From Sphingorhabdus sp. M41 (GTDB taxonomy: Bacteria > Pseudomonadota > Alphaproteobacteria > Sphingomonadales > Sphingomonadaceae): DNA of 64,000 bases. Positions within the stretch are counted from its first letter, which is position 1. Every line of letters begins with the position of its first letter. The DNA lies in contig NZ_CP014545.1 in assembly GCF_001586275.1 (NCBI RefSeq), positions 2,010,501 through 2,074,500 of the forward strand, written 5' to 3'. Below, piece by piece: positions 1 to 64,000 of this stretch. A model generated the notes under the pieces. That model ran no database searches and was not told where the DNA came from. It saw only the letters and a list, made by a program, of their open reading frames with translations. Both the position numbers and the translations under genes were made by a program.

Positions 1-388
1 AATCGAGTTTGCCGAGCGCACTCACCACAGGGTCCTTGATCGAATTCTGCCGATCAAAGCGCGCCCGGACGACCGGACCGAGAATGAAGTCAACTTTCGC
101 TCCTTCGCGATCAGGAATGAAATCGAGCGCAATGCCCGGACCACGCGGCTGGAAGTCGATACCGCCGATGCTGCCCAGAACAACCGGTAACGGGGAGATG
201 GTGTAATCGTCTGATCCCTCATAGCTGGAACCAACCGCCACCCCGATGCCTGCGGTCAGATAGTCGCCATCAAAGACAGACTTTTCGGCTGGCATAAGGG
301 CCGGGTCTTCCTGCGCCAGAAGCGGAGAAGACAGACCAAGACCGATCGAAAACAAGGCGGCACTGCGAAATATGTTCGAATTTTTCAA
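1..388 (-). CDS. MipA/OmpV family outer membrane protein (C-terminus off window)
   Basis: The minus frame opens with TTG at 388 behind a GGGGA Shine-Dalgarno seven bases upstream and runs off the left edge, so only about 129 N-terminal residues are seen. A short basic N-region and a hydrophobic core ending SSPLLAQ look like a Sec signal peptide. The mature start has DYLTAGIGVAVGSSYEGSDDY followed by PLPVVLGSIGG, the pattern of the MipA/OmpV beta-barrel family (scaffold for murein enzymes in E. coli MipA). No in-frame ATG lies before the signal peptide, which supports the TTG start. The family call rests on the N-terminal motif only; exact function is unknown. Confidence 0.72.
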   Translation of the reverse strand, partial: MKNSNIFRSAALFSIGLGLSSPLLAQEDPALMPAEKSVFDGDYLTAGIGVAVGSSYEGSDDYTISPLPVVLGSIGGIDFQPRGPGIALDFIPDREGAKVDFILGPVVRARFDRQNSIKDPVVSALGKLD

Positions 389-486
389 GATTGGTTCCCC
401 ACTGGTTGCGTAACGGTTGTACGCGCGGACGGCTCAACAGTTCCATCCCTAGTATAGGGCTCCATTCTATTTATGGTAAAGCGCAG

Positions 487-1866
487 TTATTCCGGCAAGC
501 CCTGTTCAAGCACCGCCTGCAGGGCTGCAAAACAGCGCTGGTCGACCGCCGAGCCCACTTCGCCTTGCAAAATTTCCATCGCTTTTTCGGACGACATCGC
601 CGACCGATAGGGCCGGTCCGCAGTAAGTGCGTCATAAATATCGGCCACGGTGATGATGCGAGATTCCAACCCAATGCTGCGTTCGTCCAGACCGAGCGGA
701 TATCCCTTGCCATCCAGTCGCTCGTGATGCGAACCGGCGATCATCGCCATGTCGCTCATCACGCCAATCTGGCCCAGGATATTGGTGGTGTGCTGTGCAT
801 GGCCCTGCATGGCTTGCCACTCCTCAGCATCCAGCTTGCCCGGTTTTTCCAGGATAGCGCTGCTGACGCCCAATTTCCCGACATCATGCAGGGTTGCGGC
901 GCGGCGCAGCGCCCGGCGGCGTCGATCATCCATACCCAGTTTTTCGGCAATCTTGTCAGCGATCACCCCGACGCGTTCGCTGTGGCCGGCGGTAAACGGG
1001 CTTTTGGCATCGATGACCCGGCCAAAGGCCAGGCTGATGTCGTCGAGATAATTCTCGTCTACGGTGATATATTGCGCTGCCGGTTCAAGCGCCCATAATT
1101 GTTCGGGCAGATCGTCGAGCGCCAGTTCTTCCCAGAAACCACTGGCATCTGACAATTTCTCGAATAGCGCGCATAGCTGCGGATCGAGCCAGCTTCCCGA
1201 CCGATTACGAATTTCTGCAAGCGCAGCGTCCTTGCCTCTTGCGCTGTAAAATACATCGGCGACCTGCGCCAAAAGCGCTATCCGGCCGCCGAGATGAATA
1301 TCGGTCCCGGCCACGCCCAGCGGCAAGCCGCTGCCGTCCCAATGTTCATCGAGATGCAAAATGGCCTGAGCAACATCTTCGGAAAAGCGCAATTGCCGGG
1401 CGATATCGGCACCGCGCTCACAACGGGTCGCCATCATCTCGGTCAATATGGCGCCGCCATTTTCGGCAATATTGCCAAGCGCCTGTTCGCGTACATCGGC
1501 CTCAGCGTCTGCGCCGACGGCGGTGGCAATATATTCGCCAAGATCTTCAGGCCGCGGGCCAAGCAGCTTGAAGTCACGCTTGAGCTTGCGATCGTCGCCG
1601 ACAAACAACTCGCTGACCCGGGCGGCATTGCTGCTACAGCCGAGATCCTTGAGCAGCACCGCATAATAGACATCGCGCAAGGCCTCGCCTTTCATCCCCA
1701 GCGCCATCGCTATCTGGGTACCAATCCAGCAAGCCCGAATACTATGACCAGCGGTCTGCCCTTCGGTCAGGTCCAGCGCATAGGAAAATGCTCCCAGAAT
1801 TTCTGACAATCGCGATTTGTCGAAACTGTCATTCTGGTCAAAAACCGAAAACCTGGACTGATACAC
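487..1866 (-). CDS. HD-GYP domain cyclic-di-GMP phosphodiesterase, with degenerate N-terminal HD domain
   Basis: A 459-aa cytosolic protein with two HD-type halves. The C-terminal half has the full HD-GYP set: H327-D328 in TLHDVGKLG and HHERLDGKGYP at 380-390, plus AGHSERVG near 293. HD-GYP proteins hydrolyse cyclic di-GMP to pGpG or GMP. The N-terminal half repeats the layout but is worn: LLKDLGC at 71-77 in place of the HD pair and HWDGSGLP at 175-182 in place of HHExxDGxGYP, so it is probably regulatory. No receiver domain or membrane segment is visible. It stands alone on its strand next to the MipA gene. The substrate is inferred from the family. Confidence 0.85.
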   Translation of the reverse strand: MYQSRFSVFDQNDSFDKSRLSEILGAFSYALDLTEGQTAGHSIRACWIGTQIAMALGMKGEALRDVYYAVLLKDLGCSSNAARVSELFVGDDRKLKRDFKLLGPRPEDLGEYIATAVGADAEADVREQALGNIAENGGAILTEMMATRCERGADIARQLRFSEDVAQAILHLDEHWDGSGLPLGVAGTDIHLGGRIALLAQVADVFYSARGKDAALAEIRNRSGSWLDPQLCALFEKLSDASGFWEELALDDLPEQLWALEPAAQYITVDENYLDDISLAFGRVIDAKSPFTAGHSERVGVIADKIAEKLGMDDRRRRALRRAATLHDVGKLGVSSAILEKPGKLDAEEWQAMQGHAQHTTNILGQIGVMSDMAMIAGSHHERLDGKGYPLGLDERSIGLESRIITVADIYDALTADRPYRSAMSSEKAMEILQGEVGSAVDQRCFAALQAVLEQGLPE

Positions 1867-1936
1867 TTGCCATTACTCCTAGCCTGTCGCGACAGAATGC
1901 CGTCAGAATACTAGTGAACGGTTAATTTCTGCCGGA

Positions 1937-2446
1937 TTACAGGATATATTTCATGCGCACCGCATAATGCGCGTCATCGGCTCCCACGGTAAACTGCGCC
2001 GATTTGAATTTGGGCGGGCCCATGCCGATTTTGGGGTTGCGGGAAAAGCCAAACCCTTCGCGCGGCAGGAACAGCCTGAGGTCCATTTTTCCGTTGGAAT
2101 TTTCGTCATGAACCAGCGCCACGGCGTAAGTGCCTGGTTTCACCCCGGGAATCTGAATATTGCCGGCGTCGGTTGCCGAAACCTTCAGCTTGCGGGCTTT
2201 TTTATCCTTGCTGCAGTCCGGGAAATAGTCCGGATTTGCGCTCAAGCAGACCAGCACATTGCCCTTTTCCGAACGCAAACCGGTTATGTCGAGACCAATC
2301 GAGGCTGAAACCGCCGGCGCAATCGCTATCGGCGCTTCACTCGCGGATGCGCTTGCTGCCAGCAGCAGCGCCGAAACTGCGCCCAAGATCGGCAAGCCCG
2401 ATGTCGGTGCCGCAGATCTTGTCCCAAAAGCGAAAATATAAGCCAT
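1937..2446 (-). CDS. DUF2141 domain secreted protein
   Basis: About 169 aa, with a hydrophobic signal-like stretch (LPILGAVSALLLAASASA) followed by a compact domain with VLVCLSANPDYFPDC, GTYAVALVHDENSNGKMD, GFGFSRNPKIGMGPPKF, the hallmark series of DUF2141. Family members are periplasmic or outer-surface proteins of unknown role and often sit beside carotenoid genes in sphingomonads. The gene overlaps the 3' end of the upstream hydroxylase by about 110 bases if ATG 2446 is used, so translation is probably coupled. The GAGG before this ATG is also coding sequence of the hydroxylase, and a TTG at 2395 is an alternative start. Start uncertain, family call firm. Confidence 0.75.
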   Translation of the reverse strand: MAYIFAFGTRSAAPTSGLPILGAVSALLLAASASASEAPIAIAPAVSASIGLDITGLRSEKGNVLVCLSANPDYFPDCSKDKKARKLKVSATDAGNIQIPGVKPGTYAVALVHDENSNGKMDLRLFLPREGFGFSRNPKIGMGPPKFKSAQFTVGADDAHYAVRMKYIL

Positions 2447-3122
2447 AATTACCTCTATAAGCGTCATGGTGTTTTTCATGATGGGTCGCGGTTATGAGCC
2501 AAGCTCCTAACCTGCCCTGAACAAGCCAGCGCGGGAACATCTCCCATCCCATGTGATTGGAGACGCCCATAACGGTCATGGTCAACAATACCAGTCCTAA
2601 AACGCCGACATGAATCGGTATCGCGATTACCAGAGCCGGAATAACGACAGCGCCGCTAATCGCCTCGACCGGATGGAAACTCATCGCCGCCCATGCGGTT
2701 GGAGGACGACTTTCGTGGTGCACCGCATGGGCAAGCTTGAACCATTGTGGCCGATGAAACAGCCGGTGCGTCCAGTAGAACCATGTGTCGTGCAGGAATA
2801 GATAGAGGAAGAAAGACAGGGGCAGATACCAATAGGAATATGTGCCTGGATCGGTATAAATCTTGGTCCAGCCTGCATTCTGCCAGCCCCATGCGACAAT
2901 CCCGGCGGGAATGCCGTAAATCGCGGCGGATAGCAGAGACCAGCGGATTTCGCGCCCCATCTGGAGCTTCAGCTTGTCATATTGACCGGGGTGGACGCGC
3001 TGGGTCAGCCAGGCAAAAAAGCCGCTGCTGAGCAGATAGCGTCCGCCAACGATCAGCGTCATGGCGATCGCGGAAATCAGAACAGGAAGAGCATATTCCA
3101 TCGGCAGGGAATATGACGCCAA
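2337..3122 (-). CDS. Sterol desaturase / fatty acid hydroxylase superfamily membrane protein
   Basis: A 261-aa integral membrane protein with the histidine clusters of the FA_hydroxylase superfamily: HDTWFYWTHRLFH, HAVHHES and THHEKHHD, which bind a di-iron centre for O2-dependent hydroxylation or desaturation. Hydrophobic segments occur at the N-terminus, around residues 45-65, 90-110 and 155-185. It is divergent from crtY and shares the 94-bp gap, so it may hydroxylate a carotenoid ring in place of a canonical CrtZ (inference). It is longer than usual CrtZ (about 160-175 aa). Its C-terminal tail after FWDKICGTD overlaps the DUF2141 gene. Alternative start at Met8 (3101). Substrate not determinable from sequence. 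Confidence 0.75.
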   Translation of the reverse strand: MASYSLPMEYALPVLISAIAMTLIVGGRYLLSSGFFAWLTQRVHPGQYDKLKLQMGREIRWSLLSAAIYGIPAGIVAWGWQNAGWTKIYTDPGTYSYWYLPLSFFLYLFLHDTWFYWTHRLFHRPQWFKLAHAVHHESRPPTAWAAMSFHPVEAISGAVVIPALVIAIPIHVGVLGLVLLTMTVMGVSNHMGWEMFPRWLVQGRLGAWLITATHHEKHHDAYRGNYGLYFRFWDKICGTDIGLADLGRSFGAAAGSKRIRE

Positions 3123-3216
3123 TCATCGGGGAGCAAGGTCTAAAGCTTCAATCAGCTACCTGCTTTCAGACAGGCTTTCCCCTGCCTTCGCCATCGGCTA
3201 AGACAAGGTGATGTCG

Positions 3217-4383
3217 ATGAACGCCACCCGATCAAAGCCGTATGATTTGGCAATCGCCGGTGGTGGTCTGGCCGGCGGGCTGGTGGCGCTGGCTCTCGCA
3301 AAATTGCGGCCCGATCTCGATATTGTCCTGATCGAAGCCGAGAATAATTTCGGCGGCAACCATATCTGGTCTTTTTTTGAAAGCGACGTCGAACCGGAGC
3401 ATCGCTGGCTCGTCGATCCGCTGATCTCCCGCCAGTGGGACAGCTATGACGTGCATTTCCCGAAATATAGCCGTCGTCTCGGCAACGGCTATTATTCGAT
3501 CGAGTCCAAAAATCTCGACCGCGAGTTACGCAAGCGGGTGCCTTCGAAGTCGCTGGTTAACGGACAAAAAGCCGAGACAGTTGAAAATGGCCGGGTTCAG
3601 CTGGCGAATGGCACGATATTGAAGGCGCAAGCGGTGCTGGATGTCCGCGGCGGCGGAGATATTTCGGCACTGGAAACCGGCTGGCAGAAATTTTGCGGTC
3701 AGATGCTGAAGCTGGCAAAACCGCATGGGCTTGATCGCCCTATCATCATGGATGCCACCGTCGAGCAAATTGACGGCTATCGCTTCATCTACTGTCTGCC
3801 ATTCAGCGACACCGAGGTTTTTGTCGAAGACACTTATTATTCTGATACTCCGGACCTCGACAGCACAACCTCTCATGCCCGGATCGCCGACTATGCAGGC
3901 GCGCAAGGATGGGACATCGATGCGGTCCTTAGCGCAGAAAAAGGCCAACTTCCGGTCATTTACGGTGGCGACTTTGAGGCGTTCTGGCAGGCCAATGCAG
4001 GCGTCGATGCCCGAGCGGGAGCAAGAGCGGCGCTGATCCAGCCGATCACCAGCTATTCGCTGCCGATGGCGGTCAGGACCGCGGTGCTGATTGCCGATAT
4101 GTCTGAAATCAACCAGCAGAAATTAGACAGAATACTGCACGATCTGGCGCGGCAACACTGGAAAAAGGGCAAATTTTACCGTCTGCTCTGCGCCTTCCTG
4201 TTTCTGGGTGCTGACCCCGAGAAACGTTACAAGACACTGGAACATACATATGCCAAGGACGAACAATTGCTTGCCCGTTTCTATGCCGGCAAATCGACCA
4301 TCATGGATCAGGCCAGCCTGCTGAGCGGCAGGCCTCCCATTCCGATTTTCCGCGCAATCCCGCTCTTGTTAAAATATAGATGA
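3217..4383 (+). CDS. crtY: Lycopene beta-cyclase CrtY
   Basis: A 388-aa flavoprotein of the CrtY family that cyclises both ends of lycopene to beta-carotene at the cytoplasmic membrane. The N-terminal dinucleotide fold is seen as DLAIAGGGLAGGLVALAL (10-27), the mid-region has FVEDTYYSD near 202-210, a conserved CrtY motif, and PITSYSLPMAVR follows. ATG 3217 is chosen because AAGG lies eight bases upstream; GTG 3208 and ATG 3211 are in-frame alternatives too close to it. It is first in the crtY-crtI-crtB run, with crtI 13 bases downstream. Length matches the family. Confidence 0.93.
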   Translation: MNATRSKPYDLAIAGGGLAGGLVALALAKLRPDLDIVLIEAENNFGGNHIWSFFESDVEPEHRWLVDPLISRQWDSYDVHFPKYSRRLGNGYYSIESKNLDRELRKRVPSKSLVNGQKAETVENGRVQLANGTILKAQAVLDVRGGGDISALETGWQKFCGQMLKLAKPHGLDRPIIMDATVEQIDGYRFIYCLPFSDTEVFVEDTYYSDTPDLDSTTSHARIADYAGAQGWDIDAVLSAEKGQLPVIYGGDFEAFWQANAGVDARAGARAALIQPITSYSLPMAVRTAVLIADMSEINQQKLDRILHDLARQHWKKGKFYRLLCAFLFLGADPEKRYKTLEHTYAKDEQLLARFYAGKSTIMDQASLLSGRPPIPIFRAIPLLLKYR

Positions 4384-4396
4384 GTCTGATTATTCG

Positions 4397-5908
4397 ATGA
4401 ATGAAGTTGCAAAATCCCAGAGTGAATTGTTCAAGAAAGCGGCCGTGGTCGGTTCCGGCTTTGGCGGCCTGGCGCTCGCGATCCGGCTGCAATCCGCCGG
4501 CATTCAGACGACTATATTGGAAGGCCGCGACAAGCCGGGCGGGCGGGCTTATTATTGGGAGAAAGAAGGCTTTATCTTCGACGGCGGCCCGACCGTTATC
4601 ACCGACCCGGATTGCCTGTCGCAGCTGTGGGAATTGACCGGAAATGACATGGCCAAGGATATCGAACTGATGCCGGTATCGCCATTCTACCGGCTGAACT
4701 GGCCGGACGGTACGAATTTCGATTATGTCAACGATCCGCAGGAGCTTTACGCCAATATCGCGGCGATCGAGCCTGATGATGTCGAGGGTTACAAGAAATT
4801 CCTCGAATATAGCGGCGGGCTTTACGAGGAGGGCTATGTCAAGCTCGGCACCAAGGCGTTTCTCGATTTCAAATCGATGATCAAGGCGGCCCCTGCCCTG
4901 ATGAAATATGAAGCCTATCGTTCGGTCTATTCCAAAGTGTCCGGCTTTGTGAAAAACGAAAAATTGCGCGAGTTTCTGTCCTTTCAATCGCTGCTGGTCG
5001 GCGGCAATCCGATGAAGACCAGCGCGATTTACGGCCTGATCCACAAGCTGGAGCGGCTTGGCGGTGTCTGGTTTGCCAAGGGCGGAACCAATATGCTGGT
5101 CTCGGCGATGGTCAAGCATTTCGAACGGATTGGCGGGGTGATCCGGCTCAACGATCCGGTGACCAGGATCGATACGATCGGCGATCGGGCATCGGGCGTC
5201 ACCTGCAAATCAGGCTGGAGCGAACGCTTTGACGCGGTCGCCACCAACGCCGATGTCATGCACAGCTATCGCGACCTGCTTGGTCACAAACATCGCAGCG
5301 CGACCGTTACCGAGAAGCTGAAGAAGAAGAAATATTCGCCATCGCTCTTCGTCGTCCATTTTGGCGTGAAGGGAAGCTGGCCGGGCATCCCGCATCATAT
5401 GATCCTGTTCGGACCGCGCTACAAAGGCCTGCTCGCGGATATCTATGACAATGGCGTGCTGCCCAGCGACTTCTCGCTCTATCTCCATCACCCGACGGTC
5501 ACCGATCCGGCAATGGCCCCCGAAGGTCATAGCACCTTCTACGTGCTCGCGCCGGTGCCGCATCAGGGCAAGCTGCCGATCGACTGGGAAGTCATGGGCC
5601 CGATTTACAAGAAGCGCATATTGGATGAGATCGGCCATCGGCTGATCCCCGACATTCATGACCGTATCGTCACCAGTTTTCACTATACGCCACAGGATTT
5701 CGGCAGTGATCTCAATGCCCATCTCGGCAGCGCATTCAGCCTCGAGCCGCTGCTCACACAAAGCGCGTGGTTCCGGGTGCATAATCGCGACGATGTGATC
5801 GACAATCTCTATTTTGTCGGTGCCGGCACTCATCCCGGGGCCGGAATCCCGGGCGTAGTCGGCAGCGCCAAGGCAACCGCCGAACTGATGCTGGAGGATC
5901 TGGCGTGA
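4397..5908 (+). CDS. crtI: Phytoene desaturase CrtI
   Basis: A 503-aa FAD-dependent desaturase converting phytoene to lycopene (four desaturations in typical bacterial CrtI). N-terminal FAD fold KKAAVVGSGFGGLALAIRL, then GRDKPGGRAYYWEKEGFIFDGGPTVI; C-terminal signature LYFVGAGTHPGAGIPGVVGSAKATA, the bacterial-type phytoene desaturase motif. Length is normal. It follows crtY closely and precedes crtB with a 75-base gap holding a dispersed palindromic repeat. The number of desaturation steps cannot be read from sequence, but with CrtY and CrtB the pathway to beta-carotene is complete if GGPP is supplied elsewhere. Confidence 0.95.
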   Translation: MNEVAKSQSELFKKAAVVGSGFGGLALAIRLQSAGIQTTILEGRDKPGGRAYYWEKEGFIFDGGPTVITDPDCLSQLWELTGNDMAKDIELMPVSPFYRLNWPDGTNFDYVNDPQELYANIAAIEPDDVEGYKKFLEYSGGLYEEGYVKLGTKAFLDFKSMIKAAPALMKYEAYRSVYSKVSGFVKNEKLREFLSFQSLLVGGNPMKTSAIYGLIHKLERLGGVWFAKGGTNMLVSAMVKHFERIGGVIRLNDPVTRIDTIGDRASGVTCKSGWSERFDAVATNADVMHSYRDLLGHKHRSATVTEKLKKKKYSPSLFVVHFGVKGSWPGIPHHMILFGPRYKGLLADIYDNGVLPSDFSLYLHHPTVTDPAMAPEGHSTFYVLAPVPHQGKLPIDWEVMGPIYKKRILDEIGHRLIPDIHDRIVTSFHYTPQDFGSDLNAHLGSAFSLEPLLTQSAWFRVHNRDDVIDNLYFVGAGTHPGAGIPGVVGSAKATAELMLEDLA

Positions 5909-5951
5909 GGGATAAGCCCGTCAAACCGAACCATCTGGCCGAGAAGCGCAT

Positions 5952-5975
5952 TTCGACAAGCTCAGCACGAACGGT
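5952..5975 (+). repeat. REP-like element (TTCGACAAGCTCAGCACGAACGGT type)
   Basis: A copy of the short semi-palindromic element TTCGACAAGCTCAGCACGAA lies in the crtI-crtB gap, 8 bases before the crtB start. Related units are at 7713-7740 and 7760-7784. Such units are dispersed in intergenic DNA of many sphingomonads (known from general experience, not searched here). Confidence 0.7.
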
Positions 5976-5983
5976 ATAATCCC

Positions 5984-6919
5984 ATGAATCGTACCAATCT
6001 CGTCATTCACGCCAGGACCAGCATAGAACGCGGGTCAAAATCCTTCGCCCGGGCGTCAAAGCTCTTTGCGAAGCAGACCCGCGAGCGAGCCTGGCTGCTT
6101 TATTACTGGTGCCGCGCTTGCGATGATCTTGCTGACGGTCAGGATCATGGTCATGGTATGTCGACGGTACACAATCCGGAGAAAACCATTGCAGCGATGC
6201 GGATGATGACTGCGCGCGCGCATGGCGGCGAGCAGACCGGCAATCCCCCGTTTGATGCTTTCGGAGTCGTCGCGCAAGAATGCCATATTCCAAAATATTT
6301 CGCCGATGACATGATCGACGGATTTGCGCTGGATGCCCATGGCTGGCGACCGGAAAGTGAAGCGGATCTGTTTCAATATTGCTATCATGTCGCGGGCGCG
6401 GTCGGCTGCATGATGGCCGTGGTTATGGGCGTTTCGGCAAGAGATCAGGAGATACTCGATCGCGCCTGTGATCTGGGGCTGGCCTTCCAGCTGGCGAATA
6501 TTGCACGCGATGTCGCCGAGGATGCCCAGGCGGGCAGATGCTATTTACCGAAAACCTGGCTGGCCGAAGCGCGCATTGACCCCGATCATATCATGGATCC
6601 CGCCCGCCGGGACGCATTGATCCTGCTGATCAACCGGCTTTGTGATCTCGCCGGAGAATATGAAATTTCTGCGCGTGTGGGCGCATCAAGCCTGCCTTTC
6701 CGGTCGCGCTGGGCGGTGCTGGCAGCAGCCGGCATTTATGGCGATATTGCGCGGGAAATCAAAAAGAGCGACGGCGCTTCGCTTGATCGGCGAATTTACA
6801 CAGGCAAGGGCAAAAAACTGGGCTGGATAGTGAAAGCCTTTGGTCAGGCACTGATCAAATCGGGCCGGACCGACCGTCAGGGGCTCTGGACAAGACCGCG
6901 GGCGATCCGTCCCGCTTAG
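5984..6919 (+). CDS. crtB: Phytoene synthase CrtB
   Basis: A 311-aa head-to-head prenyl synthase that condenses two GGPP to phytoene. Both aspartate-rich Mg-binding motifs are present: DDLAD at 47-51 and NIARDVAED at 172-180. YCYHVAGAVGCMM (132-144) and GRCYLP fit the squalene/phytoene synthase family. Last gene of the crtYIB run. Its stop overlaps the stop of the convergent CysQ-like gene by four bases, so no terminator separates them. The REP-like unit just upstream may alter crtI-crtB mRNA stability (inference). Confidence 0.94.
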   Translation: MNRTNLVIHARTSIERGSKSFARASKLFAKQTRERAWLLYYWCRACDDLADGQDHGHGMSTVHNPEKTIAAMRMMTARAHGGEQTGNPPFDAFGVVAQECHIPKYFADDMIDGFALDAHGWRPESEADLFQYCYHVAGAVGCMMAVVMGVSARDQEILDRACDLGLAFQLANIARDVAEDAQAGRCYLPKTWLAEARIDPDHIMDPARRDALILLINRLCDLAGEYEISARVGASSLPFRSRWAVLAAAGIYGDIAREIKKSDGASLDRRIYTGKGKKLGWIVKAFGQALIKSGRTDRQGLWTRPRAIRPA

Positions 6920-7704
6920 TGGCTGGCGCCGTTTTCGGTGACATATTTGCCGATCCGCTGCACGGCCTCTTGATATAGATTTTGCGAGCAGCACAATACG
7001 CCGAGCGCCTTGCCGTGGGTGCCGTTATAGACCAGCGTTTCACCGAGCGCATTGGTGACGCTGGCGCCGGCTTCGGCGGCAATGACATGGGCCGCCGCGA
7101 TATCCCATTCATGGCCCCAGCGAGTGGAAGCGACAACATCGGCCCGATCATCCGCAACCATCGCCATTCTTAGCGCGATACTGTTCGGCTTTGGCACGGC
7201 TGTCAGATGGATGTCCGGGGGCAGGATTTCAGCCGGGATCCGGCATCCCTCATATTGCTGGCGGCGGCTGGCGGTGAGCGCCCTGCCGTTGACTTCACTG
7301 TGACTACCCGCTTTGCCAACCCAGGTTTCCTCCATGGCCGGAGCGACGAGCACGCCGAAAACCGGGTCATCGCCATGCACCAGCGCCACCGAGATGCACC
7401 ATCCGGTCTTGCCGGCGACAAAATCCTTGGTACCGTCAATCGGGTCGACCACCCAGGTCAGCTCATCACCGGCACCGCTATGATCGATATGGGTTTCTTC
7501 GGAGAGCCAGCCGGCGGTTGGCACCAGCTTTTCCAGTTCGCTGCGCAAAAAGCGATCGACCGCCAAATCGGCGTCGCTGACAATCTGTCCCGGTGATTTG
7601 ATCCAGGTCTTGTCGGCTTTCCGGCCCAGTTTCCAGTCGCGCATGGCCAGCTCCCCGGCCTCCTGAGCGATTGCGATGACTCGTTCAAAATCCATGTCAG
7701 CCAC
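6916..7704 (-). CDS. cysQ: Inositol monophosphatase family protein, probably 3'(2'),5'-bisphosphate nucleotidase CysQ
   Basis: A 262-aa Mg-dependent phosphatase of the IMPase superfamily. Metal-binding motifs: SEE at 68-70, WVVDPIDGTKDF at 84-95, and GHEWDIAAAHVIAAEAGA in the C-terminal half. The PIDGTKDF variant is typical of CysQ-like enzymes, which remove the 3' phosphate from PAP formed in sulfate assimilation. The start is GTG 7704 with GGAG seven bases upstream; ATG 7695 is three codons in. The Shine-Dalgarno directly abuts a REP-like unit. No sulfur genes are adjacent, so inositol phosphatase (SuhB-like) remains an alternative. Confidence 0.8.
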   Translation of the reverse strand: MADMDFERVIAIAQEAGELAMRDWKLGRKADKTWIKSPGQIVSDADLAVDRFLRSELEKLVPTAGWLSEETHIDHSGAGDELTWVVDPIDGTKDFVAGKTGWCISVALVHGDDPVFGVLVAPAMEETWVGKAGSHSEVNGRALTASRRQQYEGCRIPAEILPPDIHLTAVPKPNSIALRMAMVADDRADVVASTRWGHEWDIAAAHVIAAEAGASVTNALGETLVYNGTHGKALGVLCCSQNLYQEAVQRIGKYVTENGASH

Positions 7705-7712
7705 GAGTTTCT

Positions 7713-7784
7713 CCGTTAGCCCTGAGCTTGTCGAAGGGCCATTCCAGTCCGATAGGCGTGGTTCGACAGGCTCGCAACCTACGG
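7713..7784. repeat. Inverted pair of REP-like palindromic units
   Basis: CCGTTAGCCCTGAGCTTGTC runs from 7713 (unit to 7740), and an opposite-oriented relative, GGTTCGACAGGCTCGC, starts at 7760 (unit to 7784). They are separated by 19 bases, and both carry the GAGCnTGTCGAA core in mirror image, so the pair can fold as a large imperfect hairpin like a BIME. It lies between the PmbA and CysQ-like genes (both minus), where it could stabilise or attenuate read-through RNA. The CysQ-like Shine-Dalgarno sits at its edge. Confidence 0.7.
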
Positions 7785-7790
7785 TTTTGT

Positions 7791-9137
7791 TCAGCCGCCC
7801 GCCACCGTCATACTGTCTGTGCGCAAAGTCGGGACATTGACGCTGTAGATATATTCCAGATCATCAGCCGCGATCAGGCTCTTGAACATATCTTTCAAAT
7901 TGCCGGCAATGGTGATTTCCGAGACCGGCGGTCCGATCTCGCCATCGGTAATGAGGAAACCGCCCGCACCGCGGCTGTAATCGCCGGTGACCGGGTTGAC
8001 ACCCATGCCGATCAATTCGGTGATATAGACGCCGTGCTTGATATCCCTGATCAGTTCCGCCTTGCTGACCGAACCGTTGCTCATATGCAGATTGGTGACG
8101 CTGACACCCGGTGCTCCGCCAACGCCGCGCGAAGCATGTCCGGTGGGTTGCAGGCCCAGCTGGCGCGCCGATGCGCTCTCCATGATCCATTGGGTCAGGC
8201 GACCATTGTCGATCAACTTGGTTTTCGCCGTGGGCAGCCCTTCGCCGTCAAATGCTTTCGACCGGAGACCGCGCTTGCGGTGCGGACAGTCGATGACGGT
8301 CAGGGCACTGTCGAATATCTGTGTATCAAGCGCATCGAGCAGAAAGCTGGTCTTGCGCGCGATGCTGGCCCCCGCAATTGCACTGACAAAATGGCCGAGC
8401 AGGCTATTGCCGACGCGAGGATCGTAGACGACCGGCATGGCGCCCGAGTCAAATCGCACCGGGTTGAGCCGCGAGACCGCCCGTTCTCCGGCTTCCCGGC
8501 CAATTTTTTCCGGATCGTCGAGATCTTCCAGAAAACGGACGCTGTCATAGGCATAGTCGCGTTCCATTCCGTCGCCTTCTCCGGCAATGACGCTCGCTGA
8601 CAGGCTGTAACCGCTGGTGGAATAGGCTCCGGAAAACCCGTGGCTCGTCGCCAGCGCAACGATGCTGCGACCGGCACTGGCTCCGCCGCCTTCGCTGTTG
8701 GTAACGCCCGTCACTGCCCGGGCAGCGTCTTCCGCTTTCAACGCAAGTTCGCGCAACAATTCTGGGTCCGGGTCCTGTCCGTCATCACCCTCGATTGCGT
8801 GGGGTTCCGTTTTCAGCAGCAATTCTTCGGGCGCGAGACCGGCATATTGGTCTTCCGGCGCCTCTTTGGCCATATCCAGTGCGCGTCCGACCAAAGACGA
8901 CAGGATTTGCGGATCCATGTCGGAGGAAGACACGGTTGCCGAGCGCCTGCCGACAAAAACCCTGAGGCCAATTTCTTCGCCTTCCGAACGCTCGACATCT
9001 TCGAGATTGCCAAGGCGCATCTGCACCTGTGTTGCGGCGTCGCACACATAGATGGCGTCGGCAGCATCGGCGCCGGCTTTTTTGGCTTGAGAAATGAGAG
9101 AGTCGGCGCGGTCCTGCGCTTCGGAAGGTTTCAGCAT
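7791..9137 (-). CDS. pmbA: TldD/PmbA family protein (PmbA/TldE-like)
   Basis: 448 aa, full length for PmbA/TldE, the non-catalytic partner of the TldD metalloprotease that degrades flexible peptides and matures some RiPPs (microcin B17, CcdA degradation in E. coli). Seen: SEGEEIGLRVFVGRRSATVSSSD near the N-terminus, AGHASRGVGGAPGVSVTNLHM-like central block, and YSRGAGGFLITDGEI near the C-terminus, all family hallmarks. The HExxxH metal motif of TldD is absent, which points to the TldE half. No tldD or peptide precursor gene is next to it. Downstream is the CysQ-like gene, about 87 bases away across the REP pair. Confidence 0.88.
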   Translation of the reverse strand: MLKPSEAQDRADSLISQAKKAGADAADAIYVCDAATQVQMRLGNLEDVERSEGEEIGLRVFVGRRSATVSSSDMDPQILSSLVGRALDMAKEAPEDQYAGLAPEELLLKTEPHAIEGDDGQDPDPELLRELALKAEDAARAVTGVTNSEGGGASAGRSIVALATSHGFSGAYSTSGYSLSASVIAGEGDGMERDYAYDSVRFLEDLDDPEKIGREAGERAVSRLNPVRFDSGAMPVVYDPRVGNSLLGHFVSAIAGASIARKTSFLLDALDTQIFDSALTVIDCPHRKRGLRSKAFDGEGLPTAKTKLIDNGRLTQWIMESASARQLGLQPTGHASRGVGGAPGVSVTNLHMSNGSVSKAELIRDIKHGVYITELIGMGVNPVTGDYSRGAGGFLITDGEIGPPVSEITIAGNLKDMFKSLIAADDLEYIYSVNVPTLRTDSMTVAGG

Positions 9138-9223
9138 GGGCCGGACATAGGTGCGGTGCCCGGCAAGGTCAACGATCTGCTGCTAAATGATGGCGAAACA
9201 ATAGTCCGTTTGGGAAACGATTT

Positions 9224-9616
9224 TCAGAGTATCGACGCAATGGCTTTGATCACGGCAACGAAGAGGACAGGCAGTCCCAGAGCCAGTAACCACAGAATGA
9301 CCTGATCGGCGCGGAATTTTGCCGCTAGACTTTGTTCGGAAAGGCCGCTGTTGCTCATATTGGCCCAGCGTTTCTCAAAATTGCGACAAAAGGGAATGAT
9401 CACGGCAACCAGCAGGATCAGCCCGAAATAGGGGGCGATCGACATGCCCTTGGTTTCGATGAAGCGCAGCACGATGAAAATTTGCGCCAATGTGTATACA
9501 AGCAACGCAGCCGCGCAATTGTTGCTCATTTTCTTGTCCCAGCGGACACCAATAGTTTGCACGTCCTGACGCGCTTGATGCTTGCTAACCGATTTTCGAG
9601 ACGCTGCTGCGACCAT
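9224..9616 (-). CDS. Small integral membrane protein, unknown function
   Basis: About 130 aa with three likely membrane helices: CAAALLVYTLAQIFIVLRFI, IAPYFGLILLVAVIIPFC and VILWLLALGLPVLFVAVIKAI. The start ATG 9616 is chosen because GAGGGG lies a few bases upstream; a longer frame from 9652 lacks a ribosome site. The N-terminus is basic (SRKSVSKHQARQD). No family is recognised. It lies alone between PmbA and the ene-reductase gene, on the same strand as PmbA but upstream of it by about 90 bases. Confidence 0.6.
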   Translation of the reverse strand: MVAAASRKSVSKHQARQDVQTIGVRWDKKMSNNCAAALLVYTLAQIFIVLRFIETKGMSIAPYFGLILLVAVIIPFCRNFEKRWANMSNSGLSEQSLAAKFRADQVILWLLALGLPVLFVAVIKAIASIL

Positions 9617-9826
9617 TTCTATTCCCCTCAGAATATCATCTCCAATGATCACCGGAAGTTTGCCCCCGTGCGATCTGTAATGAACACTATAGCCTATTTA
9701 TCGGAAAAGCCAAATAGACAGATTATCCGGCATTTTATGACACAATTGGCCAGTTCTGCTTGCCAAAAATTGCTCCATGCGACAGAATCAGTTTTCCATT
9801 GAAATTTACATTCCAAGGCTATTTCC

Positions 9827-11119
9827 ATGACCGTCTCCCTTCCCAACCCACTGACGCTTCCTTGCGGAGCCACATTGCCCAACCGTCTCGCAAAGGCCGC
9901 AATGACAGAAGGCATGGCAACGCCGGATGGCGTACCGACAGCGGAACTGGAACGGCTTTACGGGCTCTGGTCGGACGGCGGTGCGGGAATGTTGCTCAGC
10001 GGCAATATCCTGATCGATCGCAACCATCTGGAGCGCCCCGGCAATGTCATCATCGATCGCGTTGCGGACGACGCCATGATGACAGCACTGAAAAGCTGGG
10101 CGCAGGCGGCAACGCGGAACGGCAATCATTTCTGGGCCCAGATCAGCCATGCCGGTCGACAGACGCAAAGCAATGTCAACAAACATCCCAAGGCGCCGTC
10201 GGCCGTCAAACTCGGCCTGCCCGGCGGACAATTTGGCGAACCGGTTGCTCTGACAACGGGAGAGATTGAAGAACTGGTCGACCGCTTCGCACTGGCAGCC
10301 AAAACCTGTCAGGAAGCCGGTTTCACCGGCGCCCAGGTTCATGCCGCTCACGGTTATCTGCTGAGCAGTTTTCTCAGCCCGCGGTCCAATCAGCGCACCG
10401 ACGAATATGGCGGCAGTCTGGAGAACCGGGCCCGCTTCCTGCTTGCGGTGGTGGCAAAGACGCGCGCAGCAGTCGGTCCCGATTTCCCGATTTCGGTCAA
10501 GCTGAACAGCGCCGATTTCCAGAAAGGCGGGTTTAATTTCGAGGACAGTCTGCAGGTGCTAAAATGGCTGGAAGACGCCAGTGTCGATCTGGTGGAAATC
10601 TCCGGCGGCACCTATGAACAGCCCGCGCTGATGGGCGCGGACGGGATAGAAGAAAAAGAGGAGCAGAATGTCGCGCCGTCGACTAAGGCACGAGAGGCCT
10701 ATTTCGTCGATTTCGCAAAAGCGATGCAGGATGCGGTCAAGGTGCCACTGATGGTGACCGGCGGCTTTCGGACCCGGGCGGCGATGGAAACCGCGCTCGC
10801 CAGTGGTGCCGCCGATCTGATCGGTCTGGGGCGTCCGATGTGCGTAATGACTGATGCGCCGAAGCGTTTATTGGAAGGGTTGGAAGCATTACCGCGGTTC
10901 GAGGACAGGCTTCACCTTCTCCCTGGTTGGCTGGGCTTTCTGATGCGGTTTCAGATCGTCAAGGCAATGGCCAGCTTCGCCGTTATCTACTGGTTTTACG
11001 AACAGTTGGAAAATCTGGGCAAAAACGGCAAAACTGATCCGAATCTCGGCGTTTTCAAGGCATTTCAGGCCGTGGAGAAGCGGAATAAGCGCATTTTGGC
11101 AGCACGCAGCCCGGACTGA
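9827..11119 (+). CDS. NADH:flavin oxidoreductase / old yellow enzyme family protein
   Basis: A 430-aa FMN-dependent TIM-barrel protein. Family blocks: N-terminal NRLAKAAMTEGMA, GNVIID, WAQISHAGRQT, and the strong signature GAQVHAAHGYLLSSFLSPRSNQRTDEYGG with SLENRARFLL; later SVKLNSADFQKGG, EISGGTYE, VTGGFRTR and GLGRPM. HAAHGY holds the catalytic/substrate-binding pair of the class. It reduces activated C=C bonds of enones or acts in fatty acid or xenobiotic redox (substrate unknown). AAGG stands nine bases before ATG. The C-terminal 70 residues, with a hydrophobic stretch (MASFAVIYWFYEQL), are an extension seen in larger OYE-like proteins. Convergent with the lipoxygenase gene. Confidence 0.9.
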   Translation: MTVSLPNPLTLPCGATLPNRLAKAAMTEGMATPDGVPTAELERLYGLWSDGGAGMLLSGNILIDRNHLERPGNVIIDRVADDAMMTALKSWAQAATRNGNHFWAQISHAGRQTQSNVNKHPKAPSAVKLGLPGGQFGEPVALTTGEIEELVDRFALAAKTCQEAGFTGAQVHAAHGYLLSSFLSPRSNQRTDEYGGSLENRARFLLAVVAKTRAAVGPDFPISVKLNSADFQKGGFNFEDSLQVLKWLEDASVDLVEISGGTYEQPALMGADGIEEKEEQNVAPSTKAREAYFVDFAKAMQDAVKVPLMVTGGFRTRAAMETALASGAADLIGLGRPMCVMTDAPKRLLEGLEALPRFEDRLHLLPGWLGFLMRFQIVKAMASFAVIYWFYEQLENLGKNGKTDPNLGVFKAFQAVEKRNKRILAARSPD

Positions 11120-11155
11120 TCCGGGACTGCGCAGGTCTGTTGGAAACTGCCGCCG

Positions 11156-13135
11156 CTAGATATTGGTGCTGGTCGGGATCTGGCTCGGCTGCAGATAGAC
11201 ATAGGGATGCATCCGGCGTTGATTGCGCGCGATGATCCTCGATTCGACCGCTCTCAATCCAGCCTTAAAGCGCGCCAACGGTCCTTCATCGCCGATGATA
11301 GCGGGGTCCTGAAACCAGTTTTTATATGGAAAGCGGTTAGTACGATAATCGCCGAGCGGGCGATAATAGACCGAACCGAGCAGTTCCAGTGACGATAATT
11401 GCAGCAATCCCAAAGACATAGGCGGCATATATTCCAGCCATTCCGCCTTGCTGTGATCCTTCTGTTCGGTGGGCGCAGCTGTCCAGCCCGCTCCGGTAAC
11501 AGCCGGGGCAAAAGTCATCATCGTGCGTTGCGGGAAATTGACCGCAGCATGCTGGGCGCTGGCGGTAAAGATGATCATCGTGCAGACGTCGACCAGCTGG
11601 GCACGTGTGGTTATCGGCCTGAACCCGACAATATGGCCTTCCGATGCAATGGATGCGCGCCATAAAGCCAGTTCGGTATCTCCGGTCACGGCATCGTCAT
11701 CGGCATAATAGATATCGATATATTGTGCGGCCCAGTCGTGGATTGCAGACCAGACGAGCAGAGCGTCTTCGCGATAGGGATAGTCCGGCAAGCTGGCAGT
11801 ATCGGCGACGTTTCGCTCGGCAAAATCAACCGGCGTCATTTTCTTGTAAAAATCGAAAGACAGGCGCGCCTGGACCGCAGCGGCCTGACTGGACTCGATC
11901 GTGCCGCCAAAGAAAGCGTCGATCGGACCACCCTTGTTGATCAATGTTTCCACCGCCAGATTGTTGATGAACAATGTTCCTTCAAAATGCGGCACCAGCA
12001 ATGACCAGAGCGGATGGACATCGGCGAGATTGCGGCGGGTCGCAACGGCAATGGCTTCGCTGACCAGATGGGTGCCGGCAAGATGGACGAACAGTTCGTG
12101 ATAATTGCAGTCGGCGACCTGGACGACAAATTTCGCCATTTCCCAGCCCCATTTGTCCGACGCGGCGTCCGAGGGGGTCATCACCGGATATTGACCATTC
12201 TCCTGCCCGCACTGGATCGCAACCGGCCGGAGCGAAGATCCACCCGGCGGGACGGCGAACAAAGCCATCGGACGGTAGACAAATTTGGCATGTCCTTGCC
12301 AGACGCCCGCAACAAGCACCTCCAGGTCCGTGTAATCGCACAGAAATACCCGGCCTTCGGCAAGCGCCCTGGCGAGACTGTCCCCGCCCATGACGGATGC
12401 ATATTGCGCCGCCGTCACCGGAAACTTGTCGGGAATCTGGTCAATGCCTTGCAGCAACATCGGATTGGGTCCCGCCACCCGTAGCCGGGCAAATTCGTCA
12501 TCATCCTGGAATGTATAGGCGATTCCGGGGACCGGGAGGGTCTGATACAGATCGCGATAGGCCTCGATCGAACGCGTATTCGCCACTTCTTCGGCCTTAA
12601 GGACGTCGATTATCACGGTTATTATGTCGCGAAGGACGCTGTCATAGGCTATCAGGGCTTCGATATCGGCGCCGTGTACCGCCTGCTCGATAGCGCTCTC
12701 GAGACCGGGGCCGGCAATTTCCACGCGATGTTTTTCGCGCAACGCTTCCACTTTCGACGCAAGCTCCTCGGCCTCCGCCAGTGCATCGGTGATAATTTTC
12801 TGTCCTGCCTGGCTGAGCGCCTTGAATATCGGCTGCAGCAGGACAGCCTTGACGTTGTTCAATATCGCGATGCCCACCTGGAGTACTTCGAACCACCATT
12901 GGATCGAGGGCTGATCATCGGAGGGCACTTGCGTAGCCAGCGGTACGCCGGGCAAGGTCGCAACGTCTGTGGTCCATTGATATATTGTAGAGGTTTGGTT
13001 GATCTGAGCCCGGCGCTGCGCGCGCTGCGCCTGGCTGTCATTTTGCGGCAGACTCGGATGAACCGCGCCTCGCTTCACAGCCTCTGCCGCGCTGTTTTGC
13101 GACGGGACAATCGGACTGGCGTTTTCAAATGACAT
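11156..13135 (-). CDS. Lipoxygenase (bacterial, PLAT-less)
   Basis: A 659-aa non-heme iron dioxygenase that would insert O2 into polyunsaturated fatty acids. All five iron ligands of the family can be placed: H346 and H351 in YHELFVHLAGTH, H529 and N533 in SAQHAAVNFPQ, and the C-terminal isoleucine I659 (PTSTNI). HPLWSLLVPHFEGTLFIN follows the first pair exactly as in plant and animal enzymes. There is no PLAT beta-barrel; residues 80-200 are helical in character, as in other bacterial enzymes. No signal peptide is seen, unlike secreted Pseudomonas LoxA. The gene is monocistronic, divergent from a GGDEF gene. Regio- and stereospecificity cannot be read. Confidence 0.93.
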   Translation of the reverse strand: MSFENASPIVPSQNSAAEAVKRGAVHPSLPQNDSQAQRAQRRAQINQTSTIYQWTTDVATLPGVPLATQVPSDDQPSIQWWFEVLQVGIAILNNVKAVLLQPIFKALSQAGQKIITDALAEAEELASKVEALREKHRVEIAGPGLESAIEQAVHGADIEALIAYDSVLRDIITVIIDVLKAEEVANTRSIEAYRDLYQTLPVPGIAYTFQDDDEFARLRVAGPNPMLLQGIDQIPDKFPVTAAQYASVMGGDSLARALAEGRVFLCDYTDLEVLVAGVWQGHAKFVYRPMALFAVPPGGSSLRPVAIQCGQENGQYPVMTPSDAASDKWGWEMAKFVVQVADCNYHELFVHLAGTHLVSEAIAVATRRNLADVHPLWSLLVPHFEGTLFINNLAVETLINKGGPIDAFFGGTIESSQAAAVQARLSFDFYKKMTPVDFAERNVADTASLPDYPYREDALLVWSAIHDWAAQYIDIYYADDDAVTGDTELALWRASIASEGHIVGFRPITTRAQLVDVCTMIIFTASAQHAAVNFPQRTMMTFAPAVTGAGWTAAPTEQKDHSKAEWLEYMPPMSLGLLQLSSLELLGSVYYRPLGDYRTNRFPYKNWFQDPAIIGDEGPLARFKAGLRAVESRIIARNQRRMHPYVYLQPSQIPTSTNI

Positions 13136-13182
13136 GATGGCTCCTGAGCTGGGTTTCAGAGTAGATCATGCTAAACATTGTC

Positions 13183-13201
13183 GGTTAATTCGAAGTAAAC
13201 C
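13183..13201. promoter_or_regulatory. Dyad in the lipoxygenase/GGDEF divergent promoter
   Basis: GGTTAATTCGAAGTAAACC is an imperfect inverted repeat centred on TTCGAA with GGTT/AACC arms. It lies 48 bases upstream of the lipoxygenase start and about 100 bases upstream of the GGDEF gene, a plausible operator position. No regulator gene is adjacent, so the binder is unknown. Confidence 0.35.
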
Positions 13202-13300
13202 AATGTATCACGAGCCCGCTGCAGGCCCCTTGCGAACTGCATGATACGAACGGATACTAGGCTTAACGAGACCTTTACAAATAGTCGCTAGCAACGCGCC

Positions 13301-14461
13301 ATGCAGTCAGCCATCCGACAATATCTACAGCGGCTTATCCCAGCGGTTCCGGAGGTGGTCCGGGACGAATTTGCCATTTTGAGCGCGACGCGCCTGCAAA
13401 GCCAGTCGCGCGCTTTGTTTCTGGCGATGTTTCTGACCATCCCCTTCGTTCTCTATGCCTCCAGCGCTGGTGCCGATCCTTGGTTACGCTATGGCATGCC
13501 GCTGGCGATGGGCAGCTTTTGCCTGGTCGGCTTTGTTTCGCTGATCAAGGACCGCAACGCTTCGGGCAGTCCGGACCGGGCGCGCAAATTCATCGCCGAA
13601 GCGACATTTTTCTCGGCAACCATCTGCGTCCTCGTCAGCGCCTGGTGCGTGCTCAGTTGGGTCAATGCACCTGACGATATGCGGCTGTTCTATCCCTTCA
13701 CCCTCGCCATGGGATCGCTCACGACCATCTATACCCTGGCCACGATCCGGCTGGCGGCGATACTCAATATCATCATCGGCATAGTCCCGATCACAATCAT
13801 CCTGCTATTGTCCGGTGACCCGGTTGCCTGGTCAGCTGCAGCCAGCCTGGTCATGGTTTCGACATTTCTGTTCCGCCTGATCACGCAGCAGAACGACCAG
13901 TTCATCCATTTGCTGGTCCTGCAACATGATATGAGTGAACTGGCCCATACCGATCCGCTCACCGGCCTGTTCAACCGCCGGGTATTGGCCGAACATCTCG
14001 AGCGTCAGATCGCAGAGGAAGATCACGAGCGCGAATTTACCGTAGCCCTGTTGGATCTTGATGGATTCAAGCCGATCAATGACCAATTCGGTCATGCTGT
14101 CGGTGATCAATTACTGATAGATGTAGCCAACCGGCTCCAGCGGGCGTGCGGGAAAAATGGTATCGTCGCGCGCATGGGTGGCGATGAATTCGCCATTTTA
14201 TTTTCCCCGGATTCAACCATATCCAGTTCCGCCTGTGCCGACCATATTCTGACGGCGCTGGTCCCGCCCTGTATTGTTCAGGACCATGTCATTCGGGTCC
14301 AGGCGAGCATCGGGACTGCCTCTTGGCCGCAGGACGGCAAGACAGCCAACAGCTTGCTTGAGGCCGCAGATCAACAGCTTTATGCGGTGAAAGATTATGC
14401 TTCCAAAGCACAAGTCTTCCACTCCAAACGGGGCGAGAAATTGCGCTCTACCAATAGATAA
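13301..14461 (+). CDS. Membrane-anchored diguanylate cyclase (GGDEF)
   Basis: 386 aa: about six hydrophobic segments in the first 200 residues (for example ALFLAMFLTIPFVLYA, YGMPLAMGSFCLVGFVSL, FFSATICVLVSAWCVL, LAAILNIIIGIVPITIILLL), a short linker, then a GGDEF domain with HTDPLTGLFNRR, LLDLDGFKPIND and the intact active-site loop MGGDEFA. Such enzymes make cyclic di-GMP from two GTP. The product-inhibition RxxD site that should lie just before the loop reads GKNG, so feedback inhibition is probably absent. Together with the HD-GYP protein and the PilZ protein the window holds synthesis, breakdown and receptor parts of c-di-GMP signalling, though not in one locus. Confidence 0.9.
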   Translation: MQSAIRQYLQRLIPAVPEVVRDEFAILSATRLQSQSRALFLAMFLTIPFVLYASSAGADPWLRYGMPLAMGSFCLVGFVSLIKDRNASGSPDRARKFIAEATFFSATICVLVSAWCVLSWVNAPDDMRLFYPFTLAMGSLTTIYTLATIRLAAILNIIIGIVPITIILLLSGDPVAWSAAASLVMVSTFLFRLITQQNDQFIHLLVLQHDMSELAHTDPLTGLFNRRVLAEHLERQIAEEDHEREFTVALLDLDGFKPINDQFGHAVGDQLLIDVANRLQRACGKNGIVARMGGDEFAILFSPDSTISSSACADHILTALVPPCIVQDHVIRVQASIGTASWPQDGKTANSLLEAADQQLYAVKDYASKAQVFHSKRGEKLRSTNR

Positions 14462-14482
14462 AAGCCGCTTGCCCTGTCGGTG

Positions 14483-16168
14483 CTAACCCAGTTCGTCCTC
14501 CCGTAATGCCTTGCGATCCAGCTTGCCGATCATTGTTTTGGGCAGACTGTCACGGATCACGACATCCACGACCCGCTCATGCTTGCCGAGCTGCGGGTTA
14601 AGCCAATTTTTCAGTTCTTCACCGGAAATGGCCATTCCCGGTTCCAGCGAGACATAGGCCTTGGGGCTCTCTCCCCGATAGGCGTCGGGAACACCGATCA
14701 CCAGCGCTTCCTTGACCGCTTCATGCTTGTAGAGCACTTCCTCGACCTGGCTCGGGAAGACCTTGAAACCGCCAACCGCTATCATGTCCTTCAGCCGGTC
14801 GACAATCTTGATATAACCATCCTCGTCGATCGTCGCGACATCCCCGGTACGCAGGAAACCATCGACAAACACCTGTTCGTCTTCCTGCGGCAGATTCCAG
14901 TAACCTTGCATCACCTGTGGACCGGAGAATATCAATTCTCCCGGTTCGCCTTCGGGAACGGGCTTTGTCGGATCGGCCTTGTCAACCAGCTTGACCCAGG
15001 TCCCCGGCATCGGCTGACCGATGGTCCCGGGCTTGTTGAGGCCTTCATAGGGATTGGCGCTGACCACGCCGCAGCTTTCGGTCAGGCCATAGCCCTCGAC
15101 CAGCTTGGCACCGGTCTTCGCCTCGAATTTCTTCTTGAGCTCCATCGGCAAGGGCGCACCACCCGAGACACAGACCTTGAGGGATGAGAAATCGGTCTTG
15201 TCGATATCGGGATGGTCGAGCAATGCCTGATACATGGTTGGCACTCCGGGCATGGCGGTAATCTTGGTCCGGCTGATGGCTTTCAATGTCTGCTTCGCAT
15301 CAAAGCGCGGCAGCATCACAATCTCCCCGCCCCGCTCGACCGTGCGATTGAGCACGGCGCTATTGGCAAAGACGTGGAAGAAAGGCAGCACACCCATCAG
15401 CCGGTCGACATCATCGATAAACGGGTCGATGCCATTGATCTGCCGCGCATTGGCGGTCAAATTCTGGTGGCTGCACATTGCGCCTTTTGGCGTGCCGGTG
15501 GTGCCGCCGGTATATTGCAGCAATGCAATATCCTTGTCCGGCCGGATATTGGGGGCCTTGTAATTGCCATCATTGTTGATCAGCTCCGAAAAAGGAGTGA
15601 TCCGGTCATCGTCCGGTTGCGGGCTATTCTCCTTGCGGCGGAACAGCGAATAGAACAGGGCTTTCCCAGCGGGCAGCGCTCCGGCAACGCTTCCGACAAT
15701 CAGCCGTTCGAGACTAGATTCTTCGAGCACCTGATAGGCGGTCGGAAACAGCGCGGTGGCGGACAATGTGAACAGGATTCTGGTGCCGCTATCTTCCACC
15801 TGATGATTCAGCTCATCGACCGTGTAGAGCGGTGAGAAATTGACGACCGTCGCACCGATCGCCATCGCGCCATAATAAGCGCTGACATAATGCGGCACAT
15901 TGGGCAGATAGAGGCCGATCCGGTCCCCTTTCCCGATGCCCATATCCTGAAGCCCCTTGGCCACACGAACCACGCCGGCGGCCACTTCGGCATAGCTATA
16001 TTTGCGGCCCATGAAATCGAGCAGATTCGCGTCCCCGCGCCGTCCGGCCGAGCGGAAGAACATTCCGGGCATCGACAGGGGCGGGTAGAACTGGTCCCAC
16101 TGGGTGGGATGGTTGTAATGCGATTTCCAGATCGGTGGCTGGTCAGTTGGTGTGTCAGTCATTGACAT
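14483..16168 (-). CDS. fadD: Long-chain fatty acid--CoA ligase (FadD-like)
   Basis: An adenylate-forming acyl-CoA synthetase of 561 aa from ATG 16168 (M45 at 16162 also possible). A longer frame to 16294 would overlap the divergent MFS gene and is disfavoured. Motifs: YTGGTTGTPKGAM (AMP-binding P-loop), GYGLTESCG, RTGDVATIDEDGYIKIVDRLKDMI and the C-terminal lysine in KTMIGKLDRKAL. It activates fatty acids at the membrane for beta-oxidation or lipid synthesis. The length equals that of E. coli FadD. No other beta-oxidation gene is adjacent. No strong Shine-Dalgarno is seen before either ATG. Confidence 0.9.
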   Translation of the reverse strand: MSMTDTPTDQPPIWKSHYNHPTQWDQFYPPLSMPGMFFRSAGRRGDANLLDFMGRKYSYAEVAAGVVRVAKGLQDMGIGKGDRIGLYLPNVPHYVSAYYGAMAIGATVVNFSPLYTVDELNHQVEDSGTRILFTLSATALFPTAYQVLEESSLERLIVGSVAGALPAGKALFYSLFRRKENSPQPDDDRITPFSELINNDGNYKAPNIRPDKDIALLQYTGGTTGTPKGAMCSHQNLTANARQINGIDPFIDDVDRLMGVLPFFHVFANSAVLNRTVERGGEIVMLPRFDAKQTLKAISRTKITAMPGVPTMYQALLDHPDIDKTDFSSLKVCVSGGAPLPMELKKKFEAKTGAKLVEGYGLTESCGVVSANPYEGLNKPGTIGQPMPGTWVKLVDKADPTKPVPEGEPGELIFSGPQVMQGYWNLPQEDEQVFVDGFLRTGDVATIDEDGYIKIVDRLKDMIAVGGFKVFPSQVEEVLYKHEAVKEALVIGVPDAYRGESPKAYVSLEPGMAISGEELKNWLNPQLGKHERVVDVVIRDSLPKTMIGKLDRKALREDELG

Positions 16169-16257
16169 TCGTGTAAGTGAAGCAGCGTTAACTGACAATG
16201 AAAATTGCGCGATATTTGGTTCCCTTTCCTTTTGCCGAGCGTGTAGGGCAACGCCCC

Positions 16258-17541
16258 ATGGCCGAATCCGTTTCCACCCCCGCAGCCAAGTCATCGCTGG
16301 TCTTCGTATTTCTTGTCGTTCTGATCGACATGCTCGGCTTTGGTATCATCATGCCGGTCTTGCCGAAACTGATCACAAGCATCACCGGCGACACAATTTC
16401 AGGGGCGGCGGTCTATGCCGGCTGGCTAGCCTTTGCCTATGCCGCGATGCAATTTATCTTTGGCCCGATCATCGGCAATCTGTCCGATCGATTTGGCCGG
16501 CGACCGGTACTGCTGGGGGCGCTGGGAGGCTATGCGATCGCCTATATGCTGATGGGCTTTGCCTCATCCCTGTTATGGCTGTTTGCCGCACGGATCATCG
16601 CCGGGATCATGGGAGCAAGTTTCAGCACGGCCTATGCCTATATTGCCGATATTTCTTCCCCGGAAAAACGGGCGCAGAATTTCGGCCTGATCGGCGCAGC
16701 CTTTGGGCTGGGCTTCATCATTGGTCCGGCGGTCGGCGGCATATTGGGTGAATATGGCACCCGCCTGCCCTTTTTCGGGGCCAGTGCGCTCGCTGCGCTC
16801 AATCTGGTCTTCGGCTTCTTCATGCTCAGGGAAAGCCTGCCAGCGGAAAAACGGCGGCCGTTCAAGCTGGCTCGCGCCAATGCAATCGTGGCCCTGAAAG
16901 CGCTCAATGGCCAGAACAAGATTGTGTTCTGGTATGCCGCGGCGCTGACCGTGTGGATGACGGCGCATGTCGTTTTCCCGATCATCTTTGCATTTTATCT
17001 TATCGAAGCCTTTGGCTGGAGCGAATTACGGGTGGGACTGTCCTTTGCGGCCGTCGGGCTCGGCGCCGCGATTGTTCAGGGGCTGCTCATTCGCGTGCTG
17101 GTGCCGCGCGTTGGCGAACGCAACTCGGCTCTACTCGGAGCGATCTCCATGGCAGTCAGCTGCCTCTTCTACGTCCTTGCCGGTTCGGGGCACGCTTGGC
17201 TGATCTTCATCGCCATTCCTGTCGGCGCGCTACAGGGACTGTTCCAACCGTCGATCAATGGCCTGATGAGCAATGCCGTATCGGATGAAACGCAAGGTGA
17301 ACTGCAGGGTGCGGTGGCAAGCCTGCAGAGCATTGCCTCGGTCATCGGTCCGCCATTATTCGCCGCCGTTTTCGCGGCCTTTACCGTCGCGGGAACTGTC
17401 CATTATCTGCCCGGAGCCCCCTTCGGCCTGGCGGGAATCATTTCGCTGGTCGCGCTCGCCATATTCCTGCGCGGCTATGCCCTGCACTGCAGCAGCGGCG
17501 AGGTGAACCCGCCAGCGGATGCAAAAACCATCATGCGCTGA
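16258..17541 (+). CDS. MFS transporter, TCR/Tet (TetA-like) family
   Basis: A 427-aa 12-helix major facilitator from ATG 16258. The motif between helices 2 and 3 reads GNLSDRFGRRPVLL (motif A of drug:H+ antiporters), motif C is seen in GLGFIIGPAVGGILG, and DMLGFGIIMPVLP in helix 1 is typical of TetA-like proteins. It probably exports a small amphipathic molecule by proton antiport in the inner membrane; tetracycline export is not implied. A frame extending to 16198 exists but lacks a ribosome site. No TetR-type regulator is adjacent. Divergent from fadD with about 90 bases between the chosen starts. Confidence 0.85.
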   Translation: MAESVSTPAAKSSLVFVFLVVLIDMLGFGIIMPVLPKLITSITGDTISGAAVYAGWLAFAYAAMQFIFGPIIGNLSDRFGRRPVLLGALGGYAIAYMLMGFASSLLWLFAARIIAGIMGASFSTAYAYIADISSPEKRAQNFGLIGAAFGLGFIIGPAVGGILGEYGTRLPFFGASALAALNLVFGFFMLRESLPAEKRRPFKLARANAIVALKALNGQNKIVFWYAAALTVWMTAHVVFPIIFAFYLIEAFGWSELRVGLSFAAVGLGAAIVQGLLIRVLVPRVGERNSALLGAISMAVSCLFYVLAGSGHAWLIFIAIPVGALQGLFQPSINGLMSNAVSDETQGELQGAVASLQSIASVIGPPLFAAVFAAFTVAGTVHYLPGAPFGLAGIISLVALAIFLRGYALHCSSGEVNPPADAKTIMR

Positions 17542-17578
17542 CGCACGTTGGCCGGTTCAATATCGTAGTTCGCGCTTA

Positions 17579-18697
17579 TCAGGCGGCGCTGTACCAGGCC
17601 GTACCATCCTTGATCTCAAGCTGCGCGCGCCCGGTATATTGCAGATGGCGGAGCGTTGCCATCGCCTCGCCGCTGGCCATGCCGATGACGTCCGGTGTGA
17701 TCGGGCGGCGGAACAAATAGGGGAAGCTGTCGACGACCCGCTTGGGGCTTTCGCGCAGGCCCTGCTCGAGATCGTCGAGTGCCTCGTTATGCCGTTCGGC
17801 CAGCGCATCGAGCCGCTGATGCGCGCCGAGGAAGGGACGGCCATGGGCGGGGAGAACGAGCAGATCATTATCCAGTTCGGCGCGGAACCGGTCGATGCTC
17901 GCCAGCCATTCGCCCAGCGGATCGGCGGTCGGCTCGCTTAACATGGTGGAGATATTGGACGTGATCCGCGGCAGGATCTGGTCGCCGGAGATCATCACCT
18001 TGGCCGTGTCGTCGATCAGGCAGGCATGTTCGGGTGTGTGGCCATTGCCGATCATCACCCGCCATTCATGGTCACCGGTCCGCAGCCGGCTTCCCTCTTC
18101 CATCCGGACATGGCCTATCGGCAGGTCGGAAACCGCGCGGGCGAAACGGCCCCAGCCCTTTTCGGCAAATTCGTCGATCAGATGCTGGTCCCAGCCGCAG
18201 AAACGCCATTCATCGAGCGCCTCTTCCGGCACACCGTCGCGCTTGTCGGCGAGCAGCATGCGGGTCAGCAGCCATTCCGTCCGGTTCATGTGCAAAGGCA
18301 CCTTGAACCGCTTGGCCAGCCAACCGGCACAGCCGACATGATCGGGGTGATAATGGGTGACTATGATCTTCGTCGCCCGCTGCCCCTGCAGAGCGCCCGT
18401 ATCAAACAGATGCTTCCAGGCATCGATGACCTCGGGCATGAACAATCCGGTATCGGCGATTGCGAATCCGGTGCTGCCATCAGCGTGATGATCGGTCAGC
18501 ACCCAATTGTTGATATGGCCCAGCGGACCGGGCACCGGTGTCCGGGTCCATCCGATACCGGGCATCAGTTCGAAATATTCGCCGAATTTCGGTTCATAAT
18601 CGCCGAGCGGATAGGTCAGGCCGTCCGATTCAATCGGATCGAAACCGTGATCGGCAAGCATGGCATCATAAGCGGGTGGTTTTGTGGGAGCATCCAT
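17579..18697 (-). CDS. MBL-fold metallo-hydrolase
   Basis: 372 aa from ATG 18697 (a start 12 codons upstream is possible). The metallo-beta-lactamase motif is THYHPDHVG, with GHTPEHACL and SGDQILPRI supplying further ligands and PAHG near the C-terminus, so a binuclear zinc hydrolase. The C-terminal region after residue 300 is helical, resembling the winged helix of the LACTB2-like group, which may act on nucleic acid or thioesters. Substrate unknown. Convergent with the MFS gene (37 bases between stops). Monocistronic. Confidence 0.82.
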   Translation of the reverse strand: MDAPTKPPAYDAMLADHGFDPIESDGLTYPLGDYEPKFGEYFELMPGIGWTRTPVPGPLGHINNWVLTDHHADGSTGFAIADTGLFMPEVIDAWKHLFDTGALQGQRATKIIVTHYHPDHVGCAGWLAKRFKVPLHMNRTEWLLTRMLLADKRDGVPEEALDEWRFCGWDQHLIDEFAEKGWGRFARAVSDLPIGHVRMEEGSRLRTGDHEWRVMIGNGHTPEHACLIDDTAKVMISGDQILPRITSNISTMLSEPTADPLGEWLASIDRFRAELDNDLLVLPAHGRPFLGAHQRLDALAERHNEALDDLEQGLRESPKRVVDSFPYLFRRPITPDVIGMASGEAMATLRHLQYTGRAQLEIKDGTAWYSAA

Positions 18698-18802
18698 GGA
18701 CCGGTCATAGACCCATGGCCAGCAGAAGCGCAAGCCAGTTTAATCGGATAGTTAAATCCGGTTTTTGATAGGGCTGGAGACATCGAGTCTCGCTGCATAA
18801 AC

Positions 18803-18829
18803 GGAAAAAGCCAGCGCTCTCGCGCTGGC
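18803..18829 (-). terminator. Rho-independent terminator after trcR
   Basis: On the minus strand an 8-bp stem GCCAGCGC/GCGCTGGC with a GAGA loop is followed by TTTTT. It lies about 50 bases past the TrcR stop. Confidence 0.8.
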
Positions 18830-18877
18830 AATCACCTTGTTCCGCTATAGTGACAGTTCAGACAGAAAGCCTGTCGC

Positions 18878-19585
18878 CTAGCGATCCTTGAAGAGCGTTT
18901 CTGCGGTATGCTCGACCGGTGCGGCTTCTTCGTCGCTTTCACCGGACAATGCCGCTTCTGCATCGCGGGCTGCCTGGGCGCGTTCTTCATGCAGTTCGGC
19001 AATCAGCGCTTCCTTGTCGCCACCGAGCTTGGTGTCATCTGCCATTTCCGGTTCGATACCCGCTTTTTTCGCGGCCTTGGCAACAACTGCGTCAAGTTCG
19101 CGCTGCGAACAAAGGCCAAGGGTCACGGGATCTTTGGGCGCGATATTGGCGATATTCCAGTGCTCGCGATCGCGAATGGCACTGATGGTGGTCCGGGTGG
19201 TGCCGATCAGCTTGCCAACCTGGGCATCGGAAATTTCCGGGTGATTGCGCAATAGCCATGCAATGCCGTCGGGCTTGTCCTGGCGTTTGGAAACCGGCGT
19301 ATAGCGAGGTCCCTTGGTCCGGCGTATCTGGTCCGGGCCTTTCTGGATGACCATCCGGTAATCCGGATCTTTCTCGGCTTTCTCGATTTCCTCATGCGTC
19401 AGTTCGTGCGCCTGAACGGGATCGCGACCAGTATATTTGGAACTCGCAAGATCATCCGCCATCGCGTTGACTTCGAGAATATGAATCCCGCAAAATTCTG
19501 CAATCTGTTCAAAACTGAGCGCCGTATTGTCCACCAGCCAGCTGGCAGTTGCATGCTGCATTAGAGGGGTTGCTTGTTCGGCCAT
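18878..19585 (-). CDS. trcR: Cell cycle transcriptional regulator TrcR (DUF1013)
   Basis: A 235-aa cytosolic protein of the alphaproteobacteria-specific DUF1013 family, named TrcR in Caulobacter-type annotation. Seen: LMQHATASWLVDNTALSFEQIAEFCGIH at the N-terminus, GIAWLLRNHPEISDAQVGKLIGTTRTTISAIRDREHWN in the middle (helix-turn-helix-like with KLIGTTRTTI), and LCSQRELDAVV. The C-terminal 40 residues are acidic and low in complexity, a variable tail. It has its own terminator downstream and another terminator just upstream, so it is a single transcription unit. Confidence 0.9.
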   Translation of the reverse strand: MAEQATPLMQHATASWLVDNTALSFEQIAEFCGIHILEVNAMADDLASSKYTGRDPVQAHELTHEEIEKAEKDPDYRMVIQKGPDQIRRTKGPRYTPVSKRQDKPDGIAWLLRNHPEISDAQVGKLIGTTRTTISAIRDREHWNIANIAPKDPVTLGLCSQRELDAVVAKAAKKAGIEPEMADDTKLGGDKEALIAELHEERAQAARDAEAALSGESDEEAAPVEHTAETLFKDR

Positions 19586-19631
19586 GATGGCATCCTTCTG
19601 ATAGCTGGCGGTTTTGGGCCAGCGACACTGT

Positions 19632-19665
19632 AAAAATAAAGGGCCGCCCCCTTGCGGAGACGGCC
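19632..19665 (-). terminator. Rho-independent terminator of the plcP-agt-like operon
   Basis: On the minus strand GGCCGTCTCC pairs with GGGGGCGGCC around a GCAA tetraloop (with G-T pairs) and is followed by CTTTATTTTT. It lies about 50 bases downstream of the glycosyltransferase stop and insulates trcR. Confidence 0.82.
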
Positions 19666-19714
19666 TGTTGGAAGCTTATGTAGGATATCTGGAGAGAGTC
19701 GGCAAGATATTTGG

Positions 19715-20779
19715 CTAAACCCGCGCAAATATAGCCTTTGCGAGGATCCGGCGCGACATATGGCAGTTCGGATGCAGATCCTGTGACACCAGTCCGTTCA
19801 GGAACTGGGTGGCGCTTGCGTCCCAACTATATTTTTCTCCCTGCGCGATGCAATCGGCGGAATCGAGCTTTAGCGCGCGCTGGATCGCAATGTTCAGATC
19901 AGCGTCCATCGCACCGCTGGTCCCGGTGAGAATGTCGACCGGACCGGTCACCGGATAGGCCGCCACCGGCGTACCGCAGGCGAGCGCTTCAATGATCACC
20001 AGGCCGAAAGTGTCGGTCTTGCTGGGAAATATGAATATGTCCGCGCCGGCATAATAGCCCGCCAGTTCCTGGCCTGATTTTCTGCCTGCAAAATGGACAT
20101 CGGGATGATGCGCCTGCAAGCGCGCCAGCGCGGGCCCATCGCCGACGACGACTTTCGAACCAGGCTGATCGCTGTTCAGAAAGGCCTCGATATTCTTTTC
20201 GACTGCCACGCGCCCGACATAGAGCTGAATCGGTCGCTGGAGTTGCCCGTAGATGGCGGGAGACGGAGCATCGGCGCGAAAATTGTCGAGATCAACCCCC
20301 CGGCTCCAATGGTGAACATGGGTCAGTCTTTCGCTGCGCAACTGGTGGCGGATGCTTTCCGTCGACGCCATGATCGCTTCCGATCTCTGATGAAACCAGC
20401 GGATATAGGGCCAGAAAACCCGCGGTGACAATTTGGTCCGTTTAGCAAGATATTCTGGAAACTGTGTATGATAAGCGGTTGTAAAAGGGCGTCGATTTCG
20501 CCGACACCACCGGCGCGCCTGGACACAGAGCGGGCCTTCTGTCGCCAGATGCACCGCGTCGGCCCCAAATTGCTCGATTTGCCTGCCAACCGTGCGCGCC
20601 CGGGTGAAGGCCAAGCGAATTTCAGGATAGCTCGGCGCTGGAACGGAACGATATTGATCCGGTGAGATAACCAGTATTTGGTGTCCCCTTTCGCGTAACA
20701 GTCGGACAACCGTGTCCAACGTTCGCACCACGCCATTGACTTGCGGATGCCAGGCATCCGTCACCAGCGCGATCCTCAT
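19715..20779 (-). CDS. Glycosyltransferase family 4 protein, candidate Agt-type glycolipid synthase
   Basis: A 354-aa GT-B fold transferase. It starts MRIALVTDAWHPQVNGVVRTL, has TTAYHTQFPEY, LYVGRVAVEKNIEAFL and the nucleotide-sugar site FPSKTDTFGLVIIEALACGTPVAAYPV. Members of this GT4 group move hexose, hexuronic acid or mannose to lipids. The ATG overlaps the stop of the preceding phosphoesterase gene (ATGA), so the two are translationally coupled. That pairing is the gene order of PlcP with Agt, in which diacylglycerol released from phospholipid is glycosylated during phosphate starvation. The specific lipid product is inferred from context only; no membrane helix is visible. Confidence 0.82.
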   Translation of the reverse strand: MRIALVTDAWHPQVNGVVRTLDTVVRLLRERGHQILVISPDQYRSVPAPSYPEIRLAFTRARTVGRQIEQFGADAVHLATEGPLCVQARRWCRRNRRPFTTAYHTQFPEYLAKRTKLSPRVFWPYIRWFHQRSEAIMASTESIRHQLRSERLTHVHHWSRGVDLDNFRADAPSPAIYGQLQRPIQLYVGRVAVEKNIEAFLNSDQPGSKVVVGDGPALARLQAHHPDVHFAGRKSGQELAGYYAGADIFIFPSKTDTFGLVIIEALACGTPVAAYPVTGPVDILTGTSGAMDADLNIAIQRALKLDSADCIAQGEKYSWDASATQFLNGLVSQDLHPNCHMSRRILAKAIFARV

Positions 20780-21690
20780 GCCGCTTGATCCATGCCGCCG
20801 TCGACCGATATCAACTTGGCTGGCTGTTCCTCCCGCAGCTGGCGCGCCTTGATCTCGTCAGCCCAGTGGAGAATCTGCATATTGCCGTCGTCGCATTCGA
20901 CCAAGGCGGTGCAGCCTTCGACCCAGTCGCCGTCATTATAATATTCGATACCCTTGATCACCCGATGTTCGGCAGTGTGTATATGGCCGCAAACCACGCC
21001 ATCAACGCCGCGACTTTCCGCTGCCTTGGCCACGGTTTCTTCATAGCGACCGATAAACTCAACCGCGTTCTTGACCTTGTGCTTGGCCATTTTGGACAAT
21101 GACCAATAAGGCAGATCCAGCCAGTTACGGATCTTGTTGACCAGCCAGTTGACCCGCATCAAGGTCACATAGGCAGCGTCACCGATGACCGCCAGCCAGC
21201 GATGGGCGAGCATCACCGTGTCGAATTCATCACCGTGCAGCACCAGCAGACGGCGACCATCGGCGGTCTCGTGGATCGCCGAACGCCGGATTTCCACGCC
21301 ACCGAAATTCAACCCGGTGAACTGGCGGAACATCTCGTCGTGATTGCCCGGAATATAGACGATCCGCGTGCCGCGCCGTGCCCGTTTCAATATCCGCCAG
21401 ATGATATCATTATGACCGTCCGGCCAGAAAAACTTCTTCTTCAACCGCCAGCCATCGATGATATCGCCCACCAGATAGAGCGTATCGCTATCGACATGGT
21501 CGAGAAAGTCGATCAGCAGGTCGGCGTTGCAGCCGCGTGTGCCAAGATGGATGTCTGAGATCCAGATCGTCCGGTATCGGGTGCGGTCCCGCGCATGTAC
21601 CCGTGGCTTCCGCTTGAGCCGCGCTTCATAGCGATCGACGTCGAGCAACGGAATATCGGCTTTGGAAAAGGGGGGAAAATGCTTGGCCAT
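20776..21690 (-). CDS. plcP: LpxH-like metallophosphoesterase, probable PlcP-type phospholipase C
   Basis: 304 aa from ATG 21690, chosen for the GGGAG five bases upstream (ATG 21702 is in frame). The calcineurin-type motifs are complete: DIHLG 46-50, GDIIDG 75-80, GNHDE 115-119, HGDEFD 152-157, GHIH 235-238. The blocks DGWRLKKKFFW, LPYWSLSKMAKHKVKNAVEFIG and YNDGDWVEGCTALVE resemble rhizobial PlcP (phospholipase C that strips head groups in low phosphate) as I recall it, and automatic annotation often calls these UDP-2,3-diacylglucosamine diphosphatase. The coupled GT4 gene and the upstream Pho-box-like site support PlcP; a true LpxH role is the alternative. Confidence 0.78.
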   Translation of the reverse strand: MAKHFPPFSKADIPLLDVDRYEARLKRKPRVHARDRTRYRTIWISDIHLGTRGCNADLLIDFLDHVDSDTLYLVGDIIDGWRLKKKFFWPDGHNDIIWRILKRARRGTRIVYIPGNHDEMFRQFTGLNFGGVEIRRSAIHETADGRRLLVLHGDEFDTVMLAHRWLAVIGDAAYVTLMRVNWLVNKIRNWLDLPYWSLSKMAKHKVKNAVEFIGRYEETVAKAAESRGVDGVVCGHIHTAEHRVIKGIEYYNDGDWVEGCTALVECDDGNMQILHWADEIKARQLREEQPAKLISVDGGMDQAA

Positions 21691-21760
21691 AAAAACTCCC
21701 ATGGAAACTATCCATCGGAATGGTCTTACGCGCTGATTGTTACAGCGGGATTCCCATTTT

Positions 21761-21778
21761 ATGAAGCTTTAATGACGG
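21761..21778 (-). promoter_or_regulatory. Pho-box-like site upstream of plcP
   Basis: Read on the minus strand: CCGTCAT TAAA GCTTCAT, two 7-mers with an 11-bp period, followed by AAAA. The first half matches CTGTCAT at six of seven bases, the second at four (TCAT core). It lies about 70 bases before the plcP ATG, inside the 80-bp gap after the Nudix gene. PhoB sites are 11-bp direct repeats of this form; assignment to PhoB is inference. Confidence 0.5.
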
Positions 21779-21783
21779 AAATC

Positions 21784-22203
21784 CTAGGTTTTCAGATATT
21801 CCTGCAGCCGCAATTGCAAGTGCGGAACGGCATCATTGCTGGCCAGAAATTCAGCAACCGGCATGGTTTGCCAGTCCTGCCCCTCGTCGCCGAAGACGAT
21901 CTGGTCCAGAATATCGGATGATGATCGGCAGATAAAGAACAGGGCTACTGCGCCTGACCCACGCCAATTCGGGTAGGTCTGCACATGTTCAAATTCCTCT
22001 GTCGCGATGCGTATTCCGAATTCTTCCCATGTTTCGCGGGCAACGCATTCTGCTCCGCTTTCGCCATTTTCGCGACCTCCGCCCGGCAGATCGAGCAGGT
22101 CGGGAAAGGGAATGCCCGGCTTGTTGTCGCGGCGATAGACCAGAATATGGTCATCGATAAAAAAGGCTACTTTTGCGCCGTGAAAATCTATTTCACCGCT
22201 CAT
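21784..22203 (-). CDS. Nudix hydrolase
   Basis: 139 aa with a perfect Nudix box starting GGRENGESGAECVARETWEE and closing FGI (Gx5Ex7REUxEExGU), so a Mg-dependent pyrophosphohydrolase of nucleoside diphosphate-linked compounds. The N-terminal part (VAFFIDDHILVYRRD) and the C-terminal helices are standard for a minimal Nudix fold. Six bases separate its start from the stop of the upstream quinone oxidoreductase gene, so they are probably one operon. Substrate unknown; house-cleaning of oxidised or abnormal nucleotides is a common role. Confidence 0.88.
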   Translation of the reverse strand: MSGEIDFHGAKVAFFIDDHILVYRRDNKPGIPFPDLLDLPGGGRENGESGAECVARETWEEFGIRIATEEFEHVQTYPNWRGSGAVALFFICRSSSDILDQIVFGDEGQDWQTMPVAEFLASNDAVPHLQLRLQEYLKT

Positions 22204-22208
22204 CAGCG

Positions 22209-23219
22209 CTATTCGACCGTCAGCACGATCTTGCCGATATGATCCCCGGCTTCCATATGGGCATGGGCCTTGGCGGCATCGGCGAGCGGAAAGCTTTCGT
22301 CCATCACCGGCTTCAATTTGCCTGCTTCAACCTCCGGCCAGACCAGACGGTGCAACTCATCGGCTATCAGCGCCTTGCGCTCGGCCGACTGGGGGCGAAG
22401 CGTCGAGCCGGTCAGGATCAGTCGTTTCATCATGACATGGGCCATGTTGATCGTCGCCTGCATCCCGCCCTGCACTGCAATTGTCACATGGCGACCGTCT
22501 TCTTTCAGGCATTGCAGGTTGCGTGCGACATAATCGCCGGCAACCATATCGAGCACGATATTCACGCCCTTGCCGTCGGTGATCTTCTTGATCTGCTCGA
22601 CGAAATCCTCGGTCTTGTAGTTGATCGCATGATCGGCACCAACCTGCTTGGCGGCGGTACATTTCTGATCACTGCCGCAGGTCACAATGACCTTCAGGCC
22701 GAACAGCTTGCCAAGCATGATCGCCATGGTACCGATGCCGCTGGTGCCGCCGTGGACCAGCACCGCTTCGCCTTCACGGGCAAAGGCCCGGTTGAACAAA
22801 TTGCCCCATACGGTGAACAAAGTTTCCGGCAGCGCCGCCGCTTCAGCCATGGTCAGACTGTCCGGCACATCGAGACATTGTCCGACCGGCGCAACGCAAA
22901 ATTCGGCATAGCCGCCGCCATTGGTCAGCGCGCAAATCTTGCGGCCGATCCATTCCGGCCCGACGCCTTCGCCCAGCGCGACAACGGTTCCCGACACTTC
23001 CAGACCGGGCAGCGGCGAAGCCCCCGGCGGCACCGGATAAAGGCCCATGCGCTGGACAACATCCGGCCGGTTCACGCCAGCAGCGGCCACCCGGATCAGC
23101 ACCTCGCCCGAGCCCGGCTGCGGAACCGCGACGGTTACCGATTTCAATACTTCCGGTCCGCCCGGCTCGCTGATCGCGATAGCAGTCATTTCTTTTTGCA
23201 ACAGTTCAGATACGGCCAT
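22209..23219 (-). CDS. NAD(P)H:quinone oxidoreductase, zinc-independent MDR family
   Basis: A 336-aa medium-chain dehydrogenase/reductase. ATG 23219 is chosen because GGGGAG lies seven bases upstream; a longer frame to 23510 overlaps the DUF1192 gene. Motifs: AAAGVNRPDVVQRMGLYPVPPGASPLPGLEVSGTV (quinone oxidoreductase block, no catalytic zinc cysteines) and VLVHGGTSGIGTMAIMLGKLFG (NADPH fold). It matches the PIG3/QOR subfamily. Probably reduces quinones or enones in the cytosol with NADPH; substrate not determinable. Followed at six bases by the Nudix gene. Confidence 0.87.
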   Translation of the reverse strand: MAVSELLQKEMTAIAISEPGGPEVLKSVTVAVPQPGSGEVLIRVAAAGVNRPDVVQRMGLYPVPPGASPLPGLEVSGTVVALGEGVGPEWIGRKICALTNGGGYAEFCVAPVGQCLDVPDSLTMAEAAALPETLFTVWGNLFNRAFAREGEAVLVHGGTSGIGTMAIMLGKLFGLKVIVTCGSDQKCTAAKQVGADHAINYKTEDFVEQIKKITDGKGVNIVLDMVAGDYVARNLQCLKEDGRHVTIAVQGGMQATINMAHVMMKRLILTGSTLRPQSAERKALIADELHRLVWPEVEAGKLKPVMDESFPLADAAKAHAHMEAGDHIGKIVLTVE

Positions 23220-23319
23220 TGAATGCTCCCCAGGAAATTTGCGACCTCCCTTATTTCCGGCCCTTATTGACAGCAAAGCACGGGCGGTCAACATTAGGCT
23301 GAAGGAGGCATGTCGATTC

Positions 23320-23517
23320 ATGGATGATGACGAAAATCTACCGCGCAATAGCAAGGATCCCGTGGCTTTATTGATCAAACAAGATCTGGATCCATTGTCG
23401 GTTGATGAGCTGGACAAGCGGATTTCCTTGCTGAAATCGGAAATAAGCCGCTGTGAAGCTAAGAAAAACTTCGCGGTCAGCCATCGGGCAAGCGCGGAAA
23501 ATCTGTTCAAAAGCTGA
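23320..23517 (+). CDS. DUF1192 family small protein
   Basis: A 65-aa acidic protein starting MDDDENLPRNSKDPVALL and continuing LDPLSVDELDKRISLLKSEI, the pattern of the alphaproteobacterial DUF1192 family, which is a short coiled coil of unknown role. GAAGGAGG stands 11 bases before ATG 23320. Longer open sequence upstream in the same frame is the antisense of the quinone oxidoreductase gene and is not used. Divergent from that gene with 100 bases between starts. Confidence 0.82.
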   Translation: MDDDENLPRNSKDPVALLIKQDLDPLSVDELDKRISLLKSEISRCEAKKNFAVSHRASAENLFKS

Positions 23518-23678
23518 TAAATGCTGGCTTTCGTTAAAGCATTTGTTAACCTCGTTTCATAATAGTTGGCTTCAACCGTTCCATTTTGGACCGTATAGGA
23601 GATGAGAGACGAAAAATTGGCAGCTTTGGCTCGATGCTTGTAGTTCTGAAGGAGCAGTGCCCTTGACGTTTAAGGCCC

Positions 23679-23786
23679 GGCTTACGATCTAGAGATCAAG
23701 CAATTGGTTAAAGCCCGAAACCGGATGGAGTGCATCCGCTTCGGCAACCGGGACGGCAACACCGTCCGAAACTTGGAGTAAAATAA
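23679..23786 (+). promoter_or_regulatory. Structured leader upstream of clpA
   Basis: Within the 269-base gap before clpA are a GATCTAGAGATC dyad flanked by GCTT/AAGC (23679-23701), a hairpin CGGATG-GAGTG-CATCCG (23722-23738) whose outer arms GCC.GAA/TTCGGC extend pairing, and a hairpin GGACGG-CAACA-CCGTCC (23751-23767). GGAG then precedes the clpA ATG by eight bases. TTGACG at 23663 is a possible -35 with a poor -10. No known leader family is recognised. Confidence 0.4.
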
Positions 23787-26105
23787 ATGCCATCATTCGC
23801 GGAATCGCTCGAGAAAACCCTGCATCAGGCGCTGAAAAACGCTTCTGACCGCAGCCATGAATATGCGACGCTCGAGCATCTTCTTCTCGCCTTGATCGAC
23901 GATGGCGACGCTTCACAAGTGATGAACGCCTGCGGTGTCGATCTGAGTGAACTGGAAGACGCCGTTGTTCTCTATCTCGACAGCGAACTGGATTCGCTGA
24001 AGGTCGAGAAAGCGATCGACCCCTCCCCCACTTCCGGATTCCAGCGCGTTGTCCAGCGCGCGATCCTCCACGTCCAATCATCCGGCAAGGATGAAGTTAC
24101 CGGTGCCAATGTATTGGTCGCCCTGTTTTCCGAGCGCGAAAGCTATGCTGTCTATTTCCTGCAGCAGCAGGACATGAGCCGTCTCGACGCTGTCAGCTTC
24201 ATCAGCCACGGTGTTGGCAAGGGCGGCCAGACAGCCGAACCTGCGGAACTGTCCGGCATCGAAGGCGACCAGGACAAGAAAGAAAAGAACAAGAAAGAAA
24301 CGGCGCTCGACCAGTTTACGGTCAATCTGAACGTGAAAGCCGCAGAAGGCCGGATCGATCCATTGATCGGACGGCAGGCTGAAGTCGACCGGACGGTCCA
24401 GATTTTATGCCGGCGGTCGAAGAATAATCCGCTTTATGTGGGCGAGCCCGGCGTCGGTAAAACGGCGATAGCCGAAGGTCTGGCGCTGCGGATCGTACAA
24501 GGCAATGTGCCGGAAGTGCTGCTTCCAGCCGTGATCTATTCGCTCGACATGGGCTCGCTGCTCGCCGGGACCCGCTATCGCGGTGATTTTGAAGAGCGGC
24601 TGAAGCAGGTTGTTTCCGAGCTTGAGAAAATGCCCGACGCGATCCTGTTCATCGACGAAATTCACACCGTTATCGGTGCCGGCGCAACCAGCGGCGGCGC
24701 GATGGATGCTTCGAACCTTCTTAAGCCGGCCCTTTCCGGTGGCGTCATTCGTTGCATCGGATCAACCACTTATAAGGAATTCCGCAACCATTTCGAGAAG
24801 GACCGTGCGTTGCTGCGGCGCTTCCAGAAAATCGACATCAACGAGCCGTCGGTCGAGGATACAATCAAGATCCTTGCCGGTCTGCGCGGTGCATTCGAGG
24901 ACCATCACAAGGTCCGCTATTCGCCAGACGCGCTGAAATCGGCGGTCGAATTGTCGACCCGCTATATCAACGACCGCAAGCTGCCGGACAAGGCAATCGA
25001 CGTGATTGACGAAGTCGGTGCGATGCAGATGCTGTTGCCGCCTTCGCGCCGCAAGAAGATGATCACGACCAAGGATATCGAAGCCGTGATCGCGACGATG
25101 GCGCGCATCCCGCCCAAATCCGTGTCCAAGGACGACAAGAAAACGCTCGAGAATCTGGAGAAGGACCTCAAGCGCGTGGTCTTTGGCCAGGACGAGGCGA
25201 TCCAGAAACTGTCCAGCGCGATCAAGCTGTCGCGTGCCGGCCTGCGCGAACCGGAAAAGCCGATTGGCAACTATCTGTTCAGCGGCCCGACCGGCGTTGG
25301 CAAGACCGAGGTTGCCAAGCAACTGGCATCGATCATGGGCATTCCGCTCAAGCGCTTTGACATGTCCGAATATATGGAGCGCCACAGCGTTTCCCGCCTG
25401 ATCGGCGCGCCTCCGGGCTATGTCGGCTATGATCAGGGTGGTCTGCTGACCGATGCCATCGACCAGAACCCGCATTGCGTGTTGCTGCTCGACGAGATCG
25501 AAAAGGCCCATCCCGACCTGTTCAACATATTGTTGCAAGTGATGGATAACGGCAAGCTGACCGATCACCATGGCAAGACCGTCGATTTCCGCAATGTCGT
25601 GCTGATCATGACGACCAATGCCGGCGCGTCCGATATGGCGAGAGAAGGCATTGGCTTTGGCAATATGTCCAAGGAAGATGCGGGCGAGGAAGCGGTGAAG
25701 AAAATGTTCACCCCGGAATTCCGCAACCGTCTGGATGCGATCGTTCCCTTTGCTTATCTGCCCACGGAAGTGGTGGCGCGCGTGGTCGAAAAATTCATTC
25801 TCGAACTCGAGCTGCAGCTGGCCGACCAGAATGTCCATATCACGCTCGACGAGGATGCGCAGGCATGGCTCACCGAGCGCGGCTATGACAAGCTTTACGG
25901 TGCCCGTCCGATGGGTCGTCTGATCCAGGAGAAGATCAAGCAGCCGCTCGCCGAGGAACTGTTGTTCGGCAAGCTGAAAAATGGCGGCGAAGTCAAGGTC
26001 CATCTGAAGGACAATGCCCTGACCTTCGAAGTCACCGCAGCGGCGCCCAAGGCGAAGAAAAAGAAGTCGACGGCAAAGAAAACGGCCGACAGCAAGGCGA
26101 AGTAA
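23787..26105 (+). CDS. clpA: ATP-dependent Clp protease ATP-binding subunit ClpA
   Basis: 772 aa, the normal size for ClpA, the AAA+ unfoldase that feeds ClpP. An N-terminal double Clp repeat (MPSFAESLEKTLHQAL... and GFQRVVQRAILHVQ) precedes two AAA modules: first Walker A GEPGVGKT at 219-226 with LFIDEIHT, second SGPTGVGKTE with LLLDEIEKAHPD and the sensor region GARPMGRLIQ. The short linker between modules distinguishes ClpA from ClpB. The C-terminal tail is lysine/alanine rich (KAKKKKSTAKKTADSKAK). The adaptor gene clpS, usually just upstream, is not here. A structured leader precedes and a strong terminator follows, so it is monocistronic. Confidence 0.96.
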   Translation: MPSFAESLEKTLHQALKNASDRSHEYATLEHLLLALIDDGDASQVMNACGVDLSELEDAVVLYLDSELDSLKVEKAIDPSPTSGFQRVVQRAILHVQSSGKDEVTGANVLVALFSERESYAVYFLQQQDMSRLDAVSFISHGVGKGGQTAEPAELSGIEGDQDKKEKNKKETALDQFTVNLNVKAAEGRIDPLIGRQAEVDRTVQILCRRSKNNPLYVGEPGVGKTAIAEGLALRIVQGNVPEVLLPAVIYSLDMGSLLAGTRYRGDFEERLKQVVSELEKMPDAILFIDEIHTVIGAGATSGGAMDASNLLKPALSGGVIRCIGSTTYKEFRNHFEKDRALLRRFQKIDINEPSVEDTIKILAGLRGAFEDHHKVRYSPDALKSAVELSTRYINDRKLPDKAIDVIDEVGAMQMLLPPSRRKKMITTKDIEAVIATMARIPPKSVSKDDKKTLENLEKDLKRVVFGQDEAIQKLSSAIKLSRAGLREPEKPIGNYLFSGPTGVGKTEVAKQLASIMGIPLKRFDMSEYMERHSVSRLIGAPPGYVGYDQGGLLTDAIDQNPHCVLLLDEIEKAHPDLFNILLQVMDNGKLTDHHGKTVDFRNVVLIMTTNAGASDMAREGIGFGNMSKEDAGEEAVKKMFTPEFRNRLDAIVPFAYLPTEVVARVVEKFILELELQLADQNVHITLDEDAQAWLTERGYDKLYGARPMGRLIQEKIKQPLAEELLFGKLKNGGEVKVHLKDNALTFEVTAAAPKAKKKKSTAKKTADSKAK

Positions 26106-26142
26106 TTCGCTTCGGCAATCGGCGGAGAGCCAAGAAGATAGC

Positions 26143-26176
26143 AAAAACGGCGTGGTTGATCCCACGCCGTTTTTTT
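26143..26176. terminator. Bidirectional Rho-independent terminator after clpA
   Basis: AAAAACGGCGTGG-TTGATC-CCACGCCGTTTTTTT: an 8-bp GC stem extended by A/T pairs, with T-tracts on both strands. It serves clpA and the convergent EthD-domain gene. Confidence 0.88.
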
Positions 26177-26214
26177 GCTGTTTCCGCTCGACCAAGCGGA
26201 TCCACCAAAACGAC

Positions 26215-26559
26215 CTAGCCGCTGCTATCCATCCGTAAGGACCGGGTGGCATCGCTGATCAGGAAATGGGCTTCGTCGGCGCGGATTTCAGCAAGCACGG
26301 CGGGATCAGAAACGGTCGCCAGAAACGCATCATAGTCGGCCTGTGTGGCGAAATGGATTTCGGTGATCACATCAAAACCGGGATCGGCCTGGACGGCATC
26401 AATCCGGCTTTCCGACCGGTCAACATAGTGGCGCTGATAATGCGCAAACATCGGCAGCAGCCGCTTGATCAGCGGCACATGATGCGCCTCGTAATAGGCG
26501 CGAAATTCTTGTGCGGATATTCCCGGTTTTTTCGAGATCAGAAAAAAATGCTTGATCAC
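26215..26559 (-). CDS. EthD domain-containing protein
   Basis: 114 aa from GTG 26559, chosen because GGAGG lies about seven bases upstream; open sequence further up is antisense to the 50-aa gene and has no ribosome site. The sequence (HFFLISKKPGISAQEFRAYYEAHH, then VPLIKRLLP and DVITEIHFATQADYDAFLA) fits the ferredoxin-like dimeric alpha/beta barrel of EthD proteins, small accessory or degradation enzymes. Function here unknown. Divergent from the small gene and WYL regulator at 26724-27595, so possibly under its control (inference from position). Confidence 0.72.
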   Translation of the reverse strand: MIKHFFLISKKPGISAQEFRAYYEAHHVPLIKRLLPMFAHYQRHYVDRSESRIDAVQADPGFDVITEIHFATQADYDAFLATVSDPAVLAEIRADEAHFLISDATRSLRMDSSG

Positions 26560-26655
26560 CAAGACCCTCCGTTTGACGTGAACGCCTGTGCCGGGTCTAA
26601 TCAAACCGGGGCAGAGAGACAAGCAGGCCGTAATTATGCACCTGCCGAAACACTC

Positions 26656-26673
26656 CTGACATGATGCTGTCAG
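26656..26673. promoter_or_regulatory. Perfect dyad in the EthD / WYL-operon divergent promoter
   Basis: CTGACA-TGATGC-TGTCAG, 6-bp perfect arms, lies between the divergent EthD gene (start 26559) and the 50-aa gene (start 26724). It is a likely operator for the YafY-type regulator encoded downstream. Confidence 0.45.
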
Positions 26674-26723
26674 CAGGGTTATGATATCGGGTAATTGTCC
26701 GACCCAAGAGAAGGAGCAAGCGA

Positions 26724-26876
26724 ATGACCGAATTGATCCGTGATCGAGTGCTTTGGGTGGAAATTGCCGCGTTCGGCCTGAAACGCGTGAAGAAATTTCA
26801 TGAAGCTGTTGTCGCGACCAGTCTCCCCAAGGACAATGAAGGCAACAGTCCCGGCATTGTCTGGCACAGCAACTGA
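26724..26876 (+). CDS. Unannotated 50-aa protein coupled to the WYL regulator
   Basis: ATG 26724 is preceded by AAGGAG at a good distance (26711-26716). The frame encodes MTELIRDRVLWVEIAAFGLK, then a basic helix KRVKKFHEAVVATS and a tail ending GIVWHSN. Its TGA overlaps the ATG of the WYL regulator (TGATG), so translation is coupled. No family recognised. The first 20 residues could form an amphipathic helix. Not long enough for standard gene-length cut-offs, but the ribosome site and overlap argue that it is translated. It could be a leader peptide or a small effector of the regulator. Confidence 0.55.
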   Translation: MTELIRDRVLWVEIAAFGLKRVKKFHEAVVATSLPKDNEGNSPGIVWHSN

Positions 26877-27595
26877 TGCGCAGAGCCGACCGCCTGTTCC
26901 AGATTGTCCAATATCTGCGCGGTGGCAGGCTGGTTACGGCGGCAATATTGGCAGAGCGACTGGAGGTCTCGGAACGCACAATCTATCGCGATATAGCCGA
27001 CCTGCAGTCCACCGGTGTCCCTATCGAGGGGGAAGCCGGCATCGGCTATATCATGCGCAGCGGCTTCGACTTGCCGCCCTTGATGTTTACCCGCGATGAA
27101 ATCGTCGCTCTGGTCACCGGCGCGCGCATGGTCCGGGCCTGGGGTGGTACGGCGATGATTGCCGCAGCGGAAGAGGCGCTGGTCAAAATCGAGACGGTTT
27201 TGCCGGAAGCCGAGCGCAGCCGGGTCGGCGACACGAAAATATTCTCACCGCGTATCGGACTGGCGGGACAATCGGCAGAGCTGATCGACGACTGCGAACA
27301 AGCTATCGATGCCCGGGAGATAGTGACGCTGGATTATAGCGACGAAGATGGCCGCACGACACAGCGAGCCGTCCAGCCGCTGGGCCTGTGGTTCTGGGGC
27401 AAGGTCTGGACATTGGTGGGGTGGTGCGAATTGCGGGATGACTTCCGGGCGTTCCGGCTCGATCGCATTTCCCAACTGGTGCCAACCGGCAAAATCTACC
27501 AATCGGATCCCAAAAGATCGCTCGAGGAATTCTCGCGTCAGCAGCGAGAAAAATACAGAGCGCAGATCGCCAGTTCAAAAGAAGAAGGAGAATGA
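26876..27595 (+). CDS. YafY-family transcriptional regulator (HTH + WYL)
   Basis: 239 aa. An N-terminal DeoR-like winged helix (MRRADRLFQIVQYLRGGRLVTAAILAERLEVSERTIYRDIADLQ) and a C-terminal WYL domain (REIVTLDYSDEDGRTTQRAVQPLGLWFWGKVWTLVGWCELRDDFRAFRLDRI). WYL regulators sense ligands, often nucleic acid or metabolites, and control neighbouring genes. It is the middle gene of small ORF, regulator and GST: its start overlaps the first and its stop is one base from the GST start. It may act on the dyad at 26656-26673. Confidence 0.88.
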   Translation: MRRADRLFQIVQYLRGGRLVTAAILAERLEVSERTIYRDIADLQSTGVPIEGEAGIGYIMRSGFDLPPLMFTRDEIVALVTGARMVRAWGGTAMIAAAEEALVKIETVLPEAERSRVGDTKIFSPRIGLAGQSAELIDDCEQAIDAREIVTLDYSDEDGRTTQRAVQPLGLWFWGKVWTLVGWCELRDDFRAFRLDRISQLVPTGKIYQSDPKRSLEEFSRQQREKYRAQIASSKEEGE

Positions 27596-27596
27596 G

Positions 27597-28211
27597 ATGA
27601 CGCTGAAATTCTACACCAACCCGATGTCGCGCGGCCAGATCGCACGCTGGGCGCTGCACGAAGCGGGTACAGACTATGAGCAGATATTGCTCGAATATGG
27701 CACGTCGATGAAGGCTGACGCCTATCTGAAGGTCAATCCGATGGGCAAGGTGCCGGCGATTGATCATGACGGCCGGATCGTGACCGAAGGCGCGGCGATC
27801 TGCGCCTATCTGGCGGAAGCCTTTCCGGATGCGGGGCTCGCGCCAACAGCGACGGAACGGGCGGATTATTATCGTTGGCTATTCTTTGCAGCGGGTCCGG
27901 TCGAGGCGGCGATAACCAACCGGTCGCTCGGTTTTGAAGTCGCTCAGGACAAGGAAATGATGGCCGGTTATGGCAATTATGACCGGGTTGTCGATGTGCT
28001 GGATGGCAAGCTCCAGACGGATGACTATGTCTGCGGTTCGCGCTTTACCATGGCCGATGTCTATTTCGGCGCGCAGCTGGTGTGGGGCACGCAATTTGGC
28101 ACCCTGCCCAAGCGGGATAGCTTTGTCGCTTACGCCAAGCGGCTGATCGAGCGCGACGCCTATAAAGCTGCAAAAGCAATTGATGACGCGCTGATCGCCG
28201 AGAACGGCTAG
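27597..28211 (+). CDS. Glutathione S-transferase family protein
   Basis: 204 aa from ATG 27597, with GAAGGAG upstream inside the end of the regulator gene. A thioredoxin-fold N-terminus (LKFYTNPMSRGQIARWALHEAG, then VNPMGKVPAIDHDGRIVTEGAAICAYLAEAFP, containing the cis-proline VPA and the E-A glutathione site) and an all-helical C-terminal half (FTMADVYFGAQLVWG). Serine in NPMSRG is the probable catalytic residue. Conjugates or isomerises electrophiles with glutathione; substrate unknown. Co-transcribed with the WYL regulator, followed by a terminator. Confidence 0.9.
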   Translation: MTLKFYTNPMSRGQIARWALHEAGTDYEQILLEYGTSMKADAYLKVNPMGKVPAIDHDGRIVTEGAAICAYLAEAFPDAGLAPTATERADYYRWLFFAAGPVEAAITNRSLGFEVAQDKEMMAGYGNYDRVVDVLDGKLQTDDYVCGSRFTMADVYFGAQLVWGTQFGTLPKRDSFVAYAKRLIERDAYKAAKAIDDALIAENG

Positions 28212-28230
28212 GCCTCGGATCCGGAAATGT

Positions 28231-28266
28231 AAAAAGGCCAGAGGGTCATCCCCTCCGGCCTTTTCT
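28231..28266. terminator. Bidirectional terminator between GST and lipoprotein genes
   Basis: AAAAAGGCC-A-GAGGG-TCATC-CCCTC-C-GGCCTTTT: 9 bp of stem with one mismatch, A/T tracts on both sides, between convergent genes. Confidence 0.82.
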
Positions 28267-28284
28267 CAACCGCGATAAGGCAAT

Positions 28285-29013
28285 TTATTCGCCGGGTGCT
28301 GGCTGTTCAGAGTCGAGGACCGGCTGCCCAAGTTCGGTGGCTGGCCGGGTGACGTCGGCGGCTGGCTGGCCATATTGAACCTGCCACGCCTGAAGGTCGC
28401 GCTCATATTCCTCGTAAGCGAGGTAGAAATCGGTAAACGGCTTTTCCATTTCCGACAAAGCCTGCTCTGCAAATGCATTGAGATCTGCTGACTTGGTCAC
28501 GATTGCGCGCTGGCTTACCTGAACCGCCTGATCACAAAAAGGCCGGCGCAGCGGCGAGAAGGACCAGTAATTATACAGTTGCGTCTGATGACGGTCATGC
28601 TCGGTCTTGTAGCCGGCACCGGTTTCGCGCTGAAACTTCCGGATAATCGCATTGTTCGCGTTGCGCAGCGATGCACTATTGTTGCTGATAAACGCGTTAT
28701 AATCGTCAACCAGGCGCTCGTAGAGCGGTCCGGTGCAGCTGAGCGCGGCCACGTTCAACGCGGCCCGTACGTGCCATAATGTCTCGAGCGGCCCGAGATC
28801 CCGGTTGATGGTATCCCGCATGCCGTCAATTCGCAACGAGGGCACGATCGTCAGATTGCTGGCGCCAAAGGGCGGTGTCGGCGCGCGCGGTGTATATTGC
28901 GGCTGCACGACCGGAGCAGGCGGCGGTGGCGGCGGCGCCGTTTGACAGGCGGCTAGCATGGCCAAGCCACCAGCGACCAAAAGAAGACGCAAATCATTCA
29001 AACGCGGCATCAT
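28285..29013 (-). CDS. Proline-rich lipoprotein, unknown function
   Basis: About 242 aa. The start MMPRLNDLRLLLVAGGLAML leads to the lipobox LAAC, so a lipid-anchored envelope protein; the mature N-terminus QTAPPPPPPAPVVQPQ is a flexible proline tether. ATG 29013 or 29010 is served by GGGAGAG. The body is rich in aromatic and charged residues (RDLGPLETLWHVRAALNVAALSC, YNYWSFSPLRRPFCDQ) with two cysteines that could pair. No family recognised. The C-terminus is again proline/glutamate rich. Terminators flank it on both sides, so it is a single gene. Confidence 0.7.
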   Translation of the reverse strand: MMPRLNDLRLLLVAGGLAMLAACQTAPPPPPPAPVVQPQYTPRAPTPPFGASNLTIVPSLRIDGMRDTINRDLGPLETLWHVRAALNVAALSCTGPLYERLVDDYNAFISNNSASLRNANNAIIRKFQRETGAGYKTEHDRHQTQLYNYWSFSPLRRPFCDQAVQVSQRAIVTKSADLNAFAEQALSEMEKPFTDFYLAYEEYERDLQAWQVQYGQPAADVTRPATELGQPVLDSEQPAPGE

Positions 29014-29103
29014 AACACTCTCCCAGAACAACAGTCGTTTCCTTATGATTCACGCTGACGCTTGTCCAGCATTTGCGATCAAATCTCGACGAACTGCCAA
29101 AAG

Positions 29104-29136
29104 AAAAAGCCCGACAGTTTCCTGCCGGGCTTTTTC
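29104..29136. terminator. Terminator after the BI-1 gene
   Basis: AAAAAGCCCG-A-CAG-TTTC-CTG-C-CGGGCTTTTT: 8-bp stem with one mismatch and T-tracts on both strands. It lies 23 bases past the BI-1 stop (minus strand). Confidence 0.8.
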
Positions 29137-29158
29137 GATAATCTGCGTTGAGACTGGC

Positions 29159-29893
29159 CTAGTCCTGATTGCCCATGAAATAGAGCAGGAACTGGAACAT
29201 GTTGATAAAGTCCAGATACAGGCTGAGCGCGCTCAGGACCACGGTTTTGCCGACCATGTCGGTTCCCGCAACATAAGCATACATGCTCTTGATCCGCTGC
29301 GTGTCGTAAGCCGTGAGGCCAGCGAAGATCAGTACGCCAATCGCGCTGATAACGAGCTGCATCATCGTCGACTGCAGAAAAATGTTGATCACCATCGCGA
29401 CTAGCAAGCCAATCACACCCATGATCAGGAAGCTGCCCCAGGCGGACAGGTCTTTCTTGGTCGTATAACCATAGAGGCTAAGGCCGAGAAAGGCAGCTGC
29501 GGTGGCGAAGAAGGTCTGCGCGATCGAAGCGCCCGTATAGACCAGGAAGATGGTCGACATGGACATGCCCATCAAAGCGGCGAAGCCCCAGAACATAGCC
29601 TGAATCGTGAAGGTGGAAAATCTATTCTGCCCGTAGCTCATTGCAAATACGATCGCGAGTGGCGAAAGGATGATTAGCCATTTCAGCGGTCCGCCGCCGA
29701 ACATGATATCCTGTGCCAGGCCGGAACTGGCAAATAGCATCGCGACAACGCCGGTGAGCAGAACACCGCTCGCCATGTAATTATAGACTTTGAGCATATA
29801 GGCGCGCAGACCAGCGTCAAACGCGACCTGCGTCTGTGATGCGGTGCCCACTGGGGGCTGCCCGAAGGTTGTTCTTGGATCTTGCCAAGCCAT
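29159..29893 (-). CDS. Bax inhibitor-1 / YccA family membrane protein
   Basis: 244 aa with seven predicted membrane helices. The family end motif is present: LTAYDTQRIKSMY and ALSLYLDFINMFQFLLYFMG. Members (BsYetJ, YccA) are pH-sensitive calcium leak channels, and YccA modulates FtsH. The N-terminal 25 residues are cytosolic (MAWQDPRTTFGQPPVGTASQ). Single gene, with a terminator 23 bases past its stop. Confidence 0.93.
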   Translation of the reverse strand: MAWQDPRTTFGQPPVGTASQTQVAFDAGLRAYMLKVYNYMASGVLLTGVVAMLFASSGLAQDIMFGGGPLKWLIILSPLAIVFAMSYGQNRFSTFTIQAMFWGFAALMGMSMSTIFLVYTGASIAQTFFATAAAFLGLSLYGYTTKKDLSAWGSFLIMGVIGLLVAMVINIFLQSTMMQLVISAIGVLIFAGLTAYDTQRIKSMYAYVAGTDMVGKTVVLSALSLYLDFINMFQFLLYFMGNQD

Positions 29894-30160
29894 ATTATGC
29901 TACTCCTCAAATTAGCGAGCCGACAAACAGGCTCTATAGGTTTCAATATCGGGTAATAGCGCATGTTTTTCAAGGGAAACCGGTTGGGCTTGCCAAAATA
30001 ATGGCACTGGATTTCATAGATAAAATCTATCGGACCGCCAAGTTATGGAAAGAATATTTTCATCACCAACTATCTTTTGCATCTGTCGATGGCGGCACTT
30101 CTGGCCGGAAACGCGCGGCTGGCAGCGTTTGAGCCATAAATAGGCGGCATTGGTTGTGCC

Positions 30161-30625
30161 TCAACCAGCCTCGAGCCATTTCCGGATCGTTCGCGCCGCC
30201 TCGGTGACCTCCGCCCAGGTCTGATCGAAACCTTCTTCGCCGCCATAATAGGGATCGGCGACATCTTCTCCTGCCCTGCCCTCGACATGGTCAAATAACA
30301 GCGACAATTTCGATCGCGGCCTTGTCGGGCGCAGAGCCAGCAAATCGCGCAAATTCTGATTATCCAGCGCAATAATATGATCGAAATCGTGAAAGTCCGA
30401 CGCGGTTACCTGCCGCGCGCGCAAATGTGCGATATCCACGCCATTGCGCGCAGCAACCGCTAGTGCTCGCTCGTCCGGGGGTTGCTGGACATGCCAATCG
30501 CCGGTGCCGGCAGAATCGATAACCACATTCAGACCGACCTCAGCACATTCCTGTCGCAAGGCAGCTTCGGCCAGCGGGGAACGGCAGATATTGCCGAGAC
30601 AGACAAACAGGACGGACTGGCTCAT
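30161..30625 (-). CDS. Low molecular weight protein-tyrosine phosphatase
   Basis: 154 aa with the P-loop VCLGNICRSP near residue 8 and the general-acid loop DPYYGG near 123, so an active LMW-PTP by sequence. Such enzymes dephosphorylate BY-kinases or other tyrosine-phosphorylated proteins. It is not next to a tyrosine kinase here, though an exopolysaccharide locus begins at 59 kb. It lies 37 bases upstream of nothing on its strand; the SOD gene starts on the same strand upstream. No strong promoter seen. Confidence 0.92.
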   Translation of the reverse strand: MSQSVLFVCLGNICRSPLAEAALRQECAEVGLNVVIDSAGTGDWHVQQPPDERALAVAARNGVDIAHLRARQVTASDFHDFDHIIALDNQNLRDLLALRPTRPRSKLSLLFDHVEGRAGEDVADPYYGGEEGFDQTWAEVTEAARTIRKWLEAG

Positions 30626-30662
30626 AAAATTACTCTAATAATTACAACACAACTTGATCAGG

Positions 30663-31214
30663 TCAGCGACCGCCAACAAACACGCCGCAAGCCAGACGGC
30701 CGCCGCTTTCTCCCGACGGATCGGTCTTCAGATCATCCGGACCTTCATGCACCACAAATGCCGCGCCATCGGCATCAAGCAGCGCATTATCCCCGCCGCT
30801 GAGCGTCGCTCCGGGAACCGTAGCCTCCAGCGCGCCGGTACCATCAGCGCCAATGTCGAGATTGAAGAAATCGCCGGCATGCGCGCCTTGCGGATTGTCG
30901 AAGCCATGTTGCTTGGCAGCGGGGTTCCAGTGGCCACCTGCGGATTTGAAATCCGGCCCCTCGCATTTTCCGATCTCGTGAATATGCACGCCATGCGGGC
31001 CCGGAGACATGCCCTGGGCCTTGATATTGACCAGCAGGCCTTTTTCGCCCTGCGCGACAATCACTTCGCCATATTCCGCCTGATCCGCTCCGATCAATGC
31101 TGCGCGAGCAACATTGCCGCTTACTTCGCCCGGGGAAACGTCTTTCTGACTGCACCCGGCAGCCATGAGGGACAAAAGGACCATGCCCGATAGAGTGAGA
31201 TGATGCTGACGCAC
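30663..31214 (-). CDS. sodC: Cu/Zn superoxide dismutase, lipoprotein form
   Basis: 183 aa from GTG 31214, chosen because AAGGAG lies seven bases upstream. The start MRQHHLTLSGMVLLSLMAAGC is a lipoprotein signal with AAGC as lipobox. Metal ligands are visible: HGVHIHEIGKC, GGHWNP, HGFDNPQGAHAGDFFN, and VVHEGPDD; CEG...LACG supply the disulfide. Protects the periplasm from superoxide. It is head-to-head with folK with 107 bases between starts. A longer frame to 31451 overlaps folK and is rejected. Confidence 0.9.
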   Translation of the reverse strand: MRQHHLTLSGMVLLSLMAAGCSQKDVSPGEVSGNVARAALIGADQAEYGEVIVAQGEKGLLVNIKAQGMSPGPHGVHIHEIGKCEGPDFKSAGGHWNPAAKQHGFDNPQGAHAGDFFNLDIGADGTGALEATVPGATLSGGDNALLDADGAAFVVHEGPDDLKTDPSGESGGRLACGVFVGGR

Positions 31215-31321
31215 GAAGCTTCTCCTTGATTTCCTTGCCGTGGATTGCATGGTAGCAGCCGATTGATCCGCTTGGAACCATTTGTTCCATCCCCGCCTCT
31301 CCGCATCGCACAGGAGCCAGA

Positions 31322-31861
31322 TTGCCGCATATGTTCTACCTGATCGCCCTGGGTTCGAACCAGCGCCACCAGCATTTCGGAACGCCGCGCAATATCCTTG
31401 CCGCGGCGCTGCAGCGGATGGACCGGGCGGGCCTGATGATCGCCGATTCATCCGGTCCTATCACTTCGCGGCCGGTCGGGCCGTCCCAGCGCAGATATGC
31501 CAATGGCGTGGCGATCATCCAAACCGCATTGCCACCGCCTGCCCTGCTGGCCACGCTCAAGCGCATCGAATCAGAATTCGGTCGTCGCCGGGGTCAGGCC
31601 TGGTCGCGCCGGGTGCTCGATCTGGACATCATATTGTGGAGCGGTGGTGCCTTTGCCAGCGCCGAACCGGCCCTCACCATTCCCCATCCGATGATGCGCG
31701 AACGCAGCTTTGTCCTCGCTCCGGCAGCCGAAATTGCCGGCGACTGGCGCGATCCGCTGACCGGCCGGACCATCGCCCAGCTGGACGCCCGCAACCGGCG
31801 ACCCAAGAAACGTCCGGAAAAAGCGCCAAAGCCGCTTGACCATGAAAGAAAGCGTCCCTAG
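31322..31861 (+). CDS. folK: 2-amino-4-hydroxy-6-hydroxymethyldihydropteridine diphosphokinase FolK
   Basis: 179 aa from TTG 31322, five bases after AGGAG (ATG 31331 is three codons in but 14 bases from it). Motifs: LIALGSNQ, the R-rich loop RRRGQAWSRRVLDLDIILW and IPHPMMRERSFVLAP, all hallmarks of HPPK. It transfers pyrophosphate from ATP to 6-hydroxymethyl-dihydropterin in folate synthesis. The C-terminal 25 residues are basic and not part of the fold. The tRNA-Lys gene follows 46 bases after the stop. Confidence 0.93.
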   Translation: MPHMFYLIALGSNQRHQHFGTPRNILAAALQRMDRAGLMIADSSGPITSRPVGPSQRRYANGVAIIQTALPPPALLATLKRIESEFGRRRGQAWSRRVLDLDIILWSGGAFASAEPALTIPHPMMRERSFVLAPAAEIAGDWRDPLTGRTIAQLDARNRRPKKRPEKAPKPLDHERKRP

Positions 31862-31907
31862 GGAAGCGCTTCCCGAAGGCTTTGTGCGCTGCACCTGCCT
31901 GTTGAGG

Positions 31908-31983
31908 GGGCCCTTAGCTCAGTCGGTAGAGCAACTGACTTTTAATCAGTAGGTCGCTGGTTCGAACCCAGCAGGGCTCACCA
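31908..31983 (+). tRNA. tRNA-Lys (anticodon TTT)
   Basis: 76 nt cloverleaf: acceptor GGGCCCT/AGGGCTC (one G-T), D-arm AGCTCAGTCGGTAGAGC, anticodon stem ACTGA/TCAGT with loop CTTTTAA (anticodon TTT), T-arm GCTGGTTCGAACCCAGC, discriminator A and encoded CCA. It lies between folK and an AT-richer islet, a common integration position. Confidence 0.97.
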
Positions 31984-32487
31984 CCACTCTTTTCCATCTA
32001 TAAATCAAAGAGCTGGTGAAGCTGCCAGACAGGAATATATGTCACTTTCTATGGCAGTAACGAGTCCGCCTTGGCTTGGATTGCTCCAAGCGGCACCACT
32101 TTTCTAAAATATCGAAACAATCAGATAAATTATGAGGCCGTCAGCACCGTCGAGGGTATCGGAACCGATATTGGAACCGGCCCCAGGCTTCAGCCCACCG
32201 TTGATGATAAATCCCAGTGACCCATGGATGAAAAAACTGTCGCTAGACTTGATCTGCAGTTCAGCCTCAAATCCTTGTAGATCGGAGCGCATTGTCCCAT
32301 TGCCTTGTCAAAACGATTGCCCACGCCAAAGCGGGGAGAATATTATTCCTGCACAGCCCATTTGCTGTTAGGCAAATGCAAGCCGATCAACCAAGCTTGA
32401 TCATTGATGCGGGCACAGGTCTATTGGTTTTCTCTACATTACAGTGCTTTCATCGCAATCGAGCCAGCGTCTCAGGCATAATTTGAC
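31984..32487. other. 504-bp AT-rich stretch without an intact gene
   Basis: Between tRNA-Lys and the amidoligase gene I find no intact gene with a ribosome site. On the minus strand 32104-32292 a 62-codon frame ends GADGLIIYLIVSIF, which resembles the C-terminal beta-signal of an outer membrane barrel, and the frame beside it reads PRFGVGNRF just upstream. This may be a decayed barrel gene. No copy of the tRNA 3' end that would mark an attachment site was found within the next 2 kb. Confidence 0.4.
32104..32350 (-). pseudogene. Possible remnant of an outer membrane barrel gene (3' end)
   Basis: The minus frame 32104-32292 encodes FFIHGSLGFIINGG... and ends with alternating hydrophobics and a terminal phenylalanine (LIIYLIVSIF), as outer membrane proteins do. 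Upstream, beyond 32292, barrel-like sequence (PRFGVGNRF) sits in another frame, as if a frameshift had occurred. No start or signal peptide. Very tentative. Confidence 0.22.
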
Positions 32488-33612
32488 ATGGTCATTGAGC
32501 TGAACTGGAAAACCGGTTTCGAAATTGAACTGACCGCTCCCGTCGGGAAATCCCGAGAAGATCTTGCCCGCGCTCTAGCGCAAAAACACAGCGGAAGCGT
32601 ACAACGGTTTTTTCATCCGCAATCGGAACCAAGCAAGGTTCCCGGACAACCCACTTTCGAAAATCTGACATTGGGTTTTCATTGGCTCGATACCGATGGT
32701 CAAAAAATTGCCAGTTTTGTCGACGACCTGACGCTTCAGGCAGACTTTAACAAACGCCAGGCGCCAAAGCCGTGCTGGTATCGTATCATTGCTGACGATG
32801 CGCGCCTCTTGCGATTGGTTGTCCGGCATTGCGAGGCAGCCTCTTCGAGCGATAAAGTGCTTGAGCCGCTGGCTGACCTTTTCGGCACCGAGCTGTTACC
32901 TCATGAATCCGGGATGTCCCGGGTGATGGATGATCGCGGCGCGTCCGTGGCCATTTGCGCGCCCTTGCCTGGCGAACGCGAAAGGCCTTGCGAAATTGTC
33001 ACCGCGCCCATCATGGCGGGCCACCAGGAAAAGCTCTCACAATTGCTTGATGAAGCCGTTGCCCAAAAGTTCGCTGTTCCCGTGGAAGGTGCCACTCATG
33101 TGCATTTCGATGCCACTCCCCTTTTGTCCGCGCCCGTTATTGCAAAGCTGGTCTCCCTGTTCGCGAAATTTGGTGCGGAACTGAAGCAACTGGTCGGCGT
33201 GAATACAGACTGCGTCCGGTTGGGGGCCTGGCCGAATTCGCTCGTGAAACTGACAGCCAGCGAAAAATTTCAAACGCTGGGCTGGCCGGAAGCACGAGAG
33301 GCAATGGCGGGCCTCGCTCTGTCTAAATATTGTGATTATAATCTGCTCAATATCGCAAATGAGAACAAGCTGAAACACACGTTCGAAGTCAGAGTGTTGC
33401 CGTCCACATTGGACGCCACGCAAATCCTTCAGGCTACCAGCCTGTTTGAAGCATTGCTGGCGTGGTGCTGTGTCACAGCATCGCAATCGGAATCATTACC
33501 CGACACATTGGCTATGTTGATCAACCAGGCGCCTGGCTCGAAATCAACATCGAGCCATTGGCAGCGGCAAATCGCAGCCCGAAATAAATTGGTAATCACA
33601 TCCTTCTCATGA
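32488..33612 (+). CDS. Putative amidoligase (COOH-NH2 ligase, glutamine synthetase-like fold)
   Basis: 374 aa. The N-terminus reads NWKTGFEIELTAPVGKSR (GxExE nucleotide/metal motif), the middle CEIVTAPIM, then ATHVHFDATPL, and a late FEVRVLPSTLD, the sequence of motifs of the Amidoligase_2 group related to glutamine synthetase and gamma-glutamylcysteine ligase. Such enzymes are predicted to form amide bonds in peptide tagging, cell wall or secondary metabolite modification; no substrate is known. It is paired with a small secreted protein 33 bases downstream. No glutamine amidotransferase is adjacent, unlike the better described amidoligase clusters. Codon use looks AT-richer than flanking genes. 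Confidence 0.72.
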   Translation: MVIELNWKTGFEIELTAPVGKSREDLARALAQKHSGSVQRFFHPQSEPSKVPGQPTFENLTLGFHWLDTDGQKIASFVDDLTLQADFNKRQAPKPCWYRIIADDARLLRLVVRHCEAASSSDKVLEPLADLFGTELLPHESGMSRVMDDRGASVAICAPLPGERERPCEIVTAPIMAGHQEKLSQLLDEAVAQKFAVPVEGATHVHFDATPLLSAPVIAKLVSLFAKFGAELKQLVGVNTDCVRLGAWPNSLVKLTASEKFQTLGWPEAREAMAGLALSKYCDYNLLNIANENKLKHTFEVRVLPSTLDATQILQATSLFEALLAWCCVTASQSESLPDTLAMLINQAPGSKSTSSHWQRQIAARNKLVITSFS

Positions 33613-33645
33613 TAGACAGTATTCATCTAATATGGGGGATTTAAA

Positions 33646-34092
33646 TTGCTGAAATCTAAAAAGAATATGCGCTCGAAACGATTTGCAGCCGGATTGTTTA
33701 TTACAACAGCCCTATCCACCATCGCGCTTGAAACGCCCGCCTTTGCGGAATATTCTTTTGATCAGACATTTGATGCCTACGCCTGGTCGGGATATAATTA
33801 TTGCGATGCAAAAATGGTTGGCATGCTCTGGAATCAGGATGTCACGCAAGGCAAAGCAATCATCGGGAACAAGATTTTAAACGGCATTGGCGAAGATATC
33901 CCGCTTATTCTGGCGGAAAGTCGCGCGGCGTATAACCGCTGTAACTGGGAAGACACCGCCTATGATTACGATGATGCCTTAGCCGTGGCTCGAGCATGGA
34001 ATCTGGGCAGCGTCGCCGACGCCAAGGGGACCATTGCCTTCAAGGTGACCAACGGAGATTCCTATATGATCGAGCAGGCTCTGGGTCGGTAA
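33646..34092 (+). CDS. Secreted protein with two tandem YxYxDA-W-AK motifs, unknown function
   Basis: 148 aa. TTG 33646 lies seven bases after GGGGG and gives a basic N-region (MLKSKKNMRSKRF) and a Sec signal ending PAFA; ATG 33667 is the alternative start. The mature part holds two similar halves: YNYCDAKMVGMLWNQDVTQGK with AIIGNKILNG, and YDYDDALAVARAWNLGSVADAK with GTIAFKVTNG. Two cysteines, one in each half region (YC.. and RC). It follows the amidoligase by 33 bases in the same direction, so probably co-transcribed, and could be its substrate or the product's partner (inference). No family name is known to me. Confidence 0.65.
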   Translation: MLKSKKNMRSKRFAAGLFITTALSTIALETPAFAEYSFDQTFDAYAWSGYNYCDAKMVGMLWNQDVTQGKAIIGNKILNGIGEDIPLILAESRAAYNRCNWEDTAYDYDDALAVARAWNLGSVADAKGTIAFKVTNGDSYMIEQALGR

Positions 34093-34107
34093 TCAACCCG
34101 ATTACCG
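34087..34107 (+). other. Hairpin over the stop codon of the secreted-protein gene
   Basis: CGGTAATC-AACCC-GATTACCG, 8-bp perfect stem containing the TAA stop. No T-tract follows, so it is an mRNA 3' stabiliser or a Rho-dependent end rather than an intrinsic terminator. Confidence 0.45.
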
Positions 34108-34241
34108 GCACGCCGACATAGCCGGCAGATTGAGAATATCGGCGCAGACCAAAAGTGAACATGCGCGGCCATTATCGGGATGGATGGTTGCCGCTTTGGC
34201 TCCGGAATCAATATCCGACATCTGATAATGTTTCGGCATGG

Positions 34242-35318
34242 TTACGGTTCTATGATCTGTCCAGCACCCGTCATTCGCTGACGCGCGATCTGCAACAGAC
34301 TTTGCGACACGGCAAAGACAACCGGGCCGAGGACGATCCCGGATGGCCCGAACAGGGCCAGCCCGCCCAATATTGCAACAAATGATACAGCGGAATGCAG
34401 ACGAAGTCGGCCACCAACCAATATCGGGTAGATGATATTGTCGATCAGCCCGACGACAATCGTGCCCCATGCCGCCAATATCAACGCTGAGACCGGATCG
34501 CCGCCAACCGCCAGAATGATCGCGGCCGGGACCCAGATCACAAACGCGCCCAGAAAGGGAACGATGGCCAGCAGGCCCATGATGAAGCCCCAGAAGAATG
34601 GCGAAGGCAGGTCGAGCCACCAGAACATCAGGCCACCGAGTGCACCCTGAATGGTAGCGACCACCAACGTGCCATAGACCGACGCAAAAACAGTATCGGA
34701 TATCCGGCCCGTCAATATCGCGAATTCGGAAGCTGAGAAAGGAAGCATTTCCATCAGCCGCGCCATCACCTTTTCCCGGTCGCGCAGAAAATAGAAGAAG
34801 AAGAAAAATGTGACGAGCATCGTGATCAAGCCCTTGATCGAACCCTGGACAAAATTGCCGCTCCATATGGAAAGTGATCCGGCCACGCTGTCCAGCAGAC
34901 GGGAGAGGTCGAGCCAGCCGCCAAGCTGATCCATCAGCGGCGCTAGCAGCTTGTCATCTGCGGCCATGCGCGCCCAGGTTTCAGGATGGGCAATATTTGC
35001 CATGTGGGCCGCACCGCGCATCGCTTCGTTCAGCAACAACCCGGATATGGTCACCGCCGGAACGACTACCACCAGCGCCGCGAAGGCAACGACCAGACAG
35101 GCCGCGAGACTGGGCGACCGGACCATTGTCTCGAGACGGACCTGAAGTGGCATGAAAAGCAATGTGAGCGTGACCGACCAGACGATGGCGGGCACGAAGG
35201 GCGCGGCGATAAAATAACAAACTACCAACGCGACGATAACTCCGGCAATCAATATGATCGTGGAAGTTGTCGGCCGGAATTCCGGCCTTTCAGAAACATT
35301 ATGTTCCGGGCCGGCCAT
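34242..35318 (-). CDS. AI-2E family transporter
   Basis: 358 aa with about eight membrane helices in the AI-2E (PerM/TqsA) pattern: a helix pair at residues 22-60, one near 75-95, then after an extracellular loop LITMLVTFFFFFYFLRDRE, GTLVVATIQGALGGLMFWW, FFWGFIMGLLAIVPFLGAFVIWVPA and LRLHSAVSFVAILGGLALFGPSGIVLGPVV, the family signature region. Members export autoinducer-2 or act as Na+/H+ antiporters. Substrate here unknown. It lies nine bases from the stop of the upstream L,D-transpeptidase gene on the same strand, suggesting co-transcription. Confidence 0.9.
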   Translation of the reverse strand: MAGPEHNVSERPEFRPTTSTIILIAGVIVALVVCYFIAAPFVPAIVWSVTLTLLFMPLQVRLETMVRSPSLAACLVVAFAALVVVVPAVTISGLLLNEAMRGAAHMANIAHPETWARMAADDKLLAPLMDQLGGWLDLSRLLDSVAGSLSIWSGNFVQGSIKGLITMLVTFFFFFYFLRDREKVMARLMEMLPFSASEFAILTGRISDTVFASVYGTLVVATIQGALGGLMFWWLDLPSPFFWGFIMGLLAIVPFLGAFVIWVPAAIILAVGGDPVSALILAAWGTIVVGLIDNIIYPILVGGRLRLHSAVSFVAILGGLALFGPSGIVLGPVVFAVSQSLLQIARQRMTGAGQIIEP

Positions 35319-35327
35319 CAGAAGCGT

Positions 35328-36500
35328 CTAGGCGGCACAGTCAGTACGGGGCTCATCCTGCTGCGCCAGTTCCAGATGATCCCGTTTATAGACGTCGGGG
35401 TAATAGCGGATCGTACCGTCATCCGCCCCCTCTGCCGTAAAATAGGCAACATAGATCGGGATCGGCTTGCTGAGCGACAATTTCGTGGTTTTCCGGCTGG
35501 CCAATATTTCGTCAATCTGCTCTGCGGTCACCGATCCCTCGAGCAATGTCTTGTCCAGATCGATCGCGCCGCCGACCCGGATACAACCGTGGCTGAAGGT
35601 GCGTACCGTTTCGGCAAACAGATTCTTGTTCGGCGTGTCATGCAGGTAGACACTATAGGGGTTCGGCATCACCAGCTTCATCTGCCCGAGCGCATTGCCG
35701 GGACCGGGACGCTGGCGATAGCGGCCATTTTGGACGACATAGCCCTTCCGCCGCGCCGCCGCCGGGTTATTGCGCACCATGGAACCAATGCCTTCCGCGA
35801 CGATTGAAGTCGGGATTTCCCACCAGGGGTTGAGGACCACGCCACTGACCGTGGCTTCAAAAATCGGCGTGGGAGACTTGGTCTTGCCTACGATAACCGG
35901 CCAGCTTTTGATTTTCGTGTCATCTTCCCACAGAGTCACCTCGAAGCTGGCGGCATTCACCAGCAAATATTTTACCCCCATGGCCAGTCGCATCCAGCGC
36001 CAACGTTCCATATTTACCGCTAATGTTGCCCGTTTTTCCGCATCAGTTTCTGTGCGATAAGCAGCACGTAGCGCCTGATAGTGTGGGTTGCGTGGTCGGA
36101 GCGCATCGAAATAGCCAGTGAGGTCATTGCGAACCAGAGCCTTGAGCAGCAATTGCTGCGTATCGATGTAGCGATCATCGCTGCTGATATGCCATTTCGC
36201 CCGCGCTGACGCTGGCGAGCATCCCTCGAGATAGGCCCGCATCAATTCATCCGCAGCGACCGAGGCGAGCCGTGATCGCCGATAGGGATCGCTGGCGGAA
36301 TTGGGCTGGCTGAAGTCGCTGATGCTACAGTTTTCCAGCCCCTCGGAGGCGCGCGCATCCACTAGTTGTTGCAATTGTTGGATTTGCGCTTCGGTCCAGA
36401 TCAAATGGCTCTCTGTGCGAAAGTCTGCCTGGCCTTCCGGTTGCGCTGCGGCAGAGGTGGAGAGCAGAAATCCGCCCAAAATTGCTATCAATATTCTCAT
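35328..36500 (-). CDS. L,D-transpeptidase (YkuD domain, YcbB-like)
   Basis: 390 aa with a Sec signal (MRILIAILGGFLLSTSAAAQ), an alpha-helical region, then the YkuD catalytic domain: VNAASFEVTLWEDD, GKTKSPTPIF, LNPWWEIPTSIVAEG and the active-site block FSHGCIRVGGA with catalytic cysteine and histidine. It is of the YcbB/LdtD subclass, which makes 3-3 crosslinks in peptidoglycan or attaches proteins. Followed directly by the AI-2E gene. Divergent from a second L,D-transpeptidase-type protein (start 36588). Confidence 0.9.
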   Translation of the reverse strand: MRILIAILGGFLLSTSAAAQPEGQADFRTESHLIWTEAQIQQLQQLVDARASEGLENCSISDFSQPNSASDPYRRSRLASVAADELMRAYLEGCSPASARAKWHISSDDRYIDTQQLLLKALVRNDLTGYFDALRPRNPHYQALRAAYRTETDAEKRATLAVNMERWRWMRLAMGVKYLLVNAASFEVTLWEDDTKIKSWPVIVGKTKSPTPIFEATVSGVVLNPWWEIPTSIVAEGIGSMVRNNPAAARRKGYVVQNGRYRQRPGPGNALGQMKLVMPNPYSVYLHDTPNKNLFAETVRTFSHGCIRVGGAIDLDKTLLEGSVTAEQIDEILASRKTTKLSLSKPIPIYVAYFTAEGADDGTIRYYPDVYKRDHLELAQQDEPRTDCAA

Positions 36501-36587
36501 TCTGTCTCTCTTCCGGCTATCGGGAGGTCGGGCAATAAGTATTGCTACTTAATCCTGTGTACAGGAAAAACATGCTATGGACGAACG

Positions 36588-37229
36588 ATGAAAAGAAGAA
36601 ATTTTATCACCGCAGGTCTGTTGGGTATTACCGGCGTCGCTTATGGTCTTGGCTCCCGGTCACAGGCTGCCAGCAAGATCGCTGCGCCTTTACCGGCACG
36701 ACCAAAGATCACGCCACCGGCAGGTCCTCTCACTTTGATTGACCGAGCCAAGGCAGCCATGGCGACCCATGAATCATCCTTGCTGCACAAAGACAGAATC
36801 GGAATTGCAGACTATTCGCTGCATTCCGCCAAGGAGCGTTTCCATATAGTCGACCTGACGAACGGAACGACCCAATCGTTTCTGGTTGCCCATGGCAAGG
36901 GTTCCGATCTCCGGCATACCGGCTGGCTGCAGGAATTTTCCAATGTGCCGGGATCCGAAGCCTCTTCCGGCGGCAGCTATATGACCACCGAGACTTATGT
37001 CGGCAAGCATGGCACTTCCCGGCGTCTGAAGGGCCTCGACCCCAGCAACAACATGGCCGAGCCGCGCGCGATCGTGATCCACGGCGCCTGGTATGCAGAG
37101 CCGGAAATGGTGACATCTCACGGGAAATTGGGCCGCAGCCAGGGCTGTTTTGCCTTTTCCGAAAGCGATCTGCCGGTCATATTGGAACGTCTGGGCCCCG
37201 GCCGCCTGCTCTATGCCGACAAGCTATAG
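36588..37229 (+). CDS. Murein L,D-transpeptidase catalytic domain family protein
   Basis: 213 aa from ATG 36588. The N-terminus MKRRNFITAGLLGITGVAYG is a twin-arginine signal. The catalytic domain carries VIHGAWYAEPEMV and SQGCFAFSESD, giving the H...G-C-x-F arrangement of the PF13645 group rather than the HGCxR of classic YkuD. Probably a periplasmic enzyme acting on tetrapeptide stems. Divergent from the YcbB-like gene, with an 87-base gap likely holding both promoters, so the two may respond to the same envelope signal (inference). Confidence 0.82.
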   Translation: MKRRNFITAGLLGITGVAYGLGSRSQAASKIAAPLPARPKITPPAGPLTLIDRAKAAMATHESSLLHKDRIGIADYSLHSAKERFHIVDLTNGTTQSFLVAHGKGSDLRHTGWLQEFSNVPGSEASSGGSYMTTETYVGKHGTSRRLKGLDPSNNMAEPRAIVIHGAWYAEPEMVTSHGKLGRSQGCFAFSESDLPVILERLGPGRLLYADKL

Positions 37230-37456
37230 TCGACCACAACAATCACTCTGCGGCGGTGAATATCGGAATCATAGCGGATTCAAATAGCTCAGGCTGACCA
37301 ACTTACACGAGACACCGCAGAAAATTCATGGGCTCAAGCTCATGCATATGGCTGTCCTGACTCGTTGCAATCGCAGAGTCCGTAACAATACCTATCGTCC
37401 ATAAAATCTTCTCATCCTAGTAAGTCAGCAGACAAACAACCTGATGGGAGAATGAA

Positions 37457-37900
37457 ATGCTGGTGCGCAAGGATAGCAAGATAATCGCGGTTGACGGTTC
37501 CCGCATGGCGATGTTCAAAAATGTCGGAGAAGCCTTTGCACCGGTACTGGAACTGGTCGAAGAGCATAAAAACCCGTCGCTGCGTACATCGGAGATCGGG
37601 ACCGACAAACCGGGACGGAGCTTTCAAAGCAAGTCTCCACGCCGCGGAGCGCATGAACTGACCGATTTCCAGCAGCAGGAAGAGGACCGTTTCGTGACTG
37701 ACGTCGCCCAGAGAATCGAGAAAATCGTGGCGGAGACGAAAGCGGGCGTCGTGCTGGTCGCCGCGCCCCGTGCACTGGGCGTTATCCGGAAGCATCTGAA
37801 CGCGCAAACGAGCGCGCAATTGCTTGCCGAAATTCCGAAAGACTTTGGATCGGACGAAGCCGAACCGCTCGCAAAAATGCTTGCCAAACATGAAGCCTGA
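37457..37900 (+). CDS. Host attachment family protein (PF10116-like)
   Basis: 147 aa, starting [24 protein letters not shown] and with [16 protein letters not shown] and EIPKDFG, the features of the family called required for attachment to host cells from Agrobacterium work. The family is now regarded as related to archaeal release factor folds; I state this from memory. A GGGAG precedes ATG by several bases. Its TGA overlaps the ATG of the ABC ATPase (TGATG), so it heads the exporter operon. Cytosolic, no signal peptide. Confidence 0.8.
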
Positions 37901-38643
37901 TGGACCCCTCGCCCACCGTCCAGCAATCTGATCATGACAGCGACGCCCTCTATTCTATTCGGGGGCTGACAAAAGTTTACGGTGAAGGCCCGTCGGCGGT
38001 CCATGCGCTGCGCGGCGTCGATCTGGAACTGCCGAAATCAGCAATGGTTGTGCTGCTCGGCGCCAGCGGATCCGGAAAATCCACCTTTCTCAACATCATC
38101 GGCGGACTCGATGATGCTACTGCCGGTCAGGTGTTTTTTGAAGGCACGGAACTCACGGCATTGGGACCATCCCAGCTGACCGAATATCGGCGCAATTCGG
38201 TCAGCTTCGTGTTCCAGTTCTACAATCTCGTAGCATCCCTGACAGCGCGGGAAAATGTCGCGCTGATCACTGAAATCGCTGAGAATCCGATGACACCGCA
38301 GGAAGCGCTGGAAATGGTCGGTCTGGGCAATCGTCTCGACCATTTCCCGTCCCAATTGTCGGGCGGCGAGCAGCAGCGGGTGGCTATTGCCCGCGCCATC
38401 GCCAAGCGGCCCAAGGTGATGCTGTGCGACGAACCCACCGGCGCGCTCGACAGCCAGACGGGCGTAAAAGTGCTGGAGGCGCTGGATCTGGTCAATCGGG
38501 AACTGGGCACGACGACGCTGCTGATCACCCATAATGTCGTTATTGCCGATATGGCTGACCGGTTGCTGCGCTTTGCCGACGGTACGCTGGTCGAGGATCG
38601 CGCAAATCCGGACCGTGTCGCACCGGCAGAACTCAAATGGTAG
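37900..38643 (+). CDS. ABC transporter ATP-binding protein, MacB/LolD type
   Basis: 247 aa. Walker [10 protein letters not shown] at 54-62, signature [14 protein letters not shown], Walker [12 protein letters not shown]: the DEPTGALD form marks the MacB/LolD/FtsE class. Starts within the stop of the host-attachment gene and ends seven bases into the permease gene. With the permease and the HlyD-type protein it makes a tripartite exporter or mechanotransmission complex in the inner membrane. Confidence 0.93.
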
Positions 38644-41021
38644 CGTTACCGGCATGGCTGGGCGCACTCGACCGCAAATTGTTGCGCGACATCTGGCGAC
38701 TGCGCACGCAGGCAATGGCGATTGCACTGGTGATCGCGGCGGGCATCGGCATGGTCGTCATGTCCGTGGGCATGATCCGGTCGCTCGAGGCGAGCCGCGA
38801 CACTTATTATGACCGCTATCGCTTTGCCGATATTGTCGGATCGGCGAAACGCTTTCCGGTCAGCCTGGTGGATGACATCCGAGCAATCGAGGGCGTCAGC
38901 ATAGTCGAGGGACGGTTGACAACGGGTGCAACGCTGGATGCCCCCGGGATTTCCGAACCGATTACTGCAAAGGTCCACTCTCTGCCGCCGTCCGGAATGC
39001 CACGAGTCAATGCTCTGGTCTTGCGGAGTGGCCGGATGCCCGATCCGGCCCGCCCGGAAGAAGTGCTCGCCAGCGAAAAATTTTCCGAGGCGGCGCGTGT
39101 CGCTCCGGGAGACTATATCGAAGCGGTACTCTACGGCAAGAAACAGCGGCTGCGGGTGGTCGGCACGGCATTGTCTCCGGAATATGTCTATGCGCTCGGC
39201 CCGGGACAGATTTTTCCGGACAATCGCCGTTTCGGCATATTGTGGATGGGCGAGGAACATCTTGCCGCCGCTCTCAATTCCACCAACGCCTATAATGAAA
39301 CCCTCATCCGGCTGGAGCGCGGCGCCAATCCACGCAACGTGATTGACCGGCTCGACATTCTGCTGGAGCCTTATGGCGGAACCGGTGCGATCCCCCGATC
39401 GGAACAGCTGTCGGACCGTTTCCTGTCGAACGAGCTCCAGCAATTGCAGTCGATGACCGCCATATTGCCACCTATTTTTCTCGCGGTGGCGGCTTTCCTG
39501 ATCAATATCGTGTTGACCAGACTGGTGGAATCCGAACGGGAGATTATCGGGCTGCTCACCGCCTTTGGCTATCGCAACCGGAAGATCGTCTGGCATTACA
39601 CCAAGCTGGCGTTGGTCTTGTCCTTCCCCGGGCTGGTGCTGGGATTGATTTTCGGCAGCTGGATGGGCCGCGGTGTGGCCGGTCTCTACCAGGAATTTTT
39701 CGTTTTTCCCGCCCTGACCTATCGTGCCGGGACCGACATCATCCTGGCGTCGTGCCTCATCGCCATAGCGGTGGTGATGCTTGGCGCAGCCAATACCGTC
39801 CGGCGGATCAGCAAACTGACCGCTGCCGAAGCCATGCGCCCCCCGGTCCCGCCCAATTATTCAGGCGGTGTCGCAAGGCTTATCGCCAAGCTGAAAAAAC
39901 TCGACGAACCCTCGAGGATCATCCTGCGGGGCATCGTTCGCCGCCCCCTGCGCGCGATGCTCGGATCGCTCGGGGTCGGGGCCGCGCTGGGGCTCTATAT
40001 CACCTCCGCCGGGTCGACGGACAATGTCGGCCTGATGATCGATCAGTTGTTCAATCAGGCCAACCGGTCGGACATGAATATCCTGTTCGCCGAGCCGCGC
40101 GACCAGCGCGCCATATTCGAACTGCAGCGGATACCCGGTGTCCTGCGGGTCGAGCCGGTTCGCTATGTCCCCGTCAAATTGACCTCCGGCACCCGATCAA
40201 AATCGGAAAGCCTGACCGGCATGAATTCCGGGGGCGACCTGAACCGGCTGGTCGATATGGATGATGGCATTGTAGATCCGCCCGTGCGCGGCGTAATGAT
40301 TTCTTACGGACTGTCGAACGAACTGGATCTACAGCCTGGCGATCCGCTGCATATCCAGGTGACCAATGGCAGGCGCCCTGCCTTTACCTTGCCGGTCGCG
40401 CGGATATTGCGCAGCCCCGTGGCCAACCCGGCCTATGTCGATTTTGACCTGGTCGGACCCTTGCTGGGCGAAGCGCCCTTGTCATCCGGTGCCTTTATCA
40501 GTGTCGATCCGGCTCAGATTGATGCGGTATATCAGCGGTTGAAGGAAATGCCGGTCGTCGCCGGATTTTCTGGTCGCAGCGCGGCTTTGCGCGGGATTGA
40601 GGAATCGATCGGAGAAACCATGGGCATTGTTCAGCTCTTCAACACGGCATTTTCGGCGCTGATCGTTTTCGGGGTCGTTTATAATAATGCCCGGATCAAT
40701 CTCGCCGAACGGGCGCGTGATCTCGTGTCACTCCGAGTGCTGGGCTATCGCCGCTCGGAAGTATCCTATATATTGCTCGGGGAATTGGCGCTGCTGGTAA
40801 TCGCCGGCCTGCCGCTCGGGATTCTGTTCGGCTATCTGCTGTCCAAAAATCTTACCGAGTCCATCGGCGGTGACCTGTTCATCATCCCCTTCGGCCTGTC
40901 CGCCGCAACCGTCGCCTTCGCGATATTGGTCGTGCTTCTCACCGCTGCGGTCTCGGCCTTTTTTGTCCGTTCCCGGCTGGACCGGCTCAATCTCGTCAAT
41001 GTATTGAAAACCAGGGAGTAA
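38637..41021 (+). CDS. ABC transporter permease, FtsX-like, two membrane modules
   Basis: 794 aa. An N-terminal helix ([21 protein letters not shown]), a large periplasmic domain, three helices near 275-405, then a second set: helix, periplasmic domain and three helices at the C-terminus ([62 protein letters not shown]). This duplicated FtsX layout is that of large DevC/LolC-like permeases, twice the size of MacB's membrane half. Substrate unknown. Overlaps the ATPase gene and is followed after four bases by the adaptor gene. Confidence 0.9.
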
Positions 41022-41025
41022 GGCG

Positions 41026-42246
41026 ATGGCGACCAAACATCTGAACCGACTAGGCCCGCGAATATTGATCGGGCTGATCATCGTCGTTCTGGCGGTGGCG
41101 GTTTTTTTCGCCATGCGCTCGCCGCCGGTTGACGTGGATGTCGCGGCGGTCACCAAGGGGCCCATGCTGGTGACCATCAATGACGAAGGGGAAACCCGGG
41201 TCCGCGACATGTTTGTCATATCGGCACCGATCAATGGCCGGTTGATGCGAGTCAATCTGGATGCCGGAGATCCGGTCATCGCAGGAAAAACGGTGGTCGC
41301 GCGGATCATGCCGGCCCAGCCGGATTTCCTCAACGCGCGGAGCGAGGCGGAAGTGCGGGCGCAGATAAAGTCGCTCGAAGCCGCTGTACAATCCTCGGCC
41401 GCCCGAATTGCCCAGACGGAAGCGGACCGCAAGCTGGCAGCGGCCAATTTCGAGCGCATCGATGCGCTTTTCGCTCGCGGCTTTGCGACCAAGACAGCGC
41501 AGGATGCAGCCCGCGCCGCTCGCGACAGCAGCGCCGCCCGATTGACCGAAGCGCGGGGGGCAGCGGAATCAGCGCGGTTCGAATTGCGGGCGGCGAAGGC
41601 AAGATTAATGGCTCCGTCCGCCAGCAGCGGTGGCAATGAAATCCTGTCGGTCTATTCCCCGGAAAGCGGATCGGTGCTGCGGCTGACCCATGAAAGCGAA
41701 ACACCGATCAGCGCCGGTACGCCGGTTGTCGAAATTGGCAATCCAGGCGACATCGAAATTGTCAGCGACCTGCTCTCCAGCGATGCGGTAAAAATCAAAC
41801 CGGGCAGCCGGGTGCTGATCGAAAATTGGGGTGGCGACAAACCGCTCACCGGCAAGGTGCAACGGATCGAACCGTTCGGCTTCACCAAGATTTCGGCGCT
41901 GGGCGTGGAAGAACAGCGGGTGAATGTCATCATAGATTTCACCGACCCGATCGCCGCTCGTCAGCGCCTGGGCCATGGCTATCGGGTCATCGTCAAGGTG
42001 GTGGAATGGGAAGGCAAAGATGTGCTGCAGGCCCCGATCAGCGCCCTGTTCAGGGACAAGGGCCAGTGGTCGGTCTTCGTCAAAAGCGATGGCAAGGCCG
42101 CTCTGGTTCCGGTAAAAATTGGCCGGATGAATGATGAACACGCGCAGATTTTGAGCGGCCTGAAGGCGGGTGAAGAGGTCATTCTCCACCCGAGCGAAAA
42201 GATTGAGGACAGAACCCGGGTCAGGCTGCGGGAGGATCAGCCATAA
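41026..42246 (+). CDS. HlyD/MacA-family periplasmic adaptor
   Basis: 406 aa. One N-terminal membrane helix (ILIGLIIVVLAVAVFFAM), a biotinyl-lipoyl-like motif split around a coiled-coil hairpin (residues about 105-190: VRAQIKSLEAAVQSSAARIAQTEADRKLAAANFERID), then barrel and membrane-proximal domains (ISAGTPVVEIGN, GKVQRIEPFGFTKISALGVEEQRVNVIIDF). It links the ABC permease to an outer membrane channel. Last of the four-gene operon. Its 3' end overlaps the convergent acetyltransferase gene by 26 bases. Confidence 0.9.
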   Translation: MATKHLNRLGPRILIGLIIVVLAVAVFFAMRSPPVDVDVAAVTKGPMLVTINDEGETRVRDMFVISAPINGRLMRVNLDAGDPVIAGKTVVARIMPAQPDFLNARSEAEVRAQIKSLEAAVQSSAARIAQTEADRKLAAANFERIDALFARGFATKTAQDAARAARDSSAARLTEARGAAESARFELRAAKARLMAPSASSGGNEILSVYSPESGSVLRLTHESETPISAGTPVVEIGNPGDIEIVSDLLSSDAVKIKPGSRVLIENWGGDKPLTGKVQRIEPFGFTKISALGVEEQRVNVIIDFTDPIAARQRLGHGYRVIVKVVEWEGKDVLQAPISALFRDKGQWSVFVKSDGKAALVPVKIGRMNDEHAQILSGLKAGEEVILHPSEKIEDRTRVRLREDQP

Positions 42247-42820
42247 GATCGAATTCGAGCAGCATGAGCGTGGAATCTCCCGGATAGCTTCGAGCGGAAA
42301 AGCCCATTTCCTTTTCCAGTTCGATCGCCGCATGATTCTGGCGGGCCTCGATCGACTGCAGCTTCCGGATGCCACTCTTGCGTGCCTGTTCGATCACATA
42401 TTTCAGGAAAGTCCAGCTCATCCCGCGATGCTTGTAATCGCTGCGCACCACGAGAGCGACTTCTGCTTCGGTCTTGTCGGCACTGGCCCCCAGCATCGCG
42501 CTGGCAATGATGGTCCTGTCATCAATGTCGAAGGCCAGATAGTCTTCCTTGTGATCATGATCGACGTTCACGAGATCGTCGAGCAAGGCCCCCTGCACTT
42601 CCGGGACCGCGGACAGGAAGCGAAATCGCAAATCATCTTTCGAAACATGAGTGAAAAATTCTGCCAAGGCCTGCTTGTCCGATGGTTCGACTGGTCGGAC
42701 GTGAAATTCGAAACCGCTGCGCGTAGTCAGCGGAATGCTGTTGCTCACTACAACCGCATGGTCCGGGCGGATTGGTTCAGCCGGTGCAGGCTGCAGGGAG
42801 GATGATTTTGTTTCGGACAT
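42221..42820 (-). CDS. GNAT family N-acetyltransferase
   Basis: 199 aa. After a variable N-terminal segment (about 30 residues), the GNAT fold appears: FHVRPVEPSDKQALAEFFTHVSKDDLRFRFL, VALVVRSDYKHRGMSWTFLKYVIEQARKSG (acetyl-CoA binding loop with RGMSW in place of the usual Q/RxxGxA) and EARQNHAAIELEKEMGF. It resembles the acetyltransferase module found in Pat-type enzymes. Target unknown. Convergent overlap with the adaptor gene by 26 bases. Confidence 0.82.
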   Translation of the reverse strand: MSETKSSSLQPAPAEPIRPDHAVVVSNSIPLTTRSGFEFHVRPVEPSDKQALAEFFTHVSKDDLRFRFLSAVPEVQGALLDDLVNVDHDHKEDYLAFDIDDRTIIASAMLGASADKTEAEVALVVRSDYKHRGMSWTFLKYVIEQARKSGIRKLQSIEARQNHAAIELEKEMGFSARSYPGDSTLMLLEFDLMADPPAA

Positions 42821-43081
42821 CGGACTTCCTTTCGGGGAGTTTGGGAAAACTGGATTTGCTTTCGCAAGAATAGTCGGCCCGGGGCACCATTTGCCATCCG
42901 TAAACCACCGTATTCAGACCGCAGTTGAGCGGACGTTGGCCATTTGCCCAACCGATGATCGCCCCCCTATTCGGCGGCTTCACGACGAGATACGTAATGC
43001 TGCTTATTGACTCCGGCGCGCTTTGTCCGGTCTGTGTCCGGCTCAACCATTGAACCTTTTCCAGTCACCAAGGCGTTGGCA

Positions 43082-44380
43082 ATGACCCATATCGACGATT
43101 ATCGCTCCCGGATCATGACCGCCGACCAGGCCGTGCAAGGATTGAAGTCAGGCGCGCATATCGCGATGGGCATGGCGACCGCGGAGCCACCAGCATTGCT
43201 CGGCGCGCTGGCGAACATGGCAGAACAGGGTAATGTCGACGATCTGAAGCTGTGGTATTTCCATTCGATGGATCATGCCGGTGAAACGGTGTTGCGGCCC
43301 GACCTGCTCGGCCGCATTCGTCCGCGCTGCATGTTTCTCAGCTCGATCGAACGCAAATTGCTGAGCGCGCAGCAGCCTGAGGAGAAAAGCCTGATCGAAT
43401 TTGTTCCCGTCGCCTTCAGCGATTCCCCCAGGCTGTTTGAAAAAGAGGTTTCGCTCGACCTTTTCGTAACCACTGTATCGCCGATGGACAAACATGGCTG
43501 GTTCACCTTTGGCACCAGCAATGATTATTCCACCGCCGCGGCCCGCAACGCGAAAATGCTGGTGGTCGAGGTAAATCCGAATATGCCGCGAGTGTTCGGT
43601 GCTTCGCTTCTGCATATTTCGGAAGTCGATGCGATCGTGGAAAACAGCGTGCCGCTGGCCGAAGTTCTTGCGCCCACCATATCGTCCGTGGATTCGATGG
43701 TTGCAGCCACGATCGCAGACATGATCGATGACCGGGCCTGCCTGCAAATGGGTATTGGCGCGCTTCCCGGCGCGGTCTGCGCCCTGCTGCACGACCGGCG
43801 GGATCTGGGCATTCATACCGAATTGATGACCCCTGCCCTCGCCGGCCTCATCCAGTGCGGTGCGGTTACCAACCAGGCCAAGACCACCTATCGCGGCCGC
43901 AGCGTGTTTACCTTCGCCATGGGTGATCGGCCATTTTACGATTTTCTCGACGACAATCCGGCCATGCACAGCGCCCCGGTGGATATTGTCAACGATCCCC
44001 GGCACATCGCGAAGAACAGAAATGTCGTGTCGGTCAATGCGACGCTGCAGATCGATCTCGGCGGCGCATGCAATTCGGAACATCTGATGGGGCGACAATA
44101 TAGCGGCTCGGGCGGTCAACTCGACTTTGTCCGCGGTGCCAATGCTTCCAAGGGGGGCAAGTCGATCATCGCCTGCCAGTCTACGGCCCGCAACGGCACG
44201 GTTTCGCGCATTGTCCCCAGGTTGGACGGACCGGTCACAACCCCGCGCAACGATACGCATATCGTGGTGACGGAATATGGCTGGGCAGATCTGAAAGGCA
44301 AATCGCTCAACCAGCGAGCGGAAGCATTAATTGGGCTCGCGCATCCGAAATTCAGGGACGAACTCGCCAACGGTCTATAG
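43082..44380 (+). CDS. Acetyl-CoA hydrolase / 4-hydroxybutyrate CoA-transferase family protein
   Basis: 432 aa from ATG 43082; an upstream extension to 43007 has no ribosome site. The family blocks are present: VGLKSGAHIAMGMATAEP-like N-terminus, GTSNDYSTAAARNAKMLVVEVNPNMPRVFG, LQMGIGALPGAVCALL, and late HIVVTEYGWADLKGKSLNQRAEALIGLAHP. These enzymes move CoA between short-chain acids or hydrolyse acetyl-CoA; substrate undetermined. A glutamate in the region RDLGIHTELMTPAL is the likely catalytic residue. It lies 143 bases upstream of an LptB-like ATPase gene. Confidence 0.9.
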   Translation: MTHIDDYRSRIMTADQAVQGLKSGAHIAMGMATAEPPALLGALANMAEQGNVDDLKLWYFHSMDHAGETVLRPDLLGRIRPRCMFLSSIERKLLSAQQPEEKSLIEFVPVAFSDSPRLFEKEVSLDLFVTTVSPMDKHGWFTFGTSNDYSTAAARNAKMLVVEVNPNMPRVFGASLLHISEVDAIVENSVPLAEVLAPTISSVDSMVAATIADMIDDRACLQMGIGALPGAVCALLHDRRDLGIHTELMTPALAGLIQCGAVTNQAKTTYRGRSVFTFAMGDRPFYDFLDDNPAMHSAPVDIVNDPRHIAKNRNVVSVNATLQIDLGGACNSEHLMGRQYSGSGGQLDFVRGANASKGGKSIIACQSTARNGTVSRIVPRLDGPVTTPRNDTHIVVTEYGWADLKGKSLNQRAEALIGLAHPKFRDELANGL

Positions 44381-44522
44381 TATTTTTGCCTCATATTCGG
44401 CATCGCCAGTCGATGGTGATCGTTGCACACCGGCTCGATCGACATATACGTAAACACCCTAATATTGTCGCGCACCCCGCCCCATTATCATAATCTTTTT
44501 TCAAGCGGGGCAATGGGAACCA

Positions 44523-45311
44523 TTGAAGCATATCATTCTACCAACCTGGCCACATCTCGCAGAAGCAGCACCGCTGGAAAGCACTGGACTCTCGGTTGTC
44601 TCGATCAACAAGAAATTTGGCAAAAAAACGGTCTTGAGCGACGTTTCAATCGATGTCAGGCCTTCCGAGGTTGTCGGCTTGCTCGGCCGTGACGGAGCAG
44701 GCAAAACCGTGACTTTCTATTCGATACTCGGATTGCTGCGGGTAAATTCTGGTCATATTTTTCTCGATGGTGACGACATAACCGGATTGTCGCTCGACCG
44801 GCGCTCGCTTCGCGGCCTCGGATATCTGCCCCAGGAATCTTCCATTTTTCGCGGGCTGACCGTTGAACAGAATATCATGACCGTACTGGAACTGTTCGAA
44901 CCGGATCCGGTTGAGCGAGAGCGGAAGCTTGATGCCCTGCTTGCGGAATTTCATATCGAATATGTTCGCAAAGTCTCGGCGCGTGCCTTGTCGGGCGGCG
45001 AAAGACGCCGTTGCGAAATAGCCCGGGCGATGGCTGCCAATCCCAGCATCATGTTGTTCGACGAACCATTTGCCGGAATTGATCCGATGTCGGTCAGGGA
45101 TATCAAGGCGATGATAGCCAATCTGGAAAGTCATGATGTCGGCATATTGATCACCGATCAGAATGTGCGCGAGATGGTCGACATTCTCGACCGGGTCTAT
45201 GTTCTTCACGAAGGACGGATCGTGTTTGATGGCACGCCGGAGGCCATGCTGGAGAACAAGCTGGTACGCCATTTATACCTCGGCAAGGAATTTCATACCG
45301 CTGCTAGGTAA
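44523..45311 (+). CDS. LptB-like ABC transporter ATP-binding protein
   Basis: 262 aa. Walker A is GRDGAGKT (usual LptB: GPNGAGKT), signature LSGGERRRCEIARA, Walker B IMLFDEPFAGIDP, then GILITDQNVREMVDILDRVYVLHEGRI, the LptB-type C-terminus. The N-terminal 22 residues are an extension. LptB drives LPS export with LptFG; here no lptA/lptC/lptFG is adjacent and the neighbours are stress genes, so it may be a paralogue with another partner (inference). A promoter is not obvious in the 142-base gap upstream. Confidence 0.82.
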   Translation: MKHIILPTWPHLAEAAPLESTGLSVVSINKKFGKKTVLSDVSIDVRPSEVVGLLGRDGAGKTVTFYSILGLLRVNSGHIFLDGDDITGLSLDRRSLRGLGYLPQESSIFRGLTVEQNIMTVLELFEPDPVERERKLDALLAEFHIEYVRKVSARALSGGERRRCEIARAMAANPSIMLFDEPFAGIDPMSVRDIKAMIANLESHDVGILITDQNVREMVDILDRVYVLHEGRIVFDGTPEAMLENKLVRHLYLGKEFHTAAR

Positions 45312-45440
45312 CACTACGGATGGCTTGCCGGTCCCGTTTCCTGCATTTCTGACAGTATTGATGCAGCGAAGAGTTTCAGGCGGACAAGTGGATTTCCGGA
45401 TGGCCTTTGCGGAAAAGAATATCAGAATGGGAGAAACAAT

Positions 45441-46253
45441 ATGAAATCCGTGCTACTTTATGTGAACGATGATTCCGGCCTCGACGCCCGCTATCAGGCA
45501 GCACTGGATCTCACGCGGGCGCTGGAGGGGCATCTCCATTGTCTGCGTCCCAATCCCTACAAGCCGCAAATGGCGTTTGACGGCGTCACTGGCATGTCGG
45601 TCATGTATGACATCAGCAAATATGCACGTGAAGCCGATTTGGCATTGAAGGCGGAAATCGAGAAACGGCTGGCGGCTGAAGACGTGCCGTGGGATTATCG
45701 GGAGGTAAATGCGGAGCCCGCCAGAGGGCTGTCGCGCAGTTCGGCATTGACCGATGTGATGGTGCTAAGTTCCTGCAGCGGTGTGAAAGACAATAGCCAG
45801 CCTCTCGGCATTTTGGGGGACGTGATTTTCAACACCAATGTTCCCATCGTCGTCCAGCCGGACAGCGTCAAGAAATTCGAGGCCGCTGGACCAGCAGTGG
45901 TCGCCTGGAACGGCAGTTTTGAAGCGGGAAATGCCCTCCGTGCGGCAGTGCCGCTCCTGAAGCTGGCCAGCGACATCCGTATCGTCGTCGTCGAGGAAGA
46001 AAAGGATCACGACCTTCCTCCTCTGGAAGCGTCAGAATATCTATCGAGACATGGGATCAAGTCGGAGATTCACGATCTTGCGGCGGATAAATCATCGGTA
46101 CAGGCAGTCCTGCTTTCTACCGTCGATGCCCTGAACGCCAGCTACATGGTGATGGGCGCTTATGGCCACAGCCGGGCCCGCGAGTTTTTGTTCGGCGGCG
46201 TAACGCGCAACCTGTTCCAGGATTGCCCGGTACCACTGGTTGTCGCGCACTAA
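45441..46253 (+). CDS. Universal stress protein (two UspA modules)
   Basis: 270 aa with two UspA folds. The second module keeps the nucleotide-binding end motif MGAYGHSRAREFLFGGVTRNLF; the first (MKSVLLYVNDDSG...SALTDVMVLSS) is degenerate. GGGAGAAAC precedes ATG 45441. Usp proteins are induced by starvation, low oxygen and stationary phase. It stands 33 bases upstream of the beta-CASP nuclease gene and may be co-transcribed with it. Confidence 0.9.
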   Translation: MKSVLLYVNDDSGLDARYQAALDLTRALEGHLHCLRPNPYKPQMAFDGVTGMSVMYDISKYAREADLALKAEIEKRLAAEDVPWDYREVNAEPARGLSRSSALTDVMVLSSCSGVKDNSQPLGILGDVIFNTNVPIVVQPDSVKKFEAAGPAVVAWNGSFEAGNALRAAVPLLKLASDIRIVVVEEEKDHDLPPLEASEYLSRHGIKSEIHDLAADKSSVQAVLLSTVDALNASYMVMGAYGHSRAREFLFGGVTRNLFQDCPVPLVVAH

Positions 46254-46286
46254 TCTTGGAAACATATTTTCCGAGAGGAAGTTTGG

Positions 46287-47834
46287 ATGAGTGGAGTAAC
46301 AATAAAATTTCACGGTGCGGCAGGGACTGTCACGGGTTCCTGCTTTGAAGTCAAAGGTGCCGGCCAGACAATATTGGTCGACTGCGGCATGTTTCAGGGT
46401 ACGCGTTCGCTCGAAGCGCTGAACCATGAACAGCTTCCTTTCGATCCGAGAAAAATCGACGCGGTACTGCTGACCCACGCCCATCTCGATCATAGCGGCA
46501 GGCTGGCCTATCTTTATGCCAGCGGCTGCAAGGCAAAAACCTATTGCACCGCGCCCAGTGCCGACATCATCAAACCGCTTTTGCAGGATGCGGCCAAATT
46601 ACAGGCTGCGGATGTCGAGCGCAGAAACCGGCGGGCAGACCGGGCCGGATTGCCACCTTTCACTCCCCTTTATGACAGCAAGGATATTGCGAAACTGCAC
46701 AAGAACGTCCGCACCGTCACCTATTGCGAAGAAAATTATCTCGACAATGGCGTGTCCTTTCGCTTCTGGGATGCGCGACATATTGTCGGATCAGCATCAA
46801 TAGAAATCAATATTGCCGGTCAGCGCCTGCTGTTTTCGGGCGATATTGGCGCTGGCCGCGCGATCAATTGCACCGCTTCGGAACTCGGCGGCTATGACCA
46901 TGTGATTTGCGAGTCCACCTATGGCGACCGGGATCGCGAACTCGTGCTGGTCAGCGAACGGCGCGAGACACTGGCGCGTCATGTCGAGGAAGTGATGGCA
47001 GCTGGGGGCAATGTGCTGATCCCGGCTTTCGCGCTGGAACGCACGCAGGCGATACTCGAGGATTTCGACGCGCTGTTTGAATCCAAGCGCCTCCCCCCGA
47101 TCAATGTATTTCTGGATTCACCATTGGCACAGAAAGTTACCATGGCAGTGATGCGCTATCGCGATAGCGGAACGGACATGCTGAAGCGGACCAATATTCG
47201 GTTCATCCAGAATACGGCCGAATCCAAGAAGCTCAACCGGATGAGCGGGGTTGTCATCATTGCGGGATCAGGCATGTGCACGGGTGGTCGGATCAGGCAT
47301 CATTTGATCCGCAATCTGCCGCGAAGGCAGTCGCGGCTGCTGCTGTCCGGCTTTCAGGTCGCCGGAACCCTGGGGGCGGTGCTCCGGGATGGAGCAAAAC
47401 GCGTCCGCATTTCCGGGAATGATGTGATCGTGAAAGCGCAGGTCGCCACACTTGATGGTTATTCGAACCATGCTGATCGTAGCGGTCTGGTGGAATGGAT
47501 AAAGGATCGCACACCAATCAGCGGATCGATCTTCCTCGTTCATGGAGAGCAGAGCGCCCTCAGGGGGTTCGCAGAGACTCTGGATGCCGCTCCGGATTTG
47601 CCGACGACGATCATCCCGGCGCTTGGCGAAACTTGGGAATTGCAGCCAGCCAAACCTGCGACCCGGCTGTCTGCTGGCCGCCCTGACGCAGACGACCTGA
47701 CCGCTTCGCGTGACTGGATATCCAAACTTGCGGCATTACGCGAAGAGGTTGAAGAAAAATTGTCCGAACAAACAACCAATCGGGATCGTGAAAAAATGCT
47801 GGAGGCGCTCAAACGGGCGCTGGAAAGCATTTGA
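46287..47834 (+). CDS. Beta-CASP metallo-beta-lactamase ribonuclease (RNA-specificity MBL)
   Basis: 515 aa. The MBL ligands: LTHAHLDHSGRL, ARHIVGSAS, FSGDIG; beta-CASP motifs: CESTYGDRD, IPAFALERTQ, GSGMCTGGRIRHHL, DGYSNHADR and FLVHGE. This is the YSH1/TTHA0252-like family of endo/exoribonucleases. A C-terminal helix (REEVEEKLSEQTTNRDREKMLEALKRAL) is an extension. Cytosolic. Seen next to Usp genes in stress or low-oxygen loci of proteobacteria (general knowledge). GAGAGGAAG precedes the start. Confidence 0.9.
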   Translation: MSGVTIKFHGAAGTVTGSCFEVKGAGQTILVDCGMFQGTRSLEALNHEQLPFDPRKIDAVLLTHAHLDHSGRLAYLYASGCKAKTYCTAPSADIIKPLLQDAAKLQAADVERRNRRADRAGLPPFTPLYDSKDIAKLHKNVRTVTYCEENYLDNGVSFRFWDARHIVGSASIEINIAGQRLLFSGDIGAGRAINCTASELGGYDHVICESTYGDRDRELVLVSERRETLARHVEEVMAAGGNVLIPAFALERTQAILEDFDALFESKRLPPINVFLDSPLAQKVTMAVMRYRDSGTDMLKRTNIRFIQNTAESKKLNRMSGVVIIAGSGMCTGGRIRHHLIRNLPRRQSRLLLSGFQVAGTLGAVLRDGAKRVRISGNDVIVKAQVATLDGYSNHADRSGLVEWIKDRTPISGSIFLVHGEQSALRGFAETLDAAPDLPTTIIPALGETWELQPAKPATRLSAGRPDADDLTASRDWISKLAALREEVEEKLSEQTTNRDREKMLEALKRALESI

Positions 47835-47917
47835 TGATCCGGCCCAAATCGCGCTGCCTTCGCATCAGAAAATTCTCACTAATGCTCGGCGATACGCAAA
47901 ACTCTTCATCCGGCCCG

Positions 47918-49615
47918 CTAGAAAAGCTTCGCCTTTCTAAAATCTGACTCGAGTTCGCGAACAAGGTTCGGGTTGGCAATCCATCTGCCTAACACGTCGG
48001 CCGGATCTGCTGTTTCCGGAAAACCGGAACGTTTCGCCAAAAGCCGCCAGGCTTTGCGTGCTTCCTCTTTCTGGCCCAGCATCGCCGAGGACAGGATATA
48101 GCTGATTTCGAGCCCAGGCGCAGCGCCTGGCACGGAATCCATATATTTTGAAGAAAGTTCCTGCGCACCCTTTGCGTCTCCGCGGCGCAGTTTTTGCAGG
48201 GCCACTGTCGCTGCAACCACCTGATCCGCATTGGCATCCATTTTCAGAGCCCTTGTGGAATAGGCTTCACCTTCCGGCATGTTGCAGGCCAGCATGTACA
48301 TTCCCAGATAGCCCATTATCCTGGAATTCAGCGGATTGAGACTGACAGCGCGTTCACCCCAGGCAACGCCCTTGCGACAATCACCTTCCAGAAAGGCGCT
48401 CTGCGCCACCGCAAATGTTGCGGATGCGCTATCATTATCGAGTTTCGCCGCTCGCAGCGCAAAATCCTTGCCGTACCCCTCGATTTCATCCGGCAATCCG
48501 AACCGCTCGGAAAGATTTTTGGCGACGGCCACCATGCTCATCAAATATGAGTCGTTGGGATATTGTTGTGCAGAGGCGTCCATACATTGCAAGACGGGTT
48601 CCAGAAGCGCCGAGTCCTGGTAACGCATATATTGGTGAAACTGGAGCAGACACGGATAGCCGGGCGTAAAATCAACACGATATTTGGACAGTTCATGCTG
48701 GGCAATTTTGCCGTAGGGACCCGCAATGGCAATCACCGCTCGATCGAGATCAGCGTCCCGTTTTTGGCTGTCCATCGTTTCAATTCTGCTCGACCAGATC
48801 ACCTCTCTGGTAGCGCTGTTGACGAGGCGAAGCTGGATGCGATTGGCCGCATCGTTCAAGTTCGAGGTTTCTAGCAAATATTGCGAAGATCGCGAAGATT
48901 GCGTCGGGTCAGCGTCTTCATCAAAAATCCGCACTTGATCGAACTTCTCCAGCGCTCCGACCAAATGGCTATGGATCATCTCGAGCTTGGCCCGGGAAGA
49001 TGAATCGATAATGCCTTCCGTCGTTTTCACGACCACGGCTGGATAAGCGATTTTGGTTGCCGTCACGCTATCGGTCTTTTGCAGGAAATAAGTCACGGCT
49101 ATGGCGAGAAACGCTATTGCTGCAAGAATCATCAGAACATGACTGCGGCTGACCGTCGGCATGCGACTGGTGCCGGCATGTCCCCTGTTCGGCGGTTCGG
49201 TTTTGATTGATGAAACGACAGGCTCACCGCCTAACTGCTCGGAATCAATCGCAACATTCTCGCCTTCGCGGTCGCTCTCGTTGGGCCCCAGAATGATTTC
49301 ATAATGATGATACGGGATGAAGAGCCGGCTCTCGCTTTTCTCGCGCAAGTAGAAATGGTCGAGCATGCGACGCAAACGGCCGATTTGAACCCGAGGATAA
49401 CTGTCAATCTGGGTATCAAAACTATCATCGCGACCAAGCGCATCGACTGCAACGCTATAAGCCGTCAGCGGGGTATTTTCTTCCTGCAATTTATGGTCGA
49501 CCAAATACCGTAAAAGCTTGCTCATCGTCGGGGAGCGTGCAAATTCAGAACTGCACAGCAGTCGGTCGCGCTCCAAACAAAGCTGAAGCTTTTCCGCTTC
49601 GGTCAATATCGGCAA
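47918..49615 (-). CDS. Membrane-anchored regulator-like protein A (SxxFxRS N-domain, TM, TPR-like C-domain)
   Basis: 565 aa from TTG 49615 (GGAGGG just upstream); TTG 49606 aligns exactly with the start of the paralogue. The N-terminal 110 residues (EFARSPTMSKLLRYLVDHKL, YSVAVDALGRD, SYPRVQIGRLRRMLDHFYL) match a domain found at the head of many TPR/adenylate-cyclase-type regulators. A single helix at about 159-179 (VLMILAAIAFLAIAVTYFLQ) separates it from an outer part with a TolB/FlgO-like stretch and helical repeats (GDCRKGVAWGERAVSLNPLNSRIMGYLGMY). The ToxR/CadC-like topology suggests signal transfer across the membrane (inference). Paralogue of the protein at 50523-52214. Confidence 0.7.
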   Translation of the reverse strand: MPILTEAEKLQLCLERDRLLCSSEFARSPTMSKLLRYLVDHKLQEENTPLTAYSVAVDALGRDDSFDTQIDSYPRVQIGRLRRMLDHFYLREKSESRLFIPYHHYEIILGPNESDREGENVAIDSEQLGGEPVVSSIKTEPPNRGHAGTSRMPTVSRSHVLMILAAIAFLAIAVTYFLQKTDSVTATKIAYPAVVVKTTEGIIDSSSRAKLEMIHSHLVGALEKFDQVRIFDEDADPTQSSRSSQYLLETSNLNDAANRIQLRLVNSATREVIWSSRIETMDSQKRDADLDRAVIAIAGPYGKIAQHELSKYRVDFTPGYPCLLQFHQYMRYQDSALLEPVLQCMDASAQQYPNDSYLMSMVAVAKNLSERFGLPDEIEGYGKDFALRAAKLDNDSASATFAVAQSAFLEGDCRKGVAWGERAVSLNPLNSRIMGYLGMYMLACNMPEGEAYSTRALKMDANADQVVAATVALQKLRRGDAKGAQELSSKYMDSVPGAAPGLEISYILSSAMLGQKEEARKAWRLLAKRSGFPETADPADVLGRWIANPNLVRELESDFRKAKLF

Positions 49616-49739
49616 GGTCCCTCCATCTGATACGGTGGCCTGCCCTATCCAGACAATCAAAAGAAAGAGCGTAGTTCCGCTCCTATCAACCCCTTACCTA
49701 CAATATGGTTGCGGGAAAGTCGCGATTAATTGTCCGGCA

Positions 49740-50246
49740 TCATGCGGATTTTCTTTCCTCGGGTGTGCTCAAATCTACAAAGCAGCCAAAAATACCCAGG
49801 ACTTTTCCATCTCCACCGATTTGGCAAGTGCCACGGGCGAGGACGGGAAGTTCATTGCCGTTTTCGGTGAGGATCCGAGCGCGAAATTCAAAATCTGCGC
49901 CTTCATCCAAAGCACGGGCAACCGCAGCTTGAACCATGGGGCGATCGTCTGGATGGTAATAATGGATCGCATTTTCCAGGGGAGGATGACCAAGTGAATG
50001 GCGGCGTTCGTGCATGTCAAAGACATAGTCTGACCATTTTACGATATTTGTTCTCGCATCCATATGCCAAGATCCGAAACGTCCGACATCTTCTGAAATC
50101 TCAAGCGTCAGCTGACAGCGTTCAAGTTCCAGTTCGGCGGCCTGCAAATTCGTTTGTAGTTGTCGCATACGAATAATCAAATATGCAATCGCCAAGATAA
50201 AGATAAAGACAACTAGTAGAAAATAAAAAAAATAAGCTGATAACAT
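49740..50246 (-). CDS. Membrane-tethered PAS domain protein
   Basis: 168 aa from ATG 50246 (GGGA eight bases upstream; TTG 50276 is an alternative). One membrane helix (YFFYFLLVVFIFILAIAYLIIRM), a coiled coil (QLQTNLQAAELELERCQLTLEISE), then a PAS fold: GRFGSWHMDARTNIVKWSDYVFDMHERRH, YYHPDDRPMVQAAVARAL, DFEFRARILTENG, GIFGCFVDLSTPEER. There is no kinase, GGDEF or other output domain, so it may signal by contact with a partner. It lies between the two paralogous regulators on the same strand. Confidence 0.75.
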   Translation of the reverse strand: MLSAYFFYFLLVVFIFILAIAYLIIRMRQLQTNLQAAELELERCQLTLEISEDVGRFGSWHMDARTNIVKWSDYVFDMHERRHSLGHPPLENAIHYYHPDDRPMVQAAVARALDEGADFEFRARILTENGNELPVLARGTCQIGGDGKVLGIFGCFVDLSTPEERKSA

Positions 50247-50522
50247 ACTTGCTATCCCACCCCTGCTGTTCGCCAAGATATGGTATCCTGCGGCAATATT
50301 AACCGTTTTTGTGCCACAGCAAGTTTAATAAATCGATAGCCTGTTTCCGATATATTTTTGAGCGCGATAAAATTGCAACGGTGGTTGTGAGAGCGAAAAA
50401 TTTAGATGGTATATTGAATCGATGCCGGATCTGGTTGAGATCGCCCAGCGGCGATCGGCACCGAGCCTCGTCACCCGTCAGCTAAGCCAACGTCCGGGTT
50501 GCGGAAACGCGGAAGCCAGGAA

Positions 50523-52214
50523 CTAGTTTCCAAACAATCCGGAGCGATCAAAAACCGTCATGATGTCATCGATCAGGGATGGACTGTCTATCCATTGCCC
50601 AAGCACTTCCCGCGGCGGACTTTTTTCAGAGAGGCCATAGCGCAGGGCCAAGGATTTCCACGCTCGTCGCGCCTCTTGCCGGTCATTTAACATGGCTGAT
50701 GACAGAATATAGGTCAGTTCAAGCGCCGGTTCGTCTCTCAGCGACGAAGCCATATATTCCGATGACAATTCCCGGGCCGCTTGCGCTTCACCTCGCTTCA
50801 GCATTTGAAAGGCTACGGCCGCCGCGATCGCCAAATCCGCATTGGGATCGAGTTCCAATGCCTGGGCCGCATATTTCTCGCCGTCAGGAATATCGCAGGC
50901 GATCATGTAGAGGCCGAGATATCCGGATATCCGGGAATTCAAAGGGTTCAACTCCACTGCCTTTTTTCCCCACGCCAGACCAGTTTCGCAATCTCCGGCA
51001 AAAAAGGCGGACTGAGACACGGCAAAATTGGCAGCAGCACTATTGTGATCTAGTGCTTCCGCCTGCCGAGCGAGCATCATTCCCAACCCTTTGACAGCGG
51101 ACCTGTCGCCAGAGTTTTCCGACATATTTCGTGCTAAGGCCACTACACTCATAAGATGCGCGTCATTGGGAAAAAGCCTCATCGACTTTCTCAAACATGA
51201 TCGCAGCGGCTCCAGTTTCCCGGCTTCTCTGTAGCGGACGTACAAATCGAATTGCAGCAGACAGGCATATCCAGCCGAATAATTATTCTCGGCCTTGGAT
51301 ATTTCTGCCTGGGCGATTTCTCCATATTGCCCCGCCAGAGCAACGATCGCCTTATCTAGAGCCAACCCGAACGCCTCTTCATTGGCCGTATTCAGTTCCT
51401 TGGACCACAATATCTCGCCGTTGGCCCCATCCAGCAGGCGCAACTCGATATCGTCTGCGGATGCTTCCAAATAGCGCAGTCGGATCACATAGCCGGATTT
51501 TTGCTCCTTGCCGGCTTTTGCATCAAATATCCTTATCCCGCCAAATCCGTTCAATCCACGGACCAACTGATTTTCTATGGATTCAGATAGCTCGGATGGG
51601 CGTGTTCCCGAAACGCGCTCCGGCATATCAAGGGCAACTCTCGGATAGGCAATCTCGTCGACTTCCTGAGCCGGCCAGAGCAGATATGCCAATATGCCGA
51701 TCAACACGAGCAGGATACAGACGCCTAGAATACTGACAAAACGCCGGTGCGAGCGATTGTGATCTGCCGAGTGCTTTTCATGCAATGGGCGTGATTCCAA
51801 CTCGGGAGCTTTTGAAACCATCTCCTCCGACGCATCCGAAACCGTAGACCGTCCGATCAGATTTTCCCCATCCTCGGAGGAAACCGCAATGGGCTGCAGG
51901 ATGATTTCATATTTGTTCGGCGCTATCAACAGCCGGTTCTCGCCACCCTTCCGCAGATAGAAATTGTCGAGCATACGGCGCAGGCGTCCCATTTGGACAC
52001 GCGGATAGCTGTCGGTCTGGCTATCGAAATTCGCATCGCGGCCGAGCGCATCTGTAGCGATCGTATAACTTTTTAGCGGGACGCTATTCCCAGACAGCTT
52101 ATAATCTACCAAAAAACGCAATAGCTTGCACATGCTCGGCGAACGAGCAAATTCAGGATCGCTCAATAACCGATCGCGTTCCAGACATAGTTGCAGTGCG
52201 GCGGCATCATCCAT
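50523..52214 (-). CDS. Membrane-anchored regulator-like protein B (paralogue of the 47918-49615 protein)
   Basis: 563 aa. The N-domain at 1-108 repeats that of paralogue A (EFARSPSMCKLLRFLVDYKL, ATDALGRD, SYPRVQMGRLRRMLDNFYL); a single helix at about 160-180; the outer part has IRIFDAKAG, GEILWSKELNTANEEA and helical repeats (GDCETGLAWGKKAVELNPLNSRISGYLGLY, EARRAWKSLALRYG). Similarity with A is clear through the whole length by eye, so a duplication. ATG 52214 with AAGGA upstream. Divergent from the winged-helix gene at 52406; the shared 191-bp gap carries three phased repeat arrays. Confidence 0.72.
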   Translation of the reverse strand: MDDAAALQLCLERDRLLSDPEFARSPSMCKLLRFLVDYKLSGNSVPLKSYTIATDALGRDANFDSQTDSYPRVQMGRLRRMLDNFYLRKGGENRLLIAPNKYEIILQPIAVSSEDGENLIGRSTVSDASEEMVSKAPELESRPLHEKHSADHNRSHRRFVSILGVCILLVLIGILAYLLWPAQEVDEIAYPRVALDMPERVSGTRPSELSESIENQLVRGLNGFGGIRIFDAKAGKEQKSGYVIRLRYLEASADDIELRLLDGANGEILWSKELNTANEEAFGLALDKAIVALAGQYGEIAQAEISKAENNYSAGYACLLQFDLYVRYREAGKLEPLRSCLRKSMRLFPNDAHLMSVVALARNMSENSGDRSAVKGLGMMLARQAEALDHNSAAANFAVSQSAFFAGDCETGLAWGKKAVELNPLNSRISGYLGLYMIACDIPDGEKYAAQALELDPNADLAIAAAVAFQMLKRGEAQAARELSSEYMASSLRDEPALELTYILSSAMLNDRQEARRAWKSLALRYGLSEKSPPREVLGQWIDSPSLIDDIMTVFDRSGLFGN

Positions 52215-52250
52215 AGGTTGATTATTGTCCTTCCCTGCATCATTCTACGA

Positions 52251-52289
52251 TTCACGGTATTTCACGGTATTTCACGGGTTCATCACGGC
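52251..52289. repeat. Four CACGG direct repeats at 10-10-11 bp spacing
   Basis: TTCACGGTAT, TTCACGGTAT, TTCACGGGTT and CATCACGGCT follow one another, so CACGG recurs on one face of the helix four times. It lies directly upstream of regulator B (start 52214, minus) and could be its operator. Confidence 0.7.
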
Positions 52290-52303
52290 TCCCGCAAAAC
52301 CTG

Positions 52304-52321
52304 TGTAACTTATTGTAACAT
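52304..52321 (+). promoter_or_regulatory. GTAAC direct-repeat operator, site A
   Basis: GTAACTTATTGTAACAT at 52305-52321 is two GTAAC half-sites 10 bp apart, oriented toward the winged-helix gene that starts 85 bases downstream. A nearly identical site (15 of 17 bases) occurs at 56284-56300. OmpR/PhoB-type winged helices bind such tandem repeats. Confidence 0.6.
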
Positions 52322-52352
52322 AGCCGGGGGTGGCGAAACATTCAAACGATCA

Positions 52353-52372
52353 AATCTGGATAGAATCTGGAT
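52353..52372 (+). repeat. AATCTGGAT direct repeat, 11-bp period
   Basis: AATCTGGAT at 52353-52361 and again at 52364-52372, just before the ribosome region of the winged-helix gene. A third phased repeat in the same promoter. Confidence 0.55.
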
Positions 52373-52405
52373 TCGATCAGGGGGAATAGAGTCAAAAGTA
52401 GTGAC

Positions 52406-53980
52406 ATGAAATATCGCTTTTTAAATTTCGAATTGGATCCCGAGAGATTTGAGCTGTTCCAAAATGGTGAGAAAGTGGTCATTCAACCACAGGCGCTCGC
52501 CATATTGTTGATGCTCGTGCAGAATCAGGGGAATTTGCTGCCGAAGCAGGATATGTTGCGACAATTGTGGGCCGCCAGAACCATTTCGGACAGCGCCCTA
52601 TCCAGTCAGATCAAAGCCCTTCGCCGCATTTTAGGAGATGACGGTCAGCACCAGCGGGTTATCGAAACAGTTTATGGCCGGGGATTTCGTTTTGCAGCTC
52701 GTGTCGAAACAGTCGTGTCACCGGCACTATCAGATCGTTCAGCCCCCCTTCCAACAGCGGAGGACGAGCAGGCCAAGCGCGCTGGCAAACCACCAGTCAT
52801 TGCAGTGCTGCCCCTCTGCAAAATAGGTGAAATGGCCAAGCACTCCGCCTTGCCCGAGGCGCTACCAGCCGACATCACAACGGCGTTGTCCCAATTGAGA
52901 TGGCTGTTCGTGATCGCTCGCGCTTCTAGCTTCCGCTTTGATGCCAATCTCCCCGACCTGGCCAAAATGAGAGAAGAGCTTGGTGTGGATTATGTTCTGA
53001 CCGGCTGGGTTGAGCTCGTTGCCGGTCAGATGCTGGTCGGGGTGGAGTTGACCGAAACCAGACACCATCGCGTCGTATGGGCGGAGCGCTATGATGCCCC
53101 GCTGTCAAGAATCCATGACGTGCGAGCGCAAATGGTGCGCGACATTATCAGTGCGATAGACATATCGATCAGTGACACGGAAGCAGCGCTTGCGAAACTG
53201 ACAGCACCCGATCAGCTGACTGCTTGGGAATCCTACCACCTAGGGATCTCGGCCGTGGCCGGCGTCCGGATGGACCTCAAGCATGCACTCAGTCATTTTG
53301 AAGTTGCACGGACGAAAGCCCCGGCATTCTCCCGCGCCCATGCCGGCGCCGCCTACATCCATGGTTTGGGCCTATACCATCTTGCACGCGGCGGGAACGA
53401 GAGCACCGCTATTTATAACATGCAAATATTGGGCGAGCAGGCGTTGATATGCGATCCGCTTGATCCCTTCGCCCATCTTGTGAAAGGCCGCGCAGAAAGA
53501 TTCAGCGGAAACATGGACAGCGCGCTGGATCATTATGCCAAGGCGATCGCATTGTGCCCCAACTACGCAGAGGCCTATCATTCACAAGCTGTGATTCTCA
53601 TGTTGAATGGAGATTTTTCCGCATCCTATGAGGCGGCCCGGCTTGCTGTAAAACTTAATCCAAATTGCCCGATGCGGTTCGAGGCGGAGTCCACCCAAGC
53701 CTACACCGCCTTTCAGTTAGGCAAGAATGAAGAAGCCCTTGCACTGGCGCGCAAGCTCGCAAAATTTTCGCAAAGCAGTCCACTGGCCTTGCTCACTGCG
53801 ATGATCGTGTTCCATCATTTGGGTCTCGAGAAAGAAGCAAGTCTTGTTCACTCGCGCGTGGCATCAACGGGCATGCAGTTGAGGACCGACATGCTCCGCA
53901 CATTTCCGGAAAGTGCTGCAAAAATCTCTGCGCAGGTTACACGAACGGTCGCGCATTATTTAAACCGGTCTGCAGCATAG
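52406..53980 (+). CDS. Winged-helix (OmpR/PhoB-type) regulator with TolB-like and TPR domains
   Basis: 524 aa. The N-terminal 100 residues are a typical Trans_reg_C winged helix (FELFQNGEKVVIQPQALAILLMLVQNQG, DSALSSQIKALRRILGDDGQ, VIETVYGRGFRF). Residues about 128-260 resemble the TolB/FlgO-like segment of CadC-family proteins (VIAVLPL, LGVDYVLTGWVE), and from about 290 there are TPR-like helices (YAKAIALCPNYAEAYHSQAVILMLNGDF). No membrane helix is seen, unlike CadC. Probably controls the locus through the GTAAC repeats (inference). Divergent from regulator B. Confidence 0.82.
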   Translation: MKYRFLNFELDPERFELFQNGEKVVIQPQALAILLMLVQNQGNLLPKQDMLRQLWAARTISDSALSSQIKALRRILGDDGQHQRVIETVYGRGFRFAARVETVVSPALSDRSAPLPTAEDEQAKRAGKPPVIAVLPLCKIGEMAKHSALPEALPADITTALSQLRWLFVIARASSFRFDANLPDLAKMREELGVDYVLTGWVELVAGQMLVGVELTETRHHRVVWAERYDAPLSRIHDVRAQMVRDIISAIDISISDTEAALAKLTAPDQLTAWESYHLGISAVAGVRMDLKHALSHFEVARTKAPAFSRAHAGAAYIHGLGLYHLARGGNESTAIYNMQILGEQALICDPLDPFAHLVKGRAERFSGNMDSALDHYAKAIALCPNYAEAYHSQAVILMLNGDFSASYEAARLAVKLNPNCPMRFEAESTQAYTAFQLGKNEEALALARKLAKFSQSSPLALLTAMIVFHHLGLEKEASLVHSRVASTGMQLRTDMLRTFPESAAKISAQVTRTVAHYLNRSAA

Positions 53981-54024
53981 CCTTGAAAATATCAGGCTTT
54001 ACCGTTTTTTGACCCGCAACGCCC

Positions 54025-54957
54025 TCAGCTTGACTGCGCCTTGGCCGCCGCACGCTCTTCATCAAAAGCCTGCAGAACTATAGTGCCGATCGATAGCTCG
54101 ACATTGTCTGCATTTCTAATGCTCACCCGGTAGAAAAACTTAGATGTGGCTTTAAACTGGGTCAGTGCCTCGGTCGCAGAATACATTGTATCGATCAATA
54201 TCTCTTTGCCAAGATCGTCATGTCCGATAACCTGAAACGGAAGGCAATCAGCAGTCGCTTCGACCGCGCCGCCCGTGTCGGAACCCTTGTGGAGAACCTC
54301 GAGCACGCCGGTGTCGATACGGGCTGCCCGATAGAAAGTGGACAGCCAGACCATCAGATCATCCAGTGGAAGTCGCTTGGAGAACACAATCCCGACCCTT
54401 TGGCCAGATTGCCACCGCACGGTACCGGTAATATCCAGCAGTTCGGGCACGGAAAGCCGCAAGTTCTTGCCGATCTCAAACGTAAAATCGGTGCTCACGC
54501 AGATACCGGCGGGCGAGATGTCACAGATATCCCCATGAATTAACCGCGATCCCTGGTAAAGATTGATCGGATGCTTCATCTCGATCCGTGGCAGACGAGA
54601 AATCCGACCGTGTTTTGCCTCATTGGGCTTGGCAAGCACCTCAGCGATATCAATCGGAGTGGTAAACTCGATACCGGCCAGCGCCTTTTTCCGCCACCGC
54701 ACGGTGCCGGCCAGTTCCTGGTCCTCTGTTAACAGGGCAGAGATGCCGTCACTCAGTTCAAAATCAGGATGTACCTCGACCATCATGCCGGTGGCCGAGA
54801 GATTTTTGATGAATCCCCAGCCTTCTCCGGATTCTGTCTTGATCTTGGCAAGCCGAAGCATGGCGATATGCCGGTCCTGTTTTCTGCGGTCTTCATCAGC
54901 CAGAATATTATCCGACGCTGCATCCGAGCTAATACCAGATTCGATCATATTTGTCAT
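54025..54957 (-). CDS. Double PilZ domain protein
   Basis: 310 aa with two PilZ-like modules. The first has RRKQDR (RxxxR) and NLSATGMMVE (N/DxSxxG), so it could bind cyclic di-GMP; the second has DISPAGICVS with a less clear arginine motif (RISRLPR). The remainder is a helical/beta tail without a recognised fold. Its ATG follows the TAA of the DUF11-like gene directly (no gap), so the two are co-translated. Possibly links c-di-GMP level to the secreted proteins of the operon (inference). Confidence 0.78.
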   Translation of the reverse strand: MTNMIESGISSDAASDNILADEDRRKQDRHIAMLRLAKIKTESGEGWGFIKNLSATGMMVEVHPDFELSDGISALLTEDQELAGTVRWRKKALAGIEFTTPIDIAEVLAKPNEAKHGRISRLPRIEMKHPINLYQGSRLIHGDICDISPAGICVSTDFTFEIGKNLRLSVPELLDITGTVRWQSGQRVGIVFSKRLPLDDLMVWLSTFYRAARIDTGVLEVLHKGSDTGGAVEATADCLPFQVIGHDDLGKEILIDTMYSATEALTQFKATSKFFYRVSIRNADNVELSIGTIVLQAFDEERAAAKAQSS

Positions 54958-55569
54958 TTACTTGACCTTCATTCGGTAACGGAGGGTAAACCGTTCGGAC
55001 TTGCCGATCGTGGGCAGCAGATCGCCACGTGGGCGGAGCTTGATATGGGTGACATTTTCGTCAAAACCTTCGATATCAGCCACGGGAACATAGGCGAATG
55101 TTTTGCCGCCATCGCTGGAAAACTCTATAGAATCCTGAGCATTAGAAAGACCGTCAAAACTGAATTCCAGGCCACTGTCGTTATCCTTGAACGCGGCCGG
55201 GCCGGTGCCGGCTTGGCCCAGGTCACCCACGTAGAGGGAAAGATGCTCGGGCACTCTATCAGTGATCGCAAAGGAAGCGGCAGGAGCGCCCCCTTCCATC
55301 GGGCCGGTCACGGTAACCAGAAAATCGATCATGGCTCCAGGCACCGCTGAAGGCGCAACACCCTGCCCCAAAGGGCTTCCAACAATGTTACTCGATAACG
55401 CAATGGCAATATTCTCATTGGTATCGGCTTCCGCAAAAGCTGGCAGCGGAACCGCAATAAGCATGGATGCAATAATCCACGACAGGGCACCCGACCGTGA
55501 GGTTGCACGGCGGACTTGGCGGTCATCATGAACCATCAGAGCCTCGTCTTTCACATTGGGTGTCTGCAT
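54958..55569 (-). CDS. Secreted DUF11-like repeat domain protein
   Basis: 203 aa. After a basic N-terminus, a Sec signal (GALSWIIASMLIAVPLPAFA) leads to a beta-rich domain: NIVGSPLGQGVAPSAVPGAMIDFLVTVTGP, FAITDRVPEHLSLYVGD, FSSDGGKTFAYVPV, then HIKLRPRGDLLP and GKSERFTLRYRMKVK. That pattern (ITDxxPxxLxL, lone strand ends RYRMKVK) is like the DUF11/conserved repeat domains of surface proteins. AGGAAA precedes the ATG. Middle gene of a three-gene minus operon (small secreted protein, this, PilZ). Confidence 0.7.
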   Translation of the reverse strand: MQTPNVKDEALMVHDDRQVRRATSRSGALSWIIASMLIAVPLPAFAEADTNENIAIALSSNIVGSPLGQGVAPSAVPGAMIDFLVTVTGPMEGGAPAASFAITDRVPEHLSLYVGDLGQAGTGPAAFKDNDSGLEFSFDGLSNAQDSIEFSSDGGKTFAYVPVADIEGFDENVTHIKLRPRGDLLPTIGKSERFTLRYRMKVK

Positions 55570-55672
55570 GATCTTTTCCTGTTGTAACCTGTTTACTGTA
55601 ATTCTGATTCAAAATTAAGGACCATAAATTTTGCCTTCATTCGCTGCATGTCCGTTCCTCTTATTCGTCCGC

Positions 55673-56044
55673 TCATTGCACTTCGATCAGGCGGAGTTCG
55701 CAAGTGGCTCCAGCGGCTGAATTGGCGTCGGAACCCAGAAGCGTTTCGCAACTGCGAAACGACGTGCGGCGCAAAACCGTGGTGGCGAAATTATCGGCCT
55801 TGGGTCCGGCCGATATAGTGGAATTTGTTGTGAATGGTCTGAGTATCTGCGCACTTGCAACCGCAGTAGCCCTAGCGTTTGTCATCGGCGTGGCAGGATC
55901 GCTTGCAAATGCCTCAGAGCCCAGCGCCGGCGATATGATGATGATCATGGCAGAAAGAATGGCGAGAGGCACGAAGCTGGAACAGAAATAGGGCCGAAGA
56001 TGCTCGGGCCGCACTTTCCACAATATTGTACCAACTAATTGCAT
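55673..56044 (-). CDS. Small secreted protein of the DUF11/PilZ operon
   Basis: About 123 aa from ATG 56044 (GGGA six bases upstream; GTG 56059 also in frame). A hydrophobic segment (FVPLAILSAMIIIISPALGSEAFA) fits a signal peptide. The mature chain reads ATAVASAQILRPF, then CETLLGSDANSAAGATCELRLIEVQ; the ending C...L-R-L-I-E-V-Q recurs in small sphingomonad envelope proteins as far as I remember. Two cysteines could pair. No named family. Start of the operon that carries GTAAC site B upstream. Confidence 0.5.
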   Translation of the reverse strand: MQLVGTILWKVRPEHLRPYFCSSFVPLAILSAMIIIISPALGSEAFASDPATPMTNARATAVASAQILRPFTTNSTISAGPKADNFATTVLRRTSFRSCETLLGSDANSAAGATCELRLIEVQ

Positions 56045-56667
56045 GACGCATCCCACCACTAATTTGCAAGAGGGAGGCTCTCAGGCATCTGTCCGTAGAG
56101 GGAGCAGGTAGAATGTCTACCCGCTCCCTCAGGAACAGATCGGCACGATATCGACCAGAATATCGCACCAATGCCGGGACAACTGTGGCGCTTAATTGGG
56201 TTACCACAGGCAAAAGCCCTATTGCCCCACTTGCCCATCATTTGTGGCGCAACATGACGACAAAAGGCAGTTAGACACGGCTAATGTTACAGTATGTTAC
56301 GGTTCCATAATTTTAAGTTGCTGTATTTAAAGGGCTTTTATCAAACGCTTCAGGGAGTGGATCGGGAGGATTAACTGTTTCTACATAGTAGTTAATAAAA
56401 TCCTTGCCATTTATCATGCTGTCGAAACACGATTAAGCTGCTCCGCAGGCCGAATTTGCAGTTTAATGCCCTCGTGACTCACGGTAGAGCCAGATATACT
56501 ATATTCACAGCATTTCGCAAAGCCCATTAGCGGCATATCGACGGCAACAGCCCGAGTTATATCAACTACATTCCTGCCAAGCGCAGAAAATAGCGTCAGG
56601 TTGGGTGAAAGATCCCAAGCTTGATTTTGGCGCTGATCAAAGCAGATCTATTTGATTGAAAGCCTGA
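56045..56667. other. 623-bp stretch without a confident gene
   Basis: Holds GTAAC site B (56284-56300) and the presumed promoter of the minus operon. A minus open stretch of about 78 codons (roughly 56410-56645) reads FSALGRNVVDITRAV...KLQIRPAEQLNRVSTA before a stop, but has no usable start codon or ribosome site; it may be a remnant. Base composition is AT-rich around 56290-56420. No hairpin terminator found. Confidence 0.5.
56284..56300 (-). promoter_or_regulatory. GTAAC direct-repeat operator, site B
   Basis: Minus strand GTAACATACTGTAACAT, 15 of 17 bases identical to site A at 52305-52321, same 10-bp period, and in both cases followed by AGCCG after one or two bases. It points toward the small secreted protein/DUF11/PilZ operon that starts about 240 bases away. 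Confidence 0.6.
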
Positions 56668-58089
56668 CTATCCTTGTGGCCGTGATTTGGATTGATCTCC
56701 TGCGATCCCTGCCAGAATATTTTGGGCGAAGATGTGCAGCGTATCATCGCGCGCACCCATTATGACGATTCGGTCACCCGGCTCTGCCAATTCCACCATC
56801 CTGTCGCCACATTCCCGCCGGTCCGCAATATGTTCCGCGTTACCACCGGCAGCGCTGATCGCATCGACAATGGAATCGCTGCCAAGCGACCGATCAACCG
56901 TACCGCCAAAATAAACCGGATCACACAGGATGACTCGGTCGTCGTCGGAGAGGTTCTCCAGAAAAACGGCGGCAAGTTCTGCACCCATTTTCTGAATGGG
57001 CCCGAAACCGTGGGGTTGAAAAAAGGCTATTACCCGGCCGGGGAAAGCCTTGAGCGTCTTGAGTGTGGCGGCTATCTTATCGGGATTGTGACCGAAATCA
57101 TCGATCACTGTAATATCATTGACCGTACCCACTATATCAAAGCGACGGGCCAGCCCCTGAAACGATCCCATTGCGGATATCGCGGTCTCGACGCTCACAC
57201 CTATTGCACAGGAGGCTGCAATAGCTGCCAATGCATTGGCAATATTATGCCTGCCTGGCACTTGCAGGGAAACCCGATAATCCGACCCGGCTGAGCGGAT
57301 CAGAAAATTGCTACCGAGAGATTCTTCCTCGACGGCCAGAGCCCGGTAATCCGCACCTTCAGAAAATCCAAAGCTGCAGGTTTTTGACAGTCTGCGCGCA
57401 GCAACAAGCCCCCGCGACTCTTCGTCATCATGGTTCCAGATCACATGCTGCGCCTTGCCGACGAAATCTCCGAACAATATTCTCAGCTCTTCCAGGCTCT
57501 TGTGATCCAGACTGACATTGTTGAGCACTGCTATTTCCGGATCGAACAAAGCGATTGAACCATCGCTTTCGTCCACTTCACTCACCATCAATCCCCCAGT
57601 GCCGACACGCGAACTGGCAAAGGGCGCATCATCAGCAACGAAATTTTTCATCACGGCGCCGTTCATGATCGTGGGATCACGGTTAGCTTGGGTCAGTATC
57701 CACCCGATCATCCCGGTGACGGTCGATTTGCCGCTGGTTCCTCCCACAGCAATACTGCGCGGTGCGGCGTTGAAATGGTCTGCCAAGAGTTCCGCGCGAG
57801 TCATTCGCTTGCATCCCAGCGCAACGGCACGCGCGACATCGGGAACGGTCTCTTCAATCGCGGCGGAAGCAATCAATATCTGGCTACCATCGGTCAAGCC
57901 GCTGCCATCCTGCTGAAACAGTTTGATGCCATGGTTCTGCAACCACTGAAACTTATCGGCCAATCGTCCCTGGTCCAATGCCCGGTCCGACCCAGCCACT
58001 TGGGCACCAGCCGCTTTGACGATCATAGCCAGCGGCAACATACCGGAACCCCCGATACCGCAAAAATAATAGGATTTGTCTTCTGTCAT
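56668..58089 (-). CDS. Mur ligase of the MurC/Mpl type, candidate murein peptide ligase
   Basis: 473 aa. MurC-like N-domain YYFCGIGGSGMLPLAMIVKAAG, central ATP loop VGGTSGKSTVTGM, VSEVDESDGSIALF, then LNNVSLDHKSLEEL and DDFGHNPDKIAATLKTLK in the C-domain. Mpl joins recycled L-Ala-D-Glu-mDAP to UDP-MurNAc; MurC adds L-Ala. The loop GTSGKST differs from the GTHGKT of MurC, and the divergent neighbour is an LD-carboxypeptidase, the enzyme that makes the tripeptide, so an Mpl-like recycling role is favoured (inference). No other mur/fts genes nearby, which argues against the essential murC. Confidence 0.78.
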   Translation of the reverse strand: MTEDKSYYFCGIGGSGMLPLAMIVKAAGAQVAGSDRALDQGRLADKFQWLQNHGIKLFQQDGSGLTDGSQILIASAAIEETVPDVARAVALGCKRMTRAELLADHFNAAPRSIAVGGTSGKSTVTGMIGWILTQANRDPTIMNGAVMKNFVADDAPFASSRVGTGGLMVSEVDESDGSIALFDPEIAVLNNVSLDHKSLEELRILFGDFVGKAQHVIWNHDDEESRGLVAARRLSKTCSFGFSEGADYRALAVEEESLGSNFLIRSAGSDYRVSLQVPGRHNIANALAAIAASCAIGVSVETAISAMGSFQGLARRFDIVGTVNDITVIDDFGHNPDKIAATLKTLKAFPGRVIAFFQPHGFGPIQKMGAELAAVFLENLSDDDRVILCDPVYFGGTVDRSLGSDSIVDAISAAGGNAEHIADRRECGDRMVELAEPGDRIVIMGARDDTLHIFAQNILAGIAGDQSKSRPQG

Positions 58090-58123
58090 TTTTTCGCGCT
58101 ATTGCTTCTCCAACTATTTGGCA

Positions 58124-58981
58124 ATGGCGCAAGGAACAATTTCCATCTCTTCACCAGTCCGCATTGGTATTTGTGCGCCGTCGACCCCTTTCACACGGGA
58201 AGCTGCAGATCGCGTCGACGCGCTAGCAGCCGAGGCATATCCCCAGGCCGAACTGATCTTTGACGAGCAATGCTTTTTCCAGGACGGCCATTTCGCGGGC
58301 ACCGACAGACAACGTATCGACAGTTTTGTCGCTTTGGCCAACGATCCGACCATTGACGCCATCTGGTTCGCGCGCGGGGGCTATGGCGCTGCACGCATGG
58401 CGGAAGCGGCAATCGGACAATTGGAAAGCGTCGCCAAAAGCAAAATCTATTTGGGATATAGTGATGCCGGAAATTTGCTCGGCGCACTCTACCGAGCAGG
58501 CATCGGAAAAATCGCACATGGTCCGATGCCGTCGGATATTGGCAGGCCAGAGGGCGAACATGCAGTTCGCAGAGCTCTGGACTGGATTGTGCACAGGCAG
58601 AGAACAGTGCTGGAACCAAGCCTTGCCGACGGCAAGAAACATGCGGCTTTCAATTTAATGACCCTCGCCATGATGACGGGGACAAAGCTGATACCAGATC
58701 TGCGGGATCATATTCTCATTGTCGAAGAGATATCCGAATATCTCTACGCCTTTGATCGGGCCATGTTTCACCTGTGCAGCAATCTTGCTTCGCACGGACT
58801 TTCAGGAATCAAATTGGGCAATGTCGGTGATATTCCTGACAATGACCGACCATTTGGCGAAACCCCAGAGGCGATCACCAAGCGATGGGCAGAAAGCAAT
58901 CACATCGCCTATTTAGGCCGGGCGCAAATCGGACATGATATCGAAAATCGAATTGTGCCATTTGGGCTCTTGGATCTCTGA
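58124..58981 (+). CDS. ldcA: LD-carboxypeptidase (peptidase S66, LdcA-like)
   Basis: 285 aa from ATG 58124; an extension to 58076 would overlap the Mur ligase gene. Motifs of S66: VRIGICAPSTP, IDAIWFARGGYGAARM (nucleophile region: here YLGYSDAGNLLGALY carries the serine), ILIVEEISEYLYAFDRAMFHL with the catalytic glutamate, and GNVGDI. It removes the terminal D-Ala from muropeptide tetrapeptides in the cytosol. Divergent from the Mpl-like gene with a 34-bp gap: a compact peptidoglycan recycling pair. Confidence 0.85.
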   Translation: MAQGTISISSPVRIGICAPSTPFTREAADRVDALAAEAYPQAELIFDEQCFFQDGHFAGTDRQRIDSFVALANDPTIDAIWFARGGYGAARMAEAAIGQLESVAKSKIYLGYSDAGNLLGALYRAGIGKIAHGPMPSDIGRPEGEHAVRRALDWIVHRQRTVLEPSLADGKKHAAFNLMTLAMMTGTKLIPDLRDHILIVEEISEYLYAFDRAMFHLCSNLASHGLSGIKLGNVGDIPDNDRPFGETPEAITKRWAESNHIAYLGRAQIGHDIENRIVPFGLLDL

Positions 58982-59015
58982 CACGAGATTTTGCCGATCA
59001 CTAAAAACCCTGCAT

Positions 59016-60938
59016 TCAGGACGCTTTCTCCATCGGTTCATTATCTCTGCCATGCTCAAATTCCGGTACCAGAGATTTGAGCATCGAGACGGCCGCATCC
59101 GGGTCACGACAGTTCATAAGGCTGGCGATCAACTCATTTAGTGCCTCTGAACCAATATAAGATTCATGGGCCTTCATGATCCGTTCGTGTAATGTCGATT
59201 GTGGATCATTACCGATAATCAATTCTTCATAGAGTTTTTCGCCCGCACGCAGTCCGACTTCCAGGATTTCGATATCGCCGTCAGGATTGGCGTCATCCCT
59301 GACAGTCAGGCCTGACAGTCGAACCATCGTCTCTGCGAGGTCCAGAATTTTCACCGATTTGCCCATATCAAGAACGAATACTTCACCGCCTTTTGCCATG
59401 CCTGCAGCCTGAATGACCAGTTGCGCCGCTTCGGGTATGGTCATGAAATAACGGGTGACCTTGCGGTCTGTCAGGGTGATTGGACCGCCCTGCTCGATTT
59501 GCTTGCGGAACAGGGGTACCACGGACCCGCTCGAACCAAGGACGTTGCCAAATCGAACCATCGAAAACCTGGTCGCGCTGGCAGTGTCTGCGAAATTCTG
59601 GATCACCTGTTCGGCAGCCCGTTTGGTAGCACCCATTACATTGGTCGGTCGAACCGCTTTGTCGGTACTGATCAGGATGAAGTCTTTAACCTGCGCCGCC
59701 TCAGCTGCTGCTGCCAGTGTTTGCGTTCCCAATATATTGTTTCTGATACCCTCGATCGGGTTGGCTTCTACCAGAGGCACATGCTTATAGGCTGCCGCAT
59801 GAAAAACAGTATCCGGTTTCCATCGGGAGAATATTTCGTCCAGCCTGCCTGCATCGACGACCGAGCCCAAAATCGGAATCAATTCCAGCCTCAGCCCCTC
59901 TCGATTAGCAACGAAATTTTGAAGCTCTTTTTCAATTACATAAAGAGAAAATTCTGACAGATCCAATAAGATCAGACGACGGGCTCCCGACTTTGCAATC
60001 TGCCGGCAGAGTTCACCGCCGATAGATCCGCCAGCACCCGTAACCAACACCGTCTTGCCGACAATCGTCCTGCCAAACAGCAGTTCGTTCGGCAAAACCG
60101 GCTCTCGTCCAAGCAAATCTTCAATTTCCAGCTCACGAATATCGCTGAATGCAATCTTGCCTGCGATAATTTCCTGGATATTCGGCAATGTCTGAACGTG
60201 CACCTTGAACTCACGGATCCGGTCAACAATCTTGCGGCGTTTTTTCCGGTTGATCCTCGGCAAGGCCAGAAGAATATCCGTTATATTCCGTTTTTCGATC
60301 AGATCAGGAAGGTGCCCGCTCCAGAAAACTTTGTTGCCGTCCAATCGTTGGCCGTCCAGCCTTCGGTCATCATCAACATAACCGCATAATCGCATGGCCG
60401 GTTCAGACCGCATCGACGAGGCCAATTGCTGTCCGGCACTGCCCGCGCCATAGATCAAGACATTTTTGACGTCGCCAGCAAACCTGTTCCTGCCGAGAAT
60501 ATCGATCATCAAATATCGTGCGGTTACCCTGGCAAAACCAACCAGAATGAAGAATACTACCGGTTGAATGAGCCCGATTGTTCGCGGGACTCCATCCACC
60601 CCTATTACGGCAAAGACAGATCCGATGATTACGGAATATATTGCGAAAGCACGGACCAATGTTTTCATCATTCCGGTGCCGGCATAGCGAAAAATTGCGT
60701 TATACACGCCACTCAGAATGAAAACCGGGACCATTAACAAGAGGCACACCAGCACGATTTTCTGAACGGCAATATCCCACAAAACCCAGACGCCGATGCG
60801 AAGCGAGTAGGCTATCCAGATTGACTGGATGCACAAGATTATGTCGAGCAACAACACGATCGTCTTTTTTTGCCAGCGCGCTAGCTGTGCAATTTTTTCT
60901 AGCAAAGACGTGATAACGGTTGTGATATTTTCAATCAT
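59016..60938 (-). CDS. NDP-sugar 4,6-dehydratase of the FlaA1/WbpM/CapD type (membrane)
   Basis: 640 aa. Four N-terminal membrane helices (TIVLLLDIILCIQSIWIAYSL ... IQPVVFFILVGFARV), a first Rossmann-like domain (VLIYGAGSAGQQLA), and a C-terminal SDR: VLVTGAGGSIGGELCRQI, HAAAYKHVPLVE, STDKAVRPTNVMGATKR. The S-M-K arrangement in NVMGATKR, with Met instead of Tyr, is that of WbpM/FlaA1 dehydratases. These convert UDP-GlcNAc to a 4-keto-6-deoxy sugar for surface glycans. Opposite in strand to the ugd-PMI-GMP run, with a 289-base gap between. Confidence 0.92.
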   Translation of the reverse strand: MIENITTVITSLLEKIAQLARWQKKTIVLLLDIILCIQSIWIAYSLRIGVWVLWDIAVQKIVLVCLLLMVPVFILSGVYNAIFRYAGTGMMKTLVRAFAIYSVIIGSVFAVIGVDGVPRTIGLIQPVVFFILVGFARVTARYLMIDILGRNRFAGDVKNVLIYGAGSAGQQLASSMRSEPAMRLCGYVDDDRRLDGQRLDGNKVFWSGHLPDLIEKRNITDILLALPRINRKKRRKIVDRIREFKVHVQTLPNIQEIIAGKIAFSDIRELEIEDLLGREPVLPNELLFGRTIVGKTVLVTGAGGSIGGELCRQIAKSGARRLILLDLSEFSLYVIEKELQNFVANREGLRLELIPILGSVVDAGRLDEIFSRWKPDTVFHAAAYKHVPLVEANPIEGIRNNILGTQTLAAAAEAAQVKDFILISTDKAVRPTNVMGATKRAAEQVIQNFADTASATRFSMVRFGNVLGSSGSVVPLFRKQIEQGGPITLTDRKVTRYFMTIPEAAQLVIQAAGMAKGGEVFVLDMGKSVKILDLAETMVRLSGLTVRDDANPDGDIEILEVGLRAGEKLYEELIIGNDPQSTLHERIMKAHESYIGSEALNELIASLMNCRDPDAAVSMLKSLVPEFEHGRDNEPMEKAS

Positions 60939-61132
60939 TTGGCTCTCAAAGCTGGCTTTCGGAACTATAAGCTGCGACGCCGAATGGGATATTTACCGAT
61001 CAGAATCAATTTAGCCAAGCACTTTAAAATTAGTTATTTTACAAGCCTTACTCATGATCTGGTAATGTGAAAATCAAATGACCACATCATAGACTCACTG
61101 CCTGGCTATGCGGGGGCACAAGACATATGAAT

Positions 61133-61184
61133 CAGGTCGAAGTGATGCAAACTTGACCTGTGAGGGCCAACGGGCCAAAAGCCC
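61133..61184 (+). promoter_or_regulatory. Two hairpins in the leader of the UDP-glucose dehydrogenase gene
   Basis: CAGGTC-G-AAGT-GATGCAA-ACTT-GACCTG (61133-61160, one bulge) and GGGC-CAAAA-GCCC (61173-61184) lie 44-95 bases before ATG 61228. They could be an operator dyad or a 5' leader structure. No known family. Confidence 0.35.
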
Positions 61185-61227
61185 CGAGATTCTGCGTATT
61201 GAAACATCTAATATTCGAGGGATTTGA

Positions 61228-62535
61228 ATGAAGCTTGCAATGATAGGTTCGGGCTATGTTGGCCTGGTTTCGGGCGCCTGCTTCGCTGATTTCGGCCATG
61301 ATGTGGTTTGCGTCGACAAGGACGAGAAGAAAATATCGGATCTTAATGAGAATATCATGCCGATATATGAACCCGGGCTCGCTGATTTGGTAAAACGCAA
61401 TGTTGATGCAGAACGCTTGTCTTTTTCTACCGATTTGGCCGCGTCCGTAAAGGACTGTGATGCAATTTTTATTGCGGTCGGAACACCCTCTCGGAGAGGC
61501 GACGGCCATGCGGATCTGAGCTATGTTTATGCAGCTAGCGAAGAAATTGCTGATTCCATCACCAAAGCAACCGTGATCGTAACAAAATCGACGGTTCCGG
61601 TGGGAACCGGCGACGAAGTCGAGCATATAATCGAGAAGAAGCAGCCACGAGACCGGTTCTCCATCGTTTCCAATCCTGAATTCCTGCGTGAAGGCGCAGC
61701 AATTCGCGACTTCAAACGTCCCGACCGTATCGTCATAGGAACTGAGGATGATTGGGCAAAAGATGTAATGAGCGAGATTTATCGTCCGCTTTTTCTCAAT
61801 GAATCACCGATATTGTTTACCGGGCGACGTACTGCAGAATTGACCAAATATGCCGCAAATGCATTTCTTGCGACCAAGATCACGTTCATCAACGAAATCG
61901 CAGATCTTTGCGAAAAAGTCGGAGCAGATGTGCAGGAAGTCGCCCGCGGAATCGGCCTGGACAATCGGATTGGATCAAAATTTCTTCATGCCGGCCCTGG
62001 ATATGGCGGTAGCTGTTTTCCCAAAGACACGCTGGCATTGATGAAAACGGCACAGGACAATGACAGTCCGGTTCGCATCGTGGAAGCCGTGGTACAAGTG
62101 AATGATCAGCGCAAGCGGGCCATGGGTCGCAAGGTCATTCACGCTCTCGACGGAGATGTTCGCGGGAAAAAAGTAGCTATGCTTGGCCTTACCTTCAAAC
62201 CCAATACCGACGACATGCGAGATGCGCCCTCCATTGCGATAGCACAGACGTTGATCGACGGCGGAGCGGAAGTGACGGCTTATGATCCAGAGGGTATGGA
62301 GCTTGCAAAGGCGATAATGCCGGACGTGAAGATGGCAGATAGCAGCTACAACGCGGCAAAGGATGCAGATGCAGTCGTGATTGTCACCGAATGGGATGCC
62401 TTCCGGGCTCTCGACTTGAAAAAGCTGTGCCAAGTCATGAAGGGTAGCGTGCTGGTCGATTTGCGGAACATTTACAACCCGTCGGAAGTGGCGCAAACAG
62501 GCTTGATATACACTAGCATCGGGCGAAACCAGTGA
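61228..62535 (+). CDS. UDP-glucose 6-dehydrogenase
   Basis: 435 aa, NAD-dependent oxidation of UDP-glucose to UDP-glucuronate. N-terminal NAD fold MKLAMIGSGYVGLVSGACFADFGHDVVCVDKD, then STVPVGTGDEVE, NPEFLREGAAIRDF, the catalytic cysteine in GYGGSCFPKDT, and the C-terminal AMLGLTFKPNTDDMRDAPS. GAGGGA lies five bases before ATG. It supplies an acidic sugar for capsule or exopolysaccharide (or glucuronosyl lipid). Followed after 16 bases by the isomerase gene. Confidence 0.95.
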   Translation: MKLAMIGSGYVGLVSGACFADFGHDVVCVDKDEKKISDLNENIMPIYEPGLADLVKRNVDAERLSFSTDLAASVKDCDAIFIAVGTPSRRGDGHADLSYVYAASEEIADSITKATVIVTKSTVPVGTGDEVEHIIEKKQPRDRFSIVSNPEFLREGAAIRDFKRPDRIVIGTEDDWAKDVMSEIYRPLFLNESPILFTGRRTAELTKYAANAFLATKITFINEIADLCEKVGADVQEVARGIGLDNRIGSKFLHAGPGYGGSCFPKDTLALMKTAQDNDSPVRIVEAVVQVNDQRKRAMGRKVIHALDGDVRGKKVAMLGLTFKPNTDDMRDAPSIAIAQTLIDGGAEVTAYDPEGMELAKAIMPDVKMADSSYNAAKDADAVVIVTEWDAFRALDLKKLCQVMKGSVLVDLRNIYNPSEVAQTGLIYTSIGRNQ

Positions 62536-62551
62536 ACCTTGATTCCTGATC

Positions 62552-63355
62552 ATGAAGCTTAAGAAGAAATTCGTCGAAAAGCCGTGGGGCCAGGAATCCT
62601 TGCCCGAAATTTACAGTGCGGCAAACGGAAGGAAAATCGGCGAAATCTGGTTCGAAGCGCCGAAAGGCATTTCACCTCAGCTCATGGTCAAATATCTTTT
62701 CACCAGTGAAAAACTGTCGATCCAAGTGCATCCCAATGATCGACAGGCGCGCAGAATTGGGTTCCCTCATGGCAAGGAAGAATCCTGGCTTGTCCTCGAT
62801 GCAAAGCCTGATGCCGTTTTGGGTCTCGGTCTGAAAAAAACCGTCAGTGCGACGAAGCTGAAAACAGCTGCGATATTGGGAGAAATTGAGCAACTTATTG
62901 ATTGGAAGCCCGTCAAGAAGGGTGATTTCTTTCATGTACCTGCTGGCACAATCCACGCCATTGGCCCCGGCATCTCGCTTATCGAAGTCCAGCGAAATGT
63001 CGATATCACTTATCGGATTTACGACTATGGCCGTCCGCGCGAGCTGCATCTCGAAGAAGCGATCGCGGTGGCCAAGCTAAAGCCTTATGATATGAAATAC
63101 CGGGATGAGATTCCAGCAGACAAGTCGGCAAATCTCTCTGTCGGCGCACCATTTGGCATGGTTCAGATAGTCGGCACAGATGATGAGATACTGTCAAAGA
63201 CCGCGAGCCAGGAATGGCAAATCATCCCGTTGGAAGGGTCAGTTACCGTTCGAGGAAAGTTGATCAAGGCAGGAGAATGTGGAATTTGCGCGCGACTTGC
63301 CGATATTGATCTTTCCAGAAATGAAAGGGCCCTCATCGCTTTCACGATGACGTGA
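62552..63355 (+). CDS. manA: Class I mannose-6-phosphate isomerase
   Basis: 267 aa, a zinc-dependent type I phosphomannose isomerase: KPWGQE at the start, LSIQVHPND (zinc ligands Q, H), KEESWLVLDAKP (E), and FFHVPAGTIHAIGPGISLIEVQRN (H). Shorter than the E. coli enzyme but the normal size of the short alphaproteobacterial form. It links fructose-6-P with mannose-6-P, upstream of GDP-mannose. Ten bases separate it from the guanylyltransferase gene; operon with ugd. Confidence 0.9.
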   Translation: MKLKKKFVEKPWGQESLPEIYSAANGRKIGEIWFEAPKGISPQLMVKYLFTSEKLSIQVHPNDRQARRIGFPHGKEESWLVLDAKPDAVLGLGLKKTVSATKLKTAAILGEIEQLIDWKPVKKGDFFHVPAGTIHAIGPGISLIEVQRNVDITYRIYDYGRPRELHLEEAIAVAKLKPYDMKYRDEIPADKSANLSVGAPFGMVQIVGTDDEILSKTASQEWQIIPLEGSVTVRGKLIKAGECGICARLADIDLSRNERALIAFTMT

Positions 63356-63365
63356 GAAATTGACC

Positions 63366-64000
63366 ATGGCGCAAACAACGAAGATCACTCCCGTCATCCT
63401 GTCCGGTGGTTCCGGAAAAAGGCTTTGGCCGCTTTCGACACCTGAAAAGCCGAAACAATTTCTCGACCTCTTTGGTCCTCTAAGCATGTTTCAACTGACG
63501 CTTCAGCGGTGCGGCGACGAGAGGGTTTATCGAAAGCCGATCATTGTCGGCTCTGCGAGCCATAGCGAAATCATGCGGGAACAGATGCAAGAAGTTGGAT
63601 CGACGGCCAGCACGATCATTTTGGAACCATGTCCCCGCAATACGGCCCCGGCTATTGCACTTGCTGCACTGGCTGCGGACAACCCTACAGATTTGTTGCT
63701 GGTGATGCCAAGCGATCACATTATCAAAAATGTCAGAGCATTCCAAAAAGCTGTGCAGGAATCATTGTCAGTTGCCCAATCCCGCTGGTTGGTGACATTC
63801 GGGATCGAACCCACAGAAGCTGCAACAGGATATGGATATATTCAACAGGGCGACGCTATCGTGGGAAGCGCGAGAAGTCTGTCGGCAAATAAATTCATTG
63901 AGAAACCAACTCGGCAAAACGCCGAAAAAATGCTCGCTGATGGCGGCTATCACTGGAATGCTGGAATATTCCTGTTCCGGGCCGATGCCTATCTGGAAGC
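63366..64000 (+). CDS. Mannose-1-phosphate guanylyltransferase (cut by window end)
   Basis: At least 211 aa visible. The pyrophosphorylase signature VILSGGSGKRLWPLSTPEKPKQFL opens the protein, then EPCPRNTAPAIALAAL, LVMPSDHII, FGIEPTEAATGYGYIQ, KFIEKPT and GGYHWNAGIFLF, all hallmarks of GDP-mannose pyrophosphorylase. It makes GDP-mannose from mannose-1-P and GTP. Whether it carries the C-terminal isomerase domain of the bifunctional AlgA/ManC form cannot be seen, but the separate isomerase gene upstream suggests the short form. Confidence 0.93.
   Translation, partial: MAQTTKITPVILSGGSGKRLWPLSTPEKPKQFLDLFGPLSMFQLTLQRCGDERVYRKPIIVGSASHSEIMREQMQEVGSTASTIILEPCPRNTAPAIALAALAADNPTDLLLVMPSDHIIKNVRAFQKAVQESLSVAQSRWLVTFGIEPTEAATGYGYIQQGDAIVGSARSLSANKFIEKPTRQNAEKMLADGGYHWNAGIFLFRADAYLE

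Follow-up and report, generated by a model that had tools for sequence, protein, structure and literature searches.

The stretch of DNA analysed here (64 kb, hereafter the window) carries a syntenic block in which two sets of minus-strand genes lie on either side of a gene read in the opposite direction. The first set comprises a small protein of 123 aa (55673..56044, minus strand) with a hydrophobic N terminus and a conserved cysteine pair, probably exported and with no Pfam match; a probably exported 203-aa protein (54958..55569, minus) that resembles DUF11 by eye only, with 0 Pfam families at E 0.01; and a 310-aa protein with two PilZ stretches (54025..54957, minus; PF07238, E 1.2e-23) that all 11 congeners carry. 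Cyclic-di-GMP is a frequent ligand of PilZ domains. The 123-aa protein keeps its start and frame in 10 of these 11 genomes, the gene being broken in G001; for the DUF11-like protein, nine genomes have a full-length match, G001 has a fragment and G029 lacks the gene. The second set begins with a membrane protein, 50523 (50523..52214, minus), which has a conserved domain of about 107 aa at its N terminus, one transmembrane segment near residues 160-178 and a TPR-like C-terminal part. It is followed by a small membrane PAS protein (49740..50276, minus; 11/11 congeners), recognised by PAS-type NCBIfam matches below the cut-off and a transmembrane segment, and by a 46% identical paralogue of 50523 (47918..49660, minus), whose true start is probably inside this frame. 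Both paralogues show a single transmembrane segment after the N-terminal domain (hydropathy 2.9 at residue 160, 2.7 at 175). An orthologue of 47918, 62-72% identical, occurs in all 10 other block genomes, the block holding the PilZ and PAS genes together with 47918 in 11 congeners. Between the two sets, 52406 (52406..53980, plus) encodes a winged-helix (Trans_reg_C; PF00486, E 1.2e-14) and TPR protein in which no transmembrane segment was found, the highest 19-residue hydropathy being only 1.4.

Two copies of the sequence TGTAAC-N5-GTAACAT accompany these genes: site A (GTAACTTATTGTAACAT, 52305..52321, plus) and site B (GTAACATACTGTAACAT, 56284..56300, minus). Their positions and their agreement at 15 of 17 bases, noted in the first-pass annotation, were confirmed, and at up to three mismatches they are the sole matches in the window, two matches occurring in 0 of 100 shuffles. 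The genome scan suggested in that annotation returned, over 3.34 Mb, only A and B at up to one mismatch and, at two mismatches, one additional match within an ORF. The looser TGTAACN5GTAACA at one mismatch gave four matches in the window genome, two of them A and B, against 11 in the control; a wider regulon in this genome was rejected for want of enrichment. The half-sites had been described as a tandem repeat one helical turn apart; the period is 10 bp, with TGTAAC starting at positions 1 and 11. Because the half-site TGTNACA is almost a palindrome, A and B alone do not distinguish direct from inverted readings. The AGCCG said to follow both sites is indeed present, but its distance from the site differs by one base between A and B. 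Since 10 of 11 congeners keep TAGCCGT at B and it is not kept at A, it was rejected as part of the shared operator.

Each site had also been thought to point toward a gene start. Site A does face 52406, about 85 bp upstream of it on the plus strand, yet it is equally upstream of the divergent 50523, which starts at 52214. It is kept in all eight congeners having a 50523 orthologue, and it falls within the best-conserved intergenic part (rank 2 of 175 conservation windows, the 12 best all overlapping A). On the minus strand, a promoter-like pair TTGAA(T/A)-N17-TATGTT precedes the 50523 operon in seven of the eight, with N18 in G014; in the window its putative -35 (TTGAAT) lies at 52340..52345 and its putative -10 (TATGTT), overlapped by site A, at 52317..52322. 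Site B was found by alignment in all 11 congeners with the PilZ gene, with at most two mismatches to the 15 fixed bases in eight of them, three in G005 and four in G014 and G029, and it does not stand out for conservation among the windows around it (rank 131 of 390). The laboratory isolate Parasphingorhabdus flavimaris SW-151 keeps it. Site B differs from A and from the sites described below in its orientation relative to the gene, and it occupies the usual place of a -35, 8 bp upstream of a putative -10 (TCTAAC, 56270..56275, minus) that is conserved in 10 of 11 congeners, reads TCTTAC in G024 and keeps a constant spacing; no TTGACA-like hexamer was found at 17 bp from it. A and B look like copies of one conserved operator joining the two transcription units of the syntenic block, and in this respect the earlier interpretation is supported.

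Between site B and the secreted/DUF11/PilZ operon lies a leader of about 220 nt (about 56045-56263, minus), a feature absent from the first-pass annotation, whose core (covariance model R1; 56064..56239, minus) is supported by covariation and by folding z-scores of -5.9 in the window and between -3.6 and -7.0 in each of the 11 congeners. Eleven base pairs have changed on both sides (21 cells; 0 of 500 shuffles) and 97.4% of alignment cells are paired, figures to be read against slid controls with 0 to 6 such pairs and a structure derived from the same alignment. Sequence is conserved as well as structure, loops included. Of 296 relatives, 11 gave full-length strong matches to R1, and these coincide exactly with the 11 members of the genus that have the PilZ gene. 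The leader abuts the start codon in all 11, and in most of them the predicted fold takes in much of the region before it; the pairs closest to the start codon have poor covariation support, and that region is mostly unpaired in G003. Like the structured 5' leaders and riboswitch candidates of Rfam, it is a multi-helix element with covariation support ahead of a start codon; unlike them, it has no match in Rfam 15, where no family came near its cut-off (the best, mir-550, scored 15.5 bits against 81), and its strong full-length matches are restricted to 11 congeneric genomes. A known Rfam RNA was accordingly rejected as its identity, and the leader is apparently an undescribed folded RNA. A leader peptide (60-aa ORF, 56059-56241) was also rejected: by eye, its ATG is missing in G003, G015 and G024 and its frame has a stop in G001 and a shift in G003; the longest open stretch per frame varies among genomes from 20 to 85 codons.

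Across 32 genomes of the genus the operator pattern at up to one mismatch gave 25 matches against two for the reversed control, whereas 85 other genomes gave eight against eight. The exact pattern TGTWACN5GTWACAT gave 37 matches against two in the 32 genomes, although these represent only about seven distinct places (again against two): eight are site A, ten precede a secreted DUF11 operon, eight fall at a ptsP-like coding start, four are others, and the remaining seven are overlapping readings of one GT2/MFS promoter in four genomes. The ptsP-like matches, set aside as coding after five were read and three (G013, G023, G030) taken from the identical match, are probably coincidence. These places also fit TGTAACN5GTAACAT, with two exceptions: in G009, a palindrome next to a TetR-like gene, and in G026, a copy without the last T. 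The DUF11 operon concerned is a different one from that of the block. Of 30 loci, three from other genera, G021 (no ORF found) and G002/G007 (wrong gene, contig end) were left out, and among the remaining 24 the operator at up to one mismatch precedes this operon in 15 of 15 readable congeners without the block against one of nine with it, a comparison between related genomes. The DUF11 sites share the 10-bp period of A and B and have similar half-sites in the same orientation, near-palindromy leaving some ambiguity; their spacers vary while the half-sites stay. The half-sites are conserved with differing spacers at A (8/8) and at the DUF11 operon (15/15), and are more degenerate at B. In block-carrying genomes the DUF11-operon operator is mostly decayed, and the block appears to have taken over control.

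The protein reading this operator had been proposed to be 52406, autoregulating itself and controlling the operon, a model that the comparison does not support and that we regard as very improbable. In its favour, 52406 has a good Trans_reg_C domain close downstream of site A and is the only one of the eight Trans_reg_C places in the window genome with a long TPR-type frame. However, it is intact in only three of the eight site-A genomes; G001 and G002 keep a stop-containing remnant, it was not found in G005 and G014, and G024 has a trace at best (E 0.01). By eye, nothing resembling the -10 of B is seen downstream of site A on its strand. No site was found at up to three mismatches in 27 loci of non-orthologous homologues of 52406, the looser TGTNAC pattern giving two matches there (L016 and L018), and the DUF11-operon operator occurs in genomes without a 52406 orthologue: of the 15 block-less congeners, eight have no relative at E 1e-20 and the other seven only relatives of 24-33% identity. 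Because of the losses of 52406 in genomes keeping site A, and with the operator in front of the DUF11 operon even in block-less congeners, we set it aside as reader; judged from sequence comparison, it is probably an optional, repeatedly lost neighbour, and the operator is probably read by a genus-conserved OmpR-type regulator. Six OmpR-type response regulators, 79-97% identical, are common to G000 and G016. Among 18 Trans_reg_C loci of two genomes, the operator within one mismatch occurs at the 52406 locus only, with two-mismatch matches in four others; one of these lies 72 bp before the shared regulator L218 and is missing from the locus of its G016 orthologue.

Known operators of this kind offer partial parallels. 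The box of RstA, an OmpR/PhoB-family regulator of E. coli and Klebsiella, is given as TACATNTNGTTACA with 10-bp geometry (PMC4117788); its tandem TACA/GTTACA half-sites and period resemble the sequence here (GTTACAATAAGTTACA), and the inner bases differ, the fixed inner T's of the box as it appears there are not kept, and the genes are different. No RstA orthologue could be recognised: the OmpR-like response regulator L210 was below the cut-off for each of the 25 NCBIfam models shown, that of RstA included. CenR of Rhodobacter, with a direct repeat about one turn apart (TGA-N8-TGA) and envelope-related genes (PMC9275681), and ChvI, a two-component regulator tied to the envelope (Sinorhizobium GCC-N8-GCC; Caulobacter TTGC-N3-GCAA; PMC9731502), are likewise alphaproteobacterial, but the motifs as these sources give them were rejected as the identity of the operator because their half-sites differ. 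Titles and abstract beginnings of the papers found named neither the operator, the leader nor the operon.

An alternative within the block is that 50523 and/or 47918 act as membrane-anchored one-component regulators that bind the operator; at A they would be repressors of their own promoter, at B activators of the secreted/DUF11/PilZ operon. As in CadC/ToxR-like regulators, their N-terminal domain precedes one transmembrane segment and a further part; it is, however, not recognisable as a winged helix from sequence, and there is an extra PAS partner gene. This domain is strongly conserved (28 invariant columns over 30 sequences, a third paralogue included), and in distant homologues it precedes seemingly TolB-like/TPR parts, a position that we read as matching that of the 52406 winged helix. 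Site A on the 50523 promoter in 8/8 and the presence of 47918 in all 11 site-B genomes would also fit. On the other hand, sequence searches of Pfam, NCBIfam and the PDB gave the domain no convincing match, whether to a DNA-binding family or otherwise, its profile comparison with Trans_reg_C (hhalign) was not significant (probability under 1%), though the register is plausible, and the 15 block-less congeners with the operator before the DUF11 operon have no relative of 50523/47918 at E 1e-15. No operator is conserved upstream of the third paralogue's locus (one mismatch in one of 10 loci, two mismatches in two more). We consider this reading unlikely. It is extremely doubtful that site B is instead an ECF-sigma promoter (CGTAAC-N16-CGTRTC) resembling A by coincidence: the first repeat and GCCGT(G/A)TCTAAC are the best-kept parts of B and the 16-bp spacing is constant, but the second repeat is also kept there (G, T and C in 11/11) while the three bases between the repeats vary, and no conserved CGT(A/G)TC accompanies the two repeats at A, or by eye at the DUF11 sites, although both repeats are kept in these places. 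As for the leader, its strong conservation could suit a role mainly as a trans-acting small RNA or processing product rather than as a cis leader, and so could its retention in G001, whose secreted gene is broken, and in G029, which lacks the DUF11-like gene; with its end beside the start codon in every genome and, by eye, no U-rich terminator after the last hairpin, this appears unlikely.

We return to a genus-conserved response regulator of the OmpR/PhoB type, binding as a dimer, as the most likely reader of TGTAAC-N5-GTAACAT. Its binding at B would activate a -35-less promoter, as suggested by the constant 8-bp distance to TCTAAC and the missing -35-like hexamer, and this promoter would transcribe the leader and then the secreted/DUF11/PilZ operon; binding at A would repress the divergent 50523-49740-47918 operon, given the overlap with TATGTT of the promoter-like pair in eight congeners. 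The leader may add a second, translational gate, since in the majority of congeners its predicted fold extends over much of the sequence ahead of the start codon. As a whole, the explanation combining a tandem operator used across Parasphingorhabdus, a shared regulator, two promoters and a leader has, in our judgement, slightly more for it than against it. It is tempting to go further and speculate, although we hold this to be quite improbable, that the leader is a new riboswitch-like class sensing a surface-growth signal (a cyclic dinucleotide would fit the PilZ protein), forming a second lock after a membrane-sensing operator circuit that, in this lineage, has taken over from an older operon in controlling surface DUF11 proteins.

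The proposed arrangement is a small, testable circuit by which an alphaproteobacterial group may control a PilZ protein together with secreted DUF11 proteins, about whose role little is known, and it contributes a candidate structured RNA with no counterpart in Rfam 15. The operator has, in addition, probably decayed in front of one surface operon and been preserved in front of another.

The two 17-mers, site A (52305-52321, plus strand) and site B (56284-56300, minus strand), lie where the first-pass annotation had placed them and agree at 15 of 17 bases. The genome scan it proposed returned them as the sole matches with up to one mismatch; two mismatches added one match, within an ORF. TGTAACN5GTAACA with one mismatch gave 4 matches in the window genome, fewer than the 11 of the reversed control, so a wider regulon is not apparent in this genome. 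Both half-sites of A are intact in all eight genomes having 50523, a membrane-protein gene, and in its intergenic region the site sits where conservation is highest (rank 2 of 175 windows). Site B ranks 131 of 390, the -10 region and the leader scoring higher. Judged by its named relatives, the window genome belongs to Parasphingorhabdus/Sphingorhabdus. Across 32 genomes of this genus, the window genome counted in, exact TGTWACN5GTWACAT yielded 37 matches in 21 genomes vs 2 for the reversed control. Eight are site A, ten precede an operon for a ~344-aa secreted protein with DUF11 matches (E ~1e-4, just under the Pfam cut-off), seven are overlapping readings at one divergent glycosyltransferase/MFS promoter in four genomes, eight fall inside the first part of a ptsP-like coding sequence, probably by coincidence, and four lie elsewhere, two of these arising from a single palindrome next to a TetR-like gene. 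The operator between divergent MFS and glycosyltransferase genes was seen in G013, G023, G026 and G030 (L072, L080, L082, L083), and the palindrome TGTAACCAGTGGTTACA adjoining a TetR-like gene in G009 (L170:1501-1519) is probably that regulator's own site.

A PilZ orthologue (at least 67% identity) occurs in 11 of the 32 genomes. In the flanks that were read, the elements follow one another as Mur ligase, site B, small secreted protein (start 56044, minus strand), DUF11-like, PilZ, optionally the winged-helix/TPR gene 52406, site A, 50523, the PAS gene 49740 and 47918; in G028 this block is divided between two contigs, its middle being out of view. The PAS gene and 47918 are present in all 11 block genomes, and the DUF11-like gene is full-length in nine; G001 retains a fragment of it, and none was found in G029. 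At 7360-8104 of the G001 locus (L066) the secreted-protein and DUF11-like genes are both broken, leader and site B being retained. A 50523 orthologue at 65% identity or above is lacking in G011, G028 and G029, and their fetched sequence contains no site A; in G011 site B is exact. Upstream sequence could be read for 24 of the fetched genus orthologues of the 344-aa gene; in these the operator is present with at most one mismatch in 15/15 genomes without the block (11 exact) vs 1/9 with it (G003), three further block genomes having it at two mismatches. In these sites the half-sites are invariant and the five spacer bases variable, and several genomes carry additional GTTACA-like repeats directly upstream. 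Beside the operator, several of these loci (L175-L201) have TTAA-N7-TTAA, resembling a CtrA box, and GACGTCA palindromes lie farther down.

The proposal that 52406 reads A and B is probably wrong, since the gene is intact in only 3/8 genomes having 50523 and the 15 operator-bearing non-block genomes have no close relative. In tblastn, G001 and G002 show remnants of the gene interrupted by stops, G024 gives a match of doubtful value (E 0.01), and G005 and G014 have no convincing one. G024 clusters with the 52406-bearing G003 and G015 in a tree of three neighbouring proteins, and therefore at least two losses of 52406 are likely. The 15 genomes contain no 50523 relative at E 1e-15; at E 1e-20 eight have no 52406 relative and seven have only relatives 24-33% identical, in other places. 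A protein that reads the sites in all these genomes should therefore be a different one. The window genome shares six OmpR-type response regulators with G016 (79-97% identity); two reach NCBIfam cut-offs (PhoB, CtrA), another being nearest OmpR, below cut-off. Their loci hold no operator within one mismatch; a two-mismatch match lies 72 bp before the gene of a shared response regulator (L218), with none in the locus of its G016 orthologue. The operator shares the geometry of the published RstA box (PMC4117788) and fits neither the ChvI (PMC9731502) nor the CenR box (PMC9275681).

The products of 50523 and 47918 are 46% identical and consist of a strongly conserved N domain, a TM helix and a TPR-like C part. 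The N domain, matching no recognised family, was found in 7 genomes, including the window genome, from a class-wide sample of 190, and in several of these proteins the following parts resemble, in our reading, the TolB/TPR parts of 52406. This domain may plausibly bind DNA. Ten fetched loci (L089, L091, L093-L100), the window genome's included, encode a third paralogue (26-32% identical) near LuxR-like and other small genes; a TAGCGGTAACAT block containing one half-site lies upstream of the LuxR-like gene in most. A distant 50523 relative (34%) in another genus (L130, 8962-11672) lies near a small exported protein with some likeness to the window's secreted protein; the locus holds no operator within three mismatches.

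On the 50523 strand, TTGAA(T/A)-N17-TATGTT is found in 7/8 genomes (N18 in G014), its TATGTT overlapping site A, and on the operon strand TCTAAC (TCTTAC in G024) follows site B by 8 bp in 11/11, with no TTGACA-like hexamer 17 bp upstream in the 11 block genomes. Both promoters are putative, read from consensus. This arrangement suggests that the operator would repress the putative 50523 promoter at A and activate that of the secreted/DUF11/PilZ operon at B. A second conserved block, GTTAACTA..T..AGAAA..GTTAA, lies upstream of site B (~56360-56400, minus strand) in most of 11 congeners, and a direct repeat CCAGATTCTATCCAGATTTG upstream of the 50523 promoter (~52346-52375) in most of eight.

Site B and the start codon at 56044 flank a stretch that is better conserved than the sequence around it. 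Coding sequence was rejected here because no reading frame is kept among congeners. RNAalifold predicts a junction of several hairpins, with 97.4% of cells paired in the core (176 nt in the window) and 11 pairs changed on both sides, which 0/500 shuffles reach. All 11 leaders are more stable than shuffles (z -3.6 to -7.0); before the AUG, mean unpaired values range from 23% (window) to 78% (G003). The covariance model R1 found full-length strong matches among 296 relatives in exactly the 11 block genomes; within the genus, at E up to 1, the additional matches are short copies, on the opposite strand, of the long hairpin, with weak matches also in G002, G010, G024 and G027. Rfam offered nothing close. 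We infer a translational gate, whereby the structured leader would gate translation of the secreted/DUF11/PilZ operon.

Sites A and B are real and conserved, beyond a pair of chance repeats, and the elements, a tandem-repeat operator and a structured leader, are of known kinds. The contrast between genomes with and without the block suggests that control may have shifted from the 344-aa DUF11 operon to the block, but the genomes compared are relatives of one another.
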